From NCBI GenBank assembly GCA_016744775.1, contig JADGDS010000001.1:729508-793507 (forward strand): 64,000 bases of DNA, written 5' to 3'. Position 1 is the first letter of the stretch. Every line of letters starts with the position of its first letter. This DNA is from Candidatus Marithrix sp. (GTDB lineage Bacteria; Pseudomonadota; Gammaproteobacteria; Beggiatoales; Beggiatoaceae). Position numbers and translations under genes: made by a program. The notes under the pieces were generated by a model. The model was not told where the DNA came from. It did not search any database and saw only the letters and a list, made by a program, of their open reading frames with translations. Below are positions 1 through 64,000 of this stretch, piece by piece.

Positions 1-126
1 TTGACTTTGTTCAATGTTTTTATATTCATCTGCTTGACTATTTGTAGATATTGTTAATGCTCCTAATCCAATAGTTATAATAATAAAGGTATTAATAGTA
101 TTTTTAATAGTTTTTAAAGTTTTCAT
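1..126 (-). CDS. exported protein, N-terminal part only
   Basis: An ATG at 126 on the minus strand opens a reading frame that runs off the left edge of the window after 42 codons without a stop. The translation has a basic N-terminus (MKTLKTIK), a hydrophobic stretch (FIIITIGLGALTI) and a likely signal peptidase site after NSQA, so the product is probably exported. Too little of the mature protein is visible to name a family. No clear ribosome binding site is seen upstream. The signal-peptide shape supports a real gene despite the truncation. Confidence 0.6.
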   Translation of the reverse strand, partial: MKTLKTIKNTINTFIIITIGLGALTISTNSQADEYKNIEQSQ

Positions 127-583
127 GATATTTATTTATATTTTTTAAATGTTTTAAGAATTTTATATATTTAATTAATTAAAATTAATAATAAGCAGTA
201 TATATACCAATAATAGAAATAAATAATATTTGTATTTTTATATTTTAAATAGATAAAGAACAAATAATTACTTACTTATAGTAAGTAATTTAATAACTTA
301 AATATCTTTATTTCTATATTTTGATAAAGCTAAATATAAGCAGCATTAATGCCAAAAATTAATATTTTTAATATACAGAATAATTTTTTAAAAAAAGTAA
401 GAATATCTATATATTTACTGAATATCTAAGCACAAAGAATACCAATTAATAGTTTCTATTTAGTAAACTATTATCCATGCTATTATTGATGTTTTTATAA
501 AGAATCTTGAATTTATTGTAAAGAATATGCAAAAATGACTTTTATCCAATAAACTATTCCATTAATGAAAAAAGGCTTATATA
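127..583. other. AT-rich divergent intergenic region with one hairpin
   Basis: This 457-base gap separates the minus-strand partial gene from the plus-strand TAXI protein gene, so it must hold both promoters. It is extremely AT-rich and I could not choose a promoter with confidence. The only clear structure is a perfect 10-bp inverted repeat, AATTACTTAC at 266-275 and its complement at 281-290, with a 5-nt loop. No run of T follows it, so it fits an operator or mRNA hairpin better than a terminator. I see no coding sequence. Confidence 0.45.
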
Positions 584-1873
584 ATGAAGTGTAGATTTTG
601 TAAAGTTTGGATCGTAACTATTGCGATCATTTTTTTAAGTTTTCTAATTGCATACCAATTTGTTGAACCACCACCACCAAAAGAAATCAGTATGGCTACT
701 GGTAGAGAAGGTGGAGGCTATTACAAGTTTTCTTTGCAATACCAAAAGCAGTTATCTGAACAAGGATTTCACTTACAGATTCAACCTACAGCAGGATCAA
801 TTGAAGTTCTGCAAAAACTCAAATCTGGAGAAGCTTCAATAGGATTAGTGCAAGGTGGTACTGCAAAAGAAATAGAAGGAGTTGAAGGCTTGCAGTCTTT
901 AGCTAGTTTATTTTATGAACCAGTTTGGGTGTTTCATCGTAAAGATCAGCCAATTAAATATTTATTTGAATTGCGCGGAAAACGCATAGCTGTTGGAGAA
1001 AATGGTAGTGGTACAAAACCTTTAGCTATGCAATTATTAGGTTTTAATCATGTAACAGCAGACAATTCTAGTTTGTTAAATCTGTCTAGTAGGCAAGCGG
1101 CAAACAAATTAGCAGCTGGAGAAATTGATGCTGCTTTTTTTGTCACTTCTCCTAAAGCTAGCATAATTACTGAATTATTAAGTAATTCTGAAATTGAACT
1201 GCTAAGTTTCAGACGACATCTAGCTTATAGTAGCCGTTATCCTTTTTTAACTCATGTTGAAATTGGAGAGGGCATGATTGATTTAGAAAACAATATTCCT
1301 AGTAACAGTAAAATTTTATTAGCGGCAACAGCAAGTCTTGTAGCTCGCCAAGATTTGCATCCTGATCTAATTCCATTACTATTAAGAACTTTAATAAAAG
1401 TTCATAAACAAGGTGGAATGTTAGAAAAACAAGATCAATTTCCATCAAATAAGTTTGTAGAATTTCCAATGAATTCAACAGCAGAATACTATTTGGTATC
1501 AGGACCCAGCTTTTTAGAAAAGATTTTCCCTTTTTGGTTAGCTACTTCTATTGATAGATTAAAAATTCTGTTAATTCCATTAATTGCTATTTTATTACCT
1601 TTATTTAAAGGGTTTTTACCAATATATACTTTTACTATTCGTCGTAAAATATTTCGTTGGTATGAATTATTGCGTGAAATTGATGAACAAATTCATGAAT
1701 TGTCAGAAATAAATATTATTAATGAAAAAATTGAACGATTAAATTCCCTGCAAAAAGAATTAATTGAACAAGTGTCAGTGCCATTATCATATATGGGTGA
1801 ATTTTATGGTCTGCGTATGCATATTCAATTGGTACTTGACCGTTTAGAAGAGCGGCGGGATGAATTAGTTTAG
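584..1873 (+). CDS. TAXI-family TRAP transporter solute-binding protein, membrane anchored
   Basis: The 429-residue product resembles the TAXI (NMT1-like) solute-binding subunits of TRAP transporters. It has an N-terminal membrane segment at about residues 8-24, then the family-type start of the binding domain (SMATGREGGGYYKFS), the PTAGSIEVLQKL region near residue 68 and LRGKRIAVGENGSGT near residue 130. A second hydrophobic segment at about 326-345 is followed by a charged helical tail, so the binding domain should sit in the periplasm between two membrane helices. No DctQ/DctM-like permease gene lies next to it, so the ligand and partner are unknown. The gene is monocistronic and converges on the DUF4276 gene. 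The family call is firm, the function generic. Confidence 0.8.
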   Translation: MKCRFCKVWIVTIAIIFLSFLIAYQFVEPPPPKEISMATGREGGGYYKFSLQYQKQLSEQGFHLQIQPTAGSIEVLQKLKSGEASIGLVQGGTAKEIEGVEGLQSLASLFYEPVWVFHRKDQPIKYLFELRGKRIAVGENGSGTKPLAMQLLGFNHVTADNSSLLNLSSRQAANKLAAGEIDAAFFVTSPKASIITELLSNSEIELLSFRRHLAYSSRYPFLTHVEIGEGMIDLENNIPSNSKILLAATASLVARQDLHPDLIPLLLRTLIKVHKQGGMLEKQDQFPSNKFVEFPMNSTAEYYLVSGPSFLEKIFPFWLATSIDRLKILLIPLIAILLPLFKGFLPIYTFTIRRKIFRWYELLREIDEQIHELSEINIINEKIERLNSLQKELIEQVSVPLSYMGEFYGLRMHIQLVLDRLEERRDELV

Positions 1874-1904
1874 TAGTTCGTCAACTTTCAAATGTCGGGT
1901 TTTT

Positions 1905-1937
1905 AGACCTGTCAGGTTTTTAAAACCTGACAGGTCT
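1905..1937. repeat. palindromic repeat family 1, copy 1
   Basis: This is a perfect 16-bp inverted repeat, AGACCTGTCAGGTTTT and its complement, with a 1-nt loop. It lies between two convergent genes and could act as a bidirectional terminator. Other copies are at 6796-6830, 14936-14968 and 38364-38396. Confidence 0.9.
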
Positions 1938-1947
1938 TAGGATTAAT

Positions 1948-2466
1948 TTAGGTAAGCAAGGAACGTAAAGTTTTTAAAAGCACATGAAAACTATGCGAAC
2001 GGTTAGCTTGTTTTAAAGAAACAAACTTAGCGATTTCTTCTGCAAATTGAGGTTTACTCGCATATTTATCTTTCCAATTAGGTACTATTTCTTCAATGAC
2101 GCTGGATGGTTTTTCGATATTATCAATATCACGATATTTTTTCTTGCCTTGAAAAAAACTCGCTTTAAATTTAGGCGAACATTTTGCAATAGCTTCCATA
2201 TCTCCTAAAAACCATGCCTCTAATTCATAGCAGGCTATTCTTATTTTATATTCACAAAAACACCAAGCCATTTTTTCCTTTATCTTATTTTTCAATGCTA
2301 CACAATCTTGCTTATCTTGATCAATGATGACAATAATTTGTTGAGCGCGTTTAGATAAGCTTGGGATAATTTTATCCAAGTTACTGATTAAATCCTCTTT
2401 GCCACGATGATGCTTAATTTCAAATTGATGTTGTTCAAATTCTAAACGAGGTAGAATGCCCTCCAA
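1948..2466 (-). CDS. DUF4276-like TOPRIM-type protein, apparently truncated at its N-terminus
   Basis: The 172-residue product matches my memory of the DUF4276 family, whose members resemble TOPRIM nucleases and often follow an ATPase gene. Recognisable blocks are LEGILPRL at the start, KHHRGKEDL, IVIIDQDKQDC near residue 50 (acidic pair), RIACYELEAWFLGD near residue 76 and NRSHSF near the C-terminus. Family members normally begin with a short strand ending in an acidic VEE-type motif just before this point. Here the frame has a stop only five codons upstream of the TTG at 2466, so that motif and a proper start codon are missing. It begins 8 nt after the ATPase stop codon. It may be an inactivated effector, or start at the weak TTG. 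Confidence 0.6.
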   Translation of the reverse strand: MEGILPRLEFEQHQFEIKHHRGKEDLISNLDKIIPSLSKRAQQIIVIIDQDKQDCVALKNKIKEKMAWCFCEYKIRIACYELEAWFLGDMEAIAKCSPKFKASFFQGKKKYRDIDNIEKPSSVIEEIVPNWKDKYASKPQFAEEIAKFVSLKQANRSHSFHVLLKTLRSLLT

Positions 2467-2474
2467 AAACTTTC

Positions 2475-3683
2475 TTATGGATTAATCCCTTTGAAATAAT
2501 CATGTTGCCATAACCAACCTAATTCACAACCATTTTCATAGAGTTCAGTTATCTGCTCATCATATTTTTTAGCTGAAGATATTTGGCTACTACCTGATTC
2601 TTTTTTGACTAAAAACAATTCTTCTATTTTTAAAGCATCAACAAAATCAGGTGAATGGGTAGAAACAAAGACTTGTCCGCCACGTACTGCATATTCTCTG
2701 AGTTCTGCTGCCAGCTCTCTTAATAAAGTTGGATAAAGGTAATTTTCCGGTTCTTCAATACAGAGCAATGGGCGCGGGGTGGGATCATGCAATAACACTA
2801 AATAGGCAAACATTTTAATGGTGCCATCAGAAGTGTATTTTGAAATAAACGGATCAGTAAAACTATTATCACCAAATTTGAGTAAAATTTGCCCAGCTTC
2901 ATTGATGACAATATCCACTTTATCAATGCCGGGAACTCGTTGTTTCATTTTAGTTAAAATGGTTTCAAAAATTTTGGGATGATATTCATGAAGAAAACTG
3001 GCTACTTGTGCCAGATTATTACCTGACATAGAAAGTTGTTGGTCAGCACCAACTTCATTAATTTTACGCATATCTTCATTTTGCAGATTAGAAACTAACC
3101 ATTGCTCTAATAAGGTACGAAAACTTCTAATGGTTTTGTAACGCTCAAATTGTCCTAAGCCTTTTAACGCCAGAATATCTTCTGCACCCAAGGGTTGGTC
3201 TTCACGTTCTTCCTTAACTTTTGAATGTTTATGGTCATAATCTTGTTCATTTTTTATGGCATAACCTTTTCCTCTGGAATAATCTAAAAAATGCCACGGT
3301 TTGCCATTTCGTCCCCTACGATATTTTAAAATTTCCTTTTCTATAAATACTTTACCACAATTAAAACCAATTTTTAAATGATAAGTGACTAAAGGACTTT
3401 TTTCACCTTGTTCAAAATTACGAAACTTAATTTCAAATTCAATGAAATCTTTCTCAGGGTTACTATTACGACTGATAACTTCCTTAAATCCACCTTCACG
3501 ATTAACCGCAACAGTGACATTGTCTTTTAAGCTGGTGGAAAGAAAACTGAACACCTTAAAAAGAGTAGTTTTACCTGAGCCGTTCGCGCCTAAAAAAACA
3601 TTTAATCGCTGTAAATCAGTCAGATGTAAATCCTTATATAATCTAAAATTCTTAACTTTAATTTGCTCAATTTGTGTTTTCAT
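2475..3683 (-). CDS. AAA/OLD-like ATPase of an ATPase-TOPRIM pair
   Basis: The 402-residue product is an SMC/ABC-type ATPase of the RecF/OLD kind. It has Walker A GANGSGKT at residues 32-39, a signature-like TSDGTIKMF near 284-292, Walker B LLCIEEPEN at 306-314 and the switch STHSPD at 341-346. The central insert (about 90-260) is variable. The C-terminus, ELYENGCELGWLWQHDYF, is typical of ATPases encoded just upstream of DUF4276 genes, which is the arrangement here. Such pairs resemble split OLD or PARIS-type phage defence modules, in which the ATPase senses and the TOPRIM partner acts. The function is inferred; the fold is clear. Confidence 0.75.
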   Translation of the reverse strand: MKTQIEQIKVKNFRLYKDLHLTDLQRLNVFLGANGSGKTTLFKVFSFLSTSLKDNVTVAVNREGGFKEVISRNSNPEKDFIEFEIKFRNFEQGEKSPLVTYHLKIGFNCGKVFIEKEILKYRRGRNGKPWHFLDYSRGKGYAIKNEQDYDHKHSKVKEEREDQPLGAEDILALKGLGQFERYKTIRSFRTLLEQWLVSNLQNEDMRKINEVGADQQLSMSGNNLAQVASFLHEYHPKIFETILTKMKQRVPGIDKVDIVINEAGQILLKFGDNSFTDPFISKYTSDGTIKMFAYLVLLHDPTPRPLLCIEEPENYLYPTLLRELAAELREYAVRGGQVFVSTHSPDFVDALKIEELFLVKKESGSSQISSAKKYDEQITELYENGCELGWLWQHDYFKGINP

Positions 3684-3908
3684 GATTATTGGTATCCAAT
3701 TGGTTTATTTGATATAAATCTGAGTATAACTAAATACTTCAATAAAAACTACAAGGATGTTATAATTATAGCTTAGTAATAAGTTTAACTAATTAAACGG
3801 AACAATAAAAACAATTAGACTTATTAATAGAATAGTAGCATTATAGTCAGCCATGAAGTCATCACGACTTCTAAACATTCAATTACACTAATTACTGGAG
3901 AATCCTTT
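3684..3908. promoter_or_regulatory. intergenic region carrying the rubrerythrin promoter
   Basis: This 225-base gap lies between the divergent ATPase and rubrerythrin genes. It is AT-rich and must hold both promoters. A small inverted repeat GAAGTC-N5-GACTTC lies near 3856-3872. A ribosome binding site (TGGAG) precedes the rubrerythrin ATG by about 8 nt. I could not pick a certain -35/-10 pair. Confidence 0.35.
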
Positions 3909-4328
3909 ATGGAACTAAAAGGTAGTAGCACAGAACAAAATCTAAAAGATGCTTTTGCAGGTGAATCACAAGCTAATCGTCGCTATTTATACTTCGCAGC
4001 TAAAGCTGACGTAGAAGGCTACAATGATGTATCAGCAGTTTTCCGTTCTACTGCTGAAGGTGAAACTGGTCATGCTCATGGTCATTTAGAATATTTAGAA
4101 GCTTGTGGTGATCCAGCTACTGGTTTACCTATCGGTGAAACTTCTGATAACCTCAAAGCCGCTATTGCTGGTGAAACTCACGAATATACTGATATGTATC
4201 CCGGTATGGCAAAAGCAGCCAATGAAGAAGGTTTTGATGAAATCGCTGATTGGTTTGAAACTTTAGCCAAAGCAGAACGCTCACATGCTAACCGTTTCCA
4301 AAAAGCTTTAGATAATTTAGACGTTTAA
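3909..4328 (+). CDS. rubrerythrin, diiron domain only
   Basis: The 139-residue product is a four-helix rubrerythrin without the C-terminal rubredoxin domain. Metal-ligand motifs are visible: E19 in [22 protein letters not shown] with E52 and H55, AGETHEY with E89, and E117 plus AERSH with E123 and H126. Such proteins reduce hydrogen peroxide in the cytoplasm of oxygen-sensitive or microaerobic bacteria and need an electron donor. The next genes, an Hdr-like Fe-S protein and a DUF3501 protein, form a cluster often found with rubrerythrin, so the Fe-S protein may be that donor (inference). A hairpin follows the stop codon, but the genes may still be cotranscribed. Confidence 0.9.
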
Positions 4329-4341
4329 TTATTTTCTATCC

Positions 4342-4359
4342 TTCCCCCTTATGGGGGAA
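4342..4359 (+). terminator. hairpin after rubrerythrin gene
   Basis: A 7-bp stem TTCCCCC/GGGGGAA with the loop TTAT begins 13 nt after the stop codon and is followed by only three T residues. It may be an attenuator or weak terminator between the rubrerythrin and Hdr-like genes. Confidence 0.5.
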
Positions 4360-4367
4360 TTTAACTA

Positions 4368-4425
4368 CAGGAGTTCAAAGCGAAGCTTTGTGAGTGCAAT
4401 GACAAAGCTTCGCTTTGAACTCCTG
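4368..4425. repeat. palindromic repeat family 2
   Basis: This is a perfect 23-bp inverted repeat (4368-4390 and 4403-4425) with a 12-nt loop, containing the motif GTTCAAAGCGAAGCTTTG. It sits between the rubrerythrin gene and the Hdr-like gene. A single arm of the same family recurs at about 39957-39978. Confidence 0.9.
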
Positions 4426-4449
4426 AAACACAAACAAAGAGACTTTATT

Positions 4450-5757
4450 ATGCAACGCGAAGGTAATTTAGAAGCTCCCACCAGACATGCGGTTGATTGG
4501 CAAAATCCAGATTTTTATAACGAAAGTTCTTTATTTGAAGAATTAGAACGAGTTTTTGATATTTGTCACGGTTGTCGCCGCTGCTTCAATTTATGTCAAT
4601 CATTTCCAACTTTATTTGATGCGGTAGATGAATCTGAATCCGGTGAATTAGATACTGTTAATAAATCTGTTTATTGGGATGTAGTAGATCATTGCTATTT
4701 ATGTGATATGTGTTATATGACTAAATGCCCTTATGTTCCTCCACATCCTTGGAATTTAGACTTTCCACATTTAATGTTAAGAGCTAAAGCAGTTAAATTT
4801 AAAAATAAAAAGACTAAATTACGTGATAAAATTTTAACATCTACAGATACAGTTGGAACTTTATTAGGTATTCCAATAGTATCACAAGTAGTTAATGCAG
4901 CTAATAATAATAAAACTTTAAGAAAAGTAACAGAAAAAATAATTGGTGTTAGTGCTGATGCTATATTACCAAAATTTCATACTAATACTTTACGTAAACG
5001 CGATAAAACACGTACACCAACAGAATCTGAAAAGAAAGTAGCATTATTTGCAACTTGTTATGGTAATTATAATGAACCTGAAATAAATCAAGACTTAATA
5101 AAAGTATTTGAACATAATGGCATAAAAGTAATCTTAACAGAAAAAGAACGTTGTTGCGGAATGCCAAAATTAGAATTAGGAGATTTAGAATCAGTACAAG
5201 CAGCAAAAGAAGCTAATATTCCAATTTTAGAAAAATTAGTTGATCAAGGTTATGATATTATCGCACCAGTTCCATCTTGCGTATTGATGTTTAAACAAGA
5301 ATTACCTTTATTATTCCCAGATGATGCCACTGTTAAAAAGGTACAACAAGCAATGTTTGATCCTTTTGAATATTTAATGTTACGACATAAAGAAGGTAAA
5401 TTAAATACTGAATTTAAACAAGAATTAGGAACAATTGCTTACCAAGTATCTTGCCATTTACGAGTACAAAACATTGGAATGAAAACTCGTGACATTTTGC
5501 AATTAATTCCAGAAACAAAAATAGAAACAATAGAACGTTGTAGTGGGCATGATGGCACATATGCAGTAAAAGCTGAAACTCATGCAGCATCAATGAAAAT
5601 AGTAAAACCAGTAGTAAATCGCGTCAAAAAAGCTGAAGCTGATTATTACAGTAGCGATTGCCCAATGGCAGGGCATCAAATTGAAAATGGTTTAGGAGCA
5701 GATGCAGACAAACCAACTCATCCAATGACATTATTACGCCAAGCTTATGGGATTTAA
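4450..5757 (+). CDS. Hdr/GlpC-like Fe-S oxidoreductase of the rubrerythrin-DUF3501 cluster
   Basis: The 435-residue product carries two [4Fe-4S] ferredoxin-type cysteine sets, CHGCRRCFNLC (C39, C42, C45, C49) and CYLCDMCYMTKC (C82, C85, C88, C93). Two CCG-type heterodisulfide-reductase domains follow, with ERCCGMP near residue 235 and ERCSGHDGTY near residue 360. It is likely to move electrons in the cytoplasm, possibly to rubrerythrin. The ATG at 4450 is chosen because it is preceded by AAAGAGA and because an in-frame ATG at 4351 lies inside a hairpin and a palindromic repeat. The DUF3501 gene follows after 2 nt. The family is firm; the physiological partner is inferred. Confidence 0.85.
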   Translation: MQREGNLEAPTRHAVDWQNPDFYNESSLFEELERVFDICHGCRRCFNLCQSFPTLFDAVDESESGELDTVNKSVYWDVVDHCYLCDMCYMTKCPYVPPHPWNLDFPHLMLRAKAVKFKNKKTKLRDKILTSTDTVGTLLGIPIVSQVVNAANNNKTLRKVTEKIIGVSADAILPKFHTNTLRKRDKTRTPTESEKKVALFATCYGNYNEPEINQDLIKVFEHNGIKVILTEKERCCGMPKLELGDLESVQAAKEANIPILEKLVDQGYDIIAPVPSCVLMFKQELPLLFPDDATVKKVQQAMFDPFEYLMLRHKEGKLNTEFKQELGTIAYQVSCHLRVQNIGMKTRDILQLIPETKIETIERCSGHDGTYAVKAETHAASMKIVKPVVNRVKKAEADYYSSDCPMAGHQIENGLGADADKPTHPMTLLRQAYGI

Positions 5758-5759
5758 TT

Positions 5760-6344
5760 ATGCAAAAACTAACACGCAATGATTTATACAGCTTAGAACA
5801 ATATGCCGAAAAACGCGCAGAATTTCGCGCACAAATAATGGCACATAAAAAAAATCGCCGAGTGCCTATTGGCAACCATGCGACATTATATTTTGAAGAT
5901 CATTTAACTATGCAATATCAAATTCAAGAAATGTTGCGGATTGAGCGGATTTTTGAACCAGCAGGTATTGAAGAAGAATTAGCGGCTTATAATCCTCTAA
6001 TTCCAGATGGAGATAATTGGAAAGCCACATTTATGATAGAATATGGCGATGTTGCAGAACGCCAAGCCGCTTTAGCTAAACTAGTTGAAATTGAAAACAA
6101 AGTATGGATACAAATTGCTGACACAGATCGAATATGGGCAATCGCAGACGAAGATTTAGACCGTACTAGCAGTGATAAAACATCCGCAGTACACTTTCTA
6201 CGTTTTCAATTAAATGCTGAACAAATAGCCGCTGTTAAGGCAAATGCAGAAATTGGTATGGGTATTGACCATATAAATTATAAATTTGAAAACAAGCCAG
6301 TGGCTGAGAATATTCGTGAGGCTTTAGTGGCTGAGATTTTATAA
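5760..6344 (+). CDS. DUF3501 family protein
   Basis: The 194-residue product matches the DUF3501 family, which is usually encoded directly after an Hdr-like Fe-S protein and near rubrerythrin, as here. Recognisable parts are the start LTRNDLYSLEQYAEKRAEFRAQ, IGNHATLYFEDHLTMQYQIQEMLRIE near residues 40-65 and VHFLRF in the C-terminal half. There is no signal peptide, and no known catalytic motif. Its function is unknown; co-occurrence suggests a role in peroxide or redox metabolism. It starts 2 nt after the Fe-S gene and ends 1 nt before the NADAR gene, so the three are probably one transcript. Confidence 0.85.
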   Translation: MQKLTRNDLYSLEQYAEKRAEFRAQIMAHKKNRRVPIGNHATLYFEDHLTMQYQIQEMLRIERIFEPAGIEEELAAYNPLIPDGDNWKATFMIEYGDVAERQAALAKLVEIENKVWIQIADTDRIWAIADEDLDRTSSDKTSAVHFLRFQLNAEQIAAVKANAEIGMGIDHINYKFENKPVAENIREALVAEIL

Positions 6345-6345
6345 T

Positions 6346-6777
6346 ATGACCATATATTTCTATTCAAGCGCAGATGAATACTATGAATTTTCAAATTTTT
6401 CCAAACATGGTTTTGAGCTTAAAGATAAATACTGGCCAACAGTAGAACACTATTTTCAAGCTCAAAAATTTCCCGATCATCCACAAGAAGAACGTATTCG
6501 TACAGCCTCAACTCCAACAATAGCCAAACGATTAGGTGGTACTCGCTCCGTTCCTTTACGTGCCAATTGGGAATTGGTCAAAGAAGAAGTGATGAAAAAA
6601 GCTCTTTTGGCTAAATTTCGCACTCATGAGGATTTAAAAACGCTTTTACTCAGTACAGGCAAAGAAAAATTAGTTGAAAATGCACCCCGTGATTATTACT
6701 GGGGCTGTGGTGCCAATGGTAATGGCAAAAACCGATTAGGTAAAATATTGATGGAAGTAAGAGAAATTCTTCGTTAG
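6346..6777 (+). CDS. NADAR family protein (YbiA-like N-glycosidase fold)
   Basis: The 143-residue product is a short single-domain NADAR protein. Family motifs are EFSNFSKHGFELKDKYWPTVEHYFQAQKF at the N-terminus, LGGTRSVPLRANWE mid-protein and YYWGCGANGNGKNRLGKILM near the C-terminus. Characterised members cleave N-glycosidic bonds: YbiA acts on damaged riboflavin intermediates, and others remove ADP-ribose from guanine in toxin-antitoxin or phage contexts. The gene starts 1 nt after the DUF3501 stop, so it is a translationally close fourth member of the rubrerythrin operon. That favours a metabolite-repair role here, which is inference. Confidence 0.88.
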   Translation: MTIYFYSSADEYYEFSNFSKHGFELKDKYWPTVEHYFQAQKFPDHPQEERIRTASTPTIAKRLGGTRSVPLRANWELVKEEVMKKALLAKFRTHEDLKTLLLSTGKEKLVENAPRDYYWGCGANGNGKNRLGKILMEVREILR

Positions 6778-6795
6778 AAATAAATTAAAAGATTC

Positions 6796-6830
6796 TAGAC
6801 CTGACAGGTTTTAGAAACCTGTCAGGTCTA
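6796..6830. repeat. palindromic repeat family 1, copy 2
   Basis: A perfect 16-bp inverted repeat (6796-6811 and 6815-6830) with a 3-nt loop, built on GACCTGACAGG. It lies between the convergent NADAR and SulP genes, where it could end transcription from both sides. Confidence 0.9.
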
Positions 6831-6876
6831 ATCAAGGCAAAAAACCTTATTTCCGGACAAGTCTATTAGCGATCCG

Positions 6877-8433
6877 TTAAGCTATACGATCATCAGCAAC
6901 ATGATACTTTGGATCTGTGAGTAGATCCACTTCCACTAAATCACCAGCCTTATTCAATAATATGCGGCATTCCTCACTTAAATGTTTAAGTTCTAATTGT
7001 TTTCCTAAACGTTGATAACGTTCAGCTAGAGCGTCAATGGCTTCTAAACCCGAATGATCCGCAACACGAGAATCATAAAAATCAACAATTACATGATCAG
7101 GATCATTATGAGGATTAAAAATATTATTAAACGCATGTATCGAACCAAAAAATAATGGTCCTTGTAACTCATAGATCTTTACACCATCTTCATTCACAAA
7201 AGCCTTAGCCTGCATTTGTTTAGCATGTTCCCATGCAAATACTAAAGCAGAAACAATCACACCCACAATCACAGCAATCGCTAAATCAGTTAATACCGTA
7301 ACAACCGCAACCAGAATACCAACAAAAGTATCAGCCAAAGGAATTTTGCCTAATAAACGGAAACTTGCCCACTCAAAGGTGCCCAAAACCACAATAAACA
7401 TCACACCTACTAAAACAGCAACCGGAATCATTTCAATCAAACTTGAACCAACCAGAATAAATGCCAATAAAAACAAAGCTGCAGCAATACCAGATAAACG
7501 TCCTTTACCACCAGAATTGATATTGATCATACTTTGTCCGATCATGGCACAACCTCCCATACCACCAAAAAAACCATTTACTGTATTACCAACACCTTGA
7601 CCAATACACTCCTGATTACCCCGTCCGCGAGTTTCAGTCAGTTCATCAATCAATGTTAGCGTCAACAAAGATTCGATTAATCCTATAGCCGCAAGAATTA
7701 AGGAATATGGCAAAATTATATAAAGCATTTCTAAAGTAAACGGAACTTCAGGAATATGAAAACTAGGTAAACCACCCGCGATACTAGCAGTCGGATCACC
7801 AGTCATGTCTGCCAATACATCTTGCACAGTACGTGCATCTAAGTCAAAACCAAAAACAATAGCAGTAACTACAACAATGGCAACTAAAGAAGCAGGAATT
7901 GCAGTCGTTAAACGTGGTAAAAACTTAATAATCAACATGGTCAACAATATCAAACTAAGCATAATCCATAAAATTGAACCGCTCATCCATTCTAAGCTGC
8001 CATCTGCGCCAACAACTTGAAATTGTTTTAATTGCGCCAAGAAAATCACAATAGCAAGACCATTCACAAAACCAAGCATGACAGGATGTGGAACCATACG
8101 AATGAATTTTCCTAGACGCAAAACACCGGCTAGTATTTGAAAAATACCAGCGAGAAGCACCGCAGCGAATAAATACTCAACACCATGTTCTGAAACTAAA
8201 GCAACCATCACCACAGCCATCGCGCCAGTTGCTCCAGAAATCATCCCGGGGCGACCACCAATTACAGCTGCAATCAAACCCATCATGAAGGCTGCATACA
8301 AACCTACAAGGGGTTCTACGCCAGCAACAAAAGCAAAGGCAATAGCCTCTGGCACCAGCGCAAGTGATACAGTAAGACCAGAAAGTATGTCATTTTTAAC
8401 ACACATTCTGCCGGGACAAGTCAGTTGAAACAT
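6877..8433 (-). CDS. SulP family inorganic anion transporter with STAS domain
   Basis: The product (518 residues from the chosen start) is an inner-membrane SulP permease. It has the N-terminal family signature [19 protein letters not shown], a Gly/Ala-rich helix with [17 protein letters not shown], many hydrophobic helices and [22 protein letters not shown]-terminal cytoplasmic STAS domain (about 415-515) includes [11 protein letters not shown] and [15 protein letters not shown]. Family substrates are sulfate, bicarbonate or related anions; which one cannot be told here. The ATG at 8433 has a GAG-type ribosome site and starts at the family signature. A longer in-frame start at 8535 would run into a palindromic repeat and is rejected. 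Confidence 0.88.
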
Positions 8434-8524
8434 GATATTCTCAAATTTAAAGGTTAATGATAGTGTATTATTATACATGAGAATATCATTATATAGTGAT
8501 TTATTTATTAAATTTACGCAGTGG

Positions 8525-8595
8525 AAGCCCCCCAACCCCCTAAAGGGGGAGCATAACGGTCGATGGAACGCCCCCTTTAGGGGGTTGGGGGCTTA
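8525..8595. repeat. palindromic repeat family 3, copy 1
   Basis: Two arms of about 27 bp built on AAGCCCCC-AACCCCCTAAAGGGGG face each other around a short spacer between the SulP and glmS genes. The left edge carries TTACGCA, also seen at the ends of the 231-bp element at 37911-38141. Related copies lie at 11310-11335, 11723-11911 and 13919-13995. Confidence 0.85.
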
Positions 8596-8601
8596 GTTTT
8601 T

Positions 8602-10434
8602 CTATTCTACAGTAACAGACTTAGCCAAGTTTCTAGGCTGATCAACATCAGTACCCTTAATTAAAGCTACATGATATGATAATAATTGTAAAGGAATTGT
8701 ATAAATTATTGGTGAAATAATTTCTTCAATTTCTCCTAATTGAATTACTTGAATATATTCTGAACTTTTCATGATTGCTTGATGATTAGCAAAAATTAAT
8801 AATTGCCCACCTCTAGCTTCCACTTCTTGTAAATTTGATTTCAGTTTTTCTTGTAAAGCATTATTTGGTGCTACCGCTATGACTGGCATGTCTGCATCTA
8901 CTAATGCCAAGGGTCCATGTTTGAGTTCACCTGCTGGATAGGCTTCAGCATGAATGTAAGAAATTTCTTTGAGTTTTAAAGCCCCTTCCATTGCTATTGG
9001 ATACTGAATACCTCTGCCTAAAAATAGACTATGTCGTTTATCCGCAAATTGTTCCGCTAATTCTTCAATTGGATCATTCAGTTCTAATACCTTTTCAATC
9101 TCTTTTGGTATAGATAGCATCGCCTTAACAATTTCTTGTTCTTGTTCACTGCTTATACTACCGCGACGACGACCTAATATAACTGTCAACATTAACAATG
9201 CAACTAACTGAGTTGTAAAAGCTTTTGTTGAAGCTACACCAATTTCAGGACCAGCATAAGTCATTAACACCATATCAGAAGCCCGTACTAATGAACTTTC
9301 TGCGACATTACAAATACTAAGACTTGGACCAAAACCTAAACGTTTAGTTTCTTCTAAAGCGGCTAAAGTATCAGCAGTTTCACCAGATTGAGATAAAGTA
9401 ACAACTAAAGTTTTAGGATTTGCCAAAGGTTGACGATAGCGGAATTCACTAGCAATTTCAACTTTACATTCTACTTTAGCGATACTTTCCAACCAATAAC
9501 TAGCAGCTAATCCAGCATGATAACTAGTGCCACAAGCAATAATTCTAACAGAATCAATATTTTCTAATAAACTTTCAGCATTAGGACCCAAAGCCGCTTC
9601 TACAACATGTCCATTGTGAATACGACCCTCTAAAGTATCAATAATAGCTTGAGGTTGCTCAAAAATTTCCTTGTGCATGTAGTGACGATATTCACCACGA
9701 TCTGTTGAACCACCTCGTAATTGACTTAATTGTTCAGTACGTGTGACAGGATTACCAGATGAATCACTAATACTGATATGATCGCGGTGTAATTCAACCA
9801 AATCACCATCTTCTAAATAAATAATCCGCTGTGTTACAGAAGTTAAAGCTTGTACATCAGAAGCAACAAAAGATTCACCGATTCCAAGCCCAACAATTAA
9901 TGGACTACCATGTCGAGCCGCTATAAGATGATCTGGTTCATCAGCACTAATAACGGCAATTCCATAACTACCTTCCAATACTTTTAAAGTATCAGATACA
10001 GCAGTATATAAATTTTTACCTTGATCAATATAATAATGAATTTGATGAGCTATAACCTCAGTATCAGTATCAGATTCAAATTCATAACCATGCTCCTCAA
10101 GTTGCTGACGTAATTCAGCATGATTTTCAATAATACCATTATGAACAACCGCAATTTTCTCTTTAGAAGTATGTGGATGAGAATTGACTTCACTAGGTTT
10201 ACCATGAGTTGCCCAACGAGTATGAGCTATACCTATAGGTGAAGATAAATTAGTATTATTAACTTTTACTTCTAATTCTTTTACTTTACCTTTAACCTTT
10301 AAAGTTTCAAGCTTTTGTTCATTAATTGTAGCGAATCCAGCAGAATCGTAACCACGATATTCCAGACGCTTTAAGCCTTCAATCAGAATTGGAACAACAT
10401 CACGTTGTGCTATAGCAGCAATTATACCGCACAT
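8602..10434 (-). CDS. glmS: glutamine-fructose-6-phosphate aminotransferase (isomerizing)
   Basis: The 610-residue product is full-length GlmS, which makes glucosamine-6-phosphate from fructose-6-phosphate and glutamine, the first step to UDP-GlcNAc for peptidoglycan and lipopolysaccharide. The N-terminal MCGIIAAI gives the Cys nucleophile after Met removal, followed by LEYRGYDSAGFA and HTRWATHGKPS of the glutaminase domain (1 to about 220). Two SIS sugar-binding domains follow, with ACGTSYHAGLAASYW, SQSGETADTLAAL and GRGIQYPIAMEGALKLKEISYIHAEAYPAGELKHGPLALV, and the C-terminus ends PRNLAKSVTVE as usual. AAAGGAG precedes the ATG. The gene begins 10 nt after ccmC, so the two may be cotranscribed. 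Confidence 0.97.
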   Translation of the reverse strand: MCGIIAAIAQRDVVPILIEGLKRLEYRGYDSAGFATINEQKLETLKVKGKVKELEVKVNNTNLSSPIGIAHTRWATHGKPSEVNSHPHTSKEKIAVVHNGIIENHAELRQQLEEHGYEFESDTDTEVIAHQIHYYIDQGKNLYTAVSDTLKVLEGSYGIAVISADEPDHLIAARHGSPLIVGLGIGESFVASDVQALTSVTQRIIYLEDGDLVELHRDHISISDSSGNPVTRTEQLSQLRGGSTDRGEYRHYMHKEIFEQPQAIIDTLEGRIHNGHVVEAALGPNAESLLENIDSVRIIACGTSYHAGLAASYWLESIAKVECKVEIASEFRYRQPLANPKTLVVTLSQSGETADTLAALEETKRLGFGPSLSICNVAESSLVRASDMVLMTYAGPEIGVASTKAFTTQLVALLMLTVILGRRRGSISSEQEQEIVKAMLSIPKEIEKVLELNDPIEELAEQFADKRHSLFLGRGIQYPIAMEGALKLKEISYIHAEAYPAGELKHGPLALVDADMPVIAVAPNNALQEKLKSNLQEVEARGGQLLIFANHQAIMKSSEYIQVIQLGEIEEIISPIIYTIPLQLLSYHVALIKGTDVDQPRNLAKSVTVE

Positions 10435-10444
10435 ATTAACTCCT

Positions 10445-11191
10445 TTATGTTTTCAAATTATTATTAACTAATGCTTGCACCCAGCTACTATTACGTTCTC
10501 TTTCTAAAACCTCGCAACGCGCACGCATTAATAGTGTTAAAGCATAATACAATTTAAATGCCACTGCCATTAATAATAATGGTATAAGCATGGAAATATG
10601 AATAGAAGGAGCACCAAATTTAGCAATAGTTTGACCTTGATGTAAAGTATTCCACCATTCTACAGAATAATGAATTATAGGGATATTGACAACACCTACT
10701 AAAGCTAATACAGCAGTAGCACGCGCCGCTATACGTTTATCTTCAATCGCAGAATATAGCGCGATCACTCCTAAATATAAAAACAATAAAATTAATTCAG
10801 AAGTTAAACGAGCATCCCATACCCACCAAGCACCCCACATAGGCTTACCCCATAAAGAACCAGTGACTAAAGCTAAAAAAGTAAATGAGGCACCAATAGG
10901 TGCAGAACTTGCCGCTATGACTTCAGCTAATTTAATACGCCAAACTAATCCAATACCACCAGCAATTGCCATAATCATATAAATCATCATGGACATCCAT
11001 GCTGCTGGTACGTGTATAAAAATAATACGATAACTATCTTTTTGTTGATAATCCATTGGGGCTAAGAATAAACCACCAATTAAACCTGCCAACATAAAAG
11101 CTAGACAAAACCAACCAAACCACGGTATTAAACGTCCAGAAAATGAATAAAAATATTTAGGTGATGAGAATTTATGTAAAAATTTCCACAT
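10445..11191 (-). CDS. ccmC: heme exporter protein CcmC
   Basis: The 248-residue product is an inner-membrane protein with about six helices and the tryptophan-rich motif GAWWVWDARLTSELILLF near residue 125 that binds heme on the periplasmic side. Conserved histidines are visible in FIHVPAAW and NIPIIHYSVEWWNTLHQG. CcmC loads heme onto CcmE for cytochrome c maturation (system I). No other ccm gene lies in the window, so it is separated from the usual ccmABCDEFGH operon. It is followed directly by glmS. Confidence 0.93.
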   Translation of the reverse strand: MWKFLHKFSSPKYFYSFSGRLIPWFGWFCLAFMLAGLIGGLFLAPMDYQQKDSYRIIFIHVPAAWMSMMIYMIMAIAGGIGLVWRIKLAEVIAASSAPIGASFTFLALVTGSLWGKPMWGAWWVWDARLTSELILLFLYLGVIALYSAIEDKRIAARATAVLALVGVVNIPIIHYSVEWWNTLHQGQTIAKFGAPSIHISMLIPLLLMAVAFKLYYALTLLMRARCEVLERERNSSWVQALVNNNLKT

Positions 11192-11271
11192 AATTATTAT
11201 TGATAATATATATAATGATGAACTATGAATATTATTTTACTATAAAATAGAAATATCTATTGGAAAAAATA

Positions 11272-11724
11272 ATGGCAAACGAGAAAAAATCTTTTAAAGC
11301 TGCTCTTAAAGCCCCCCAGCCCCCTAAAGGGGGAGATATGAATTTTAAGAATCCTTCTGTTTTGAATTCTGCGAACCCTGCAATTTATATGGAATTGAAA
11401 AGGCAAGCTAAGGAAATGAGAAATAATCCTACAGGCGCAGAAGCAATTTTATGGAACTCTATAAAAAATAATAAATTAGGAATTAAATTTAGACAACAAC
11501 ATATTATTGATAATTTTATTGTTGATTTTTGTTCTATTAACGCAGGTTTGATTATAGAAGTTGATGGTGAAATACATGATCAACAACAAGAAGCAGATGC
11601 TGAAAGAACAAAAATATTAGAATCATATGGCTACAAGGTGATAAGATTTTCAAATCAAGAAATATTAGAAAACCTTGATAAGGTAATATTAAATATCCAA
11701 GATGAATCTCAAAAGTTGCTTTAA
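11272..11724 (+). CDS. DUF559 endonuclease-like protein carrying a repeat in its coding sequence
   Basis: The product (150 residues) has a DUF559 domain, a fold related to very-short-patch-repair endonucleases. The core is visible from RNNPTGAEAILWNSIKN through KFRQQHIIDNFIVDFC, IIEVDGEIHDQQ and YKVIRFSNQEILEN, which holds the acidic catalytic positions. The first ~22 residues, including [11 protein letters not shown], are encoded by a family 3 palindromic repeat (11310-11335). Translation may begin at 11272, at the TTG at 11260, or after the repeat at the ATG at 11338. The role of such stand-alone proteins is unknown; many occur in repeat-rich genomes. Confidence 0.75.
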   Translation: MANEKKSFKAALKAPQPPKGGDMNFKNPSVLNSANPAIYMELKRQAKEMRNNPTGAEAILWNSIKNNKLGIKFRQQHIIDNFIVDFCSINAGLIIEVDGEIHDQQQEADAERTKILESYGYKVIRFSNQEILENLDKVILNIQDESQKLL

Positions 11725-11911
11725 AGCCCCCCGATCCCCTAAAGGGGGAGAGATTAAGCCCCCCGACCCCCTAAAGGGGGAGATATTATATAATCCATAA
11801 AATTAATAAGTCCCCTTTAGGGGATTTAGGGGCTTAAAAATCCCCTAAAGGTGTAGGTGCTTAAAAGTCCCCTTTAGGGGATTTAGGGGCTTTAAATTTA
11901 GGGGCTGAAAA
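11723..11911. repeat. cluster of family 3 repeat arms
   Basis: Five to six arms based on AAGCCCCC-CCCCTAAAGGGGGAG, in both orientations and partly decayed, fill the gap between the DUF559 gene and rfbC. The two left arms point one way and the right arms the other, so the whole can fold into large hairpins. No gene lies here; the rfbC promoter is probably in 11912-11960. Confidence 0.85.
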
Positions 11912-11960
11912 TTGGCATTTTTATTGTTATGATTATAACTATCACAATAAGGATTAATAA

Positions 11961-12497
11961 ATGAAAGTAATAGAAACAAAAATACCCGGTGTTTTAATTA
12001 TAGAACCCAAAGTATTTGGTGATTCACGCGGATTTTTTTTAGAAAGTTTTCATGCTGATCGTTATGCAGAATATGGAATAGAATCTAATTTTGTACAAGA
12101 TAATTATTCTCGTTCTACTAAAGGAGTATTACGCGGTTTACATTATCAAAAAAAATATCCACAAGGCAAATTAGTCTCTGTAACTAGTGGAATTGTATTT
12201 GATGTGGCGGTGGATATTCGTCAAGATTCGTCAACATTTGGACAATGGGTTGGTATTATTTTATCTGCTGATGATCATAAACAATTCTATATTCCACCGG
12301 GATTGGCACATGGATTTTGTGTTTTATCTGAAACTGCCGATTTTCAATATAAATGTACTGATTATTATCATCCAGAAGATGAGGCTAGTATTCGTTGGAA
12401 TGATCCATATATTGCTATCGAATGGAATATTTCTGAACCCATACTTTCTGAAAAAGATGCTAATGCTCCGTTTTTAAAAGATATATATGCAAAATAA
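11961..12497 (+). CDS. rfbC: dTDP-4-dehydrorhamnose 3,5-epimerase
   Basis: The 178-residue product is full-length RmlC/RfbC, a cupin enzyme that epimerises dTDP-4-keto-6-deoxyglucose on the way to dTDP-L-rhamnose. Visible family features are PKVFGDSRGFFLESF, QDNYSRSTKGVLRGLHYQ (catalytic His in GLHYQ), YIPPGLAHGFCVLSE and KCTDYYHPEDE with the active-site Tyr. The rfbD gene overlaps its end by 11 nt. The rfbA and rfbB genes are not in the window. Confidence 0.95.
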   Translation: MKVIETKIPGVLIIEPKVFGDSRGFFLESFHADRYAEYGIESNFVQDNYSRSTKGVLRGLHYQKKYPQGKLVSVTSGIVFDVAVDIRQDSSTFGQWVGIILSADDHKQFYIPPGLAHGFCVLSETADFQYKCTDYYHPEDEASIRWNDPYIAIEWNISEPILSEKDANAPFLKDIYAK

Positions 12498-13353
12498 AAT
12501 ATTATTAATTGGTGCCAATGGGCAAGTTGCTTGGGAATTATTACCATGTTTACAGCCGCTTGGAGAAGTAATAGTTGCAAGTAGAAATAGTAATAACTAT
12601 ATTGATTTAGCCAAAGCTGATTCTATTATTGACATAATTCGTAAATTACAACCAAATATTATTGTCAATGCAGCCGCTTATACTGCGGTTGATCAAGCAG
12701 AGCAAGAACCAGAATTAGCAGCGGCTATTAATGGTACAGCTCCCGGAATATTAGCCGAAGAAGCTAAGCGTCTTCAAGCATTATTAATACATTATTCAAC
12801 AGATTACGTTTTTAACGGCAACAAAACCACAGCTTATACAGAAACTGATCCCGTTGATCCTTTAGGCGTTTATGGAAGCACTAAGCTTGCTGGAGAACAA
12901 GCAATTCAAGCAATAGGTGGCAAATATTTGATATTTCGCACTGCTTGGGTATATGGTTTACATGGTAAGAATTTCTTATTAACTATGCAACATCTTGCCA
13001 AACAGCGCGATGAACTAAAAATAGTTGCAGATCAAATAGGCGCCCCAACTTGGAGCCGCTTAATTGCTGAAGCAACCGCACAAGTGATTGCACAATTAGA
13101 ATCACCTTTATATAAAGATGATACAAGATCTGGAATTTACCATTTAACTTGTGGAGGAGAAACTAATTGGTATGAATTTGCTAAAGCAATTTTAGCATCA
13201 AGCAATACTAATATATTACCAATTAGCACCGCCGATTACCCAACTCCAGCTAAACGCCCAGCTTATTCAGTATTATCTAATCAAAAATTAATAAACAGCT
13301 TTGGTATTCAATTACCTGATTGGAACCAAGCATTATCAGTGTGTTTAACTTAA
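12487..13353 (+). CDS. rfbD: dTDP-4-dehydrorhamnose reductase
   Basis: The 288-residue product is RmlD/RfbD, an NAD(P)H-dependent SDR enzyme that makes dTDP-L-rhamnose for surface polysaccharide. The nucleotide-binding start LLIGANGQVAWEL, NAAAYTAVDQAE, HYSTDYVFNG and the catalytic YGSTKLAGE (YxxxK) are clear, as is FRTAWVYG. It overlaps rfbC by 11 nt and is followed at once by a lipoprotein gene, so the three are likely one operon. Confidence 0.95.
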   Translation: MQNKILLIGANGQVAWELLPCLQPLGEVIVASRNSNNYIDLAKADSIIDIIRKLQPNIIVNAAAYTAVDQAEQEPELAAAINGTAPGILAEEAKRLQALLIHYSTDYVFNGNKTTAYTETDPVDPLGVYGSTKLAGEQAIQAIGGKYLIFRTAWVYGLHGKNFLLTMQHLAKQRDELKIVADQIGAPTWSRLIAEATAQVIAQLESPLYKDDTRSGIYHLTCGGETNWYEFAKAILASSNTNILPISTADYPTPAKRPAYSVLSNQKLINSFGIQLPDWNQALSVCLT

Positions 13354-13905
13354 ATGAAAAAAATATTATTTATTACAAGCGTTTTAACAATAACTTTTTG
13401 GCTTGCTAGTTGTATTGGCTCAGGTAAAAATTCAGATATAGAAACTTCTTCACAAGAAGATTTTCCACAAATGGAAGGAATCAATTTGGAAGGGAAAATC
13501 ATCAAAATACCAGATCAATTCGCTGGCAAAACTAACTTAGTGATTGTTGCTTACCTTCGAGAGCAACAATTAGACGTAGATACATGGATTGAAAAATTAG
13601 ACAAACTTAATAAAATATTTCCTGATCTACAATTCTATGAATTACCAGTAATAGACAAAAGCTCAGCAATATTTAGATTTTACGTCAACAATGGAATGAG
13701 AAGAGGAATTAAAGATTCCAAACAACGTAAATTAGTGATTACAGTATATACTGATGTTAAAGAATTTCTACAACTAACATCAATGAAAAGTGTCGATGAA
13801 ATTGCAGTATTTTTATTAGACTCGAATGGAAAAATAATTGCAAAAACGTCTGGAAAATACTCTGAAGATAAAGTTCGAGAATTTCAAAATAAGTATAATA
13901 AATAA
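13354..13905 (+). CDS. thioredoxin-fold-like lipoprotein without CxxC
   Basis: The 183-residue product begins with a lipoprotein signal (LASC lipobox, Cys20) and should be anchored in a membrane facing the periplasm. The rest looks like a thioredoxin-like fold: TNLVIVAYLREQQLDVDTWI, then FYVNNGMRRGIKDSKQRK, then VFLLDSNGKIIAKTSGKYSEDKV. The NNGMRRGIKD segment recalls ATP10-like proteins, which share a redoxin fold but lack a CxxC pair, as here. I am unsure of that relation. It follows rfbD without a gap, though a link to rhamnose synthesis is not evident. Confidence 0.6.
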   Translation: MKKILFITSVLTITFWLASCIGSGKNSDIETSSQEDFPQMEGINLEGKIIKIPDQFAGKTNLVIVAYLREQQLDVDTWIEKLDKLNKIFPDLQFYELPVIDKSSAIFRFYVNNGMRRGIKDSKQRKLVITVYTDVKEFLQLTSMKSVDEIAVFLLDSNGKIIAKTSGKYSEDKVREFQNKYNK

Positions 13906-13918
13906 ATTTACGCATATA

Positions 13919-14015
13919 AGCCCCCTAACCCCCTAAAGGGGGAATCACACTGTGCAATTAACGGTACTCCCCCTTTAGGGGGGCAGGGGGGCTTGCTTTC
14001 TCTACGTAACATCAG
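13919..14015. repeat. palindromic repeat family 3, copy with TGATGTTACG-type end
   Basis: Two arms built on AAGCCCCC-TAACCCCCTAAAGGGGG (13919-13942 and 13970-13995) flank a 27-nt spacer. The right end carries CGTAACATCAG and the left end TTACGCA, the same terminal words as the 231-bp element at 37911-38141. It abuts the relic of a beta-barrel gene. Confidence 0.75.
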
Positions 14016-14093
14016 TTAAAACCGAAAACCAATTTTTAATCCATACTGTTCCACATCACCAAATGAAACTTCACCGTTATACAGCAGCCTTAT
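14016..14093 (-). pseudogene. relic of an outer-membrane beta-barrel protein C-terminus
   Basis: Directly after the caspase-like stop codon and in the same frame, 25 codons read IRLLYNGEVSFGDVEQYG and end LKIGFRF before a stop. A final strand with alternating hydrophobic residues and a terminal Phe is the classical outer-membrane barrel signature. No barrel gene lies upstream, so this is likely the tail of a deleted porin-like gene, or a remnant fused in frame behind the caspase gene. Confidence 0.5.
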
Positions 14094-14912
14094 TTACTTA
14101 ATATCAACTTCATATTGAGGTTGTTGTATAACATTTTTAGGTAACTTAATAGTGGTAGTAGCCTGTTTCATAACAGTATTCCAGTTTGCTTGACGGGATA
14201 CAAGTTGTCCCTTCAAGCTATTTAAAAATTGATTGGTAAACAAACCACCATATTTAGAATCACTCCAAGATAATTGTCCCGGTTTAGCACCAGAGGCAAC
14301 AACATAACCTCTAGTTCTAAGAAACAAATTTTGATAATTTTGTCTTTTAAGTGATGATAAATCAAGAAAACTAGTCTGATCCGTTCTAGGATCACCCCTA
14401 TAATTAGGAAAATCATTACAAGCATCTACTATTGCTAAAAAAAAGCGTGGATTCTTTTTCTTAAGTTTGCTAATAACAAAATTGAACTCAAGATTTTGAT
14501 CTTTTAGTATCATAGATGGCCATTGAGTACCCGTCTGAGGATTTTTACCATGACCAGCATAATAAAAAATTACTGCATCATTTCTCCTGACTGCAAGATT
14601 ATTTATGATTTTTCTTATATTATTATTAGTTAAAGAATTTCCGGTCAGTTCGTAACCAGCTAATTTCATTCCTGTATTAATGGCAATATTTTTAACTAAC
14701 TTCTTAATATGATTAAAATCTACCTTAGTACTTTCGCCAATCTTGTTATCATCAATATCAGCAAGGATGACAGCGTGAAGCCTAGCCGCTGCCGCTATAG
14801 GAGCAGGAACAGGAACTGGTAATATTATCCCATTCCTTTGAGGTATTGTACTAACACATGATAATAAAAATAAAGAACTGAATAATAAAATTAAAATGTT
14901 TTTTGTTTTCAT
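14094..14912 (-). CDS. caspase-family (peptidase C14) lipoprotein
   Basis: The 272-residue product has a lipobox (FLLSC, Cys19), so it should be a membrane lipoprotein facing the periplasm. The caspase-like p20 core follows: HAVILADIDDNKIGE, then VIFYYAGHGKN with the catalytic His121, then FLAIVDACND with the catalytic Cys165, and a typical VVASGAKPGQLSWSD loop and GGLFTNQFLNSL end. Both dyad residues are present, so it may be active. Periplasmic caspase homologues are common in sulfur bacteria and cyanobacteria but mostly uncharacterised. There is no gene for an obvious partner. Confidence 0.82.
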   Translation of the reverse strand: MKTKNILILLFSSLFLLSCVSTIPQRNGIILPVPVPAPIAAAARLHAVILADIDDNKIGESTKVDFNHIKKLVKNIAINTGMKLAGYELTGNSLTNNNIRKIINNLAVRRNDAVIFYYAGHGKNPQTGTQWPSMILKDQNLEFNFVISKLKKKNPRFFLAIVDACNDFPNYRGDPRTDQTSFLDLSSLKRQNYQNLFLRTRGYVVASGAKPGQLSWSDSKYGGLFTNQFLNSLKGQLVSRQANWNTVMKQATTTIKLPKNVIQQPQYEVDIK

Positions 14913-14935
14913 AATGTTGAAATAGTGGAAAAGAC

Positions 14936-14968
14936 AGACCTGACAGGTTTTAAAAACCTGTCAGGTCT
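14936..14968. repeat. palindromic repeat family 1, copy 3
   Basis: A perfect 16-bp inverted repeat built on AGACCTGACAGGTTTT with a 1-nt loop, followed by a run of A on the plus strand. It lies between the YeeE and caspase-like genes, which point the same way, and may attenuate transcription between them. Confidence 0.9.
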
Positions 14969-14976
14969 AAAAAAAA

Positions 14977-16518
14977 TTAAGCTGGAACAGGTTGAGGAAC
15001 ATTTATTCCATTAGCTGTACCACCTTCTTTTTGAGCTTTTGCATCCAACTCATTTTGAACTTCTTCAGTATTTTTATGTATCAGCGACTTAGTATCTGCG
15101 CCAGTGTTTTTAACACCCAATTTAATCATCCAAATTAAACCAGCAAGCAACACTACCCACCAAAGCAACAATACTAATTTTTGCCCAATAATGCTATTAG
15201 GAAATATCCATTCATATATCTTATAAGTTTCAATCATCAGCGTTGATTGCAAAAAATCCTTATGAGCTTCATAATTCAAAGTAAATGGCAAATAACCAAC
15301 CGCAAATCCAATAAATCCAACCAAAGTATTTACATAACCCATTCCGATACGCATATAAGATCTAATTTCACAACCAATTAGCATTATTGCACCTAAACCA
15401 AGTAATACACCACCAATAATATTACCCGCAGTGGTTTGAAACTTTATATGCCCTGAAAAAGCAGGTGCGATATCAAACACTAGCCATCCAAACACAATAA
15501 AAGCCAATAGTATTATCCAATGAATCATAATACCAATCATAGGCAAATAACTACGCATTAATGTACGAGTTATACGAGGCACTCCCATTTTAGCATATAA
15601 AGAATCATTATTTTTCATAATCTTACCTGATTCCAATGCTACTAAAGCGCATTCAGTACCAAAACCACTCTTAGCTAAAGCTATACCACCGATAATTCCA
15701 GCAGATAAAGTCATAATAAAATAAATCCAACCCTTATGATCAATAGATTTACCAAATGCTACTAATTCGCCATTATGCAAATGTTGTAAACTTTCTGGAT
15801 TAAATAATCCGCCGTAGATAGCAACAACTAAAAACCAAACCACAAACAACAAACCTATCCAATAAAGAGGATTACTAGTTCCAGTCTTATTAGACTTACA
15901 TGTCATTGACTCACCGGGATCATTATCACACACATAAGAACGAGTTTCTTGATGCTTAAAGTAAGAAGCAACACCAAGACGACTTAATACATAAAAACCA
16001 ATAGCACCACCTACAGCCATAAAAAATACAGTAATAAATGAATGAATATTCATCAAAGGAATACCACCCATTAAATGATTAAGCGTACAACCACCGGCGA
16101 GGCGCGTTCCATAACTAAATATCATACCTCCAAGAAAAGCAATAAGCAAAATCTTCGGGGGATAATATACCCAAGAACGGCTTTCTTTCTCCATGCGTGC
16201 AACTAGCCAACCACCAATAATAATTCCAACAATTGCCCAACCAACACCGGGAACAAAAGCACCACCCGTAGCAGCAACTCCATCTATTGCCTTACCATAA
16301 AGCTCAAAATCAGGCAAATTAAATAACTGATAAAAGCTTACTTCCATACCACGATACATTTTTCCTAGATCGGTAGTTACTGTAATTGGCTTTAAAACAG
16401 GAGTTTTATCAGCCATCACCTTTTCAATCCATAACCCAATCATATATATAATTTGAGCAATCCCAAAAACTACACCTGCCCAGAAAAATGACCACTGTTT
16501 AGTAAAAATATTTTTCAT
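14977..16518 (-). CDS. YeeE/YedE family sulfur-compound transporter
   Basis: The 513-residue product is a polytopic inner-membrane protein of the YeeE/YedE (DUF395) family, whose TsuA members import thiosulfate. Three conserved cysteines stand in the expected contexts: GTRLAGGCTLNHLMGG (C144), SGFGTECALVALESG (C290) and LIGCEIRSYMRIGMG (C383). The double-length form has two half repeats separated by a loop of about 30 polar residues with two more cysteines (near 197-207). No TusA or rhodanese gene is adjacent, though such partners are common. Thiosulfate is the likely substrate, by family. Confidence 0.85.
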   Translation of the reverse strand: MKNIFTKQWSFFWAGVVFGIAQIIYMIGLWIEKVMADKTPVLKPITVTTDLGKMYRGMEVSFYQLFNLPDFELYGKAIDGVAATGGAFVPGVGWAIVGIIIGGWLVARMEKESRSWVYYPPKILLIAFLGGMIFSYGTRLAGGCTLNHLMGGIPLMNIHSFITVFFMAVGGAIGFYVLSRLGVASYFKHQETRSYVCDNDPGESMTCKSNKTGTSNPLYWIGLLFVVWFLVVAIYGGLFNPESLQHLHNGELVAFGKSIDHKGWIYFIMTLSAGIIGGIALAKSGFGTECALVALESGKIMKNNDSLYAKMGVPRITRTLMRSYLPMIGIMIHWIILLAFIVFGWLVFDIAPAFSGHIKFQTTAGNIIGGVLLGLGAIMLIGCEIRSYMRIGMGYVNTLVGFIGFAVGYLPFTLNYEAHKDFLQSTLMIETYKIYEWIFPNSIIGQKLVLLLWWVVLLAGLIWMIKLGVKNTGADTKSLIHKNTEEVQNELDAKAQKEGGTANGINVPQPVPA

Positions 16519-16526
16519 AATATCAA

Positions 16527-17603
16527 TTAATTCTTTAAGATATAACGAGGATAAGAACCTAAAACCATAAGAAAAGAAGCATCTGCTTTTAAATGTTCGA
16601 TGGATTTTAGCACTAATTGATCTTCAATATGCCCTTCAATATCTATAAAAAACATATATTCCCATAAACCTTGTTGCGATGGGCGAGATTCAATTCTAGT
16701 CATACTAACATTATTATCAGCAAATGGCTGTAATAAGCTATATAAAGCACCGGGTTTATTATCTGTAGAAATTAATAATGATGTTTTATCATTACCTGTT
16801 GCTGGTACTTCTTGTTGTCCTAATACCACAAAACGAGTTGTATTATTACTAATATCTTCAATAGATGAAGCTACAACTTGTAATTGATAAATATCTGCTG
16901 CTGATTTGCCAGCAATAGCAGCAGCACCGCGCTCATTTGCCGCTAACCTCGCCGCTTCAGCATTACTATTAACAGCAATACATTCGGCAGAAGCAAAATT
17001 TTTAGCTAACCAATTACGACATTGCGCTAAACTTTGCTTATGAGCGTAAATACGCTTCACTTCACTACTATTTGACAAAAAACAGTGATGAATAGCTAAT
17101 TCAATTTCACCACAAATTTTTAATGATGTGCTTCTAATAAAATTATCTAAACTTTGATTAACTGCACCCTCAGTAGAATTCTCTATTGGTACCACGCCAT
17201 ATTGAGCAGTACCTGTTTCAACAGCACGAAATACATCATCAATAGTTGCTTGTGCAACAGTTTCTACTTTGGAACCAAAATGCTTCTCCACAGCAGCTTG
17301 TGAATAAGTGCCTTCTGGACCTAAATATGCGATTAATAAAGGTTTTTGTAATGCCAAACAACTTGACATTATTTGTTGAAAAAGAGCTGTCAAAGTATCA
17401 TCGGACAATGGACCCTTATTGCGAGCAATGACCTTTGTTAAAACTTCAGCTTCACGCTCAGGTCTATAAAAAATAGGATTAGCTTCTTCAGCATACTTAG
17501 CTGCTGCTACCTTTTTAGCTAAATGGGCACGCTCTGTTATCAGAGCTTGGATTTGTTCATCTAAATTATCAATTTTTGAACGAATTTTTTGTAAATCAAG
17601 CAT
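16527..17603 (-). CDS. pheA: bifunctional chorismate mutase / prephenate dehydratase
   Basis: The 358-residue P-protein has an N-terminal AroQ-type chorismate mutase domain (about 1-85, LDLQKIRSKIDNLDEQI, with RPEREAEVL). A prephenate dehydratase domain follows (about 90-275, AYLGPEGTYSQAA, VPIENSTEGAVN and the catalytic SNNTTRF), then a C-terminal ACT domain (about 280-355, KPGALYSLLQPFADNNVSMTRIESRP) for feedback by phenylalanine. It converts chorismate to phenylpyruvate. It lies 6 nt after rsmI. Confidence 0.96.
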   Translation of the reverse strand: MLDLQKIRSKIDNLDEQIQALITERAHLAKKVAAAKYAEEANPIFYRPEREAEVLTKVIARNKGPLSDDTLTALFQQIMSSCLALQKPLLIAYLGPEGTYSQAAVEKHFGSKVETVAQATIDDVFRAVETGTAQYGVVPIENSTEGAVNQSLDNFIRSTSLKICGEIELAIHHCFLSNSSEVKRIYAHKQSLAQCRNWLAKNFASAECIAVNSNAEAARLAANERGAAAIAGKSAADIYQLQVVASSIEDISNNTTRFVVLGQQEVPATGNDKTSLLISTDNKPGALYSLLQPFADNNVSMTRIESRPSQQGLWEYMFFIDIEGHIEDQLVLKSIEHLKADASFLMVLGSYPRYILKN

Positions 17604-17609
17604 TCTCTG

Positions 17610-18437
17610 TTATGAAATTCCAAAATTATAAATAGCGTTTTTACTAACACCAGTAATTTCGCTAGTTAATTTAGCGGCTTTTTTTAATGGTAATTCTTGG
17701 CGTAATATATTAAAAACACGCTCAGTTTCAGGGGTTAAAATTTTATTATTTATTGGCGATGCACCAGCAACTACTATTACAAATTCACCTTTTTGACGTT
17801 CTGCTTTTGCTTGTAACCAACTAAGCAATCCAATGAAATTATCTCTATAAATAGTTTCAAACTGTTTAGTTAATTCTTTTGCTAATACAGCTTGACGCTC
17901 GCCAAAAATAAGTCCCATATCAGTAATAGAATCAATAATACGATGTGGTGCCTCATAAAAAACTAAAGTTCTCGATTCATTAACTAAATTTTCTAAACTT
18001 TGCTTACGAGCAGTAGTTTTTGCTGGTAAAAAACCTTCAAATAAAAAACTATTAGCCGGAAAACCTGAAACTGATAATGCACTTATAATAGCACTAGCTC
18101 CGGGAATTGGAACCACTGTAATATTTTCAACATGAGCTTGTTGTAAAAAATAATAACCGGGATCGCTAATTAATGGTGTACCAGCATCACTAATTACCGC
18201 GATATTGTCACCATTTTTTACACGTACTAATAATTTTTCAGTAACTTGTCGCTCATTATGTTCATGTAAAGAATGTAAACTTGCTGTAATACCAAAATGG
18301 TTTAATAAATGACGACTATGACGAGTATCTTCAGCAACAATTAAATCAACTTGATCTAAAATTGTTCGCGCTCTAGGAGTTAAGTCTTGCAAATTACCAA
18401 TTGGCGTAGCAACTACATAAATAATACCAGTATTAAT
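17610..18437 (-). CDS. rsmI: 16S rRNA (cytidine-1402-2'-O)-methyltransferase, probable AUU start
   Basis: The product matches RsmI, which 2'-O-methylates C1402 of 16S rRNA. The sequence IIYVVATPIGNLQDLTPRA begins at about residue 4 and AEDTRHSRHLL, ISDAGTPLISDPGY, PGASAIISALSVSGF and YEAPHRI follow. The frame is open from the family start, but it contains no ATG, GTG or TTG before the conserved VVATPIGN motif; the first TTG (18392) would delete it. The best start is ATT at 18437, with AAAGGA ending 6 nt upstream. A sequencing error cannot be excluded. The gene is divergent from lpoA. Confidence 0.9.
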   Translation of the reverse strand: MNTGIIYVVATPIGNLQDLTPRARTILDQVDLIVAEDTRHSRHLLNHFGITASLHSLHEHNERQVTEKLLVRVKNGDNIAVISDAGTPLISDPGYYFLQQAHVENITVVPIPGASAIISALSVSGFPANSFLFEGFLPAKTTARKQSLENLVNESRTLVFYEAPHRIIDSITDMGLIFGERQAVLAKELTKQFETIYRDNFIGLLSWLQAKAERQKGEFVIVVAGASPINNKILTPETERVFNILRQELPLKKAAKLTSEITGVSKNAIYNFGIS

Positions 18438-18489
18438 AATTAATCCTTTGTGATAAAATAAAAAATTATGACTATTTGTAAGAAGTAAT

Positions 18490-19575
18490 ATGTTTATTTA
18501 TCCATTTATCTATCTATTTATTTTTCTATTATCTGCTTGTACTACTCTTGACCAAGAAGCTAGAACAACATTAACTCCTACTACTATAGCAACTAACAAA
18601 ACTAATGAGGTTGTTGCACCTAAGTTAATAAAAAAGGTACAAGTTGTACCAGCAAAAATTCAAAAGATTGCCTTATTCTTACCAAATCCAAAAAATAGGT
18701 TTGGAATCTTAGGAGACGCAATTAAAAAAGGCTTTATCGCAGCCGCTGATGCTAATCAAAGCAAAGTCAAAATTACTAGACATTATGTTAAGCCAAATAA
18801 TGTTTCAGCTATATATAAAATAGTTGTCAAGCAAGGAGCTGATTTTGTAGTTGGTCCATTATTAAAAATAACAATTAACAGTTTAATAAAAAATACAACA
18901 AAACTACCTGTTCCAGTGTTAGCTTTAAATCATTTAGATTCACAACCAAAAGTTAGTAATTTATATCAATTTGCTTTATCAGCAACAGATGAAGCCAAAG
19001 CAGTGGCACAATTAGTCAAACTACATCATCGTGCAATCGCATTATACCCAAATACCGATTGGGGAAAAGATGTTTTTAACGCTTTTACTAAAGAATGGAA
19101 AACTGGGCAAATTGTTAGCACAATCCCTTATTATTCTTATAATAACTATGTAACTTATATTTCAAAATCATTAAGGAAACAGAAAAATATTGATATGATA
19201 TTTTTAGTGGCTCACCCTAATAAAGCATATCAGATAGTTCCTATCCTTAAACGAAAATTTAAAAATGTAGCTATTTATTCTACTTCTCATATATATCGCG
19301 GCAAACTTACTAAGAAAAAAGATTATAAATTGAATAAAGTTATCTTTATAGATATGCCTTGGATATTAACCAAAAATTTACCTTTTAAAATCAAAAGATA
19401 TAAACGCTTATATGCTTTTGGAATGGATGCTTATCTATTAGCATCTAAATTTAAACAAGGTAAATGGCAAGGTAAAACTGGACATTTATTTATAGATAAG
19501 CAAGGGGTTATTCATCGTAATCAATTAACCGCTTTACAGTTTGTAAAAGGTGAACCACAATTACTAAACCAATAA
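18490..19575 (+). CDS. lpoA: penicillin-binding protein activator LpoA-like (LppC) lipoprotein, short form
   Basis: The 361-residue product has a lipobox (LLSAC, Cys17) and an LppC domain with a periplasmic-binding-protein fold: KIALFLPNPKNRFGILGDAIKKGFIAA, GADFVVGPLLK, PVLALNH and the C-terminal GKTGHLFIDKQGVIHRN. LpoA stimulates PBP1a from the outer membrane. E. coli LpoA is about 678 residues with a TPR N-terminal domain, which is absent here. The position between rsmI and yraN is the conserved gene order. A PBP1a gene lies at 46568-49183. Confidence 0.88.
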   Translation: MFIYPFIYLFIFLLSACTTLDQEARTTLTPTTIATNKTNEVVAPKLIKKVQVVPAKIQKIALFLPNPKNRFGILGDAIKKGFIAAADANQSKVKITRHYVKPNNVSAIYKIVVKQGADFVVGPLLKITINSLIKNTTKLPVPVLALNHLDSQPKVSNLYQFALSATDEAKAVAQLVKLHHRAIALYPNTDWGKDVFNAFTKEWKTGQIVSTIPYYSYNNYVTYISKSLRKQKNIDMIFLVAHPNKAYQIVPILKRKFKNVAIYSTSHIYRGKLTKKKDYKLNKVIFIDMPWILTKNLPFKIKRYKRLYAFGMDAYLLASKFKQGKWQGKTGHLFIDKQGVIHRNQLTALQFVKGEPQLLNQ

Positions 19576-19934
19576 CTACAGTTTCTCAAGGGCAATGGGC
19601 TGAAACTTTAGCCCATAATTATTTATGTCAACAAGGTTTAAAACCTATTGAACGTAATTTTCGTTGTAAAACTGGAGAAATCGATCTTATTTTTTTAGAT
19701 AAAACTATATTAGCTTTTATTGAAGTACGTTATAGAAAAAACAGTCGTAGCTACGGTGGTAGTTTAGAAAGCATTGATTTTCGTAAACAACAACGTATAA
19801 TAAATACCGCTACTTATTATTTACATACTCATAAATGGGCACAACAATTTTCTTGTCGTTTTGATGCAATATTAATTAACGGTAACACCACAGATCCACA
19901 ACTATCTTGGATTAGTGATGCTTTTCGTATTTAA
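19560..19934 (+). CDS. yraN: YraN/UPF0102 family protein, probable AUU start
   Basis: The 124-residue product matches the YraN/UPF0102 family of nuclease-fold proteins, with GQWAETLAHNYLCQQG, RNFRCKTGEIDLIFLD and AFIEVRYRKN (the E..D..ExR catalytic-like set), then SIDFRKQQRI and CRFDAIL. The frame is open only from 19554, after a TGA, and has no ATG, GTG or TTG before the family start. An ATT at 19560 lies 6 nt after AAGGTGA, a strong ribosome site, and an ATA at 19572 overlaps the lpoA stop. The gene overlaps the lpoA end and follows it as in other gammaproteobacteria. Confidence 0.85.
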   Translation: MTKPITTVSQGQWAETLAHNYLCQQGLKPIERNFRCKTGEIDLIFLDKTILAFIEVRYRKNSRSYGGSLESIDFRKQQRIINTATYYLHTHKWAQQFSCRFDAILINGNTTDPQLSWISDAFRI

Positions 19935-20434
19935 CTCATAAGGCCCACAACTTTAGTTAAAGTTTCATAAGCATCATTCACTGTGATTTTTGATTGCTGC
20001 TTATCTTTTTGTTTAGAATTTAAAAGACTATAAGAAAAATTTGATACTTGTTGAGCTTTATCTATTAAATCATCAGGTATAGACAATGTACTTTGTAATA
20101 GTTCTAATAATTCTATAGCATTCCAAAATTCTTCATCTTTTTCAAAAGATGCAAATATAGAACTAGCTAAACTAACTGGAGATGAAGTATCATATAGTTT
20201 ATTTTTACTTTGTTCTTGTAAATAGTCTCTGGTACATTGTTCAAATTTGATCCATAATAACAATACAAACAAATCTTCAGAGTCGCTTTTACTACGCTCA
20301 ATTTTTTTATCAGCATCAATTGGTTTCATATCTTCAAAGAACTTGTGATGCTGATTTATCCCTGTTACAAATTCAAAACAAGCTTGGGAAGTAAGGTAAG
20401 ATTCCCAAACTGATAATAATGGATTAGTATTCAT
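19931..20434 (-). CDS. hypothetical protein
   Basis: I do not recognise this 167-residue protein. It has no signal peptide or membrane helix and is rich in acidic, Lys and Gln residues, with a helix-prone C-terminal half (SYSLLNSKQKDKQQSKITVNDAYETL). The start MNTNPLLSVWESYLTSQACFEF and a KIERSKSDSEDLF linker are the only notable stretches. Its stop overlaps the yraN stop tail to tail through TTAA, so no terminator separates them. Confidence 0.6.
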   Translation of the reverse strand: MNTNPLLSVWESYLTSQACFEFVTGINQHHKFFEDMKPIDADKKIERSKSDSEDLFVLLLWIKFEQCTRDYLQEQSKNKLYDTSSPVSLASSIFASFEKDEEFWNAIELLELLQSTLSIPDDLIDKAQQVSNFSYSLLNSKQKDKQQSKITVNDAYETLTKVVGLMS

Positions 20435-20484
20435 AATCGTCGATTATTTTAATAAACTTATAGAATTGTAACACATTAATATTT

Positions 20485-21252
20485 ATGAAATCTCATATTC
20501 CTCGTAAACGTTTTGGTCAAAATTTTCTGCATGATACCCAAGTAATTCAAGCAATTATAAGTGCTATTGCTCCTAAATCTAAACAACATATAGTTGAAAT
20601 AGGACCGGGTACTGGGGCATTAACACGTCCTTTGCTTGAATCCAATTGCCAATTAGATGTGATAGAACTTGATCGTGATTTGATTGAAAATCTAAAAAAA
20701 TTACAATTACGTATTTTTAATAAAGATGTTTTAAAATTTGATTTTAAGGAATTAATGACTACTGATTTGCCGCTTAGGATCGTAGGTAATTTACCTTATA
20801 ATATATCTACACCTTTATTATTTCATTTGCTTAAATATCAAGATGATATAATGGATATGACTTTTATGCTACAAAAAGAAGTGGTTGATCGTATGATTGC
20901 CGCTCCTGCAAGCTCAGAGTATGGACGTTTATCAGTTATGTTACAATATCATTGCCAAATTGAAAAATTATTTGATGTTAGCCCAGATGCTTTTACACCT
21001 GCACCTAAAGTAGATTCCAGTATTGTACAATTAATACCTTACTCTGAACCACCAGTGATGATCAATGATCATAAATATTTTGTTCGACTAGTTACTAGCG
21101 CATTTGCACAGCGGCGTAAAACTTTACGTAATAATTTAAAAAATTTGCTTGATATAACAGATATAGAAGCGGCAGGAATCAATCCACAAGCTCGCGCTGA
21201 AACTTTAACATTACAACAATTTGCACAATTAGCTAATTATGAAAAAACCTGA
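20485..21252 (+). CDS. rsmA: 16S rRNA dimethyladenosine transferase
   Basis: The 255-residue product is RsmA (KsgA), which dimethylates A1518 and A1519 of 16S rRNA late in 30S assembly. The start IPRKRFGQNFLHDTQVI, the SAM-binding VEIGPGTGALTRPLLE, the catalytic GNLPYNISTPLLFHLL and AFAQRRKTLRNNLK near the C-terminus are clear. Its end overlaps the next gene by 14 nt, so the two are coupled. Confidence 0.96.
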   Translation: MKSHIPRKRFGQNFLHDTQVIQAIISAIAPKSKQHIVEIGPGTGALTRPLLESNCQLDVIELDRDLIENLKKLQLRIFNKDVLKFDFKELMTTDLPLRIVGNLPYNISTPLLFHLLKYQDDIMDMTFMLQKEVVDRMIAAPASSEYGRLSVMLQYHCQIEKLFDVSPDAFTPAPKVDSSIVQLIPYSEPPVMINDHKYFVRLVTSAFAQRRKTLRNNLKNLLDITDIEAAGINPQARAETLTLQQFAQLANYEKT

Positions 21253-22453
21253 ACTATTATCACCAGCCGGCACTCTCAAAAATATGCGTTATGCTTTTGC
21301 TTATGGAGCTGACGCTGTTTATGCAGGGCAACCACGTTATAGTTTACGAGTACGTCAAAATGATTTTAAAAATTTAGACAATTTAGCAACTGCTATTGAT
21401 GAGGCTCATCAATTAGACAAGAAATTTTTTCTAGCGACTAATTTGTTGCCTCATAATGCGAAGTTAAAAACTTTCATTGATGATATGGAACCCATAATTG
21501 CAATGCAGCCAGATGCTTTAATTATGGCTGATCCCGGTTTAATTATGTTGGTGCGAGAACGTTGGTCAGATATACCAATTCATTTATCTGTACAAGCCAA
21601 TACTATGAATTATGCTTCTGTAAAATTTTGGCAAAACTTTGGTTTAACTCGCATTATTCTGTCTCGTGAAATTTCCTTAGATGATGTTGCCGAAATTCGC
21701 GAACAATGTCCAGATATTGAGTTAGAGGTGTTTATACATGGAGCATTATGTATAGCTTATTCTGGGCGTTGCTTATTATCTGGTTATATGAACCATCGTG
21801 ATGCTAATCAAGGAACTTGTACCAATGCCTGTCGTTGGGAATATAAGGTTCAAGAACCAAAACGCCCAGATGACCCTATGCCAATTATGGAAGATGAAAA
21901 TGGTACATATATTATGAATTCCAAAGATTTACGTGCGGTTCAACACGTAGAACGACTTATGGATATAGGAATAGATTGCTTAAAGATTGAAGGGCGAACC
22001 AAATCACATTATTACGCTGCACGAACCGCACAAGTTTATCGTCAAGCAATAGACAATAAGGCTGCTGGTAAAGCCTTTGATATGAATCTGATGACTGAAC
22101 TAGAAAAGCTAGCTAATCGCGGCTACACAGAAGGTTTCTTCCGTCGCCATGTACCAGAAGAATACCAAAATTATGAAAGCGGCAACTCAAACCACCAGCG
22201 TCAACAATTTGTTGGAGAAATTATTTCTCAAGACAACGACTTGTTAGAAATAGATGTAAAAAATCGTTTTAGCGTAGGAGACCGTTTAGAATTAATGTCA
22301 GCTCAAGGAAAGCCACAATATTTCACACTAGAACATATTGAAAACAAAAAAGGCGAAAGTATCTCAGTAGCCCCCGGTTCAGGGCATGTTGTGAAAATTC
22401 GCAAACCAATCGACAGTGAATTTAAATATGGCTTATTGTTGAGGGAATTGTAA
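21239..22453 (+). CDS. trhP: tRNA 5-hydroxyuridine synthesis protein TrhP (YegQ, peptidase U32 family)
   Basis: The 404-residue product is a peptidase-U32-family protein closest in layout to YegQ/TrhP, which makes 5-hydroxyuridine at tRNA position 34 using prephenate-derived chemistry. The family block ELLSPAGTLKNMRYAFAYGADAVYAG begins the protein, and the Fe-S cysteine set is visible in HGALCIAYSGRCLLSGY followed by GTCTNACRW near residues 168-199. SVQANTMN and IDCLKIEGRTKS are also typical. It overlaps rsmA at its start, and its last 32 nt overlap the convergent fumarase gene. Confidence 0.9.
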   Translation: MKKPELLSPAGTLKNMRYAFAYGADAVYAGQPRYSLRVRQNDFKNLDNLATAIDEAHQLDKKFFLATNLLPHNAKLKTFIDDMEPIIAMQPDALIMADPGLIMLVRERWSDIPIHLSVQANTMNYASVKFWQNFGLTRIILSREISLDDVAEIREQCPDIELEVFIHGALCIAYSGRCLLSGYMNHRDANQGTCTNACRWEYKVQEPKRPDDPMPIMEDENGTYIMNSKDLRAVQHVERLMDIGIDCLKIEGRTKSHYYAARTAQVYRQAIDNKAAGKAFDMNLMTELEKLANRGYTEGFFRRHVPEEYQNYESGNSNHQRQQFVGEIISQDNDLLEIDVKNRFSVGDRLELMSAQGKPQYFTLEHIENKKGESISVAPGSGHVVKIRKPIDSEFKYGLLLREL

Positions 22454-23951
22454 TCTTCTGCCATTGCGCTGGTCCGATTTTATGCACTGATTTGCCGGTC
22501 ACATCGACTGCTACTGTTACTGGCATGTCTTTTACTTCAAATTCATGGATTGCTTCCATTCCTAAGTCGGCAAAGGCTACTACTCGCGCTGCACGTATCG
22601 CTTTGGATACTAAATATGCGGCTCCGCCTACTGCCATTAAATATACGGCTTTATGTTTTTTGATAGCTTCTATGGCTTCGGGACCACGTTCGGCTTTGCC
22701 TATCATGCCTATAATGCCGGTTTTGGCTAACATCATTTCTGTAAATTTGTCCATACGTGTTGCTGTTGTTGGTCCTGCTGGTCCAACTACTTCATTGGCT
22801 ACTGGATCTACTGGACCTACGTAATAGATAAAGCTATTTTTAAAATTTACTCCTTCTGGTAGCGGTTTGCCTGCTGCTAATAAATCTGCAATACGTTTAT
22901 GAGCGGCATCGCGCCCAGTGATTATTTTTCCTGTTAATAATAAGCTTTCTCCGGGTTGCCATTCAGCAATTTGTTCTGGGGTGATTGTGTCCAGATTAAC
23001 TCGTCGTGTTGTTGCTGCTGCTTCCCATGTTACCGGAGGCCAATCTTCTAAGTTTGGTGGATTTAAATTGGCTGGACCACTGCCATCAAGTATAAAGTGT
23101 GCATGACGAGTGGCTGCGCAGTTGGGTATCATTGCTACTGGCAAAGAGGCGGCATGAGTCGGATAATCTAGTATTTTTACGTCTAAGACTGTTGTTAGTC
23201 CACCTAATCCTTGCGCTCCTATGCCTAAAGCATTGACTTTTTCATATAATTCTAAGCGCAATTCTTCAAGTTTATTTGATGGTCCTCGCGCTTGTAATTC
23301 TTGAATATCAATGCTTTGCATTAGTGATTCTTTGGCTAATAGCATAGCTTTTTCTGCGGTACCACCAATGCCGATTCCTAAGATACCGGGAGGACACCAA
23401 CCTGCTCCCATTTTAGGTACGGTATTTAATACCCAATCAACGATATTATCACTTGGATTTAAGATCGTAAATTTAGATTTGTTTTCAGAGCCACCGCCTT
23501 TAGCGGCAACTGTTACTTCTACAGTATCACCAAGAACTAGTTCAGTGTGGATTACTGCGGGAGTATTATCTTTGGTATTGCGACGAGTTCCGATTGGATC
23601 AGTGACAATGGATGCGCGTAATTTATTATCTGAATTATTATAAGCTTGTCGCACCCCTTCATTTACCATATCTGCAATACTGTTATTAGTATTCCAATGT
23701 ACATTCATTCCAATTTTAAGAAATACCACAGCAATACCGGTATCTTGACAAATTGGACGATGACTTTCGGCACACATACGAGAATTAACTAAAATTTGTG
23801 CGATTGCATCTTTAGCAGCGGCTGATTGTTCACGATCATAAGCGGCAGCTAAGGCTTTGATATAATCAACTGGATGATAGTAAGAAATAAATTGAAAAGC
23901 ATCAGCAATGCTTTGAATGAAATCTGATTCTGAAATTGTTGGCATAATCAT
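22422..23951 (-). CDS. class I fumarate hydratase
   Basis: The 509-residue product is an oxygen-sensitive [4Fe-4S] fumarase of class I that interconverts fumarate and malate in the TCA cycle. Cysteine ligands stand in HRPICQDTG, GAGWCPPG and PNCAATRH, and the fused alpha and beta parts are both present, with SLLLTGKIITGRDAAHKR and NEVVGPAGPTTATRMDKFT in the beta part. Naming it fumA or fumB is not possible from the sequence alone. It overlaps the end of trhP by 32 nt in the convergent orientation. Confidence 0.95.
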   Translation of the reverse strand: MIMPTISESDFIQSIADAFQFISYYHPVDYIKALAAAYDREQSAAAKDAIAQILVNSRMCAESHRPICQDTGIAVVFLKIGMNVHWNTNNSIADMVNEGVRQAYNNSDNKLRASIVTDPIGTRRNTKDNTPAVIHTELVLGDTVEVTVAAKGGGSENKSKFTILNPSDNIVDWVLNTVPKMGAGWCPPGILGIGIGGTAEKAMLLAKESLMQSIDIQELQARGPSNKLEELRLELYEKVNALGIGAQGLGGLTTVLDVKILDYPTHAASLPVAMIPNCAATRHAHFILDGSGPANLNPPNLEDWPPVTWEAAATTRRVNLDTITPEQIAEWQPGESLLLTGKIITGRDAAHKRIADLLAAGKPLPEGVNFKNSFIYYVGPVDPVANEVVGPAGPTTATRMDKFTEMMLAKTGIIGMIGKAERGPEAIEAIKKHKAVYLMAVGGAAYLVSKAIRAARVVAFADLGMEAIHEFEVKDMPVTVAVDVTGKSVHKIGPAQWQKITIPSTISHI

Positions 23952-23998
23952 TTATTGGAATTATTTGGGTACAAATCTTTCTTTAAAAGCATCATTTT

Positions 23999-24141
23999 CT
24001 CGTTCCCACGCTCCAGCGTGGTAACGCATGTGCTGACGCTCCAGCGTCAAGTTACTACAATTAATTCAACTTAATTAACATTTTGCGACTGGACGCTGGA
24101 GCGTCCATACATGCGTTACCACGCTGGAGCGTGGGAACGAG
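23999..24141. repeat. 143-bp hairpin repeat element, copy 1
   Basis: This element has terminal inverted repeats starting CTCGTTCCCACGCTCCAGCG and an inner pair GACGCTCCAGCGTC / GGACGCTGGAGCGTCC. It is identical over all 143 bases to the copy at 24287-24429. Shorter relatives lie at 55699-55717 and 59503-59531. It truncates a minus-strand gene fragment at 24142. Confidence 0.92.
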
Positions 24142-24243
24142 AATAACGAGAATAATAACCGCCGTGCCATCATTTAGCACATATCCATCACAAATTATGC
24201 CCGGTATTAATTCGACTTTTCCATAATGTATAGCTTCTTGCAT
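24142..24243 (-). pseudogene. N-terminal gene fragment cut by the repeat element
   Basis: From the ATG at 24243, the frame reads MQEAIHYGKVELIPGIICDG and continues YVLNDGTAVIIL before running into the 143-bp repeat. The residues resemble the N-terminus of P63C-type uncharacterised proteins as I remember them, but I am not sure. The rest of the gene is absent, so this is a relic left between the fumarase gene and the lysA-like gene. Confidence 0.45.
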
Positions 24244-24271
24244 AAATATTAAATATATTTGTTATAATTAT

Positions 24272-24447
24272 AATATGAAATCTTTTCTCGTTCCCACGCT
24301 CCAGCGTGGTAACGCATGTGCTGACGCTCCAGCGTCAAGTTACTACAATTAATTCAACTTAATTAACATTTTGCGACTGGACGCTGGAGCGTCCATACAT
24401 GCGTTACCACGCTGGAGCGTGGGAACGAGAACAATATGAAATCTTTT
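24272..24447. mobile_element. 143-bp hairpin element copy 2 with 15-bp flanking direct repeats
   Basis: The element at 24287-24429 (plus three bases AAC) is flanked by perfect 15-bp direct repeats, AATATGAAATCTTTT, at 24272-24286 and 24433-24447. The right repeat holds the ATG and first codons of the lysA-like gene. The simplest reading is insertion just behind the start codon with duplication of the target, so a start codon exists on both sides. The upstream copy of the start codon now leads into a short frame that ends inside the element. Confidence 0.8.
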
Positions 24448-25689
24448 AAACCACAAATTATATCAGACTTAGTCACAAAATACGCTACTCCTTTATACGT
24501 ATATGATATTAACACTATTAAAAGCCAATATGATTTATTAAGGCTGTATATTCCTAAGCAAGTTAAAATATTTTACGCGCTTAAAGCTAATCCCAATCCA
24601 AGTATTTGTGCATTTATTCATTCATTAGGTGCTGGTGCTGAAATCGCTTCATCTGGTGAACTTTATATTGCTTTAAAATCTGGCTTTTTAGCCTCGGATA
24701 TTATTTATAATGGTCCGGGTAAAACTGATGATGATATAGCTTATGCTATTGAAAATAATATTCATTTATTAAATGTTGAGTCAATGGATGAGCTTTATAG
24801 AATCAATAGAATTGCTGAACAAGCACAGCGTTTAATTAAAATTTGTGTCAGAATTAATCCTTTATGTGGCGCGGCACAGGCTAAAATGCACACTGGTGGC
24901 GATTCACAAAAATTTGGGATTGATGAGGAAAAAGTAGATGAGCTGATTGAAGCCGCATTAAAGTTAGATTGGGTAAAATTATCAGGTATTCATATCTATG
25001 TAGGTTCACAGATTTTAAGTCATAAGGTATTATTGACTAGTATAGAAAATACTTTAAATATTGCTTGTAAACTTGCTAAGCAATATCAGTTAAAACTAGA
25101 AACAATTAATTTAGGTGGCGGTTTAGGTGTACCATATACAGACTCAGAACAAGAATTTAATGTAGAACAATTTGGTTCGGGCTTATCAGAAGTAATTGCC
25201 AAAATATCAAACTGTTATGATTTATCAGAAACCCAATTTATTTTAGAACCCGGCAGATTTTTAGTTTCAGATGCTGGTATTTTGCTAACAAAAGTTCTCA
25301 GTGTCAAAGAATCACGCGGAAAAAAATATGCAATTGTAGATAGCGGCATTAATCATGCCTTTTTGCCATTTAGAATGAATAAAAAATATTCAACTGTGAT
25401 TGCTAATAAACTTGATCAAGCAATTGATAGCAAAGTAATTATCGGTGGTCCATTATGTACAAGCATGGATGTATTTACCACCGAAGTGGAATTACCTCAT
25501 ATAGAAGTAAATGATATTATTTGCATATTCAATGCAGGAGCTTATGGATTTTCAGCCAGTTTATTATATTTTTTAAGCGCAACTATGCCTGCTGAAGTCA
25601 TGATTGATAAAAATGGGCAAGACATTTTAATTAGACGTAGAGGCAGAAAAGAAGATTTTCTTTTGGGAACCGCTTATGAAAAATGTTGA
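24436..25689 (+). CDS. diaminopimelate-decarboxylase-like (type III fold) PLP enzyme
   Basis: The 417-residue product is a fold-III PLP decarboxylase of the LysA/ODC group, with FYALKANPNP (PLP lysine), AGAEIASSGEL, SGIHIYVGSQI, NLGGGLGVPY and EPGRFLVSDAG. The substrate-specificity loop reads GPLCTSMDVF rather than the GPICESGD usual for LysA, and GAYGFSASLLYFLSATMPAEVM replaces the usual YNSRPRPAEV. That resembles BtrK-like and exosortase-linked relatives, so it may not be the lysine-pathway enzyme. Its start region carries the 15-bp duplication next to a repeat element. Its last 16 nt overlap thiL. Confidence 0.78.
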   Translation: MKSFKPQIISDLVTKYATPLYVYDINTIKSQYDLLRLYIPKQVKIFYALKANPNPSICAFIHSLGAGAEIASSGELYIALKSGFLASDIIYNGPGKTDDDIAYAIENNIHLLNVESMDELYRINRIAEQAQRLIKICVRINPLCGAAQAKMHTGGDSQKFGIDEEKVDELIEAALKLDWVKLSGIHIYVGSQILSHKVLLTSIENTLNIACKLAKQYQLKLETINLGGGLGVPYTDSEQEFNVEQFGSGLSEVIAKISNCYDLSETQFILEPGRFLVSDAGILLTKVLSVKESRGKKYAIVDSGINHAFLPFRMNKKYSTVIANKLDQAIDSKVIIGGPLCTSMDVFTTEVELPHIEVNDIICIFNAGAYGFSASLLYFLSATMPAEVMIDKNGQDILIRRRGRKEDFLLGTAYEKC

Positions 25690-26606
25690 TAACCAGAGAT
25701 TTTGCTAATAAATATTTTACCATCTTTATCTAAACAGCGTAAACCCAATTGTTGTTCTATGGTGCCAATACGAGTTGCCGCTATAGGTGGTTTTTTATTA
25801 GCTGGCATTGTAAAACATAATTCATAGTCATCTCCTGCTGTTAAGGCTAATTTCAATGCAGTTTCTCGATTTATCGATTGCAAAGCTTTTGATAAAGGTA
25901 AAGATTCTACATTTAATGACGCTCCAACTTTACTTGCAGTCAAAATATGATTTAAATCTGCAAGTAAACCATCAGAAACATCAATTGCCGCATTAGCAAT
26001 ACTTGTTAATTTTTTGCCCTCAGATATACGAGCAGTTGGTTTATTTAACCGAGATTCTGCATAATTTTGCATTTCAGGAGCTAATGTTATGCGTTTTTCT
26101 ATAGCGGCTAAACCTAAACCAGCGTCACCTAAAGTTCCAGTTACATAAATAGCATCTCCAACTTGAGCGGCACTGCGTAACAAAGCTAGTTCTACAAAAC
26201 CAGTAACTTGTATAGTTACCGTTAAGGAACCACGAGTTGTATCTCCACCAATTAAACTTATCTCAGCCGCTGTAGCCAATTCTAATAAACCTTGACTAAA
26301 TCGCGCTAACCAAGCTTCATCGACTTTTGGGCAAGTTAAGGCTAAAGTCATCCATGCAGGAGTAGCTCCCATCGCGGCGAGATCACTTAAATTTACCGCC
26401 AAAGCTTTATAAGCAATATCTTCAGGTTTGGTATTGACAGGAAAATGCACCCCTTCGACTAAGGTATCAATAGCCATAACTAATTGCATTCCGGCAGGTG
26501 CGGTGCATAAAGCAGCATCATCGCCTATACCTAATACAACATCTCTTCGTGTTGGAAACTTTTGCTTAAAAAAACGATTAATTAAATCAAATTCAGTAAT
26601 TGGCAT
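25674..26606 (-). CDS. thiL: thiamine-monophosphate kinase
   Basis: The 310-residue product is ThiL, which phosphorylates thiamine monophosphate to the active diphosphate. Typical motifs are MPITEFDLINRFF, VLGIGDDAALC, DTLVEGVHFP, VNLSDLAAMGATPAW, GGDTTRGSLTVTIQVTG and AIDVSDGLLADLNHI. It starts 3 nt after the stop of the DUF4143 ATPase gene upstream, so it probably depends on that gene's promoter. It overlaps the convergent lysA-like gene by 16 nt. Confidence 0.95.
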   Translation of the reverse strand: MPITEFDLINRFFKQKFPTRRDVVLGIGDDAALCTAPAGMQLVMAIDTLVEGVHFPVNTKPEDIAYKALAVNLSDLAAMGATPAWMTLALTCPKVDEAWLARFSQGLLELATAAEISLIGGDTTRGSLTVTIQVTGFVELALLRSAAQVGDAIYVTGTLGDAGLGLAAIEKRITLAPEMQNYAESRLNKPTARISEGKKLTSIANAAIDVSDGLLADLNHILTASKVGASLNVESLPLSKALQSINRETALKLALTAGDDYELCFTMPANKKPPIAATRIGTIEQQLGLRCLDKDGKIFISKISGYQHFS

Positions 26607-26609
26607 ATT

Positions 26610-27983
26610 TTATTCAGTGTTTTTATATTCGTTGTACATCCTAGATAATTCTTCTACCATATACAGAGGCAAGGAAAGTAACCTAAATTTTCCAGAGGCA
26701 TTGGGCAAGGAAATTGGAATTTCACATTCAGAAGGTGTATCAGCATTAAAGCGAACCCCATAATCAAGTTTTTTTTCCTGAATAAAAACATGGAGTGATT
26801 TTAGGGTACCCGTTTTGCCCGCTTTGATTTCCACCGGTATTATTTTTGAACCATAACTCAAGATATAGTCAATTTCTGCTGAAGATTGCCTCTTTTCTCT
26901 GCACCAATAAAACAACTCTGGTTCCTCATAAGATGGTCTGGCATAAAGCAAGTGTTGACCAATAAATTGTTCACATAGTGAACCTGAATTAACCAATGTG
27001 ACTTCATCAGCCGCTTCAATATCTGCATAGCTAACGCCACAAGCTTTGGTGAGTAATCCGACATCTAAAAATAAAGGCTTTTGCATCTTTTCATTGGTTT
27101 GCGCTCTTAGCGGAATACCATTGGCGGAGCTATGATAAACTGGATAATAAATCCTAGCTAATTCAAGCAAATGCAATACTTTTTTTAATTCAAAACTTTT
27201 TTCATTCGGATCCAAATTGACATATTTTAATTTTTGACCGATCTGAAAAGGCAATTTTTGAAAAACCTTTTGTATTATACTATGTTTAAAGTGGCGACCA
27301 TATTTACTAAAATCATCCCGATAGCTTAACAATATTGATTGCTTTATCATGTCAACTTCCAATAGTGAACCAGTATCCTTATAAACTTGAATCGCTTCAG
27401 GCATACCGCCAATGGCAAGATACAGTTTGAACATTTTCATTAATTCATCATGAACCACAAGCGGAAATTGCATACTAAAATGGTATTCTTCAATAAATTT
27501 TCCAAGTTGTTCTTTTCCAATGCCTTTCAAAAAATCCTTGAATTTTAATGGTCCCAAGTGCATATATTCAATTCTGCCAACCGGCATTGAAAATGAATGT
27601 TCTTCAAGAATAAAATCCAGCAAGGAACCAGCGGCAATGATATGAAGTTGGGGTAATATTTCATAAAAATAACGTAAAGTAGCGAGTACTTGTGGGGCAG
27701 CCTGAATTTCATCTAAAAAAATAAGCGTTTTGCCGGGAATGACTTTCTGCGAAGCTTTAAGTTCCAATAAGGTAATAATCTGCTTTGGATCTTTTGACTG
27801 AAAACAGGCAATGTAGTCATCATTCAATTCAAAGTTGATTTCCAAAATATCTAAGGCATAGGTTTGGGCAAACTGGCGAACAAGATATGACTTACCGACT
27901 TGCCTTGCTCCCCTAATGACTAGCGGCTTTCGTGTCTTCTTATCCTTCCACTTTCCCAGATAACTCAGCTCGGATCTTTTCAT
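26610..27983 (-). CDS. AAA_14 / DUF4143 ATP-binding protein, paralogue 1
   Basis: The 457-residue product has an N-terminal AAA ATPase (Walker A IRGARQVGKSY at 23-33, Walker B LIFLDEIQAAP near 87-97, GSLLDFILEEHSFSMPVGR). A C-terminal DUF4143 domain has a PD-(D/E)XK-like pattern: E370, D372 and VEIKAG (E385, K387). Such genes are common and mobile in bacteria and archaea, with unknown function. Two paralogues lie at 52994-54352 and 58103-59470. It abuts thiL, with 3 nt between. Confidence 0.85.
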   Translation of the reverse strand: MKRSELSYLGKWKDKKTRKPLVIRGARQVGKSYLVRQFAQTYALDILEINFELNDDYIACFQSKDPKQIITLLELKASQKVIPGKTLIFLDEIQAAPQVLATLRYFYEILPQLHIIAAGSLLDFILEEHSFSMPVGRIEYMHLGPLKFKDFLKGIGKEQLGKFIEEYHFSMQFPLVVHDELMKMFKLYLAIGGMPEAIQVYKDTGSLLEVDMIKQSILLSYRDDFSKYGRHFKHSIIQKVFQKLPFQIGQKLKYVNLDPNEKSFELKKVLHLLELARIYYPVYHSSANGIPLRAQTNEKMQKPLFLDVGLLTKACGVSYADIEAADEVTLVNSGSLCEQFIGQHLLYARPSYEEPELFYWCREKRQSSAEIDYILSYGSKIIPVEIKAGKTGTLKSLHVFIQEKKLDYGVRFNADTPSECEIPISLPNASGKFRLLSLPLYMVEELSRMYNEYKNTE

Positions 27984-28032
27984 GCTATTCCTAAATATTT
28001 AAAACTACCCCTTAATATATACTTAATTAGTA

Positions 28033-28081
28033 TTTTTGTAAAGGTACATTTATCCATAATTAATGTTTTTGTAAGGGAACA
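28033..28081 (-). promoter_or_regulatory. direct-repeat operator-like sites upstream of DUF4143 gene 1
   Basis: Two near copies of TTTTTGTAAnGGnACA start at 28033 and 28066, 33 bp apart, about three helical turns. They lie 50-98 nt upstream of the DUF4143 gene start. A comparable pair, also spaced 33 bp, precedes the second DUF4143 gene. Confidence 0.5.
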
Positions 28082-28136
28082 AATGCTAGCATATGTACAC
28101 AAAAATTTTAATAGATTCAGATGATCAGCTGAAAAA

Positions 28137-29354
28137 TCAACTTATTAATGATTTACCAGCCTTCTGAATCGTTTCACATCGCCAGTAAAATCCATCTTCA
28201 CGTTTTACTAATAAGTTTTTCCAATATAACTTTTTCAAAAATTCATCCATCAGAATAGTTTTATTAGCTACCTTATGTGTCGATAAATCTGTTTTTAGGA
28301 GTCTTATGTGGTTTTCAGTTTGAATAAATGGCGTAAATAAATCCTGAATTTCGGCTGTTGGTATCAATTGATCGGGAAAATTCTCTACTTCTAGACTATT
28401 TTGTTGATACCAATTAAAACATATATTCAATAATTTTAAATGCCCCCCGGTAATTTCCAAGAAATATTTAGCGATTTCTGAACTTAAATCTGCATTTGAA
28501 TAACTAAATTTATAAAATAATTGAATGTCTTCATAGCTCCATTCTGGCCAATAAGATATGATTGCATCATTTAGTAAAGAATGAACGTTATCAGCGCGAC
28601 TTAATTCTTCTAGTTTCTCTCTTCCAAACAAGAGAAGATGTAATTGTTTATGACATTCGGTATGAATACTTCTTAAAATAGCCGCTAAAGTGTTTCTGGT
28701 TTCAAGCGATAAATGTTCAAAACGGCTTATAAAACAGAAATAAGGTTTTTTATTTTGTTTGACTTTTTGAATAAAAGCATTTCTAAAATCACTGCTATTA
28801 GAAATATTAGAACTAAATCCAAACAATTTGCCTAATTCAATATAAAAACTATTTTCATCTGCATAATCAGGTAATCTCACAAAACGATAACGTTCTTCTG
28901 CATAATGGTCAATAATTACTGAACGAATATAATTATCAATTAAAGGAAAATCTTGCTGAGATAACAAAATAATTGGGTAGAGATGAGCTACAGAAAATTT
29001 ATCAAGTAAAAAATTGATAAATTTTATTTTTTCTTCGGGTAGTTTTAGTTTTTGAAAACAAGGTTTAGGCGTAACAGGTAACTGAATTTTTCCACAACGT
29101 GCAGCATCAAGCAATTTTTGTCCATCTTCAACATTCATCTCAAAAATTTTTACAAGAATATGTACAACATTACAATTTTTATCACTGGGTTTGCTTTTAT
29201 TAGTGCGCCATTGATCGAACATTTCTCGATTACTTCCGCAATTTAACTTAATATTATTTTCTTTGGCATGTTTTTTTACCATGTTTGCCAAGTCTTGACT
29301 AGAGAAGCCTTTTTCTTTTACATACTTATTTAATAATTCAGAAAATTCAGACAT
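28137..29354 (-). CDS. HTH protein with a degenerate ATPase domain
   Basis: The product (405 residues from the ATG at 29354) has an N-terminal helix-turn-helix-like segment (about 1-85; FSELLNKYVKEKGFSSQDLANMV, then MFDQWRTNKSKPSDKN, then LLDAAR) of the XRE type seen in front of STAND ATPases. The next part looks like an AAA/STAND domain, with KPYFCFISRFEHL at a Walker B position and QLHLLLFGREKLEEL at a sensor position. The expected P-loop site reads ILLSQQDFPLIDNY, without the GxxxxGKT motif, so ATP binding is doubtful. The start is chosen because GAGGA lies about 8 nt upstream. It follows the WD40-STAND gene by 78 nt on the same strand. Confidence 0.6.
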   Translation of the reverse strand: MSEFSELLNKYVKEKGFSSQDLANMVKKHAKENNIKLNCGSNREMFDQWRTNKSKPSDKNCNVVHILVKIFEMNVEDGQKLLDAARCGKIQLPVTPKPCFQKLKLPEEKIKFINFLLDKFSVAHLYPIILLSQQDFPLIDNYIRSVIIDHYAEERYRFVRLPDYADENSFYIELGKLFGFSSNISNSSDFRNAFIQKVKQNKKPYFCFISRFEHLSLETRNTLAAILRSIHTECHKQLHLLLFGREKLEELSRADNVHSLLNDAIISYWPEWSYEDIQLFYKFSYSNADLSSEIAKYFLEITGGHLKLLNICFNWYQQNSLEVENFPDQLIPTAEIQDLFTPFIQTENHIRLLKTDLSTHKVANKTILMDEFLKKLYWKNLLVKREDGFYWRCETIQKAGKSLIS

Positions 29355-29379
29355 TTCTTCTTCCTCTTTTTGATAGGAA

Positions 29380-29420
29380 TCCAAGATTTATCTTGTAAAA
29401 TTTCCAAACTAAAGTTTGGA
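29380..29420. repeat. short palindromes flanking the WD40-STAND gene
   Basis: Two small palindromes, TCCAAGAT-TT-ATCTTG and TCCAAACT-AA-AGTTTGGA (29403-29420), lie downstream of the WD40-STAND gene. A perfect relative, TCCAAGATAAATCTTGGA, lies upstream of it at 32227-32244. The three may be one repeat family. Confidence 0.7.
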
Positions 29421-29432
29421 CTCCTATTTTAG

Positions 29433-32198
29433 TTATATATCTAACCCTAGAATGAGCCTTTCAATATTTTCTTCTAGTAAATTTTCTCGTAATAAAGGGA
29501 CGGCATAAATATATTGCCCATGTTCAACTTTTTTAAATACAAATTCTAAGCTTAAGCGAGCCAATGCTTTTTTCACATTTTCTCTATTATGTGTAAATTG
29601 GTAAGCCTTTAGATTATCTAACACCGTTTCTAAAGTAAAACTACCTTGTTGAACAGTAGTATAAACTATCATTTTATCTAATAGTTTTTCATTAGAACTT
29701 GGCGCAACGCCTTCCCAAGCCAAAAAAGCTTGTTGCAATTGATCATCTTGCAATACTTTATCTAGCATAGCTTTATCAATTACAGTTGTATTGTTTAAAT
29801 TAGAGACAAGCAAATGACAAATTCGCGCAATTAAATTTGCTCGCTGCCCGGTTTGTTCAATGATATATTTAGTTAATTGTTCATTTATTGAAATATTTAA
29901 TGCGTCTAAAGGTTTAACAATTAAATCTTGACAAGCTTCCTCTTCTAATTCTCCTAAAGTAATTATTTCACCAAAATTTCTAAGTGGTGAATAATATTCA
30001 AGTAGAGCCGATTCATATAAATGCCAAACACCAGCTAGAATAAAGTAACATTTGCCTTTAGTGCTTAAACTACGCAATTTATGCAAGTTAAGATAATCGC
30101 GTTGCTTTTCATATTTTATCAGTGCATCAGTTTCGTCCAATAGGAATATGTGGACTTTGTCCAAATCATCTAAGTAATTGCTAATTTGTTCAAAGTTTGT
30201 CTCCGCATTTAAATTTAAGCAATTTGCTAATTGTTCGACTATATCAGCATTGTATAAACAAAGATAATGAATCTCTAAATCTGTTCTTTTTTTATTATAC
30301 TGTAACTGTAAATAATTAAGTAAGCTTGTTTTACCGATTTGTCGCCCTCCTATAATCAAATAATTTCTTAATTGGCTACTCAGAATGTCAGAGATAATAT
30401 TAGTACGTCCAAAAAAAGATTCTTCTTTTGATAAGCCCCCAGCCATTTGATAAGGAGAAATTTTAACTAAACTCAGTTGACTCGAAACTATGCGGCTAAA
30501 AGTTTCTATTGGCGTTGCTGATAATAACCATTTGGTTAATTCAACTTCATCTGGAACAATCCATTCATTACTACGATCTTTTCCATAATAGCCTAAACTC
30601 TGCTGCTTATCTTGTTCAAGCGTAATAATAATAACTTTTTTAGTCTGAAAAATATCTTCATATTCCAATTCATGCACAATATCACTAACCAATAAATGTT
30701 TTTTCGGAAAGTAAAACAAGCAATTATCTAAGTTTAAACGGAATGGAGGTAATTTAATTAAAAATACTTGCGGCGTTTGAGGTTCAATGTCTGACATCAG
30801 ACGTTGTACTAGAATGTTAGCTTGTTCTTCGGGTGTCGCGTTAATAAATGTAATGGCTTGCTCGAATGTTTTGGGTGATATTTTACATTCAGATAATATT
30901 GTATTTAGTCGCCCGGTAATTTGCAATAATCGTTTTGCTTCTGGTAGTTGTTGCACAGAAATATTTAGCAACTCTTGTGGATTGGCAGATAGTTTTAATG
31001 TGATTGGATGTTTATAAACACGCACATAAAACCATAAAATTACAGCAATCAAAATTGATGCTACGAAAAAAAATAGACTATAAAAATTTTTTAATAAAGT
31101 TACAAAATCAACCGGAGGATTAGTTTTTAAGCAAGTTTGTTGATTATAATCACAACTTAGCCATTCTTTAGGAGTTGCACTCATTACTAATAAATCCTGT
31201 AGTTGTCCTTGCAAATCATAAATTCTTACAGTGCCATCCATTAAACTAACAGCAATTCTATCTTCTGTTTTATTTAAATCCACACGAGTAATTGTTTGAT
31301 AAATTTTGATTTCTTTTTCTATGGTTTGTTCAGGTATTTTTTGAATAGTAACTTTATTTTGAAAAGAACTAGAAATTAAGCGTTTGCCATTTTGGAAAAA
31401 AATAAGTTGGCTAGTCCAACTATCATGTTTTATTACATGGGTTAATTTTTCAGTATTTATTTCAATCAATTTAACATGACCATCTTGAAATCCTATTGCT
31501 AATAATTGTTTATCAGTACTTAATTCAATACTAGTAATAGGTAAGTTATACTGAAAAGTATTTTCAATACTTCCAGTTTTCCAATGCCAAATATTGACAG
31601 AACCGTCAAATGAACCTGAAACTAGCGATTGATTATCTTCACTAAAAATAATGTATGAAACAGCCTGTTTATGCTTTTTTAGACGCTTAACTATTTTATT
31701 TTGTTGAATATCCCATATCACAATATCGTTGCTACCTTCTTTATCAGCAAATACTGCAACCGCTAAATGTGTACCATCAGGGCTAAAAGCAACTTTCATT
31801 ATTCGCTCATGTAACGAAAAGCTTTGTATTTGTTGCATTTTATGAATATTCCATATTCGTACAATTCTATCATCATATCCTCCAGTGGCTAAAAGTGAGC
31901 CGTCAGGGCTGAATGCAACATCTATCAATAAATGTTTATGAGCAGTTAAAGTTGATAATTTGTTTTCAGCAAAATCCCAGAGATGAACCAAACCATTTTG
32001 CAAGCCCAAAGCAACTTGGGTAGGATGTTGAGGATTAAATCTAACTGTGGTTATGGACGTAGTCGCTTCTAATTTTTTAATCAGTTGTTTTGGCTTATCC
32101 GTATTCTGTATATTGAAAGTAGATTGTTTTTGACAGCCACTTAATAAAATAATGGATATTATTGCAAATAATAAAATTGGTTTAAAGATGTATCGCAT
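29433..32198 (-). CDS. periplasmic WD40 - transmembrane - cytoplasmic STAND-type ATPase
   Basis: The 921-residue product has a signal segment (about 5-21) with a lipobox-like LLSGC. WD40 repeats follow from about 45 to 335; VHLWDF, VRIWNI, IVIWDI, VNIWHW and VRIYDL mark propeller blades. A single membrane helix (about 370-392, YSLFFFVASILIAVILWFYV) leads to a cytoplasmic part with an AAA/STAND ATPase. Its Walker A is IIGGRQIGKTS (615-625) and its Walker B is VHIFLLDETDAL (682-693), followed by helical and winged-helix-like segments to the end. The layout implies a sensor outside and an ATPase switch inside. It is upstream of the HTH/degenerate-ATPase gene. The function is unknown. Confidence 0.78.
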   Translation of the reverse strand: MRYIFKPILLFAIISIILLSGCQKQSTFNIQNTDKPKQLIKKLEATTSITTVRFNPQHPTQVALGLQNGLVHLWDFAENKLSTLTAHKHLLIDVAFSPDGSLLATGGYDDRIVRIWNIHKMQQIQSFSLHERIMKVAFSPDGTHLAVAVFADKEGSNDIVIWDIQQNKIVKRLKKHKQAVSYIIFSEDNQSLVSGSFDGSVNIWHWKTGSIENTFQYNLPITSIELSTDKQLLAIGFQDGHVKLIEINTEKLTHVIKHDSWTSQLIFFQNGKRLISSSFQNKVTIQKIPEQTIEKEIKIYQTITRVDLNKTEDRIAVSLMDGTVRIYDLQGQLQDLLVMSATPKEWLSCDYNQQTCLKTNPPVDFVTLLKNFYSLFFFVASILIAVILWFYVRVYKHPITLKLSANPQELLNISVQQLPEAKRLLQITGRLNTILSECKISPKTFEQAITFINATPEEQANILVQRLMSDIEPQTPQVFLIKLPPFRLNLDNCLFYFPKKHLLVSDIVHELEYEDIFQTKKVIIITLEQDKQQSLGYYGKDRSNEWIVPDEVELTKWLLSATPIETFSRIVSSQLSLVKISPYQMAGGLSKEESFFGRTNIISDILSSQLRNYLIIGGRQIGKTSLLNYLQLQYNKKRTDLEIHYLCLYNADIVEQLANCLNLNAETNFEQISNYLDDLDKVHIFLLDETDALIKYEKQRDYLNLHKLRSLSTKGKCYFILAGVWHLYESALLEYYSPLRNFGEIITLGELEEEACQDLIVKPLDALNISINEQLTKYIIEQTGQRANLIARICHLLVSNLNNTTVIDKAMLDKVLQDDQLQQAFLAWEGVAPSSNEKLLDKMIVYTTVQQGSFTLETVLDNLKAYQFTHNRENVKKALARLSLEFVFKKVEHGQYIYAVPLLRENLLEENIERLILGLDI

Positions 32199-32322
32199 GA
32201 GTTTATTTTCTAGTTATTTTAGTTTGTCCAAGATAAATCTTGGATTCCATTATTTAGTTTTTGATCGTAATATGTATGATAAAATCAAATATTTATATTG
32301 ATTTGTACAACGGAGAAATTTT

Positions 32323-32970
32323 ATGCGCTTATTTTGTATCACGTTTTGTTTAATTGGTTTGTATTACCCAGTTATTTCTATAGCATTTGATTGTAACATG
32401 CCAATCGCTAGTTTTTTCAACTCGCAGGCTATTTTAAAAATTCCCAGCAAAATAGAAGGGGAAAGAGTTAAATCTATTCAAGCTTTAGTTTATTTTCGTG
32501 AATCTCATGGTGGTTATCAGTCTTGTTTTAGTTTAAAAAACTTAAAGAATGATAACAGAATTGATTTATTTTGTGAAAAAAAATGGTCAGATCATCCAAT
32601 GATTTTTAGAGGGGGTAATGATTGGTTAGGCACTGTTGAAGGAGGAATTTTAGGAGATCAACCTCCAGTTAAAGTCATATCCCTTGCGCCAGAAACACCT
32701 TACCAAATGGTGATTTGGGGTCATCTTCCGCCTCATGAGGAGATTGCTGACACGGTTAAAACTAATTTCAATGATCCCATTCCTGATGGAAATTTTAGTT
32801 TATTTACTTTTTATGAAGAAACAAAACTCAATAAAATAAAGTCTTTGACTTTTAAACATGCCCAAATTGGTGTTTCTACTATCCTTGGTTTTGAAGATAA
32901 ATATATGCCAGAACTAGAAAATGACTACAACGATATTATTTTGGAAATGTGTTTACGGATTGATTTTTAA
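32323..32970 (+). CDS. exported protein with a DUF4114-like end
   Basis: The 215-residue product has a signal peptide (MRLFCITFCLIGLYYPVISIA, cut near residue 21). Most of it is unlike anything I can name, but the C-terminal GFEDKYMPELENDYNDIILEM matches the acidic, probably calcium-binding end of DUF4114 domains found in surface proteins. The mature part has at least four cysteines. It is preceded by a palindrome and followed by a long repeat-rich gap, so it stands alone. Confidence 0.62.
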   Translation: MRLFCITFCLIGLYYPVISIAFDCNMPIASFFNSQAILKIPSKIEGERVKSIQALVYFRESHGGYQSCFSLKNLKNDNRIDLFCEKKWSDHPMIFRGGNDWLGTVEGGILGDQPPVKVISLAPETPYQMVIWGHLPPHEEIADTVKTNFNDPIPDGNFSLFTFYEETKLNKIKSLTFKHAQIGVSTILGFEDKYMPELENDYNDIILEMCLRIDF

Positions 32971-33649
32971 AGAATGTAAGTAAAACTTACGCTTTGTAAG
33001 CAAGACTTACATAGACAACCAATGAAAATTCTTTATAATATTATGTAAGTGGGTGGAGCTTCGCTACAACCCACCATTTATAATATGAAGTGGTGATGGT
33101 GGGTTGGGCGTTCTGCAACTTTGTTGTGTTTCACTCTACCTGCCCTACTCATCAATGCCATTTACTTAATATTAATTCCTTGATTTTATTTAAATAAAGA
33201 TTAGTTTATTCCGTAAATTAGTTGTACTTAATAAAAAAAATTAATAGTACAACGAATTTACGGAATAAACGAAACGGAGTCACGGAGCTGAGCGGAGTAA
33301 ACTGAGTCAGCGCAGCTAATTTTTTTATGAATTAATAAAGTTAAATAATTAAATAAAATCAATTCGAGGTTCAAGTTTTTTTTCAAAAAACTTGAACCTC
33401 GAATATCATATTCTTAAGTCAATGGCAATGACCCTACTCATGCTAACAATTGGTTCGAGTATCTGTAGGGTCGGTGGAGTTTACGGAACCGACCAACGGC
33501 GTTGATACGATATGAAATAACGGAGCCACAGAGTTCGATGCAAATGTTTTTTTCAAAAACTTTTGCATCGAACGTTAAATGGTCGGTTATCACCGACCCT
33601 ACAAGGATTTAGTCAGCCCAACCTACTTATTTATACACATGGAAATATT
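32971..33649. repeat. palindrome-rich intergenic region
   Basis: This 679-base gap holds no gene but several inverted repeats. One is 33204-33219 with 33255-33270 (GTTTATTCCGTAAATT). Another is 33363-33381 with 33385-33403 (19-bp stem, GAGGTTCAAG). A third is 33533-33544 with 33562-33573 (GTTCGATGCAAA). A further pair, GTAGGGTCGGTG at 33467-33478 and its complement at 33591-33602, encloses the third. A longer pair (33180-33193 and 33349-33362, TTGATTTTATTTAA) surrounds the first. Several look like nested insertions. The lipoprotein promoter is probably in the last ~50 bases. Confidence 0.75.
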
Positions 33650-34306
33650 ATGAAATTATATAAACCGATAATAAGCTTATTTTTATTGTTACTAATTAGC
33701 GGCTGTGTTTCTAATTCCGCTACTAAAGGTGCCTTAGCAGGGGCAATTTATGGAACCGTTCAAGGCGACTATAAAACTGCTGCAAAAGGTGCGGCTATTG
33801 GCGGATTGTTAGGTGGTATAAATGATGTTATGCGACCAAATCCTAATCAATCCCAAAGGATACCAACTAGAAATGTCAATCAACAAAATATTATCTTAGC
33901 GGCTGAGCGAAAAGCTACTCGCAATGGGAATAAAATATTATACACTGGAAGACGAATGACACAGATTCAAAAATCTATTATTCCCGGATCATGTTGGGAT
34001 TATGCTAATGAAGTTTATAATCGTGCTGGTTATTCAAATCGACCAAGCAAGCGTCAAACTATTTTTAAAGCTGGTAAAAGTGGACCATATGTTAGTAGAA
34101 ATAAGATTCAGCCGGGCGATTTTCTTTATTATATCAATCATTCCTATGGAAATATTGAGCATAGTGCAATATTTGTAGATTGGTTAGATTACCGTAAAAA
34201 AACAGCTTTAATGCTAAGTTATGGCGGAGAAAGTCGTCAAGAACCAGCGCGTTATCGCCCATATGATTTATCTAGTGTATATCGTGTTATTAGAGCTAAA
34301 AATTAA
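33650..34306 (+). CDS. NlpC/P60- or CHAP-like lipoprotein with glycine zipper
   Basis: The 218-residue product has a lipobox (LLISGC, Cys19) and a glycine-zipper segment (KGALAGAIYGTVQGDYKTAA). A papain-fold domain looks likely: GSCWDYANEVYNRAGY near residue 115 places a Cys at a helix start, and GNIEHSAIFVDWLD near 170 supplies a His. This fits NlpC/P60 or CHAP amidases that cut peptidoglycan. The family call is moderate. The ATG at 33650 is chosen because an earlier TTG at 33563 is inside a palindrome. The three following genes are closely spaced and also exported. Confidence 0.65.
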   Translation: MKLYKPIISLFLLLLISGCVSNSATKGALAGAIYGTVQGDYKTAAKGAAIGGLLGGINDVMRPNPNQSQRIPTRNVNQQNIILAAERKATRNGNKILYTGRRMTQIQKSIIPGSCWDYANEVYNRAGYSNRPSKRQTIFKAGKSGPYVSRNKIQPGDFLYYINHSYGNIEHSAIFVDWLDYRKKTALMLSYGGESRQEPARYRPYDLSSVYRVIRAKN

Positions 34307-34325
34307 CTTATAGTTTAAGAGGTAG

Positions 34326-35117
34326 ATGATGAAAAAATTATTATGTGCAGCCGGTTTACTTATAACTAGCAATGCTTATACCGATGAAAATGCCAAAATA
34401 GATTTTTCAAAGGCATATGTGATTCCATATGAATCAGGGGTCAATACTTTAAGTCTCGGTGGAGTAACAACTTTATGGGATAATTTGTTTTATGACGTTC
34501 AATTTAAATTACTTGATAATTATAATTTAGCCATTGTTGGAGCGTTAAAGAAAGCCTCACCTAAAGAGCAACTTGAACAAAAATTGCGTAATACTATTTG
34601 GAAAGGTAAATATTTGATCAATGATCAAGTTCACTTAACCGCTTTACAATTAGATATTGTTCAAAATGGCTATGTCGGTGGGCGTATCTTACATTCAGAT
34701 GCAGCAAAAGCATCAGAATATGATCATTATCTTGAAGCTGTTGTGACAGGTGATATTCTGTCACAATATAAAATTGACGGCAAATTTGTTGATATTGATT
34801 ATATTTCTCAAGAAGTTCTTGATAAACTGCCCTCAAATACAGCTACGCGCTATTTGATTCGCATTAAACGTGTCAGAGCTATCGGTTTTAAAAATGAAGC
34901 TAATGATAATGCTTGGAGTACCAATCGGGAATATAGGATGATACTTGAAGGAGATCAATTGAAGGGTGTTGTTGGTATTCCTAATGATGTTTATGGTTCC
35001 AGTGATGGCACCTCTGAAAATGGGGAAATTACTTTAAGCTTATCACAGTCTTGTTTTAATGTTAGAAGACGCGCTTCTCCCGAAGAACGGCTTTTTGATG
35101 TGGCATTTTCAAGATAA
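34326..35117 (+). CDS. exported protein of unknown function
   Basis: The 263-residue product has a signal peptide (KKLLCAAGLLITSNAYT) and no recognisable domain. It alternates short beta-prone stretches with charged loops; VHLTALQLDIVQNGYVGGRILHSD and YLIRIKRVRAIGF are notable, and one cysteine remains near the C-terminus. Two ATG codons are adjacent (34326 and 34329) behind AGAGGTAG, and the second has better spacing. It lies 19 nt after the lipoprotein gene and 9 nt before the transglycosylase-like gene, so it is likely part of that operon. Confidence 0.6.
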   Translation: MMKKLLCAAGLLITSNAYTDENAKIDFSKAYVIPYESGVNTLSLGGVTTLWDNLFYDVQFKLLDNYNLAIVGALKKASPKEQLEQKLRNTIWKGKYLINDQVHLTALQLDIVQNGYVGGRILHSDAAKASEYDHYLEAVVTGDILSQYKIDGKFVDIDYISQEVLDKLPSNTATRYLIRIKRVRAIGFKNEANDNAWSTNREYRMILEGDQLKGVVGIPNDVYGSSDGTSENGEITLSLSQSCFNVRRRASPEERLFDVAFSR

Positions 35118-35126
35118 ATTATTATT

Positions 35127-35771
35127 ATGCGCTTGTCTCAAATTATTATACTTATATTGACTTTTATAGCTAGTTTATCAAACGCAGTGTTTGCTGAAAA
35201 AGCGGATATTACTTTACAAAAGATAAAAAAATATCAGCCGTTCATTCAACGGGCGGCATCAATATTTAATATTCGTCCTGATTATTTGTCAGCAGTTATC
35301 TATACGGAACGAACTTTGAATTATGATTGGACAGATGATGCTTGGGATGTAACTATGGCAAAACTAGGTAAAAATAGTTCAATAGGATTCTGTCAAATAA
35401 AGTTAAAAACAGCTTATTTCATCGAACGTAAGTTACATGATCCTGACAGTGTTTTTTACTTGGGACAAGTGCATGAAAACACCATGACTATCAGTAAGAG
35501 CGTTGCAGAATTAATAGATAAACTGATGACAACTAAGCTCAATATTTTATATGCAGCAGCTTATCTAAAAATGATGCAAACTCGATGGAAAAATGTAGGA
35601 TTTCCAATCAATAACCGTCCAGATATATTAGGCACTTTATATTCAGCAGGTTTATATAACAATGATGGCACAGAACGTTTTCCCCGCAAAAATCCACAAG
35701 CAAATGTATTTGGAAAAAAAGTACATGATGCTGTGGTTTTATTTCAATTTTTTAAAAAAGAAGGAGTATAA
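35127..35771 (+). CDS. lytic transglycosylase-like exported protein
   Basis: The 214-residue product has a signal peptide (IIILILTFIASLSNAVFA) and a region like the SLT lysozyme-type fold. IRPDYLSAVIYTERTLNYDW places a Glu at the catalytic position, and SSIGFCQIKLKTAYFIE resembles the family GxxQI segment that follows. Such enzymes cleave peptidoglycan glycan strands in the periplasm. The family call is an inference from motif order. The gene ends 3 nt before the CAP-domain gene. Confidence 0.6.
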   Translation: MRLSQIIILILTFIASLSNAVFAEKADITLQKIKKYQPFIQRAASIFNIRPDYLSAVIYTERTLNYDWTDDAWDVTMAKLGKNSSIGFCQIKLKTAYFIERKLHDPDSVFYLGQVHENTMTISKSVAELIDKLMTTKLNILYAAAYLKMMQTRWKNVGFPINNRPDILGTLYSAGLYNNDGTERFPRKNPQANVFGKKVHDAVVLFQFFKKEGV

Positions 35772-35774
35772 ATA

Positions 35775-37841
35775 ATGTTTACTAAACTAAATACAACATT
35801 ATATATAATTATATTAATCACATTTTCAGCCGCTACTGCTGCTAGTCAATATGACGCTGAATTATTACGGTTCACAAATCTGGAAAGACAAAAAGCAGGT
35901 GTAGCAGCATTAAGCTTATCAAGTCAATTAAATCAAGCAGCACAAAACCATGCTGATGACATGACTAAAAATAACTATTTTAGCCATACAGGGTTAAATG
36001 GCTCTAAACCATCGGATCGTGCCAAAGCGACTGGTTATAATTATTCTTATGTCGGAGAAAATATTGCAGCTGGGCATTCTACACCGGCGGAAACTATTAA
36101 GCAATGGATGAATAGCCAAGGGCATCGTGAAAATATTCTCAATAGCAATTACAGAGAAATTGGTTTTGGTTATTCATATTCTGATTCAAGTAAATATCGG
36201 CATTATTGGGTACAAGTTTTTGGTAAATCAAATGCTACAATTCCAAATGCTACTACGACTCCTACAATAACATTTGAAAAAAAATCAAATGCTATTTTTG
36301 ATGTAGTTGAAAGAGATTATGCTCAATATTTCTTCCCAGCTACTGCTACACAAGTTTCTGGTTCTGGCAATGACATTCAATATTTGCGCATTTATCGCAA
36401 TGAATATCAAGCGGCTCTAATTACTAAAGAAAATCATATATGGTATGGATTTTATGGTGAATGGCATCATTTTGGAACGCTTGACGAAGCTAATCAACAA
36501 CTTTGTAAGAATCAATGTTGGACTGTCGAAAATAAGCCTACAAATCAGCTACAGAAAAATATTCATGTGCTTGAAATTGTTAATCCTCAGACTAATTTAG
36601 GCGCAATTACTCATGATTTAGATGGTTCTTTTACAGCTTATTATGGTTTAAAAGATAAAAATGGAAATTTACTTTCCATAGATAAAGTTACGTTTTTTGA
36701 TCAGAATACGCAACAATGGATGAGCGTTCATCTTGATTTATTTTATTTTCCAAATAAAATTACATTTTCTAGTGGTGAGTATATTCATATCAAAAAACTA
36801 CCCGCTCAGGAAATTCAAGTAAAATTTATGAATTCACAAGGTAGCGAAATTGCCAGTAAAAATATTTCTTTAAAAAACAAAACTTATAAAGCTGATACAC
36901 GGTCTTCTCAAACTATTTCTGATATTCAGGAAAATATCGCTAAAACACCTAATGTTGTATCCTTATGTCGAAAACGTGAAAAGACCATTAAGATAAAGTA
37001 TATACCTGATTCATTTATTACAGGATTATCTAAATTATTAGATGTTTTTGATCTTGTAAACACTATTAAAAGTCTAGTGACAAAACCTACGCTTAACAAT
37101 ATAGCCCAAACTGCGCTAAATCAATCCAGAAGTGCTATTGCAAACAGTGTATCTAATAATGGCAATACCATTGTTCAAACTATAGATTCAGCCGGTTCTG
37201 TTATGCAAGCTTGTGTTGCTGGCGGTGTTGGTTGTGCCATACAAGTGGTTAAAAATATTGGCATTCCTTTATTAAGAAAAGCTAATAATGGTGAAATTGA
37301 AGTGGGTGAAATTAACCAATGTTCTGATGCTGAAAAAATGGATGCTTATCTTTATGCTGATTGTGAAAGTAGAATTATCAATGCTAAAGGTGAAAAAGTG
37401 TGTCGAATTGATTACGGTGGACAAATTGAAATTGGTATTTTTTATTACAAACCTTATCCTTATAAAGGATTTATAACTTTTGCTGAAATCGGTGGTAAAG
37501 GTATAATACCACGAGAAATTAAATTAGAAATTCCTGCTAAGAAGACAAGCGGTCATTTCAAGTTGTCAGCAAAACATCAAGTGTTATATGATCCTGAAAG
37601 ATGGCGTTGTCACACCACAGAAACACTACCGGGTGAAGGCGCATCCGGAGCTGATCCCGGATCACTTTGGGGATTATCTATGCATATTCCAGAAGTTCCT
37701 AGAGATGGTTTGGTTACCAGGTATGGTATAACGATAAATTCTCAAAATTTCCCTAATGAATTATCCATAATTACGGAAGGTAATGGTAAAGGTTATATTG
37801 CGGGTGTTGCTATACCTTGTTGGTACTATTTTGATAAATAA
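35775..37841 (+). CDS. exported CAP-domain (SCP/PR-1) protein with a long unknown C-terminal region
   Basis: The 688-residue product has a signal peptide (about 1-22) and a CAP/SCP domain (about 25-152), with the family motifs LTNLERQKAGVAAL-type start, HADDMTKNNYFSHTG (His), VGENIAAGH, QWMNSQGHRENIL and YRHYWVQVFGKS. From about 160 it continues with unknown sequence. A Gly/Ala-rich stretch (about 465-490, SVMQACVAGGVGCAIQVV) could insert in a membrane, and a cysteine-containing C-terminal end follows. A nearly identical copy of the first 245 residues lies at 40233-40982. It closes a four-gene set of exported, probably wall-directed proteins. Confidence 0.78.
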   Translation: MFTKLNTTLYIIILITFSAATAASQYDAELLRFTNLERQKAGVAALSLSSQLNQAAQNHADDMTKNNYFSHTGLNGSKPSDRAKATGYNYSYVGENIAAGHSTPAETIKQWMNSQGHRENILNSNYREIGFGYSYSDSSKYRHYWVQVFGKSNATIPNATTTPTITFEKKSNAIFDVVERDYAQYFFPATATQVSGSGNDIQYLRIYRNEYQAALITKENHIWYGFYGEWHHFGTLDEANQQLCKNQCWTVENKPTNQLQKNIHVLEIVNPQTNLGAITHDLDGSFTAYYGLKDKNGNLLSIDKVTFFDQNTQQWMSVHLDLFYFPNKITFSSGEYIHIKKLPAQEIQVKFMNSQGSEIASKNISLKNKTYKADTRSSQTISDIQENIAKTPNVVSLCRKREKTIKIKYIPDSFITGLSKLLDVFDLVNTIKSLVTKPTLNNIAQTALNQSRSAIANSVSNNGNTIVQTIDSAGSVMQACVAGGVGCAIQVVKNIGIPLLRKANNGEIEVGEINQCSDAEKMDAYLYADCESRIINAKGEKVCRIDYGGQIEIGIFYYKPYPYKGFITFAEIGGKGIIPREIKLEIPAKKTSGHFKLSAKHQVLYDPERWRCHTTETLPGEGASGADPGSLWGLSMHIPEVPRDGLVTRYGITINSQNFPNELSIITEGNGKGYIAGVAIPCWYYFDK

Positions 37842-37860
37842 ACAAATTAGGAAATAACTT

Positions 37861-37903
37861 GTAGGTTGGGCTGACGACAGGATACGCAGTCAGCCCAACC
37901 TAC
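37861..37903. repeat. palindromic repeat family 6, copy 1
   Basis: Arms GTAGGTTGGGCTGAC (37861-37875) and its complement (37889-37903) flank a 13-nt loop. Other copies are at 40984-41017 and 44677-44753, and single arms lie near 33611-33625 and 38317-38331. Confidence 0.9.
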
Positions 37904-38148
37904 TTATTTACTGATGTTACGCATTGAACTTCCCGCCCCCCCCCTGAAAGGGGATAACATACCAGCCTAGGGCAACACCCTAGGAATGAATGAGGTGTGA
38001 TGTTAAGCCCTGAAAGGGCGATACATTATGTCACGCCCTTTCAGGGCTTAACATCACATTATCACATAATCCCAGGGCGTTGCCCTAGGCTGGTATGTTA
38101 TCCCCTTTCAGGGGAGCGGGAAGTTGAATGCGTAACATCAGTTATTTA
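37904..38148. mobile_element. 231-bp MITE-like inverted-repeat element with 7-bp target duplication
   Basis: The element spans 37911-38141. Its ends are CTGATGTTACGCA and TGCGTAACATCAG, and the two halves are imperfect inverted repeats for about 80 bp (CCTGAAAGGGGATAACATAC...), with an inner pair around GTGATGTTAAGCCCTG. It is flanked by TTATTTA at 37904-37910 and 38142-38148. A related site without the element exists at 33609-33640, where CAGCCCAACCTAC-TTATTTA-TACACATGG is unbroken. Reading frames inside it are spurious. There is no transposase, so it would need one in trans. Confidence 0.88.
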
Positions 38149-38363
38149 TACACATGGAAACATGATGAGATTATATAAATCAAGAATAAACTTATTTTAC
38201 AATCTTGTTAATGAATATTGTGCGCAAAATAGATTGTTAGCCATTCCCTTATCTAGTTCACTAACATATGTAGCTCAAATTCATGTTAGGGATTTAGATA
38301 ATTCTCCACCCTCTCGTCAGCCCAACCTACAATACAACAATACAACAATACCCGTCGGGATTT
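38149..38363. other. degenerate copy of the lipoprotein gene's 5' region
   Basis: From 38142 to about 38210 the sequence repeats the start of the lipoprotein gene (TTATTTATACACATGG-AAA then AT(G)A(A/G)ATTATATAAA), reading MRLYKSRINLF instead of MKLYKPIISLF. It then loses similarity and the frame decays. A single arm of the family 6 palindrome and a CAATACAA run follow. It is a relic of a duplication rather than a gene. Confidence 0.6.
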
Positions 38364-38396
38364 AGACCTGTCAGGTTTTTAAAACCTGACAGGTCT
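38364..38396. repeat. palindromic repeat family 1, copy 4
   Basis: A perfect 16-bp inverted repeat built on AGACCTGTCAGGTTTT, ending 11 nt before the ATG of the decayed ATPase gene. Confidence 0.9.
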
Positions 38397-38407
38397 GAAA
38401 ATTAACT

Positions 38408-39423
38408 ATGTCAACTATAAAACAAATAACAATACAAGGTTATAAATCAATTCAATCTTTAGAACATTTTGAATTGAATAATTTGAATATTTTAATTGGT
38501 GCCAATGGTGCTGGAAAGAGTAATTTTATTTCCTTATTTAAATTACTTGCCAATATTGAAGCTCAGAATTTACAGCTTTATACACAAATCTGCGGTGGTC
38601 CAGATTCATTGCTTTTTTATGGAAGACAAATAACAAATAAAATACATATTAAATTTTATTTTGGACACTACGGATATGGCTTTCATCTAATTCCAACCGC
38701 TGATAATAGGCTGATTTTTGAATCAGAATCACTATATGATTCGGATTCTTGTTCAATTATTGCCAAAGGCAATGAAGAATCCCAGTTAAAAAATACCACT
38801 TCCATGATACTAGTGACACTGCTAAAGTAAAGCAATTACAATCAGTTTCAGATAATATCAATTTACAAAGTGATGTTTCAAACTTAGCTCCATACCTTAA
38901 AAGGCTTAAAACTGAGTATCCAGATAATTACAATCAAATTGTAAAAACTATTAAAATGGTGGCTCCATTTTTTAAGGATTTTGTGTTTAGAGACAAGCTA
39001 GAAAATATAGAACTAGAATGGGCAGAAGTTAAAAATCCTGACAAACCATTTAAAGCCTATATGCTTTCTGATGGTACGCTGATGTTTATTTGTTTAGCAA
39101 CATTATTATTGCAACCATTTAATCTCATGCCAGATATAATCTTAATAGATGAACCAGAACTTGGACTTCACCCATACGCTATTAATATTTTATCATCTCT
39201 AATTCAAAGAGCTAGTGAAAAAAAACAATTGATAATTTCATCACAATCCGTTGAACTGATTGATAATTTTAATTCAGAGGACTTAGTTATCATTAACCAT
39301 GAAAAAAATAGGACGGTATTTAACAGATTAGATAATGATAAATTAGATGCTTGGCTAGAAGAATATTCATTGAGTGAACTATGGAAATCTAACCTCTTAG
39401 GTGGGAGTAAAAAGGTACATTGA
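38408..39423 (+). pseudogene. frameshifted OLD/RecF-like ATPase of an ATPase-DUF4276 pair
   Basis: The first frame (38408-38830) starts with Walker A GANGAGKS at residues 31-38. A single missing base near 38800 shifts the frame; restoring one T gives a continuous protein through KVKQLQSVSDNINLQ and into the second frame. That second frame holds the signature LSDGTLMFICLATLL, the Walker B IILIDEPELGLHP and the switch IISSQSVEL. The C-terminus SELWKSNLLGG then runs into the next relic. With both parts joined, the ATPase would be about 340 residues. It is one deletion from intact but is not functional as it stands. Confidence 0.8.
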
Positions 39424-39891
39424 AAGACTCTTAAAACAAGAAACTAACACATATATTACTACCTTTTTTGACCTTTATGCGCTAGATAACAAATTTCCTA
39501 AAATAGAAGAAAGTAGAATGGTGGAGAATCTTTATGAAAAAGTAGAATTGTTGGAAACTGCTTTTTTGGAAGATTTTTACCTTATATTCAACCTTATGAA
39601 TTTGAAGGTTTACTTTTTTCTGACGTAGAAAAACTTATTGAAATAGATAGTGATTGGGATAGCCATAATGTAGAAAAACTTCAGAAGATAAAAGATGACT
39701 TTGCAACACCAGAGCATATAAATAATTCAAAAGAAACATCTCCATCACATAGACTTAAATCCTTATTAAAATACCAAAAAAAACTTCATGGTCCATTAGC
39801 TATAGAAAATATTGGTATAGATAAAGTGCTAACTGAATGTAAACATTTTAAGCAATGGTATAATAAATTATTAAATATCAAAAGTTTATGA
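39401..39891 (+). pseudogene. decayed DUF4276 (TOPRIM-like) gene lacking its N-terminal part
   Basis: The first frame begins, from a GTG inside the end of the ATPase relic, with GVKRYIERLLKQETNTYITT, and FFDLYALDNKFPKI follows. This is the middle of a DUF4276 protein. A second frameshift near 39570-39585 leads to PYIQPYEFEGLLFSDVEKL, then TSPSHRLKSLLKYQKKLHG and CKHFKQWYNKLL before the stop at 39889-39891. The first ~60 residues of the family, with the acidic catalytic VEGxTE motif, are gone: the ATPase end is joined directly to the middle of this gene. Confidence 0.75.
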
Positions 39892-40232
39892 AAGTAGTTA
39901 TAATAGCAAAATTTTCAAAAGAAAATCATGTAAGAAGTTACAGTTCAAAACATACAAAGCTTCGCTTTGAACTCCAAAATATTTGATAATTTGTGGTTCA
40001 GTACTTAATAAGTATCTGTAAGGTCATCAACATCGTTGATCCGATATGAAATAACGGAGCCACAGAAACGATTAATTAAATCAAATTCAGTAATTAGCAT
40101 ATTTTATTAAATGTTTTTATTTTGGAAATAGTTTACAATTATCTTTTAATGCTTTAAATCCTTTTTCTATAATTTATACATTGAATAGAAAATAAACTGT
40201 AGTCTTAATTAACTTATTAAAAAGGTCAAATA
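39892..40232. other. mosaic of gene and repeat scraps
   Basis: This gap holds no gene. It contains one arm of the family 2 palindrome (39957-39978), and a copy of sequence also at 33461-33528 (GATATGAAATAACGGAGCC; 40009-40065). A 55-bp near-copy of the DUF4143-thiL junction follows (40066-40120, matching 26572-26626). Last comes a deleted copy of part of the AAA-nuclease gene (40141-40200, matching 41571-41646). The CAP gene copy follows with its own AAAAAGG ribosome site. Confidence 0.7.
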
Positions 40233-40982
40233 ATGCTTACTAAACTAAATACAACATTATATATAATTATATTAATCACATTTTCAGCCGCTACTGCTGC
40301 TAGTCAATATGACGCTGAATTATTACGGCTCACAAATCTGGAAAGACAAAAAGCAGGTGTAGCAGCATTAAGCTTATCAAGTCAATTAAATCAAGCAGCA
40401 CAAAACCATGCTGATGACATGACTAAAAATAACTATTTTAGCCATACAGGGTTAAATGGCTCTAAACCATCGGATCGTGCCAAAGCGACTGGTTATAATT
40501 ATTCTTATGTCGGAGAAAATATTGCAGCTGGGCATTCTACACCGGCGGAAACTATTAAGCAATGGATGAATAGCCAAGGGCATCGTGAAAATATTCTCAA
40601 TAGCAATTACAGAGAAATTGGTTTTGGTTATTCATATTCTGATTCAAGTAAATATCGGCATTATTGGGTACAAGTTTTTGGTAAATCAAATGCTACAATT
40701 CCAAATGCTACTACGACTCCTACAATAACATTTGAAAAAAAATCAAATGCTATTTTTGATGTAGTTGAAAGAGATTATGCTCAATATTTCTTCCCAGCTA
40801 CTGCTACACAAGTTTCTGGTTCTGGCAATGACATTCAATATTTGCGCATTTATCGCAATGAATATCAAGCGGCTCTAATTACTAAAGAAAATCATATATG
40901 GTATGGATTTTATGGTGAATGGCATCATTTTGGAACGCTTGACGAAGCTAATCAACATCTTTGTAAGAATAAGTGTTGGTAA
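40233..40982 (+). CDS. truncated second copy of the CAP-domain gene
   Basis: The 249-residue product is nearly identical to the first 245 residues of the 688-residue CAP protein, differing at about five bases over ~745, so the duplication is recent. It keeps the signal peptide, the complete CAP domain (NNYFSHTG, GENIAAGH, GHRENIL) and part of the next region, then stops at LCKNKCW where a palindromic repeat begins. It may still yield a secreted CAP protein, so I call it a gene rather than a relic. The truncated C-terminus is anomalous. Confidence 0.75.
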   Translation: MLTKLNTTLYIIILITFSAATAASQYDAELLRLTNLERQKAGVAALSLSSQLNQAAQNHADDMTKNNYFSHTGLNGSKPSDRAKATGYNYSYVGENIAAGHSTPAETIKQWMNSQGHRENILNSNYREIGFGYSYSDSSKYRHYWVQVFGKSNATIPNATTTPTITFEKKSNAIFDVVERDYAQYFFPATATQVSGSGNDIQYLRIYRNEYQAALITKENHIWYGFYGEWHHFGTLDEANQHLCKNKCW

Positions 40983-40983
40983 A

Positions 40984-41017
40984 GTAGGTTGGGCTTACTT
41001 TCGTCAGCCCAACCTAC
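40984..41017. repeat. palindromic repeat family 6, copy 2
   Basis: Arms GTAGGTTGGGCT (40984-40995) and its complement (41006-41017) sit immediately after the truncated CAP gene stop and before the convergent ATPase gene. It marks the point where the CAP gene copy ends. Confidence 0.88.
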
Positions 41018-41033
41018 GAAAACTCAATTATAG

Positions 41034-42764
41034 CTAAAACAATTCAATCTCCTCAGCCATTCCAATTCCAAGCGTCTGACACTTTTCTACCGCTTCAGCA
41101 GTAAAACCGCCCAAAGATAAAAAGGCTGCTATAATCATATTATTTGAGTTTAAATCTTGATAAACTTTAACTTTTTTTTGAAAGTCATCTATAACATTAA
41201 TACCAGTTTTAACCTTAGTTTTCTTAACTTCAACTAATACAATTCGCCCACAATCTGAAATAGCGGCAATATCAACTTCCATCACCTTGCCATCTTGACG
41301 CTGAAATTGAATTCGTTCTTTCACTTCAACAATGTTTAACTCCGTATTATCAGTAACATTTTGAAAAAAATCAGATAAGGCAAAACGCTTTTTACTTCTA
41401 AAAGCAGTGGCTAATTGAGATTCAGCTAATTTACCTGATAAATAATTAACCATGCCTTGTAAGCGTTTATTTTCAGCAGCTAGTTTATCGGAAAATTCTT
41501 GTTTTAAATCGGGAACAAATCCAAGGATTTGTTCTTGAAAACGATTTTTTATAATTAAATTAAGTGTACCATCTTTTAATGCTTTAAATTGAAAGTCTGA
41601 AACTCCTCTTTCTATAATTTCTACATTGGATAAAATAATTAACTGTCGATAAATATCATCTACATCCAAAGCTAAATTCATTTCCTTCTTTAACTCAATT
41701 GGATTCCAAAAGCGATCAGGATATTTATATAACCATAGTAATATATTTTTAGCATTTTTATCATTTACTTGATCTAAAGTTAATACTAAATATTCATTCC
41801 AAGTCATTGACATTTCAGAATCTCGATCTGAAAACTCATAATTAACTGTATCAATTACTCCTTCACGAGTAGTTAAATCTTTGCCTTCATATTCACTTTG
41901 AATTACACAATAAATAACAAATGGATCATACATGCACAATTCATTAATTTCTACAGCAGTTTTATTATTGATAGCTTGATTATAAAAAACTGCATATTTA
42001 TAAACTGCTTGTAAGCCAGCCTCTTTAGTAAGATAAGGAGACATACGTGTTATTTTAAGTCGCCCAGCTTCTAAGTATTTATTAATAACCTGAATTAACC
42101 AAGCTACATAGGAGCCAGTTACTAACATTGGAGCTAATTTTGATTCAGATAGAGAATGGTAACTGCCTGCTAGAGTTTCATCTGGTTCAGTTTTGCATTG
42201 TTCATCTCGATACACATATTTAGTAATATTTTGAAATTCATCTAAAATTACTAAAAATCGTATATCAAGAACCGCAGCATAACGATGTGGTGCTTCACAA
42301 GCTGTATCCCACATTAAATTAAAATTACCTCGTTCCATATCTTTTAATAAAGCATCAACATCATCAATAAAAGGCTTTATAGATTTTGTGATACCGTAAT
42401 TTTTAATTTCTTGTAAAGATAGCGGTTTATTAACCAAGTTTACTTGTCTTTCTAAAAAAGAAATATATTGTGAAGCAAAAGTTCGGTAATATTTAATCGC
42501 CAAATCTGGATACCAAATTTTATTTTCAGCAAAGTCAAAATAAAAGGGAATAACATCTCCATTAGCACTCCAAAGTTGATTGAATATGCGTTGTACAAAC
42601 ACAGTTTTTCCACTTTTTCGGCGAGCTAGAATTACTTTGGATTTGGATAATCTTTTCGGTATGTTATCTATCCATTTATGAAATAAATCAAATTCTTTTT
42701 CTCGCCCAACTAATAAATTTGGTTCACCGATTTTTTCTGCTAGAGGATATTGAATTAGCTTCAT
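41034..42764 (-). CDS. AAA ATPase with a C-terminal PD-(D/E)XK-like nuclease region
   Basis: The 576-residue product has an AAA_22-like ATPase at its N-terminus: NLLVGREKEFD, Walker A ILARRKSGKTVF (45-56) and Walker B FLVILDEFQN. Helical and winged-helix-like segments follow, then a nuclease-like end, MEVDIAAISDCGRIVLVEVKKTK, with D..E-x-K spacing. Such proteins resemble archaeal-type ATPases and DUF4143 relatives and are often mobile. A fragment of its middle recurs at 40141-40200. Function unknown. Confidence 0.78.
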   Translation of the reverse strand: MKLIQYPLAEKIGEPNLLVGREKEFDLFHKWIDNIPKRLSKSKVILARRKSGKTVFVQRIFNQLWSANGDVIPFYFDFAENKIWYPDLAIKYYRTFASQYISFLERQVNLVNKPLSLQEIKNYGITKSIKPFIDDVDALLKDMERGNFNLMWDTACEAPHRYAAVLDIRFLVILDEFQNITKYVYRDEQCKTEPDETLAGSYHSLSESKLAPMLVTGSYVAWLIQVINKYLEAGRLKITRMSPYLTKEAGLQAVYKYAVFYNQAINNKTAVEINELCMYDPFVIYCVIQSEYEGKDLTTREGVIDTVNYEFSDRDSEMSMTWNEYLVLTLDQVNDKNAKNILLWLYKYPDRFWNPIELKKEMNLALDVDDIYRQLIILSNVEIIERGVSDFQFKALKDGTLNLIIKNRFQEQILGFVPDLKQEFSDKLAAENKRLQGMVNYLSGKLAESQLATAFRSKKRFALSDFFQNVTDNTELNIVEVKERIQFQRQDGKVMEVDIAAISDCGRIVLVEVKKTKVKTGINVIDDFQKKVKVYQDLNSNNMIIAAFLSLGGFTAEAVEKCQTLGIGMAEEIELF

Positions 42765-42811
42765 TTTTTTTTCTTAAATGTTAAAATTAAAATTTTAACA
42801 TAATTACAACA

Positions 42812-43396
42812 ATGAAAATGAATAATGATCCCTTTGAACAATTTGAATTATGGTTTAAAGAAGCTCAAGAAGCCGAGATAATCGAACACAATGCCATGAG
42901 TATTGCAACAGCATCCTCTGACGGCGAAGTCACTATAAGAACAGTATTCTTAAAATATTTTGATAGAAATGGATTTGTATTTTTTACCAACTATGAAAGC
43001 AAAAAAGCACAACAGATTGCAGAAAATTCAAATGTTGCCCTATTATTTCCATGGTTAAAACTAGAGCGTCAAGTAAAAATTATGGGCACAGCAGAAAAAA
43101 TTTCTGCCGCTGAATCTTTTAAATACTTTGCTAGTCGCCCCAGAGGCAGTCAAATAGGAGCTTGGTGTTCCAAACAAAGTAGCGTCATATCTTCCAGAAG
43201 CGTCTTATTAAACAAATTTGAAGAAATAAAACAGAAATATAAAGATGGTCAAATTCCCTTACCTAGCTTTTGGGGAGGATTTAGAGTAATTCCCAAGAAA
43301 ATTGAATTCTGGCAAGGTAAAACCAATAGATTACATGATAGATTTTTATATACAGATATTAATCAATCATGGGAAATTGAACGTTTATCTCCTTAA
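42812..43396 (+). CDS. pdxH: pyridoxine/pyridoxamine 5'-phosphate oxidase
   Basis: The 194-residue product is PdxH, which uses FMN to make pyridoxal phosphate. Visible features are [72 protein letters not shown], the substrate-binding [11 protein letters not shown] and the C-terminal NRLHDR. The enzyme is of normal length for short members. Its end meets the HNH relic tail to tail. Confidence 0.93.
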
Positions 43397-43653
43397 TCAT
43401 CCAGAGGCCACCATCCTGCACTCACCCATAACTTTCTTGTAATAACAATTTCAGCATTATTCATATTAAGAGCTACTACAGTGGCTCGTCCACAAGCTGT
43501 TTTACCTAAAATTTGACTACCATCAATATTCTCAGTAGTTGTGCCACCTAATGCTTCGGGAATAATATGTTCTATTGTCATTGGCATCCCCATCAATTCT
43601 TCAGTTCGTAAACAATAACCACAACTAAGCCAAAGTTGGTAAACGTTGCCCAC
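43393..43653 (-). pseudogene. HNH endonuclease gene with N-terminal and internal deletions
   Basis: The 86 codons hold CGYCLRTEELMGMPMTIEHI (the Cys and His of an HNH core), and IPEALGGTTTENIDGSQILG follows, then ACGRATVVALNMN and [12 protein letters not shown], the normal C-terminus. The N-terminal third and a middle part between the second CxxC and GRATV are missing. The family usually follows the gene next to it, and the junction runs out of frame there. It is a double-deleted relic. Confidence 0.65.
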
Positions 43654-44026
43654 GGAATCGCAACAAAACAGCCGCTCGCGCTTTTTGCAACATAATTTTA
43701 TTAACAGTGTTTTGCAAATCTGCTAATAGTTTTTCTTCTGTTTTATTCAGTTTTTCTAATTGATTTTTATGTAGTAATTCTTCTAATTCTTGTTGTTGTT
43801 TTTTAGGAACTGTTTTTAGTAATAATTGCCTAAGCGCATTATTATCCAATATCTCTAACTGAGTTAATTCTTGAGTTATTTCGCGGGATAAACCCTCAAG
43901 TGGCGGCAGTGAAGACTGAAGTGCTTTTAATAATACAGACTCTATAGGTTGAGCCATAGCTTCAGCCATACGTTTTATTGGATCATAAAAATTATCTGGT
44001 ACATTTAGTGTAATGATTTGGCTCAT
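43625..44026 (-). CDS. hypothetical protein usually paired with an HNH endonuclease
   Basis: The product (133 residues) has the features of a small protein that I remember upstream of HNH endonuclease genes: LNVPDNFYDPIKRMAEAMAQ at the start, LLKALQSSLPPLEGL, and KARAAVLLRFRGQRLPTLA at the end. Family members continue past PTLA for about ten residues, so this copy was trimmed by the same deletion that cut the HNH gene. The ATG at 44026 is preferred to an upstream start. Role unknown. Confidence 0.62.
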   Translation of the reverse strand: MSQIITLNVPDNFYDPIKRMAEAMAQPIESVLLKALQSSLPPLEGLSREITQELTQLEILDNNALRQLLLKTVPKKQQQELEELLHKNQLEKLNKTEEKLLADLQNTVNKIMLQKARAAVLLRFRGQRLPTLA

Positions 44027-44055
44027 AATTTTGATTTCAATGTTAGTTGATAAAC

Positions 44056-44655
44056 TCACAAAGCTGACTGTAAAGCTCTACGAATTAAAACTTCACTAGT
44101 CAAACCATCTTCAGCAACTGCTTGCACCCAACGACGTGCATCAGCAGGCTTATAACCTAATGCTATTAAAGCACTAATTGCATCCTCAACAGGTGTTGCA
44201 ATATCCTTGCTTACAGGGCTAGTAGTAGATGTAGTTTTAACACTCGATTCTAAAATTGTTAAACGATCACGCATTTCTACTACTAATCTTTCAGCCATTT
44301 TTTTACCAACACCCGGAATCTTAATCAAACGCTTAGTATCATTCTGATTAATACATTGCACAAACATTGGTAATTCCATAGAAGATATAATGCTCAAAGC
44401 TAATTTTGGACCAATGCCGCTGACACGAATTAAATCACGAAATAACGAGCGTTCAGATTCAGTTAAAAATCCATATAATACATGCGCATCTTCGCGTACA
44501 CTTAAATGCGTTAATAAACTGACTTCGCTATTTAGCTCAGGTAAATTATAAAAAGTTGACATAGGTGCTAAAACTTCATAACCAACACCTTGTACATCAA
44601 TTACCAAAGAAGGAGCTTGTTTTTCTATTAATAAACCACGTAAACTACTAATCAT
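44056..44655 (-). CDS. ruvA: Holliday junction branch migration protein RuvA
   Basis: The 199-residue product is RuvA, which binds Holliday junctions and loads RuvB. The start MISSLRGLLIEKQAPSLVID, LLTHLSVREDAHVLYGF, GIGPKLALSII and the helix-hairpin-helix GVGKKMAERLVVEMRDRL are typical, with the C-terminal domain III ISALIALGYKPADARR. Its start is 102 nt from the ruvC stop because a repeat element has entered; the same codon sequence just before the start is found before the ruvC stop. There is no ruvB gene in the window. Confidence 0.96.
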   Translation of the reverse strand: MISSLRGLLIEKQAPSLVIDVQGVGYEVLAPMSTFYNLPELNSEVSLLTHLSVREDAHVLYGFLTESERSLFRDLIRVSGIGPKLALSIISSMELPMFVQCINQNDTKRLIKIPGVGKKMAERLVVEMRDRLTILESSVKTTSTTSPVSKDIATPVEDAISALIALGYKPADARRWVQAVAEDGLTSEVLIRRALQSAL

Positions 44656-44656
44656 A

Positions 44657-44775
44657 TTTAATAAGAGGAATTATGCTGTAGGTTGGGCTGACGACAGGAA
44701 GCCCAACGAATGTGGTAAAGTTGTTGGGCTTCCTGTCGTCAGCCCAACCTACAATGTTTAATAAGAGGAATGATG
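44657..44775. mobile_element. 31-bp-arm palindromic element with 15-bp flanking repeats at the ruvC end
   Basis: The palindrome has perfect 31-bp arms (44677-44707 and 44723-44753) with a 15-nt loop, family 6. It is flanked by direct repeats TTTAATAAGAGGAAT at 44657-44671 and 44757-44771, exactly 100 bp apart, followed by TATG and GATG. The right repeat is the end of ruvC; the left one now precedes ruvA. This suggests insertion between the ruvC stop and ruvA start with target duplication. Confidence 0.82.
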
Positions 44776-45228
44776 TAAATGACAAAGAGCAATCGCCAAA
44801 GCATCAGCAGCATCAGCTTGTGGCGTGCCGGGAAGATTTAATAGCAACTTAACCATTTGTTGTATCTGAACTTTATCAGCATGACCAGTTCCAACTATAG
44901 TTTGTTTAATTTTGGTGGGTGCATATTCATGTACAGATAAGCTATGTTGCATAGCTGCAACTATAGCTACAGCTCGCGCTTGAGCTAATTTAAGTGCTGA
45001 AGCGGCATTACGATACACAAATACTTGTTCAATTGACAATATAGTCGGTTGATATTGTTCAATAATTTTATTTACACTATTAAAAATTTCATTGAGACGA
45101 ACAGGCATTGCTTCTGTTTTGAGACGTATGCAACCACTAGTTATATATGTCGCTTTACGCGATTGAATTTCAATGATCCCAAATCCAGTAATTCTCGAAC
45201 CGGGATCAATACCTAAAATACGTGTCAC
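44758..45228 (-). CDS. ruvC: crossover junction endodeoxyribonuclease RuvC
   Basis: The 156-residue product is RuvC, the Holliday junction resolvase. It starts with GTG, overlaps the yebC stop by 4 nt (GTGA), and reads [20 protein letters not shown] (catalytic Asp7), then ILSIEQVF, then the C-terminal acidic pair in [13 protein letters not shown]. The last codons HHSSY are duplicated downstream by the palindromic element. Confidence 0.96.
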
Positions 45229-45971
45229 CCTAATTGAGACAATATCTCATCACTAATATCAGCATTAGAAGATACTTTTTGTACATCATCTAAATCTTCT
45301 AACATATCCAATAAACGTAACATTTTTTCAGCGGTTTTTAAATCAAGAGTATTAGTAATTGAAGCGTGCATTGTTACTTCAGCATGGTCAGGTATCAACT
45401 TAGCTTTTTTCATCGCTTCTGATACAGTATAAAAATCATCAGAAGCTGTTAATACATCAATCGAATCATCATCATGATGTACTACATCTTCAGCACCTGC
45501 TTCTAAAGCCGCTTCCATAATTTGATCTTCATCACTACCAGCAGGATAACTTAATAAACCTACTTTTTTAAACAAATAAGATACTGAACCATCAGTACCT
45601 AAATTACCACCAGATTTACTAAAAGCATGACGCACTTCAGATACTGTACGATTACGATTATCGGTCATACAATCAACCATAACCGCAACACCACCGGGGC
45701 CATAACCCTCATAAAGAACTTCTTCGTAATTCTCACCATCAAGGGCACCAGAACCACGCTTCACAGCGCGTTCTATAGTATCCTTCGTCATATTACCAGC
45801 TAAAGCTTTATCAATAGCGGCGCGTAAACGCGGATTTGAATCCGCATCACCTCCACCTAGACGAGCTGCTACAGTAATTTCACGAATTAATTTAGTAAAT
45901 AATTTACCTCGTTTAGCATCCTGCGCACCTTTACGGTGTTGGATGTTTGCCCATTTACTATGTCCAGCCAT
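45225..45971 (-). CDS. yebC: YebC/PmpR family transcriptional regulator
   Basis: The 248-residue product begins [27 protein letters not shown], as almost all YebC proteins do, and contains [22 protein letters not shown] and the C-terminal [14 protein letters not shown]. The family is known for transcriptional regulation and, more recently, for helping ribosomes at polyproline stretches. It precedes ruvC with a 4-nt overlap and follows plsY directly (stop then ATG), so these are one operon. Confidence 0.94.
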
Positions 45972-46562
45972 TTATTTCTTGCCTATTTTATCTTCTTTAC
46001 CATTTAATAAATTATCTATATTGCTACGATGTCGCCAAAGGAGTAATCCAGTTATTATACAACTCATCACAACATAAGCCAATTCACCTATCAAAAAATA
46101 CATATAAATTGGGCTTAAAATCGCGGTTAAAATAGCGGCTAATGATGAATAACGAAATACTAATGCCACCATTAACCAAGTTACTAATGCCGCTATACCA
46201 ACTTGCCATGTCAATATCAATAAAACTCCCAGAGCAGTAGCGACTCCTTTACCACCTTTAAAATTAAAGAAGATAGGATATAAATGTCCTAAAAAAGCCG
46301 CCAAACCTACAGCCGCTAATATATTGACATTATCAGTAAACAAAGTAGCAATCAACACTGCAAGTATAGCTTTATTTATATCTATAAATAAAGTACATAA
46401 AGCCGCTGTTTTACCACTATAACGCAATACATTAGTAGCACCGGGGTTACCTGATCCTTGAGTACGTGGATCAGTTAAATTCATCAATTTGGTGACAACT
46501 ATTGCACCTGAAACTGAGCCTAATAAATAGGCTCCAATAATTAAAAAAATGTTAATTAACAT
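45972..46562 (-). CDS. plsY: glycerol-3-phosphate acyltransferase PlsY
   Basis: The 196-residue membrane protein has the PlsY motifs GSGNPGATNVLR and FKGGKGVATALG and about five helices. It transfers an acyl group from acyl phosphate to glycerol-3-phosphate, the first step of phospholipid synthesis, at the cytoplasmic membrane. Its stop codon abuts the yebC start codon, and it lies 5 nt after the PBP1a stop. Confidence 0.95.
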   Translation of the reverse strand: MLINIFLIIGAYLLGSVSGAIVVTKLMNLTDPRTQGSGNPGATNVLRYSGKTAALCTLFIDINKAILAVLIATLFTDNVNILAAVGLAAFLGHLYPIFFNFKGGKGVATALGVLLILTWQVGIAALVTWLMVALVFRYSSLAAILTAILSPIYMYFLIGELAYVVMSCIITGLLLWRHRSNIDNLLNGKEDKIGKK

Positions 46563-46567
46563 AGACC

Positions 46568-49183
46568 TTATCTATTTTTTTTGCTTCTTGTTTTTTTACG
46601 TTTACGTTTACTACGGCGTTTACTACGACGATCCTTCTTAGTCTTAGCTTTCACTTTTTCTTTCTTAGTGACTTTAGGTTTTTTATTATAAAAATAATCA
46701 CTACGAGGAGAATTAGGTACAAACAAAGAACGAGTTCCAGTAGTTGCAGTTTCAGTAAGTTCTTTATCAGGTGACAAAGAATTTACATTATCTGCTATAT
46801 TGCTATAGTCATATTCGCGTATTTTTTCTACTTCTGTAGGCACTGGTCTAGCATAAGAATTTACAATCTTACTATTTAAAGCAGTTTTAAGAAATCTAGC
46901 CAATACCGGTGCCGCTGTTTTACCGCCTGCCGCTTTACCACCAATAGAACGAGGTTTATCATAACCTAACCAAACACTAGCCGCTATTTTAGAAGTATAA
47001 GCAGCAAACCATACATCACGTTGATTACTAGTAGTACCTGTTTTTCCTGCTAAACCACGCCCCAGATATCTTGCTCGCTTACCAGTTCCGCGATTGACTA
47101 CACTTCTCATCATAGAAGTCATTTGTGAAACATTGCGTTTACTAATCACTCGTGGCGCATAACGCGGTACTAATGAACAAGATTTATTAGGAACTACAAT
47201 ATCACTCGCATTCACCTCTTTTAAAGTAGCTAACACATCCTTGGGACATTTGCGGCAAATTTTAAATGGATGAGCAGTATAAACAACTTTACCAGAATAA
47301 TCTTCAATACGATCAATCAGATAAGGTTTAACCCTATATCCACCATTTGCAAACACCGTAAAACCAGAACTTAATTCTAATACCGTAACCTCAGAAGATC
47401 CTAAAGCAATAGTATAATTACGAGGAACCCTATTAAACCCAAATTTCTTTAAATGTTCAAGTGTATAATCAACTCCAACTTGTTTTAATAAACGTACAGC
47501 AGACACATTATAAGAATAGGTTAACGCTCTTCTGAGACTTGTCCAACCATAATACCTATGACTATAATTCTTTGGTATCCAATAAGTTCCACCAACTTTA
47601 AACACTATTCTGCCATCATAAATACGACTACTTGCACTATAACCTTTTTTAATAGCTGCTGAATAAGTAAAAGGTTTAAAAGTTGAACCGGGTTGTCGTC
47701 TGGCGTAAGAACCTCGATTAAATTTGCTATGATGAAAATTATATCCGCCAACCAGAGCCAATACAGCCCCATCAGTTGGTTCAACTGCAACTATAGAACC
47801 TTGAAATTCTGGATGCTGAAATACACTCCAACCAGCACGTTTCAATCTTTTGACTTTTATCTTTTGTGAAAAAGATTCTTCATAGATACTATCAGGATCT
47901 TCCTTTTTGCCTTTTTTTCTTCTCAGATGTGGTTTTGCCCAAATAATATCCCCTTTTCTAAGATATTTTCTACGTTTATAACGTCCACGTCGTACAATAT
48001 AACTACGTGCCCAATTTACATTGGATCCATAAATTCTAACAACACCTACCATACGATTATAAACTGTTAGCCTTCTACGCCCAATACTTAAGACTATACT
48101 AGGCATAGTACCACCTAACTCACGCGGATATTTTTTTAAGGCACCATCTGCCCATTTATATATATCATCTTTCTTTTTAAGATTTCTAGGTATTGAAATA
48201 TGAGCCAATGGACCACGATAGCCACGCGCTCTATCAAAACCACCTACTTTTCTACGTATTATCCCTTGAGCGCGTCTTTGCAATCTACTATCAATGGTTG
48301 TATAAACTTTATAACCCTTATAAGCATCTTTACCAAATTTACTTATCATATAAGCACGAACCATATCAGCAATATAAAATCCATCAAATTCAGATCTCGG
48401 TTGATGGTGCTTGGCTTTAATAGGTTCTTTCATAGCTTTATCATATTCTTTTTGAGTAATATAATTAAGCTTTAACATCCGTCCTAAAACATAGCCTCGA
48501 CGTTCAATAGCGCGTTTAGGATTTTTGAGAGGATTATTTGCTGAAGGAGCTTTTGGTAAACCTGCCATCATTGCCCATTGTGCTATACTTAAATCCCGCA
48601 GATCTTTGCCATAATATACTTGAGCAGCAGCACCAAAACCATAAGAACGATATCCAAGGTAAATTTTATTTAAATATAATTCTAAAATTTCCTTTTTAGA
48701 CAATTCTTTTTCAATTTTTAAAGATAAATAAATTTCTTGGAATTTGCGGGTAAAAGTTCGTTTTCTAGTCAATAAAAAATTACGAGTTACCTGCATGGTG
48801 ATAGTACTACCACCTTGACGTTTTTGACCAGTAACCAATAAATTAAAAACCGCCCTAAATAAACTTTTAGCCTCCACACCTTTATGTTCAAAAAATGTCT
48901 CATCTTCTGATGCTAACACTGCTTTTACTAACAATGGAGGAATTTGTTCAAGAGGTAAAGGAATACGACGACGCTTACCATATTCAGTTATAAAACGTTT
49001 ATCTCGTGTATATACATGAAATGGAGCTTGTAAATTAACATCCTTAAGATGTTCAGTAGAAGGTAATTGAGGTATTAAATACCAATTTACTGTTGCCATA
49101 ATAGCTGCAATTATTAGGAACAGCAATAAACCCATCATTAGGGTAGTATATAAGACTTTGCGAAAATAATTTTTAACACTCAT
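46568..49183 (-). CDS. mrcA: penicillin-binding protein 1A with a basic C-terminal tail
   Basis: The 871-residue product is a bifunctional class A PBP. It has a membrane anchor (about 13-35), a transglycosylase domain with SEDETFFEHKGV (E93) and GGSTITMQ, and a transpeptidase domain with PGSTFKPF (S500, K503), SYN (557-559) and KTGT (714-717). It polymerises and cross-links peptidoglycan. The last ~38 residues, from about 834, are almost all Lys and Arg, which is unusual for the family. It starts 8 nt from the divergent pilM start. LpoA at 18490-19575 is its expected outer-membrane partner. Confidence 0.95.
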   Translation of the reverse strand: MSVKNYFRKVLYTTLMMGLLLFLIIAAIMATVNWYLIPQLPSTEHLKDVNLQAPFHVYTRDKRFITEYGKRRRIPLPLEQIPPLLVKAVLASEDETFFEHKGVEAKSLFRAVFNLLVTGQKRQGGSTITMQVTRNFLLTRKRTFTRKFQEIYLSLKIEKELSKKEILELYLNKIYLGYRSYGFGAAAQVYYGKDLRDLSIAQWAMMAGLPKAPSANNPLKNPKRAIERRGYVLGRMLKLNYITQKEYDKAMKEPIKAKHHQPRSEFDGFYIADMVRAYMISKFGKDAYKGYKVYTTIDSRLQRRAQGIIRRKVGGFDRARGYRGPLAHISIPRNLKKKDDIYKWADGALKKYPRELGGTMPSIVLSIGRRRLTVYNRMVGVVRIYGSNVNWARSYIVRRGRYKRRKYLRKGDIIWAKPHLRRKKGKKEDPDSIYEESFSQKIKVKRLKRAGWSVFQHPEFQGSIVAVEPTDGAVLALVGGYNFHHSKFNRGSYARRQPGSTFKPFTYSAAIKKGYSASSRIYDGRIVFKVGGTYWIPKNYSHRYYGWTSLRRALTYSYNVSAVRLLKQVGVDYTLEHLKKFGFNRVPRNYTIALGSSEVTVLELSSGFTVFANGGYRVKPYLIDRIEDYSGKVVYTAHPFKICRKCPKDVLATLKEVNASDIVVPNKSCSLVPRYAPRVISKRNVSQMTSMMRSVVNRGTGKRARYLGRGLAGKTGTTSNQRDVWFAAYTSKIAASVWLGYDKPRSIGGKAAGGKTAAPVLARFLKTALNSKIVNSYARPVPTEVEKIREYDYSNIADNVNSLSPDKELTETATTGTRSLFVPNSPRSDYFYNKKPKVTKKEKVKAKTKKDRRSKRRSKRKRKKTRSKKNR

Positions 49184-49191
49184 AAGAGCAG

Positions 49192-50250
49192 ATGAATTTA
49201 TTCAATTTTAGATTTAATTCTGTAATTGGTATCGAGATTAGCTCGACTGCCATTAAGTTAGTTGAACTGAGCCAAATTGGAACGGGCTTTCATGTTGAAA
49301 GTTATGCCATTGAAATATTGCCAGAAAACGTTGTTAAAGACAATAAAATTCTGAAAATGGATATTGTGATTGATAGCATTCGGCGTGTTGTTAAACGAGC
49401 TAAACCACGTACTAAATATACTGCTATTGCAGTGGGTGGAACCGCTGTTTTTACCAAATATATTCAAATGGAACAAGCTTTGTCTAATGAAGAGATAAAA
49501 ATTCAAGTTGAAACCGAATGTATTCAAAATAATAAACCTCTTGAAGAGATGAATTTGGATTTCCAAATTCTTAAATCTAATAATCATATTGATGTATTAA
49601 TAGCAACTTGTGAAACGAACATTGTGGATGATTATAGCAATGCTATTAAGCAAGCTGGATTGATCCCTAAAATTGTTGATATAGATAAATTTGCTTTAGC
49701 AAATGCCTTACAATTAGTAATTGAAACTAGTCCTGAAATTAACAATAATGAAATTATTGGTTTAATTGACATTGGTGCAACTATTATGACAATTAATGTT
49801 TTTTATGGAAATAAAATTCTCTATACAGATAAAAAATTGTTTGGATGTCAACAATTAACCAAACAGATTCAAAATCATTATAACTACAATTATTTAGAAG
49901 CTGAATTAGCACAACGCTATCAGAATCTTCCTAATGATTATTATACTGATCTCCTTGAAACTTTTAAGACTAATATGACTCAACAAGTTAGTCGAATAGT
50001 ACAATCTTATTACTCTTCACATAATTCTGATAAACTTTCACATCTGCTAATTACAGGCGGAGGTTCATCTATAGCCAATATCATAAAACCAATATACACT
50101 AAAGTAGGCGGGCATGTCTCAATCGTCAATCCTATGGCATCTATGTCAATCGCGTCACGAATCAATAAAGCCGCTTTGATTAAAGATGCACCAACTTTGA
50201 TGATTGCTTGCGGGCTTGCTTTGCGTAGTTTTGATGAAAAGTTAAGCTGA
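49192..50250 (+). CDS. pilM: type IV pilus assembly protein PilM
   Basis: The 352-residue product is an actin-like ATPase, PilM, which sits in the cytoplasm at the inner-membrane pilus complex. SVIGIEISSTAIKLVEL, IGLIDIGATIMTINV and LLITGGGSSIANI are the actin-fold motifs. It is the first gene of pilMNOPQ and starts 8 nt from the divergent PBP1a gene. The pilN gene follows after 4 nt. Confidence 0.94.
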   Translation: MNLFNFRFNSVIGIEISSTAIKLVELSQIGTGFHVESYAIEILPENVVKDNKILKMDIVIDSIRRVVKRAKPRTKYTAIAVGGTAVFTKYIQMEQALSNEEIKIQVETECIQNNKPLEEMNLDFQILKSNNHIDVLIATCETNIVDDYSNAIKQAGLIPKIVDIDKFALANALQLVIETSPEINNNEIIGLIDIGATIMTINVFYGNKILYTDKKLFGCQQLTKQIQNHYNYNYLEAELAQRYQNLPNDYYTDLLETFKTNMTQQVSRIVQSYYSSHNSDKLSHLLITGGGSSIANIIKPIYTKVGGHVSIVNPMASMSIASRINKAALIKDAPTLMIACGLALRSFDEKLS

Positions 50251-50254
50251 ATTT

Positions 50255-50794
50255 ATGCCATTATATCGTATTAATCTATTGCGTGAGCAACAAATATATA
50301 AACCTAATGTTTTTATTATTATTCCAATCTCACTTGTCTTTGTTAGCATCTTGGTATTGTTTATGCAATATATATTGCTAGATAAGATTAATTATCAACA
50401 AGAGCGAAATAAGTATTTACAACAAGAGATTAAGAAATTTAAAGATATTCTTAGGGAATATAAAGATTTAGAAACAAAAAAACATCTGTTGATTAAAAAC
50501 ATAAACTTACTTAAGCTAATAGAAAAAAATAGAGTTCAAATCATACATTTGTTTGAAGAACTTATCAATCTAGTGCCTGATGGTGTGTTTTTTAGTCGTC
50601 TGACTCAAAATGCTAATAAAATTTATTTGGAAGGAGTCACAGAGTCAGAAAAAAATTTATTTATTTTAATTAAAAATTTTAAGCAATCTAAATTTTTGAC
50701 AAATCCTAAGATTTATTCTATTGAAATGAAGCAGGATAAGCTAAAATCCAATGTTAGTCACTTTAAATTAGAATTAACACAAGCTTCACAATGA
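50255..50794 (+). CDS. pilN: type IV pilus assembly protein PilN
   Basis: The 179-residue product has a short cytoplasmic start (MPLYRINLLREQQ, the PilM-binding motif), one membrane helix (about 20-42), a coiled coil and a ferredoxin-like periplasmic domain. It overlaps pilO by 4 nt (ATGA). It joins PilM and PilO in the inner-membrane alignment complex. Confidence 0.9.
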   Translation: MPLYRINLLREQQIYKPNVFIIIPISLVFVSILVLFMQYILLDKINYQQERNKYLQQEIKKFKDILREYKDLETKKHLLIKNINLLKLIEKNRVQIIHLFEELINLVPDGVFFSRLTQNANKIYLEGVTESEKNLFILIKNFKQSKFLTNPKIYSIEMKQDKLKSNVSHFKLELTQASQ

Positions 50795-51342
50795 CAAAAT
50801 TTATCATCTTATTTATTATAACATTCGTATCTGTTTATTACTTTGACACACAATATCGGCTTGATCAATTAAAAAAATTGCAATTACAAGAACAAAAATT
50901 AAGGCAAACCGTCGCAGAACAGCAAGTGTTTGAATTAATTAAATTAAAAAAACAGTTGAAATTGTTGGAATCTACGCTAACAAATCGTTTAGATCATTTA
51001 TTGAGCAATGATTATGTGGCTTCGATTCAGAAAATTTCTAAAATTATACAAGCGAGTGATGTCAAACGACAATTATTTCAGCCGCTATATAGTAAAGAAA
51101 CTTTAGAACATTCACTGTATATGAAATTACCTATCAGATTACGTGTGATTGGTAATTATCATCAATTTGCAAAATTGGTTAGTCGTATTGCAGTAATGGA
51201 TCATATTGTGACACAGCAGGATGTTCATATTAGACCAAATAAAGATGATAAGTATCCCTTAATCTTAGAAATTACATTATATATATATCGTTCTGTTGAT
51301 TTAGATAAAAAGGTGAACAGATATGATCAAACAAACTTATAA
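50791..51342 (+). CDS. pilO: type IV pilus assembly protein PilO
   Basis: The 183-residue product has an N-terminal membrane helix (FIILFIITFVSVYYF), a coiled coil rich in Gln, Leu and Lys, and a small periplasmic domain. Position and layout identify it as PilO, the partner of PilN, although the sequence is divergent. The N-terminal YFDTQYRLDQLKKLQLQEQKLRQ is the coiled coil. It overlaps pilP by 20 nt. Confidence 0.88.
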   Translation: MTKFIILFIITFVSVYYFDTQYRLDQLKKLQLQEQKLRQTVAEQQVFELIKLKKQLKLLESTLTNRLDHLLSNDYVASIQKISKIIQASDVKRQLFQPLYSKETLEHSLYMKLPIRLRVIGNYHQFAKLVSRIAVMDHIVTQQDVHIRPNKDDKYPLILEITLYIYRSVDLDKKVNRYDQTNL

Positions 51343-51946
51343 ATTATTTTCTTTATTGGGAATCATAATTTTATTATCAGCATGTAATAAACATGATTTA
51401 TCAGATTTAGAAGTTTATATAGCTAAGATAAGAACCAGCAACCATAATCCAATTAAACCAATTACTGTTTATCAACCAATTCAAAATTATTTTTATAAGG
51501 CTACAAAAAATCGTGATCCATTTATACCGCTTAAGAGTTTAATGGCAAAATCAAAGCCTAAATATAAATTTCAGCCTAAGCCTAAACCTAAACCTAAATC
51601 TAAGCCTAAGCCTAAATCTAAACCTAAGCTTATTAAGCTAAAACCAAAACGCAGAATAATACCAGTAAAGCTGAAAAAATGTCGAAGAAAGCCTTCTAAA
51701 ATAGATTATGTTGGGATAAAACACCTAAAAATGCTTGGTACTTTGCAAATGGGCAAGCATAAATGGGGATTAGTAAAATCAAATGGTATAGTGTTACGTG
51801 TAAAACGAAATGATTATATTGCTAATGTTAAGGTTCTTAGAATTGCTGAAAAGCATATTACATTTTTAAGAATTGTGCCTGATGGCAAAGGATGTTGGAA
51901 AAAAGTCTATGAGAAAATTTTTATTAATTCTGTTGATTATAATTAG
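51323..51946 (+). CDS. pilP: type IV pilus assembly lipoprotein PilP
   Basis: The 207-residue product has a lipobox (ILLSAC) and a long flexible linker made of Lys-Pro repeats (KPKPKPKPKSKPKPKSKPK) between residues 80 and 110. A C-terminal beta domain follows (about 130-205, LKMLGTLQMGKHKWGLVKSNGIVLRV). PilP joins PilN/O to the PilQ secretin. The linker is longer and more basic than usual. It overlaps pilQ by 38 nt. Confidence 0.88.
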   Translation: MIKQTYKLFSLLGIIILLSACNKHDLSDLEVYIAKIRTSNHNPIKPITVYQPIQNYFYKATKNRDPFIPLKSLMAKSKPKYKFQPKPKPKPKSKPKPKSKPKLIKLKPKRRIIPVKLKKCRRKPSKIDYVGIKHLKMLGTLQMGKHKWGLVKSNGIVLRVKRNDYIANVKVLRIAEKHITFLRIVPDGKGCWKKVYEKIFINSVDYN

Positions 51947-52931
51947 TCATAGTGTTTTAGCAGATGATTATGAAGATCAATTAGTTTCATTTAATTTTCA
52001 AAAAATTGATGTACGTGCAGTATTAAATATCTTGTTTGAATTACCGGGCGTTAATGTCAATATGGTGGCTGGTGAGGATGTGCAAGGTATTGTTAGTTTA
52101 CGCTTGAATAATGTTTCTTGGAAACAGGCGTTGAAGATTATTCTTGAAACTAAAGGTTTGACAATGCAACGTGAAGCTAATATTGTCAAAATTAATGTTT
52201 TGAAAAAACAGCGTGTAGAGGTTATTAAACTTCTTCATGCTAAGGCGCAAGATATTATTAGTATTTTAGTTGCCAAAAATATATCGGTAGATGAGCGTAG
52301 TAATAGTTTAATTATTGAAGATACAAAGACTAAAATTGAAGAGTTACGTAAGGTGATAAAATTACTTGATATTCCAGCGCGTCAGGTATTAATTGAGTCT
52401 AAAATAGTATTGACTACTCCTGAATTTAGTCAAGAATTAGGGCGTAAATTTAGTGATAAAAGCGATGATGATCAGTATCTGTTAGATGATAATTTTATTG
52501 TAACTTTACCTAGTCAGGGAAAAAGAAGTAGTATTATTGGTGTAGTGATTGATAGTAAAAAGAATAATTTATTAGATTTAGAATTATTATCAATGCAATC
52601 AGAAAAACTGGGCAAGATTATTTCTATCCCTAGAATTATCACCAAGAATCGACGAGAAGCTCATTTTGCTCAACAATTGAAAACTAATGAAATAACATTG
52701 AGAGTAACTCCAGAAATTACACCAGATCAGGCTATTAGTTTAGCATTATCATTGAATTTTAATAGAAATGAATTAAAAACCAATATAGTGATTAATAATG
52801 GTGAAACTATTGTTTTAGGAAGCATTTATAATAAGCAAGGCAAACTTTCTAAATTGCCGCTAATAGGTAAATTGTTTAAACAGCGGCACCAAGAATTGCT
52901 GATTTTTGTTAGAGTGAAGATTTTAAAATAA
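51909..52931 (+). CDS. pilQ: short PilQ-like secretin
   Basis: The product (340 residues) has a signal peptide (LLILLIIISHSVLA), an N0/STN domain (FNFQKIDVRAVLNILFELPG), an N1 domain (VIKLLHAKAQDIISIL, SLIIEDTKTKIEELRKVI) and secretin motifs ITLRVTPEITPD and LIGKLFKQRHQELLIFVRVKIL. PilQ proteins are usually about 700 residues. This one has no AMIN domains and lacks the EQG..IPY segment before ITLRVTPEI; the sequence jumps from AHFAQ to QLKTNEI. The start at 51909 lies after the pilP coding frame and precedes the signal peptide. It may form a reduced channel, or be a decaying copy. Confidence 0.82.
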   Translation: MRKFLLILLIIISHSVLADDYEDQLVSFNFQKIDVRAVLNILFELPGVNVNMVAGEDVQGIVSLRLNNVSWKQALKIILETKGLTMQREANIVKINVLKKQRVEVIKLLHAKAQDIISILVAKNISVDERSNSLIIEDTKTKIEELRKVIKLLDIPARQVLIESKIVLTTPEFSQELGRKFSDKSDDDQYLLDDNFIVTLPSQGKRSSIIGVVIDSKKNNLLDLELLSMQSEKLGKIISIPRIITKNRREAHFAQQLKTNEITLRVTPEITPDQAISLALSLNFNRNELKTNIVINNGETIVLGSIYNKQGKLSKLPLIGKLFKQRHQELLIFVRVKILK

Positions 52932-52984
52932 ACCTTGTCTTTTTTACCCAAGCAGCATAAAATTACCTTGTATTTTTTCCCTAA
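52932..52984 (+). promoter_or_regulatory. direct-repeat operator-like sites upstream of DUF4143 gene 2
   Basis: Two copies of ACCTTGTnTTTTTTnCCC start at 52932 and 52965, 33 bp apart. They lie directly upstream of the DUF4143 gene start and match the spacing seen before DUF4143 gene 1. Confidence 0.5.
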
Positions 52985-52993
52985 TAGGTAATT

Positions 52994-54352
52994 ATGTACA
53001 GGTATTCTCTTGAATATTTGACTCAATGGAGTCAAGATGAATTTCGTAAACCAATTGTAATTCGTGGTGCTAGGCAAGTTGGTAAATCGACTCTAGTCAG
53101 AATGTTATCACGAAAATGTGGGTTTAATTTAGTTGAACTTAATTTTGAGCGTAATCCAGAATTAATTGATTTCTTTAAATCTAATGATCCACAAAAAATA
53201 ATTCAATTAATCTCATTACAAACTGCTAAAGATATTACGCCGGGCAAGACTTTATTGTTTCTTGATGAAATTCAGGCAGCGGCAGCCGCTATAGTATCTT
53301 TGCGTTATTTTTATGAAGAATTACCAGAACTTCATGTGCTTGCCGCTGGTTCTTTATTGGAATTTATCTTAGCTAATAGCAGTTTTTCGATGCCAGTTGG
53401 GCGAATTGAATATCTTCATCTTGGTGTTATGACTTTTGATGAATTTCTATTAGCTGTTAATGAAGCAGGATTGGCAGAATTTCTGAATAGTTATGAATTA
53501 AATCAAGAAATTCCGGCGGCGATTCATGATAAATTAATGGATTTAGTCAAAGTTTATCTGATTATAGGAGGTATGCCGGCTTCTATTGCCGCTTATGTGA
53601 ATGATAGAACTTTTAAACAAAGCGAGAAGGTAAAACAGTCAATTCTTTCGACTTATCAAGATGATTTTGGTAAATATGCAGCACTAAGTCAACATGATGT
53701 GATTCGTCAAGTATTTACTAAAATACCAACTATGATTGGCAATAAGTTTAAGTATGTTCAAATCAATCCTAATTTCAAATCCAGCACTATTGCCGCTGCT
53801 TTACAACAATTATGCTTAGCGCGAGTAGCTTGGAAAATTCATCATAGTTCTGCTAATGGTGTACCTTTAGGCGCGGAAAAAAATGATCGTTTGTTTAAGG
53901 TGCTATTTTTAGATGTTGGATTAGTTTCTACTAGTCTTGGTTTAAGTTATCTTGATTTAGTCAATGAATTAGAACTTGTGAATATCGGCAATATTGTAGA
54001 ACAATTTGTAGGGCAACATTTATTATATTCTGATTTAACTTATGAAGAACCTAAGCTTTATTATTGGGTGCGAGAAAAAAAATCTTCTAGTTCTGAATTA
54101 GATTATGTGATAAATATTGGTCAAGAAATAATTCCAGTAGAAGTAAAAGCAGGTAAAACTGGGCAAATGAAATCTCTGCAAATATTTTTAAAAGAAAAAC
54201 AGCGCAAAGTAGCGTTACGTTTCAATTCTGCACCAGCCAGCGAAATGGATGCTACTACTAAATTGGTAGATGGTAGCTCAGTAGAGTTTAAATTTATTTC
54301 TTTGCCATTGTATTTAATTGGACAATTTCGTCGTATTGTTATCAATGTATAA
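52994..54352 (+). CDS. AAA_14 / DUF4143 ATP-binding protein, paralogue 2
   Basis: The 452-residue product has Walker A IRGARQVGKST near 22-32, Walker B LLFLDEIQAAAA, GSLLEFILANSSFSMPVGR and the DUF4143 end with ELDYVI near 368-373 and VEVKAG (E383, K385). It is about half identical by eye to paralogue 1. It follows pilQ with 62 nt between and has its own repeat sites. A 26-bp piece of its coding sequence recurs after paralogue 3 (59473-59498). Confidence 0.84.
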   Translation: MYRYSLEYLTQWSQDEFRKPIVIRGARQVGKSTLVRMLSRKCGFNLVELNFERNPELIDFFKSNDPQKIIQLISLQTAKDITPGKTLLFLDEIQAAAAAIVSLRYFYEELPELHVLAAGSLLEFILANSSFSMPVGRIEYLHLGVMTFDEFLLAVNEAGLAEFLNSYELNQEIPAAIHDKLMDLVKVYLIIGGMPASIAAYVNDRTFKQSEKVKQSILSTYQDDFGKYAALSQHDVIRQVFTKIPTMIGNKFKYVQINPNFKSSTIAAALQQLCLARVAWKIHHSSANGVPLGAEKNDRLFKVLFLDVGLVSTSLGLSYLDLVNELELVNIGNIVEQFVGQHLLYSDLTYEEPKLYYWVREKKSSSSELDYVINIGQEIIPVEVKAGKTGQMKSLQIFLKEKQRKVALRFNSAPASEMDATTKLVDGSSVEFKFISLPLYLIGQFRRIVINV

Positions 54353-54566
54353 TTGAGATATTATTAATCTTCCAGCCATTATACAGTTATATAACTAATG
54401 TTACGCACTAGCATTTTGCCATTACCAAACACCACCTAGGAATAAATTCCAAGGCTCAAAGCTCAAGTAAGCTAAAGCCTACTAATTTAATAATAAATAT
54501 AAACAGCTTGACAACAACCCCAATCATAATTGAATATAATTTTGTTTTTAACAAAAAGGAAAACTT
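54353..54566. promoter_or_regulatory. intergenic region with a repeat end and the LamG gene promoter
   Basis: This gap holds a CTAATGTTACGCACTAGC end of the 231-bp-element family (54396-54413). A possible promoter, TTGACA at 54508-54513 and TATAAT at 54535-54540, has a long spacer of 21 bp, so I am unsure. A ribosome site AAAAGGAAAA precedes the ATG at 54567. Confidence 0.4.
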
Positions 54567-55634
54567 ATGAAAAAATTTAAGTTTATAAATGCTATGGTTT
54601 TATCTGCTGCATTAAGCGGCAATGTTTTGGCTGATTTGAATGATGGATTGGTTGCTTATTATCCGTTTAATGGGAATGCTAGGGATGAATCTGGGAATTT
54701 TAATGATGGAGCTGTTCATGGCGCGACGCTGATTGAAGATCGGTTTGGAAATAAAAAAAGTGCTTATAGTTTTGATGGAGTTAATGATTATATTTCAGTT
54801 GATGATGGTTCTCAATTTAATTTTGAAAATGCTTTAAGTTTGTCGTTATGGGTAAGACCAAAAGGCAGTCAAAATAATTATGCTGCTCTCTTAGATAAAT
54901 CTCATCCACTTAACACTTATGGTTCTTATAAAGGGTGGGTGTTACAGCAATCGAGGAATAGAACAAATTATCAATATTTTGGTTTTGGTAATGGTAATTC
55001 ATGGAGTAATACTCATGGTGATACATACAAAATATCAATGGAATCAGATAAATGGAACTATCTAACTATAACTAAGGTAAACACTACTATTAAATATTAT
55101 TTAAATGGTAATTTGACTGTAATAGAACATGTTTCAAATTCAAATATTTCTTCAAATTATGATTTATCACTTTATATTGGTTCAGCTCGTGCTTTAAGCA
55201 GATTTTTCCAAGGTGACTTAGACGACATCCGCATCTACAACCGCGCCCTATCAGAATCCGAAATCAAACAACTTTACCAGCCTTGCCAACCATCCATTGA
55301 GATTCTCCTCAACAGCAATAATCGGGTGACAGGTGATAAAGTCGTTATTAATACTCATATCAAAGGTTCGGCTAATTTAGATTCATCATGTAAGCCTAGC
55401 ACAGTTACAGCAAAAGTATGGGCTAAATTGCCTAACAATTCTGTAATACCTATTATTAAACCATTGACAGGGCTAAATTTATTGCCCAGTTATGATATTA
55501 ATACTAAGATTTTTGAATACATATTTAGAGGTGCTGAGCCTATTGGATCTTATGAAATTAGTGGTAGGCTACTTGATCAATTGACTGGCGATAGCATTAG
55601 TACAGATATTGAAACTTTGATATTTAGTAACTGA
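54567..55634 (+). CDS. exported LamG/concanavalin-fold protein
   Basis: The 355-residue product has a signal peptide (about 1-22) and a LamG-like jellyroll domain (about 26-240). Typical blocks are DGLVAYYPFNGNARDESGN, AYSFDGVNDYISVDD, LSLSLWVRPKGSQ, WNYLTITKVNTTIKYYLNG and the closing GDLDDIRIYNRALSESEIKQLYQ. A second domain (about 245-355) of beta-sandwich appearance follows. It is probably a surface or adhesion protein. A deleted copy of it lies at 57510-57938, on the far side of an ATPase/TOPRIM pair. Confidence 0.82.
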   Translation: MKKFKFINAMVLSAALSGNVLADLNDGLVAYYPFNGNARDESGNFNDGAVHGATLIEDRFGNKKSAYSFDGVNDYISVDDGSQFNFENALSLSLWVRPKGSQNNYAALLDKSHPLNTYGSYKGWVLQQSRNRTNYQYFGFGNGNSWSNTHGDTYKISMESDKWNYLTITKVNTTIKYYLNGNLTVIEHVSNSNISSNYDLSLYIGSARALSRFFQGDLDDIRIYNRALSESEIKQLYQPCQPSIEILLNSNNRVTGDKVVINTHIKGSANLDSSCKPSTVTAKVWAKLPNNSVIPIIKPLTGLNLLPSYDINTKIFEYIFRGAEPIGSYEISGRLLDQLTGDSISTDIETLIFSN

Positions 55635-55755
55635 TGTTACGCACTCTCGTTAGCTTACTCCGCTCCGCTCCGTGACTGCGTATCGCTGACTTCGTATCCC
55701 ACGCTCCAGCGTGGTAACGATAAAATCACATTAATCAAAATCAAGGAATCATTTT
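55635..55755. repeat. fragments of two repeat families
   Basis: The 121-base gap carries CTGATGTTACGCACTCTCGT (55633-55652), an end of the 231-bp-element family, and CCCACGCTCCAGCGTGG (55699-55715), part of the 143-bp family. It lies between the LamG gene and the TOPRIM-like gene. A near copy of the first fragment lies after the LamG relic (57937-57956). Confidence 0.7.
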
Positions 55756-56427
55756 TCAGTTAAATAGTTTTAGAAATTCCTTTAAGTTATCCAACACGCT
55801 ATGTTCAAAACCCCATATATCTTTTTTCATACTGGTTTCAGGATTACATTTTCTACCAGCTTGTTTCTGTTCTTTTTTGCTACAACAATCAAATCTTTGA
55901 TATGTATTAACCCAAAACTTATCAAAATCTTTGTCTTTGATTGATTGATTTTTCTCTTCTAAACATCTTTTCCAATTTTCCAGACAATCTGCAAAAGGTG
56001 AATCTTTTGATTTTATCTTTTTAAGAAGGGTTTCCAATTCTCCATAACCTTCTACATTTGTTATATAACAAGCTATTTCAACTTCTAAACTTTCACTTTT
56101 GATAAAGCTGTTACAGCTCAGCAGATTTAAATCTTTATCTATGACTTTTAAGGCTTCATTAATGAGTGCAATTCTTTTCTCAATGCCATCTTTATCAGCA
56201 TCAAGAATGATACCTATCTTTTCAATACCCCTTTTTTCAATCTCAATTTTCAGTTCTTGTAATTTATGTTCCAATTTTGCTTTTGATAATCCATTCAAAC
56301 ATTCATAATCATCAATAGAACAAATAGGCGTGTCAATATCGACATCATAAATATTCAAGTAGGCTTTTAGAGATTCTATAAAATATTGGTCATTTTCGCT
56401 TTCAACAATTAACAGATTTTTACTCAC
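55756..56427 (-). CDS. DUF3226-like TOPRIM protein of an ATPase-TOPRIM pair
   Basis: The 223-residue product is a TOPRIM-type protein of the DUF3226 kind. The acidic strand LLIVESENDQYF near residue 9 holds the TOPRIM glutamate, and IGIILDADKDGIEKR near 72-85 holds the DxD. The two catalytic motifs and the start are intact, unlike in the two DUF4276 genes in this window. It overlaps the ATPase gene by 8 nt and is translated after it. It is the likely effector of a split OLD/PARIS-like defence module. The family is probable, the role inferred. Confidence 0.72.
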   Translation of the reverse strand: MSKNLLIVESENDQYFIESLKAYLNIYDVDIDTPICSIDDYECLNGLSKAKLEHKLQELKIEIEKRGIEKIGIILDADKDGIEKRIALINEALKVIDKDLNLLSCNSFIKSESLEVEIACYITNVEGYGELETLLKKIKSKDSPFADCLENWKRCLEEKNQSIKDKDFDKFWVNTYQRFDCCSKKEQKQAGRKCNPETSMKKDIWGFEHSVLDNLKEFLKLFN

Positions 56428-57397
56428 CTCGCAACCTTCCTTGGTGAGTTAAGGAGTATTTTAACTGTTCCTTGTGTCTTTTTGAAGCGGTGATCATATT
56501 AGTTTTTAGATTCTTATAAAATTCAAAGTATGCACCCCGATTTTGCCCTTCTTCAAGCTGAACCTCATTAAAAGCTTCTATACATTCTTTAGAATGAGAT
56601 GTTATGAAAAGTTGACAATTAGCGTCGGCACTAGCTTGAAAAATAATCTGCCATAACTTTTTATAGTTGGTATAATGTATTCCGTTTTCTAGCTCATCTA
56701 TCAACAAAAAGCCATCCTTATTTGCCCATATTGCACACAGAACCGTAATATATCTATTAATACCTTCGCCCAATGAAGACAATAAAACTGGCGTTTGTCT
56801 ATCTTTAAGTTTAAGTTTTAAAATAACATGGTTTTTAGTTGCTCTTTGTTTGATAGAGAGCATATTATCATCAAATTTTCTCAAAGAATCATTTAAAAAA
56901 TCTTCTCTATCTAAGTCAACTAAGGAACCGTAAAGGATTGCTATATTTTGCTCTTCAATTGTTGCAGAACCAATAAAATTGATATTATTATCATTTAAAT
57001 GCCGATCTATCCCCAATAATTTATCTACAGACAGAGATTTTTCATCTCCATTGAGAGTAAATGATAATATTTCTTCAGTCAACAAATCATCTTGTACAAG
57101 CAAGCATATTCCACAATTTTTATTTGCCGTAGAAATATTAACTTTTGTTTCATCTTCCCTAATAAAATCTATGTTAATATTATTGTTTTGTCGCCGTCTT
57201 AACAATTTATAAATATTAACCGCCAAATCAGAAATTTGATTAGAAGACACTAGCAGTTCTACCGCTTCTAAAAAAGCAGTTTTTCCTACATTATTTTTGC
57301 CACCAATTAAATTTACCCTTTCTATTCCATCAATTTGTAAATTTTGAAAACACTTAAAATTTTCAATGATGATATTGCTAATAAAATGATTTTTCAT
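56420..57397 (-). CDS. OLD/RecF-like ATPase of the intact ATPase-TOPRIM pair
   Basis: The 325-residue product has Walker A GGKNNVGKTAF (32-42), a signature-like LSSLGEGINRY (206-216), Walker B FLLIDELENG (230-239) and SHS (267-269). It is shorter than the ATPase at 2475-3683 and only distantly similar. It overlaps the DUF3226-like gene by 8 nt, so translation is coupled. The pair lies between a LamG gene and a deleted LamG copy, which suggests an acquired module. Confidence 0.74.
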   Translation of the reverse strand: MKNHFISNIIIENFKCFQNLQIDGIERVNLIGGKNNVGKTAFLEAVELLVSSNQISDLAVNIYKLLRRRQNNNINIDFIREDETKVNISTANKNCGICLLVQDDLLTEEILSFTLNGDEKSLSVDKLLGIDRHLNDNNINFIGSATIEEQNIAILYGSLVDLDREDFLNDSLRKFDDNMLSIKQRATKNHVILKLKLKDRQTPVLLSSLGEGINRYITVLCAIWANKDGFLLIDELENGIHYTNYKKLWQIIFQASADANCQLFITSHSKECIEAFNEVQLEEGQNRGAYFEFYKNLKTNMITASKRHKEQLKYSLTHQGRLRGE

Positions 57398-57509
57398 TAT
57401 TATTCTCTAATTTACCATTAAAATACAACAAAAAATATAAAAACATCCTGACAAATTTTTCCACCAAACATTCGATTATAAGTATAAAATACAAATTCGT
57501 GTTTGGTTT
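57398..57509. other. AT-rich region upstream of the ATPase gene
   Basis: This stretch holds the promoter of the ATPase-TOPRIM pair on the minus strand. I see no repeat or gene in it. The LamG relic begins at its right end. Confidence 0.4.
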
Positions 57510-57938
57510 ATGGCGCGACGCTGATTGAGGATCGGTTTGGAAATAAGGAAAATGCTGTAAGTTTGTCGTTATGGGTAAGACCAAAAGGTAGTACCATCCA
57601 TTGAGATTCTCCTCAACAGCAATAATCGGGTGACAGGTGATAAAGTCGTTATTAATACTCATATCAAAGGTTCGGCTAATTTAGATTCATCATGTAAGCC
57701 TAGCACAGTTATAGCAAAAGTATGGGCTAAATTACCTAACAATTCTATAATACCTCATTTTAAACCATTGACAGGGCTAAATTTATTGCCCAGTTCTGAT
57801 ATTAATACTAAGATTTTTGAATACATATTTAGAGGTGCTGAGCCTATTGGATCCTATGAAATTAGTGGTAGGCTACTTGATCAGTTGACTGGCGATAGCA
57901 TTAGTACAGATATTGAAACTTTGATATTTAGTAACTGA
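57510..57938 (+). pseudogene. deleted copy of the LamG gene
   Basis: The relic starts in ATGGCGCGACGCTGATTGAG, matching the LamG gene from its codons for HGATLIEDRFGNK. It then has two internal deletions, one before ENALSLSLWVRPKGS-like sequence and one running to PSIEILLNSNNRVTGDK. From 57626 it is nearly identical to the last ~313 bp of the LamG gene, with about ten base changes. It ends at the same stop codon and is followed by the same CTGATGTTACGCACTCTCGT sequence. The C-terminal third alone could still be translated, but no start or signal peptide is present. Confidence 0.8.
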
Positions 57939-58102
57939 TGTTACGCACTCTCGTTAGCTTCGCTGACGAGAAAACCTTCTGTTTCTTGTTCTTCATCAAC
58001 TATTATTATATTTTCACTGAAAACACACCCATAAAATAATAAGCATTGTATTGTTTAGCTGCTATACTATAATATATTTAGTTTTATAAAGCAGGTATCT
58101 TA
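57939..58102. other. short intergenic region before DUF4143 gene 3
   Basis: It contains the same repeat end as at 55633 and then AT-rich DNA with the promoter of the next gene. I see no 33-bp-spaced direct repeat here, unlike upstream of the other two DUF4143 genes. Confidence 0.4.
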
Positions 58103-59470
58103 ATGCAACGTCAACAATTAGAATTTTTACAAAAGTGGTTACATAGCAAAAATCGAAAACCGCTTATTATTCGTGGTGCTAGACAAGTCGGAAAATCTAC
58201 GTTAGTTGAATTATTTGCTGAACAGCATCAGCAAAATTTGTTCAATGTTAATTTAGAGCGTTATCCTGAACTTTCTCAGGTTTTTTCCAGTAAGGAGCCT
58301 GAACAAATCCTTCAACAGATTGAAGCTTTGCCCCGTATGAATCAAATCAGTAATGATATGCTATTGTTTCTTGATGAAATTCAAGCCGTTCCTGAAGCTA
58401 TTCCAGCCCTACGTTATTTTTATGAAGATCGACCAGATCTTCCAGTTATTAGTGCAGGTTCATTGTTAGAATTTGCTTTATCTGAACATAATTTTTCAAT
58501 GCCTGTAGGAAGAATTCAATATCTACATATAGGACCTATGACTTTTACAGAATTTCTGGCTGCTTTAGGCGAAGATAAGTTATATAATTTTATCAAAAAC
58601 TATGAGTTAGATCAAGAAATTGGCGCGATTATACATCAACGTTTATTGCAATTATTACGCTCTTACTATTTTGTAGGTGGTATGCCAGAGGCTGTGGCTA
58701 TTTTTGCGGATACTCGTAGTTATCGAGAAGTGAGTGAAGTTCATAATTCAATTATCGAAACCTATCGTGAAGATTTTCCTAAGTATGCTGGTTCAAGAAA
58801 CTTAAACCGTATGCTTAATATATTTAATTTTGCTGCTCGTAATGTAGGAATAAAGGTGAAATATACTAACATTTCAAAGCATGATCAAAGCGTTACCATC
58901 AAAAAAGACCTTGAATTACTCACTATGGCACGAGTTATCAGTAAAGTTATTCATAGCCACTGCACTGGTTTGCCATTACAAGCGGATATTGAAGAAAAAG
59001 TCTATAAACTGCTATTTCTTGATGTAGGTTTGATGAATGCTATTTGTGGCTTAAATTGGCGTAATATTTCACAACTTGATGAAATAAAACTTATTAATGA
59101 GGGAACAATAGCGGAACAATTTATTGGGCAACACTTGCAAGCATCACTTAGTGAAACTCCAAATAGAGAATTAACCTATTGGTTACGTGAAGGGCGTGTA
59201 TCAAATGCAGAAGTAGATTATGTTATTGCGTTAGAAGGAAATATTATTCCAATTGAAATAAAATCAGGAGCAACCGGCAGCTTAAAATCTTTACATCAAT
59301 TTATGGGAACCAAACAAGCACCAGTAGCAATTAGATTTGATGCTTCATTACCAATAACAAATCATATAAATACCACTATTAATATTGGCAAACAGCGTAA
59401 ACAAATTAGCTACCCTTTAATTTCTTTGCCTTTGTATTTGGTTGAGCGTTTGAATGATATTCTGATTTAA
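58103..59470 (+). CDS. AAA_14 / DUF4143 ATP-binding protein, paralogue 3
   Basis: The 455-residue product has Walker A IRGARQVGKST near 22-32, Walker B LLFLDEIQAVPE, GSLLEFALSEHNFSMPVGR and the DUF4143 end with AEVDYVIALEGN and IPIEIKSG. The acidic and Lys residues of the nuclease-like core are kept. It is more distant from the other two paralogues than they are from each other by eye. A 26-bp fragment of paralogue 2 lies just after its stop. Confidence 0.84.
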   Translation: MQRQQLEFLQKWLHSKNRKPLIIRGARQVGKSTLVELFAEQHQQNLFNVNLERYPELSQVFSSKEPEQILQQIEALPRMNQISNDMLLFLDEIQAVPEAIPALRYFYEDRPDLPVISAGSLLEFALSEHNFSMPVGRIQYLHIGPMTFTEFLAALGEDKLYNFIKNYELDQEIGAIIHQRLLQLLRSYYFVGGMPEAVAIFADTRSYREVSEVHNSIIETYREDFPKYAGSRNLNRMLNIFNFAARNVGIKVKYTNISKHDQSVTIKKDLELLTMARVISKVIHSHCTGLPLQADIEEKVYKLLFLDVGLMNAICGLNWRNISQLDEIKLINEGTIAEQFIGQHLQASLSETPNRELTYWLREGRVSNAEVDYVIALEGNIIPIEIKSGATGSLKSLHQFMGTKQAPVAIRFDASLPITNHINTTINIGKQRKQISYPLISLPLYLVERLNDILI

Positions 59471-59607
59471 GTTATGAAGAACCTAAGCTTTATTATTCAC
59501 TCTCGTTCCCACGCTCCAGCGTGGGAACGAGAAAATACTGGTTTTAATTTAACAGATATTATAAAATTATGATATTATGGTAAAATACTTATAAGGAGTG
59601 AAAAAAC
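59471..59607. repeat. fragment of a DUF4143 gene and a short palindrome
   Basis: A 26-bp piece, TTATGAAGAACCTAAGCTTT onward (59473-59498), matches the coding sequence of DUF4143 paralogue 2 at about 54041-54066. It is followed by CTCGTTCCCACGCTCCAGCG and its complement (59503-59531), a short member of the 143-bp repeat family. The hydrolase promoter is in the rest. Confidence 0.7.
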
Positions 59608-60627
59608 ATGAAACATCCATCACCAACAGTTTGGCAAACTTCTCTTATAGGAATTCTATTTATTGCATTTTTTCTGCAATCAAATGCTTTTGCCTCCGTT
59701 TTAGTACAAACAACTAAGGATTCTCATTTCTATTGTTTGGATACTCTCAATCCTCAAAAAAAACTTATTATTTTAATACATGGTTGGAGTGCCATTAAAA
59801 GCTTTGACACACCCTTACAGGAAACCAAAGACTATTATGAAAAAGACTGGCAAAATTTCATAAAATATTTTAAATCTGAAAATGTTTGTCTCCATACTTG
59901 GGATGTCAGAAAAGGTTTACCGCACTTAGATAATCCTTTGACTGATGTATTAACTAAATTGCATGATCAGCATCAAATTTCCTATAATATGATTAATATT
60001 ATTGCCCATAGTCAGGGCGGTAATTACTCTAAAGATGCCTTATTAAAACTTTATCTTCAACAACAAACTGAAGAATTACGTAATATCAACCTAATAACAA
60101 TGGCAACACCTCATACTGGATCAGAAAGGCTTTACATGCGAAATGTAGTTAAAAGTGCTGAAATATTAGGTTATGTTACCGCTGGCATACTTTACGGAGC
60201 TAAAATATACTCACTTTATCAAGAATATAAAAACGCCAATACAGAAGAAGAGAAAAACGACAAGCAAAATATGCTAGGAATTTGGGGAACGCTAGGCTTT
60301 ATTGGTGCAATATTGATAGGACATCGTGTGAGTAAATTTGATGAAATTTATAACTATCCCGGGCTTTTACAACTACTACCCTTGCCAGAAAACCCATTGC
60401 TAACACAAATCAATAAAAAAATTATAAAATCAAGATTATCTCAAAGTATTTCAGCAATTTATAGTGATTATGGTATCGGAACTGGCGATGAAGTAGTTCC
60501 GAAAAACAGTGGTTCTTGGAAAGGTGTTAAATTAAAAGCTCGCAAATTATTCACTGGTAGAAGTCATTTAGATTTCATCAAAGGAGATAAGGATATGTTT
60601 GCTTCGGTTAACAACTTCATAAAATAA
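59608..60627 (+). CDS. exported lipase-like alpha/beta hydrolase
   Basis: The 339-residue product has a signal peptide (about 8-30) and an alpha/beta-hydrolase core: KKLIILIHGWSA, the nucleophile motif INIIAHSQGGNYS near residue 131-143, LITMATPHTGSERLY and a C-terminal GRSHLDFIKGD with the catalytic His. A hydrophobic stretch (about 190-205 and 225-245) might form a lid or membrane segment. It resembles periplasmic or secreted lipases that lack a clear family name. It stands alone before the alpha-2-macroglobulin gene. Confidence 0.75.
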   Translation: MKHPSPTVWQTSLIGILFIAFFLQSNAFASVLVQTTKDSHFYCLDTLNPQKKLIILIHGWSAIKSFDTPLQETKDYYEKDWQNFIKYFKSENVCLHTWDVRKGLPHLDNPLTDVLTKLHDQHQISYNMINIIAHSQGGNYSKDALLKLYLQQQTEELRNINLITMATPHTGSERLYMRNVVKSAEILGYVTAGILYGAKIYSLYQEYKNANTEEEKNDKQNMLGIWGTLGFIGAILIGHRVSKFDEIYNYPGLLQLLPLPENPLLTQINKKIIKSRLSQSISAIYSDYGIGTGDEVVPKNSGSWKGVKLKARKLFTGRSHLDFIKGDKDMFASVNNFIK

Positions 60628-60698
60628 TGTTAAAAAACCAAAAATAGTGCATAATACTTGCTTCACAATCATTATATTTGCATTTGAGCATCAAAGTT

Positions 60699-63600
60699 AT
60701 GAGTATTTTGCGATTTTTAGTATTAATGTTATTAGCGTCACAGACGCTTGCATATAATAATCCTTTAAAAATAATGAGGATCACGCCTAGTGGTAATGAT
60801 GTTTTTAATCAGCGGCAGATTGTTTTTACATTTAATCAATCTGTTGTTCCTCTTGGTAGAATGGAGCGCAAGGCTTCTGAAATTCCTATTTCTATTATTC
60901 CTTCTGTTGATTGTCAATGGCGTTGGTTGAATACTAATAGTTTGGCTTGTCAATTAGGTGATGATACCGCTTTGAAACCTGCTACTCGTTATAGTATAAC
61001 TATGGAACCGGGTATTGTTACTGAGTCTCAGCAAGCGATGGAGCATGATTATTATCATGAATTTATTACTCGTCGCCCTGAAGCTACATACGCTTCTGTT
61101 GAGTCATGGTTTGCACCCGGTATGCCTAAACTTAGAGTGATTTTTAATCAAGCTGTATATCTAAGCTCAGTTGAAAAACATTTATATTTTAAAGTGCCTG
61201 AACGTGTAGCGGTTAAAGTAGAATTGCCGGTTCTTAATGAAGATGATGATGAAGACTATAAGCCATTATCGCCTACACTATCCAAACTTTGGTTAGTATC
61301 ACCAACTACATTATTAGCATTAAATCGTTCAGTTGATTTGATGATTGAGCCGGGCATTAAGTCTGGATTAGGCTCACAGTTAGGTGTTGAACAAGATCGA
61401 GTTGTAAATTTTCAGACTTTTCCAAAATTTAAATTCCTTGGTGTTGAATGCACTAAGAATAAAAATAATCGTTGTGACCCATTAAAAAGTGTATCTTTAA
61501 AATTTTCTAGCCCAGTTATCAAGGAAGAGGTAAAAGAAAATTTATTAGTAATGCCTGACTTGGCAAATGGGCGTAGTGATTATGATCCTTGGGGAAGTCG
61601 TAGTGGTTATTCTCATTTAAATTCTGCGCATTATAAAGATGATACTTATAAAATAAGTTTGCCAATACCTTTAAAAGCTTATCAGGATTATCATTTATAT
61701 ATCAATAGCCGTAATTTTAAAGATGAATTTGGTCGTAGTTTAGCAGATTCTCTGAATATTAAGTTTAAAACTGATAATCGTGCGCCTAGACATGTGTTTG
61801 AACATGAACTATCAGTTTTAGAAAAAGATGTTGATAGTGATGTACCAATATTTGTCACCAATCTAAACAAATTGGATATTTATTATCAGAAATTAAATAG
61901 TTCTGGTTGGAGTTTTCGACAATATAAAGGCTTATATCTACCTACAGTTAGAAATCTATCTTTTAAAACTCCGCTAGGAATTCGTGATTTATTAGATGAA
62001 TCAACTGGTATTGTACAAGGTTATTTTAAGACTCGCCCTAATATTAATAATAAAGATGCCAAAACAGAGAATTGGTTTTTCAGTCAAATCACACCGTTTC
62101 ATATACAAGCTAAAGTTGGATATCACAATACACTAGTTTGGGTGACAGATTTTGCTAGTGGCTTAGCTGTCAAAAATGCAACAGTATCTATTAGATTAGA
62201 TACTTATGCGCCTGATAGTATTAATAAAGCATTAACCAGCGTTGTCACCGATAAAAACGGAATGGCTTGGTTGCCCGGCACTAAAACTTTAGATCCTAAA
62301 TTGAAATATAGTAGTGTTTATGGCACTGATCAGAAAGATCAACGCTTTTTTATTCAGGCTCAAAAAAATCAAGATATTGCCTTATTACCGCTGGATTCTC
62401 AATTCCGCGTCTATGTTTCTCAACTAACAGATTATAATATATATGCTTATCAGCGGCAGAAATATGGTCATATTAAGACTTGGGGCACTACCGCTCAAGG
62501 AATATATAAAGTTGGTGATACTGTACAATATAAATTATTAGTGCGTGATCAAAGTAATAAGCAATTCGTGGCTGCACCATCTGATGGTTATAGTTTGCAA
62601 ATTATTGATCCTACTGGCAAACTAGCTCATGAAGTTAAAGATTTCAACTTATCTGAATTTGGTGCTTATGATGGTGAATTTACTATTTCTAAAGCTGCCG
62701 CTGTTGGTTGGTATCAATTTAAATTAACTGCTAAGTTTAAGGAAAAAGAAACTTGGTATCCATTGCGAGTTTTGGTAAGTGATTTTACTCCATCAGCTTT
62801 TAAAGTACGCACAGAGTTAAATGGTGAATTGTTCCATGTTGGTGAAAATGTTGAAATAAATACCAGCGCGAACCTACATGCAGGTGGACCATATGTAAAT
62901 GCACAAACAAAAATTCGCGCGATTTTAAAACCAACTTATTTAGACACTCAAGATTTTCAATTCGATGTACTTAATGGTGATGACAAGAATGAAACTGTCT
63001 ATAGTGTTGAAGATAAGTGGATTAATGACAAAGGGCAATTAGAAACTAGTTTTACCTTACCAGAAAAATCTGAAGTTTTATATGGCAAATTAACCGTAGA
63101 AAGTGCGGTGCGCGATGATAGAGGTAAACATGTTGCTAATAGCACCACTGCTAGTTATGTTGGGCGAGATCGTTTTGTTGGTTTGAAGGAAAAAAGTTGG
63201 TTATTGACTGCTAAAGAAACTGCTGAAGTATTATTATTAGTAGTTGATGAAGACGCTAAACCAGTTAGTGGCACTGATATTAATGTCAAAATTGAATATC
63301 AAGTTACTAAAGCGGCTCGTGTCAAAGGTGCTGGTAATGCTTATTTAACTCGTTATGAACATGAATGGGTAGAAACTGATACTTGCAAACTAAAATCTGA
63401 ACTTACTGCAATTAGATGTACTTTTACTCCTGAAAAAGCTGGTGCTTATAAAATAACTGCGACAATTAAAGATACTAAAGATCGTAGTCATAGCACCGAA
63501 TTGCATCAATGGGCTGCTGGTGAAGATTTTGTAATGTGGGAAACTGCGGCTGACAATAGTTTAGAAATTGTAGCTGAACGACAAGATTATAAAGTTGGTG

Positions 63601-64000
63601 ATATAGCACGTTATTTCGTCAAAAATCCTTATCCCGGAGCGCAAGCTTTAGTCACAATCGAACGTTTTGGTACACTGAAATCTTGGGTGCAAACCTTAGA
63701 AAGCAGCATGGAAATTATTGAAGTGCCAGTAATACCAGATTATGTACCCGGCTTTTTTGTTTCTGTGACAGTAATATCACCGCGCGTTGCTAAACCGATT
63801 GATAGTAATCAAGTCGATTTAGGCAAACCAGCGTTTCGTATGGGTTACGTCAAAACCGAAGTCAAAGACTCCTATAAAGAATTAGTAGTTGCTATTGAAA
63901 CTGATAAACCGGTTTATAAACCCGGTGAAGAAGTTACTATTGATTTACAAGCTCAAGCGCGTCACCCTGAGATGGCAGGAGAGCCAATTGAATTAGCAGT
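60699..64000 (+). CDS. alpha-2-macroglobulin family protein, N-terminal ~1100 residues
   Basis: From the ATG at 60699 the frame stays open to the right edge (1100 codons). The signal peptide is MSILRFLVLMLLASQTLA. Bacterial alpha-2-macroglobulins of the YfhM type lie in the periplasm and trap proteases. Family features are ITPSGNDVFNQRQIVFTF near the start, WVTDFASGLAVKNATVSIR, WGTTAQGIYKVGDTVQYKLL and TDKPVYKPGEEVTIDLQAQA. The bait region, and the thioester CxEQ if present, lie beyond the window. Its usual partner PBP1C is not visible. Confidence 0.92.
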   Translation, partial: MSILRFLVLMLLASQTLAYNNPLKIMRITPSGNDVFNQRQIVFTFNQSVVPLGRMERKASEIPISIIPSVDCQWRWLNTNSLACQLGDDTALKPATRYSITMEPGIVTESQQAMEHDYYHEFITRRPEATYASVESWFAPGMPKLRVIFNQAVYLSSVEKHLYFKVPERVAVKVELPVLNEDDDEDYKPLSPTLSKLWLVSPTTLLALNRSVDLMIEPGIKSGLGSQLGVEQDRVVNFQTFPKFKFLGVECTKNKNNRCDPLKSVSLKFSSPVIKEEVKENLLVMPDLANGRSDYDPWGSRSGYSHLNSAHYKDDTYKISLPIPLKAYQDYHLYINSRNFKDEFGRSLADSLNIKFKTDNRAPRHVFEHELSVLEKDVDSDVPIFVTNLNKLDIYYQKLNSSGWSFRQYKGLYLPTVRNLSFKTPLGIRDLLDESTGIVQGYFKTRPNINNKDAKTENWFFSQITPFHIQAKVGYHNTLVWVTDFASGLAVKNATVSIRLDTYAPDSINKALTSVVTDKNGMAWLPGTKTLDPKLKYSSVYGTDQKDQRFFIQAQKNQDIALLPLDSQFRVYVSQLTDYNIYAYQRQKYGHIKTWGTTAQGIYKVGDTVQYKLLVRDQSNKQFVAAPSDGYSLQIIDPTGKLAHEVKDFNLSEFGAYDGEFTISKAAAVGWYQFKLTAKFKEKETWYPLRVLVSDFTPSAFKVRTELNGELFHVGENVEINTSANLHAGGPYVNAQTKIRAILKPTYLDTQDFQFDVLNGDDKNETVYSVEDKWINDKGQLETSFTLPEKSEVLYGKLTVESAVRDDRGKHVANSTTASYVGRDRFVGLKEKSWLLTAKETAEVLLLVVDEDAKPVSGTDINVKIEYQVTKAARVKGAGNAYLTRYEHEWVETDTCKLKSELTAIRCTFTPEKAGAYKITATIKDTKDRSHSTELHQWAAGEDFVMWETAADNSLEIVAERQDYKVGDIARYFVKNPYPGAQALVTIERFGTLKSWVQTLESSMEIIEVPVIPDYVPGFFVSVTVISPRVAKPIDSNQVDLGKPAFRMGYVKTEVKDSYKELVVAIETDKPVYKPGEEVTIDLQAQARHPEMAGEPIELA

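What the first reader, a model, noticed from the sequence alone, without database searches (positions are those of the whole stretch)
28137..32198. Membrane-spanning WD40-STAND ATPase next to an HTH protein with a dead ATPase domain
Seen: a 921-residue protein with a signal segment, about seven WD40 blades, one membrane helix at 370-392, and a cytoplasmic ATPase with complete Walker A and B motifs. Its neighbour on the same strand has an XRE-like HTH and an ATPase-like domain without a P-loop. Known: STAND ATPases join sensor repeats to an ATPase switch, usually inside one cell compartment. Inference: this could be a transmembrane signalling or defence pair in which a periplasmic propeller controls a cytoplasmic switch and the HTH protein acts as effector or regulator.
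Basis: partly seen in the sequence, partly recalled or inferred. Interest (0 to 1): 0.68.

Follow-up and report, generated by a model that had tools for sequence, protein, structure and literature searches.

The report
Membrane-spanning NLR-like receptor with partner
Two neighbouring bacterial genes encode a receptor that senses outside the inner membrane and carries an NLR-type switch inside the cell, plus a catalytically dead twin of that switch whose front end is exchanged between relatives (DNA-binding-like, TIR or hydrolase), which makes the pair a strong candidate for a little-known envelope-sensing alarm or defence circuit.

Summary
The 921-aa protein (32198..29433, -) has a signal segment with a lipobox, a seven-bladed WD40 propeller, one membrane helix (372-395) and a cytoplasmic STAND ATPase with Walker A (GGRQIGKT) and Walker B (LLDE). 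The neighbour (29384, more likely ATG 29354, to 28137, -) has an XRE-like HTH, a STAND/AAA+ fold without a P-loop, and a C-terminal winged helix. The two ATPase modules are homologous.

The pairing is not local. Of 81 receptor loci (Thiotrichaceae, Chromatiaceae, Comamonadaceae, Pseudomonas, Lysobacteraceae, Campylobacterota, Aminicenantes), 67 have the partner in the fetched stretch, always on the same strand; only two loci with adequate flanks lack it. No third gene is conserved. Both outer ends vary while the cores stay constant. Receptor ectodomains are WD40, NHL, possibly pilin-like, or absent. Partner front ends are HTH, TIR, alpha/beta-hydrolase or membrane helices.

Best reading: a two-protein transmembrane STAND switch. 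A cue outside the membrane fires the ATPase, which assembles with its dead twin and activates the twin's N-terminal module. Ligand, complex formation and purpose (defence or regulation) are untested. It resembles the two-gene nSTAND2 systems but adds a membrane-spanning sensor and other effectors.

The parts
29433..32198 (-). Receptor gene: WD40 - membrane helix - STAND ATPase, 921 aa
32133..32198 (-). Signal segment with lipobox LSGC (residues 1-22)
   Evidence: sequence
31125..32066 (-). Seven-bladed WD40 propeller, predicted outside the inner membrane (residues 45-358)
31014..31085 (-). Membrane helix (residues 372-395), followed by a family motif around Y/F-x-HP
30414..31007 (-). Cytoplasmic helical and alpha/beta linker region conserved in the family (residues 398-595); fold not tested alone
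30327..30350 (-). Walker A GGRQIGKT (residues 617-624)
30132..30149 (-). Walker B region ending LLDE (D688, E689)
28137..29354 (-). Partner gene from the more likely ATG start (listed ORF starts at TTG 29384): HTH - dead STAND module - winged helix
29103..29348 (-). XRE-like helix-turn-helix domain (ORF residues 13-94)
28365..29036 (-). STAND/AAA+ module without P-loop (ORF residues 117-340)
28140..28355 (-). C-terminal winged helix with family motif L-x-WRCE (ORF residues 344-415)

Best explanation
The two genes encode one two-protein transmembrane STAND switch. Shown here by sequence, models or comparison: the receptor has a predicted extracytoplasmic seven-bladed propeller, one membrane helix and a cytoplasmic STAND ATPase with intact nucleotide-binding motifs; the partner carries a homologous STAND module without a P-loop, with an N-terminal module that differs between relatives; the two genes are kept together across several phyla. 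Inferred: a cue binding the propeller outside the membrane changes the ATPase from a resting to an active state; the active ATPase assembles, probably as a mixed ring or filament, with the dead twin; this clusters and activates the twin's N-terminal module. In the window that module is an HTH, so the output is most likely a change in gene expression or other DNA binding near the membrane. In relatives it is a TIR domain (expected NAD+ cleavage) or a hydrolase, which would give growth arrest or cell death.
For: Pair conserved on one strand in 67 of 81 receptor loci from several phyla, often overlapping by a few bases, with only two clear exceptions. No third gene conserved across 32 diverse loci. 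Receptor and partner modules are homologous by profile comparison, E 1.6e-5 over 162 columns, and their divergence is correlated (r 0.84 in 23 sulphur-bacteria/TIR pairs, 0 of 2000 permutations as high). P-loop in 101 of 103 receptors; none at the expected site in 92 partner copies, the two pattern matches lying elsewhere or being weak. N-terminal module exchange: HTH, TIR (E down to 1.6e-23), alpha/beta-hydrolase, membrane helices, with at least 4 changes on the receptor tree. Ectodomain exchange: WD40, NHL, possibly pilin-like, none. Charge bias and signal segments point to the topology. Partner fold close to STAND/NLR/CED-4/Orc structures.
Against: No complex was modelled or measured. Some partners stand alone and some receptors stand alone or are unlinked in Thiotrichaceae (L061, L066, L068/L069, L108), and a few receptors lack membrane helix and ectodomain (L072, L086), so the membrane sensor is not obligatory. 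The charge bias is contrary in 10 homologues. The mirror correlation partly reflects shared ancestry. The effector-change count rests on a quick tree with some long branches.
Confidence: 0.6

Rival explanations
1. Envelope-to-gene regulation, not defence: the HTH form is a stable one-membrane-pass signalling pair that reports a surface or envelope cue and changes transcription; TIR and hydrolase forms are a side branch recruited for conflict.
For: HTH is the commonest module (69 of 92 partner copies) and is as conserved as or more conserved than the dead ATPase between families, with a near-constant SREAVNNWRNG segment. Flanking genes are shared among Acidovorax and among Pseudomonas loci, i.e. 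vertical inheritance. Not found on phages; only partial, weak matches on plasmids. PADLOC has no match to the partner. The window's neighbours are ordinary genes.
Against: TIR, hydrolase and membrane modules on the same core in relatives, with swaps on the tree, and a very patchy spread between genera (2 of 114 in the class sample, 4 of 150 in the family sample), look more like conflict systems. No target genes or DNA sites were identified.
Confidence: 0.4
2. Anti-phage or kin-conflict alarm of the NLR kind: the propeller detects phage adsorption, a foreign cell or an injected protein in the periplasm and the partner triggers arrest or death.
For: Modular variable sensor and exchangeable TIR/hydrolase/membrane effectors around a constant STAND core. 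Several copies per genome in some filamentous or giant sulphur bacteria. Prior theory for conflict systems in multicellular bacteria (PMC7159879, PMC8195603).
Against: No defence-island context at the window locus; conserved chromosomal place in Acidovorax; the window module is an HTH, which has no known toxic activity; no phage assay.
Confidence: 0.35
3. The partner is a brake: its dead STAND module caps the receptor ATPase and its HTH only represses its own operon, while the real output is elsewhere.
For: Dead twin of the receptor module, homologous; HTH conservation.
Against: Replacement of the HTH by TIR or hydrolase makes a pure repressor role unlikely; no third gene as alternative output.
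Confidence: 0.15
4. The propeller is cytoplasmic and the signal segment is an uncleaved anchor, giving a hairpin in the membrane with everything inside.
For: WD40-STAND proteins are usually cytoplasmic (general knowledge).
Against: Signal segment with lipobox, a single second membrane helix, positive charges on the ATPase side, and signal segments before other ectodomain types.
Confidence: 0.07

Closest known systems
Two-gene nSTAND2 system with one active and one inactive STAND, the inactive one fused to GT4 or HEPN effectors (Kaur et al. 2021, PMC8195603, section on GT4 domains)
   Same: Two genes; one STAND with intact motifs, one eroded homologue; the eroded one carries variable effector modules.
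   Different: Here the active STAND spans the membrane with an extracytoplasmic propeller or other ectodomain; effectors found are HTH, TIR, hydrolase and membrane segments, not GT4 or HEPN; the passage read does not describe a membrane-spanning active partner.
iSTAND and iSTAND2 ternary systems (PMC7159879, PMC8195603)
   Same: Inactive STAND module with exchangeable signalling domains including TIR; some act near the membrane.
   Different: Those are built on MoxR and vWA proteins; here no third gene is conserved and the companion is an active STAND receptor.
Bacterial Avs and bNACHT anti-phage STAND proteins
   Same: STAND switch between sensor and effector.
   Different: Single cytoplasmic polypeptides (general knowledge); here sensor and effector sit on two proteins and on two sides of the membrane.
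Apaf-1, CED-4 and plant TIR-NLR proteins
   Same: NB-ARC/STAND fold, WD40 or other repeats as sensor, TIR as effector in some relatives (fold match).
   Different: Eukaryotic, soluble, one polypeptide; resemblance of fold shows no shared function.

Membership tests
STAND / NLR-like NTPases | AAA+-like NTPase domain with Walker A and B, followed by helical and winged-helix domains, joined to sensor repeats | tested here: met
   Walker A/B conserved, nSTAND1 and AAA_22 weak matches E 1e-5 below curated cut-off, helical and winged C-terminus in the model, propeller
STAND / NLR-like NTPases | Partner has the same fold but no nucleotide-binding motifs | tested here: met
nSTAND2 two-gene system | Two-gene operon, one active and one inactive STAND of the same family | tested here: met
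nSTAND2 two-gene system | Inactive STAND fused to variable effectors, most commonly GT4 or HEPN | tested here: inconclusive
   variable modules are met, but HTH, TIR, hydrolase and membrane segments were seen, no GT4 or HEPN in the proteins scanned; one weak glycosyltransferase match (E 0.001, below cut-off, in the ATPase part) is not evidence
nSTAND2 two-gene system | STAND modules of the CR-ATPase/Dap3 clade with conserved arginine finger | not tested
   no nSTAND2 profile was at hand; the authors' sequences were not compared
MoxR-vWA iSTAND ternary system | Conserved MoxR and vWA genes beside the inactive STAND gene | tested here: not met
   no gene besides the pair is shared by more than 3 of 32 diverse loci
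Avs / bNACHT | Single polypeptide effector-STAND-repeat protein matching defence models | tested here: not met
   split over two proteins; no PADLOC Avs match
TIR NADase effectors (in relatives only) | TIR fold with catalytic glutamate | tested here: inconclusive
   TIR_2 matches E down to 1.6e-23; W-x-x-x-E motif kept in most relatives shown, Gln in L089 and L174; activity not assayed

The most novel reading that the evidence does not exclude
A previously undescribed, widespread class of bacterial transmembrane NLR-like receptors, in which an extracytoplasmic sensor (WD40, NHL or pilin-like) drives a cytoplasmic STAND ATPase that fires through a separate, catalytically dead STAND twin carrying exchangeable effectors, so that a STAND switch senses outside the inner membrane.
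Probability: 0.5. Interest if true: 0.85.

Novelty: new variant of a known kind. Interest (0 to 1): 0.72.

Why it matters
Known bacterial STAND defence proteins sense inside the cell. A STAND switch whose sensor lies outside the inner membrane would be a bacterial counterpart of joining a surface receptor directly to an NLR, and would make it testable whether bacteria detect phage, neighbours or envelope damage before anything reaches the cytoplasm. The dead twin as carrier of interchangeable outputs gives a natural experiment on how pseudo-ATPases work in STAND assemblies. The family occurs in culturable Acidovorax, Delftia and Pseudomonas, so it can be tested.

Tried and rejected
NCBIfam gave only generic propeller matches; PADLOC nothing specific to the core. 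Fold search with the whole receptor was filled by propellers, so the cytoplasmic linker (398-595) was not tested alone. The palindromes around the receptor gene were considered as HTH binding sites and set aside: the same element occurs at five other places in the genome, usually as an inverted pair, so a dispersed repeat is more likely. A pilin-like reading of the short ectodomain in Comamonadaceae and Pseudomonas is weak: Pfam Pilin in 7 of 16 members, best E 0.004, and pilin structures E 0.014. A tree of the partner was not finished. Paper searches for the arrangement found only the eLife 2020/2021 frameworks and related work; the library lacks most subscription journals, so absence there is weak evidence of novelty.

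Full report
What is there. The window lies in a 3.09 Mb genome whose relatives include Thioploca, Thiomargarita and Parabeggiatoa. The receptor (32198..29433, -) begins MRYIFKPILLFAIISIILLSGC, a signal segment with a lipobox; it continues with WD40 repeats (Pfam E 1e-32), modelled as a seven-bladed propeller (residues 46-328 on 5yzv, Z 37.7, rmsd 1.5 A), a membrane helix (372-395) and a cytoplasmic part with Walker A GGRQIGKT and Walker B LLDE, conserved in 22 relatives. The partner (29384 or, more likely, 29354 to 28137, -) was modelled with mean pLDDT 89: an HTH (profile match to solved XRE-type HTH 2kpj, E 6e-4), an AAA+/STAND module and a winged helix. Its best solved matches are archaeal STAND ATPases, Orc/Cdc6, TnsC, CED-4 and plant NLRs (2qen Z 14.9). 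There is no P-loop.

Are the two related to each other? Profile comparison of the two families aligns 162 columns of the ATPase modules with E 1.6e-5. The receptor keeps its P-loop in 101 of 103 copies; of 92 partner copies none has one at the expected place, two loose pattern matches being elsewhere or in a divergent copy. So this is an active/dead pair of one family.

Is the pair conserved? In 57 related genomes the partner was found in 15 and the receptor's cytoplasmic part in 24, many at the same places. With the window, 67 of 81 receptor loci have the partner in the fetched stretch, all on the same strand; 64 have the partner first. The window and its nearest relative L130 have the receptor first. 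Twelve loci are cut by contig ends and two with at least 3 kb on each side lack the partner. In many loci the two genes lie end to end or overlap slightly. No other gene is shared by more than 3 of 32 diverse loci. The divergence of receptor and partner is correlated, r 0.97 over 64 pairs and 0.84 in the 23 most diverse (0 of 2000 permutations), though shared ancestry contributes.

What varies? Partner front ends: HTH in 69 of 92 copies (some contigs counted twice), TIR in 16 (Pfam E down to 1.6e-23), alpha/beta-hydrolase in two Campylobacterota, membrane helices in a few. On the receptor tree the type changes at least four times, and the window's HTH clade sits among TIR-bearing relatives with moderate support (quick tree, long branches). 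Receptor ectodomains: WD40, NHL, a roughly 150-residue domain in Comamonadaceae and Pseudomonas that may be pilin-like, or none. Constant switch, variable sensor, variable output is the anatomy expected of a signalling or conflict module.

Topology. Signal segments precede the ectodomain in most receptors, and lysine plus arginine are commoner after the membrane helix than before it in 59 of 80 receptors, less common in 10. This places the propeller outside and the ATPase inside, by prediction only.

Defence or regulation? For defence: TIR and hydrolase modules, patchy spread between genera, several copies in some filamentous or giant sulphur bacteria. For regulation: the HTH form keeps its neighbours within Acidovorax and within Pseudomonas; its HTH is as conserved as or more conserved than the dead ATPase, with a nearly constant SREAVNNWRNG segment; there is no full match on plasmids or phages, no PADLOC model fits the partner, and the window's neighbours are ordinary genes. 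For the window pair I lean slightly to regulation or alarm signalling with an HTH output; for the TIR pairs to cell arrest or death. These are inferences.

Compared with what is known. The nearest published arrangement is the two-gene nSTAND2 system, one active STAND and one eroded STAND fused to GT4 or HEPN effectors (PMC8195603). The logic is the same; the membrane-spanning sensor and the set of effectors differ, and membership by sequence was not tested. iSTAND ternary systems need MoxR and vWA genes, which are not a conserved part of these loci. I therefore call it a new variant of a known kind.

Noticed in passing
window 29375-29430 and 32227-32250: Nested palindromic element (TCCAAGATTTATCTTGGA and, in the intergenic copy, TCCAAACTAAAGTTTGGA) lies between the two genes and, in part, upstream of the receptor; copies occur at five other places in the genome, usually as an inverted pair about 39 bases apart.
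   Followed up: partly
L119:12174-15518: Next to one TIR pair lies a gene for an SbcC/Rad50-like ATPase.
   Followed up: no
L123:11648-19091 and L170: Two adjacent large genes directly follow the pair in Pseudomonas; in L123 both are DUF4132, L170 has two of similar size.
   Followed up: no
window 26610-27983: Downstream gene is an AAA_14/DUF4143 ATPase, same strand; no third gene is conserved with the pair elsewhere.
   Followed up: partly
L174:6264-9836: A partner of 1191 aa with repeated TIR domains before the dead STAND module.
   Followed up: no
L061, L066: HTH partners without receptor nearby; in L061 next to a DNA topoisomerase-like gene.
   Followed up: no
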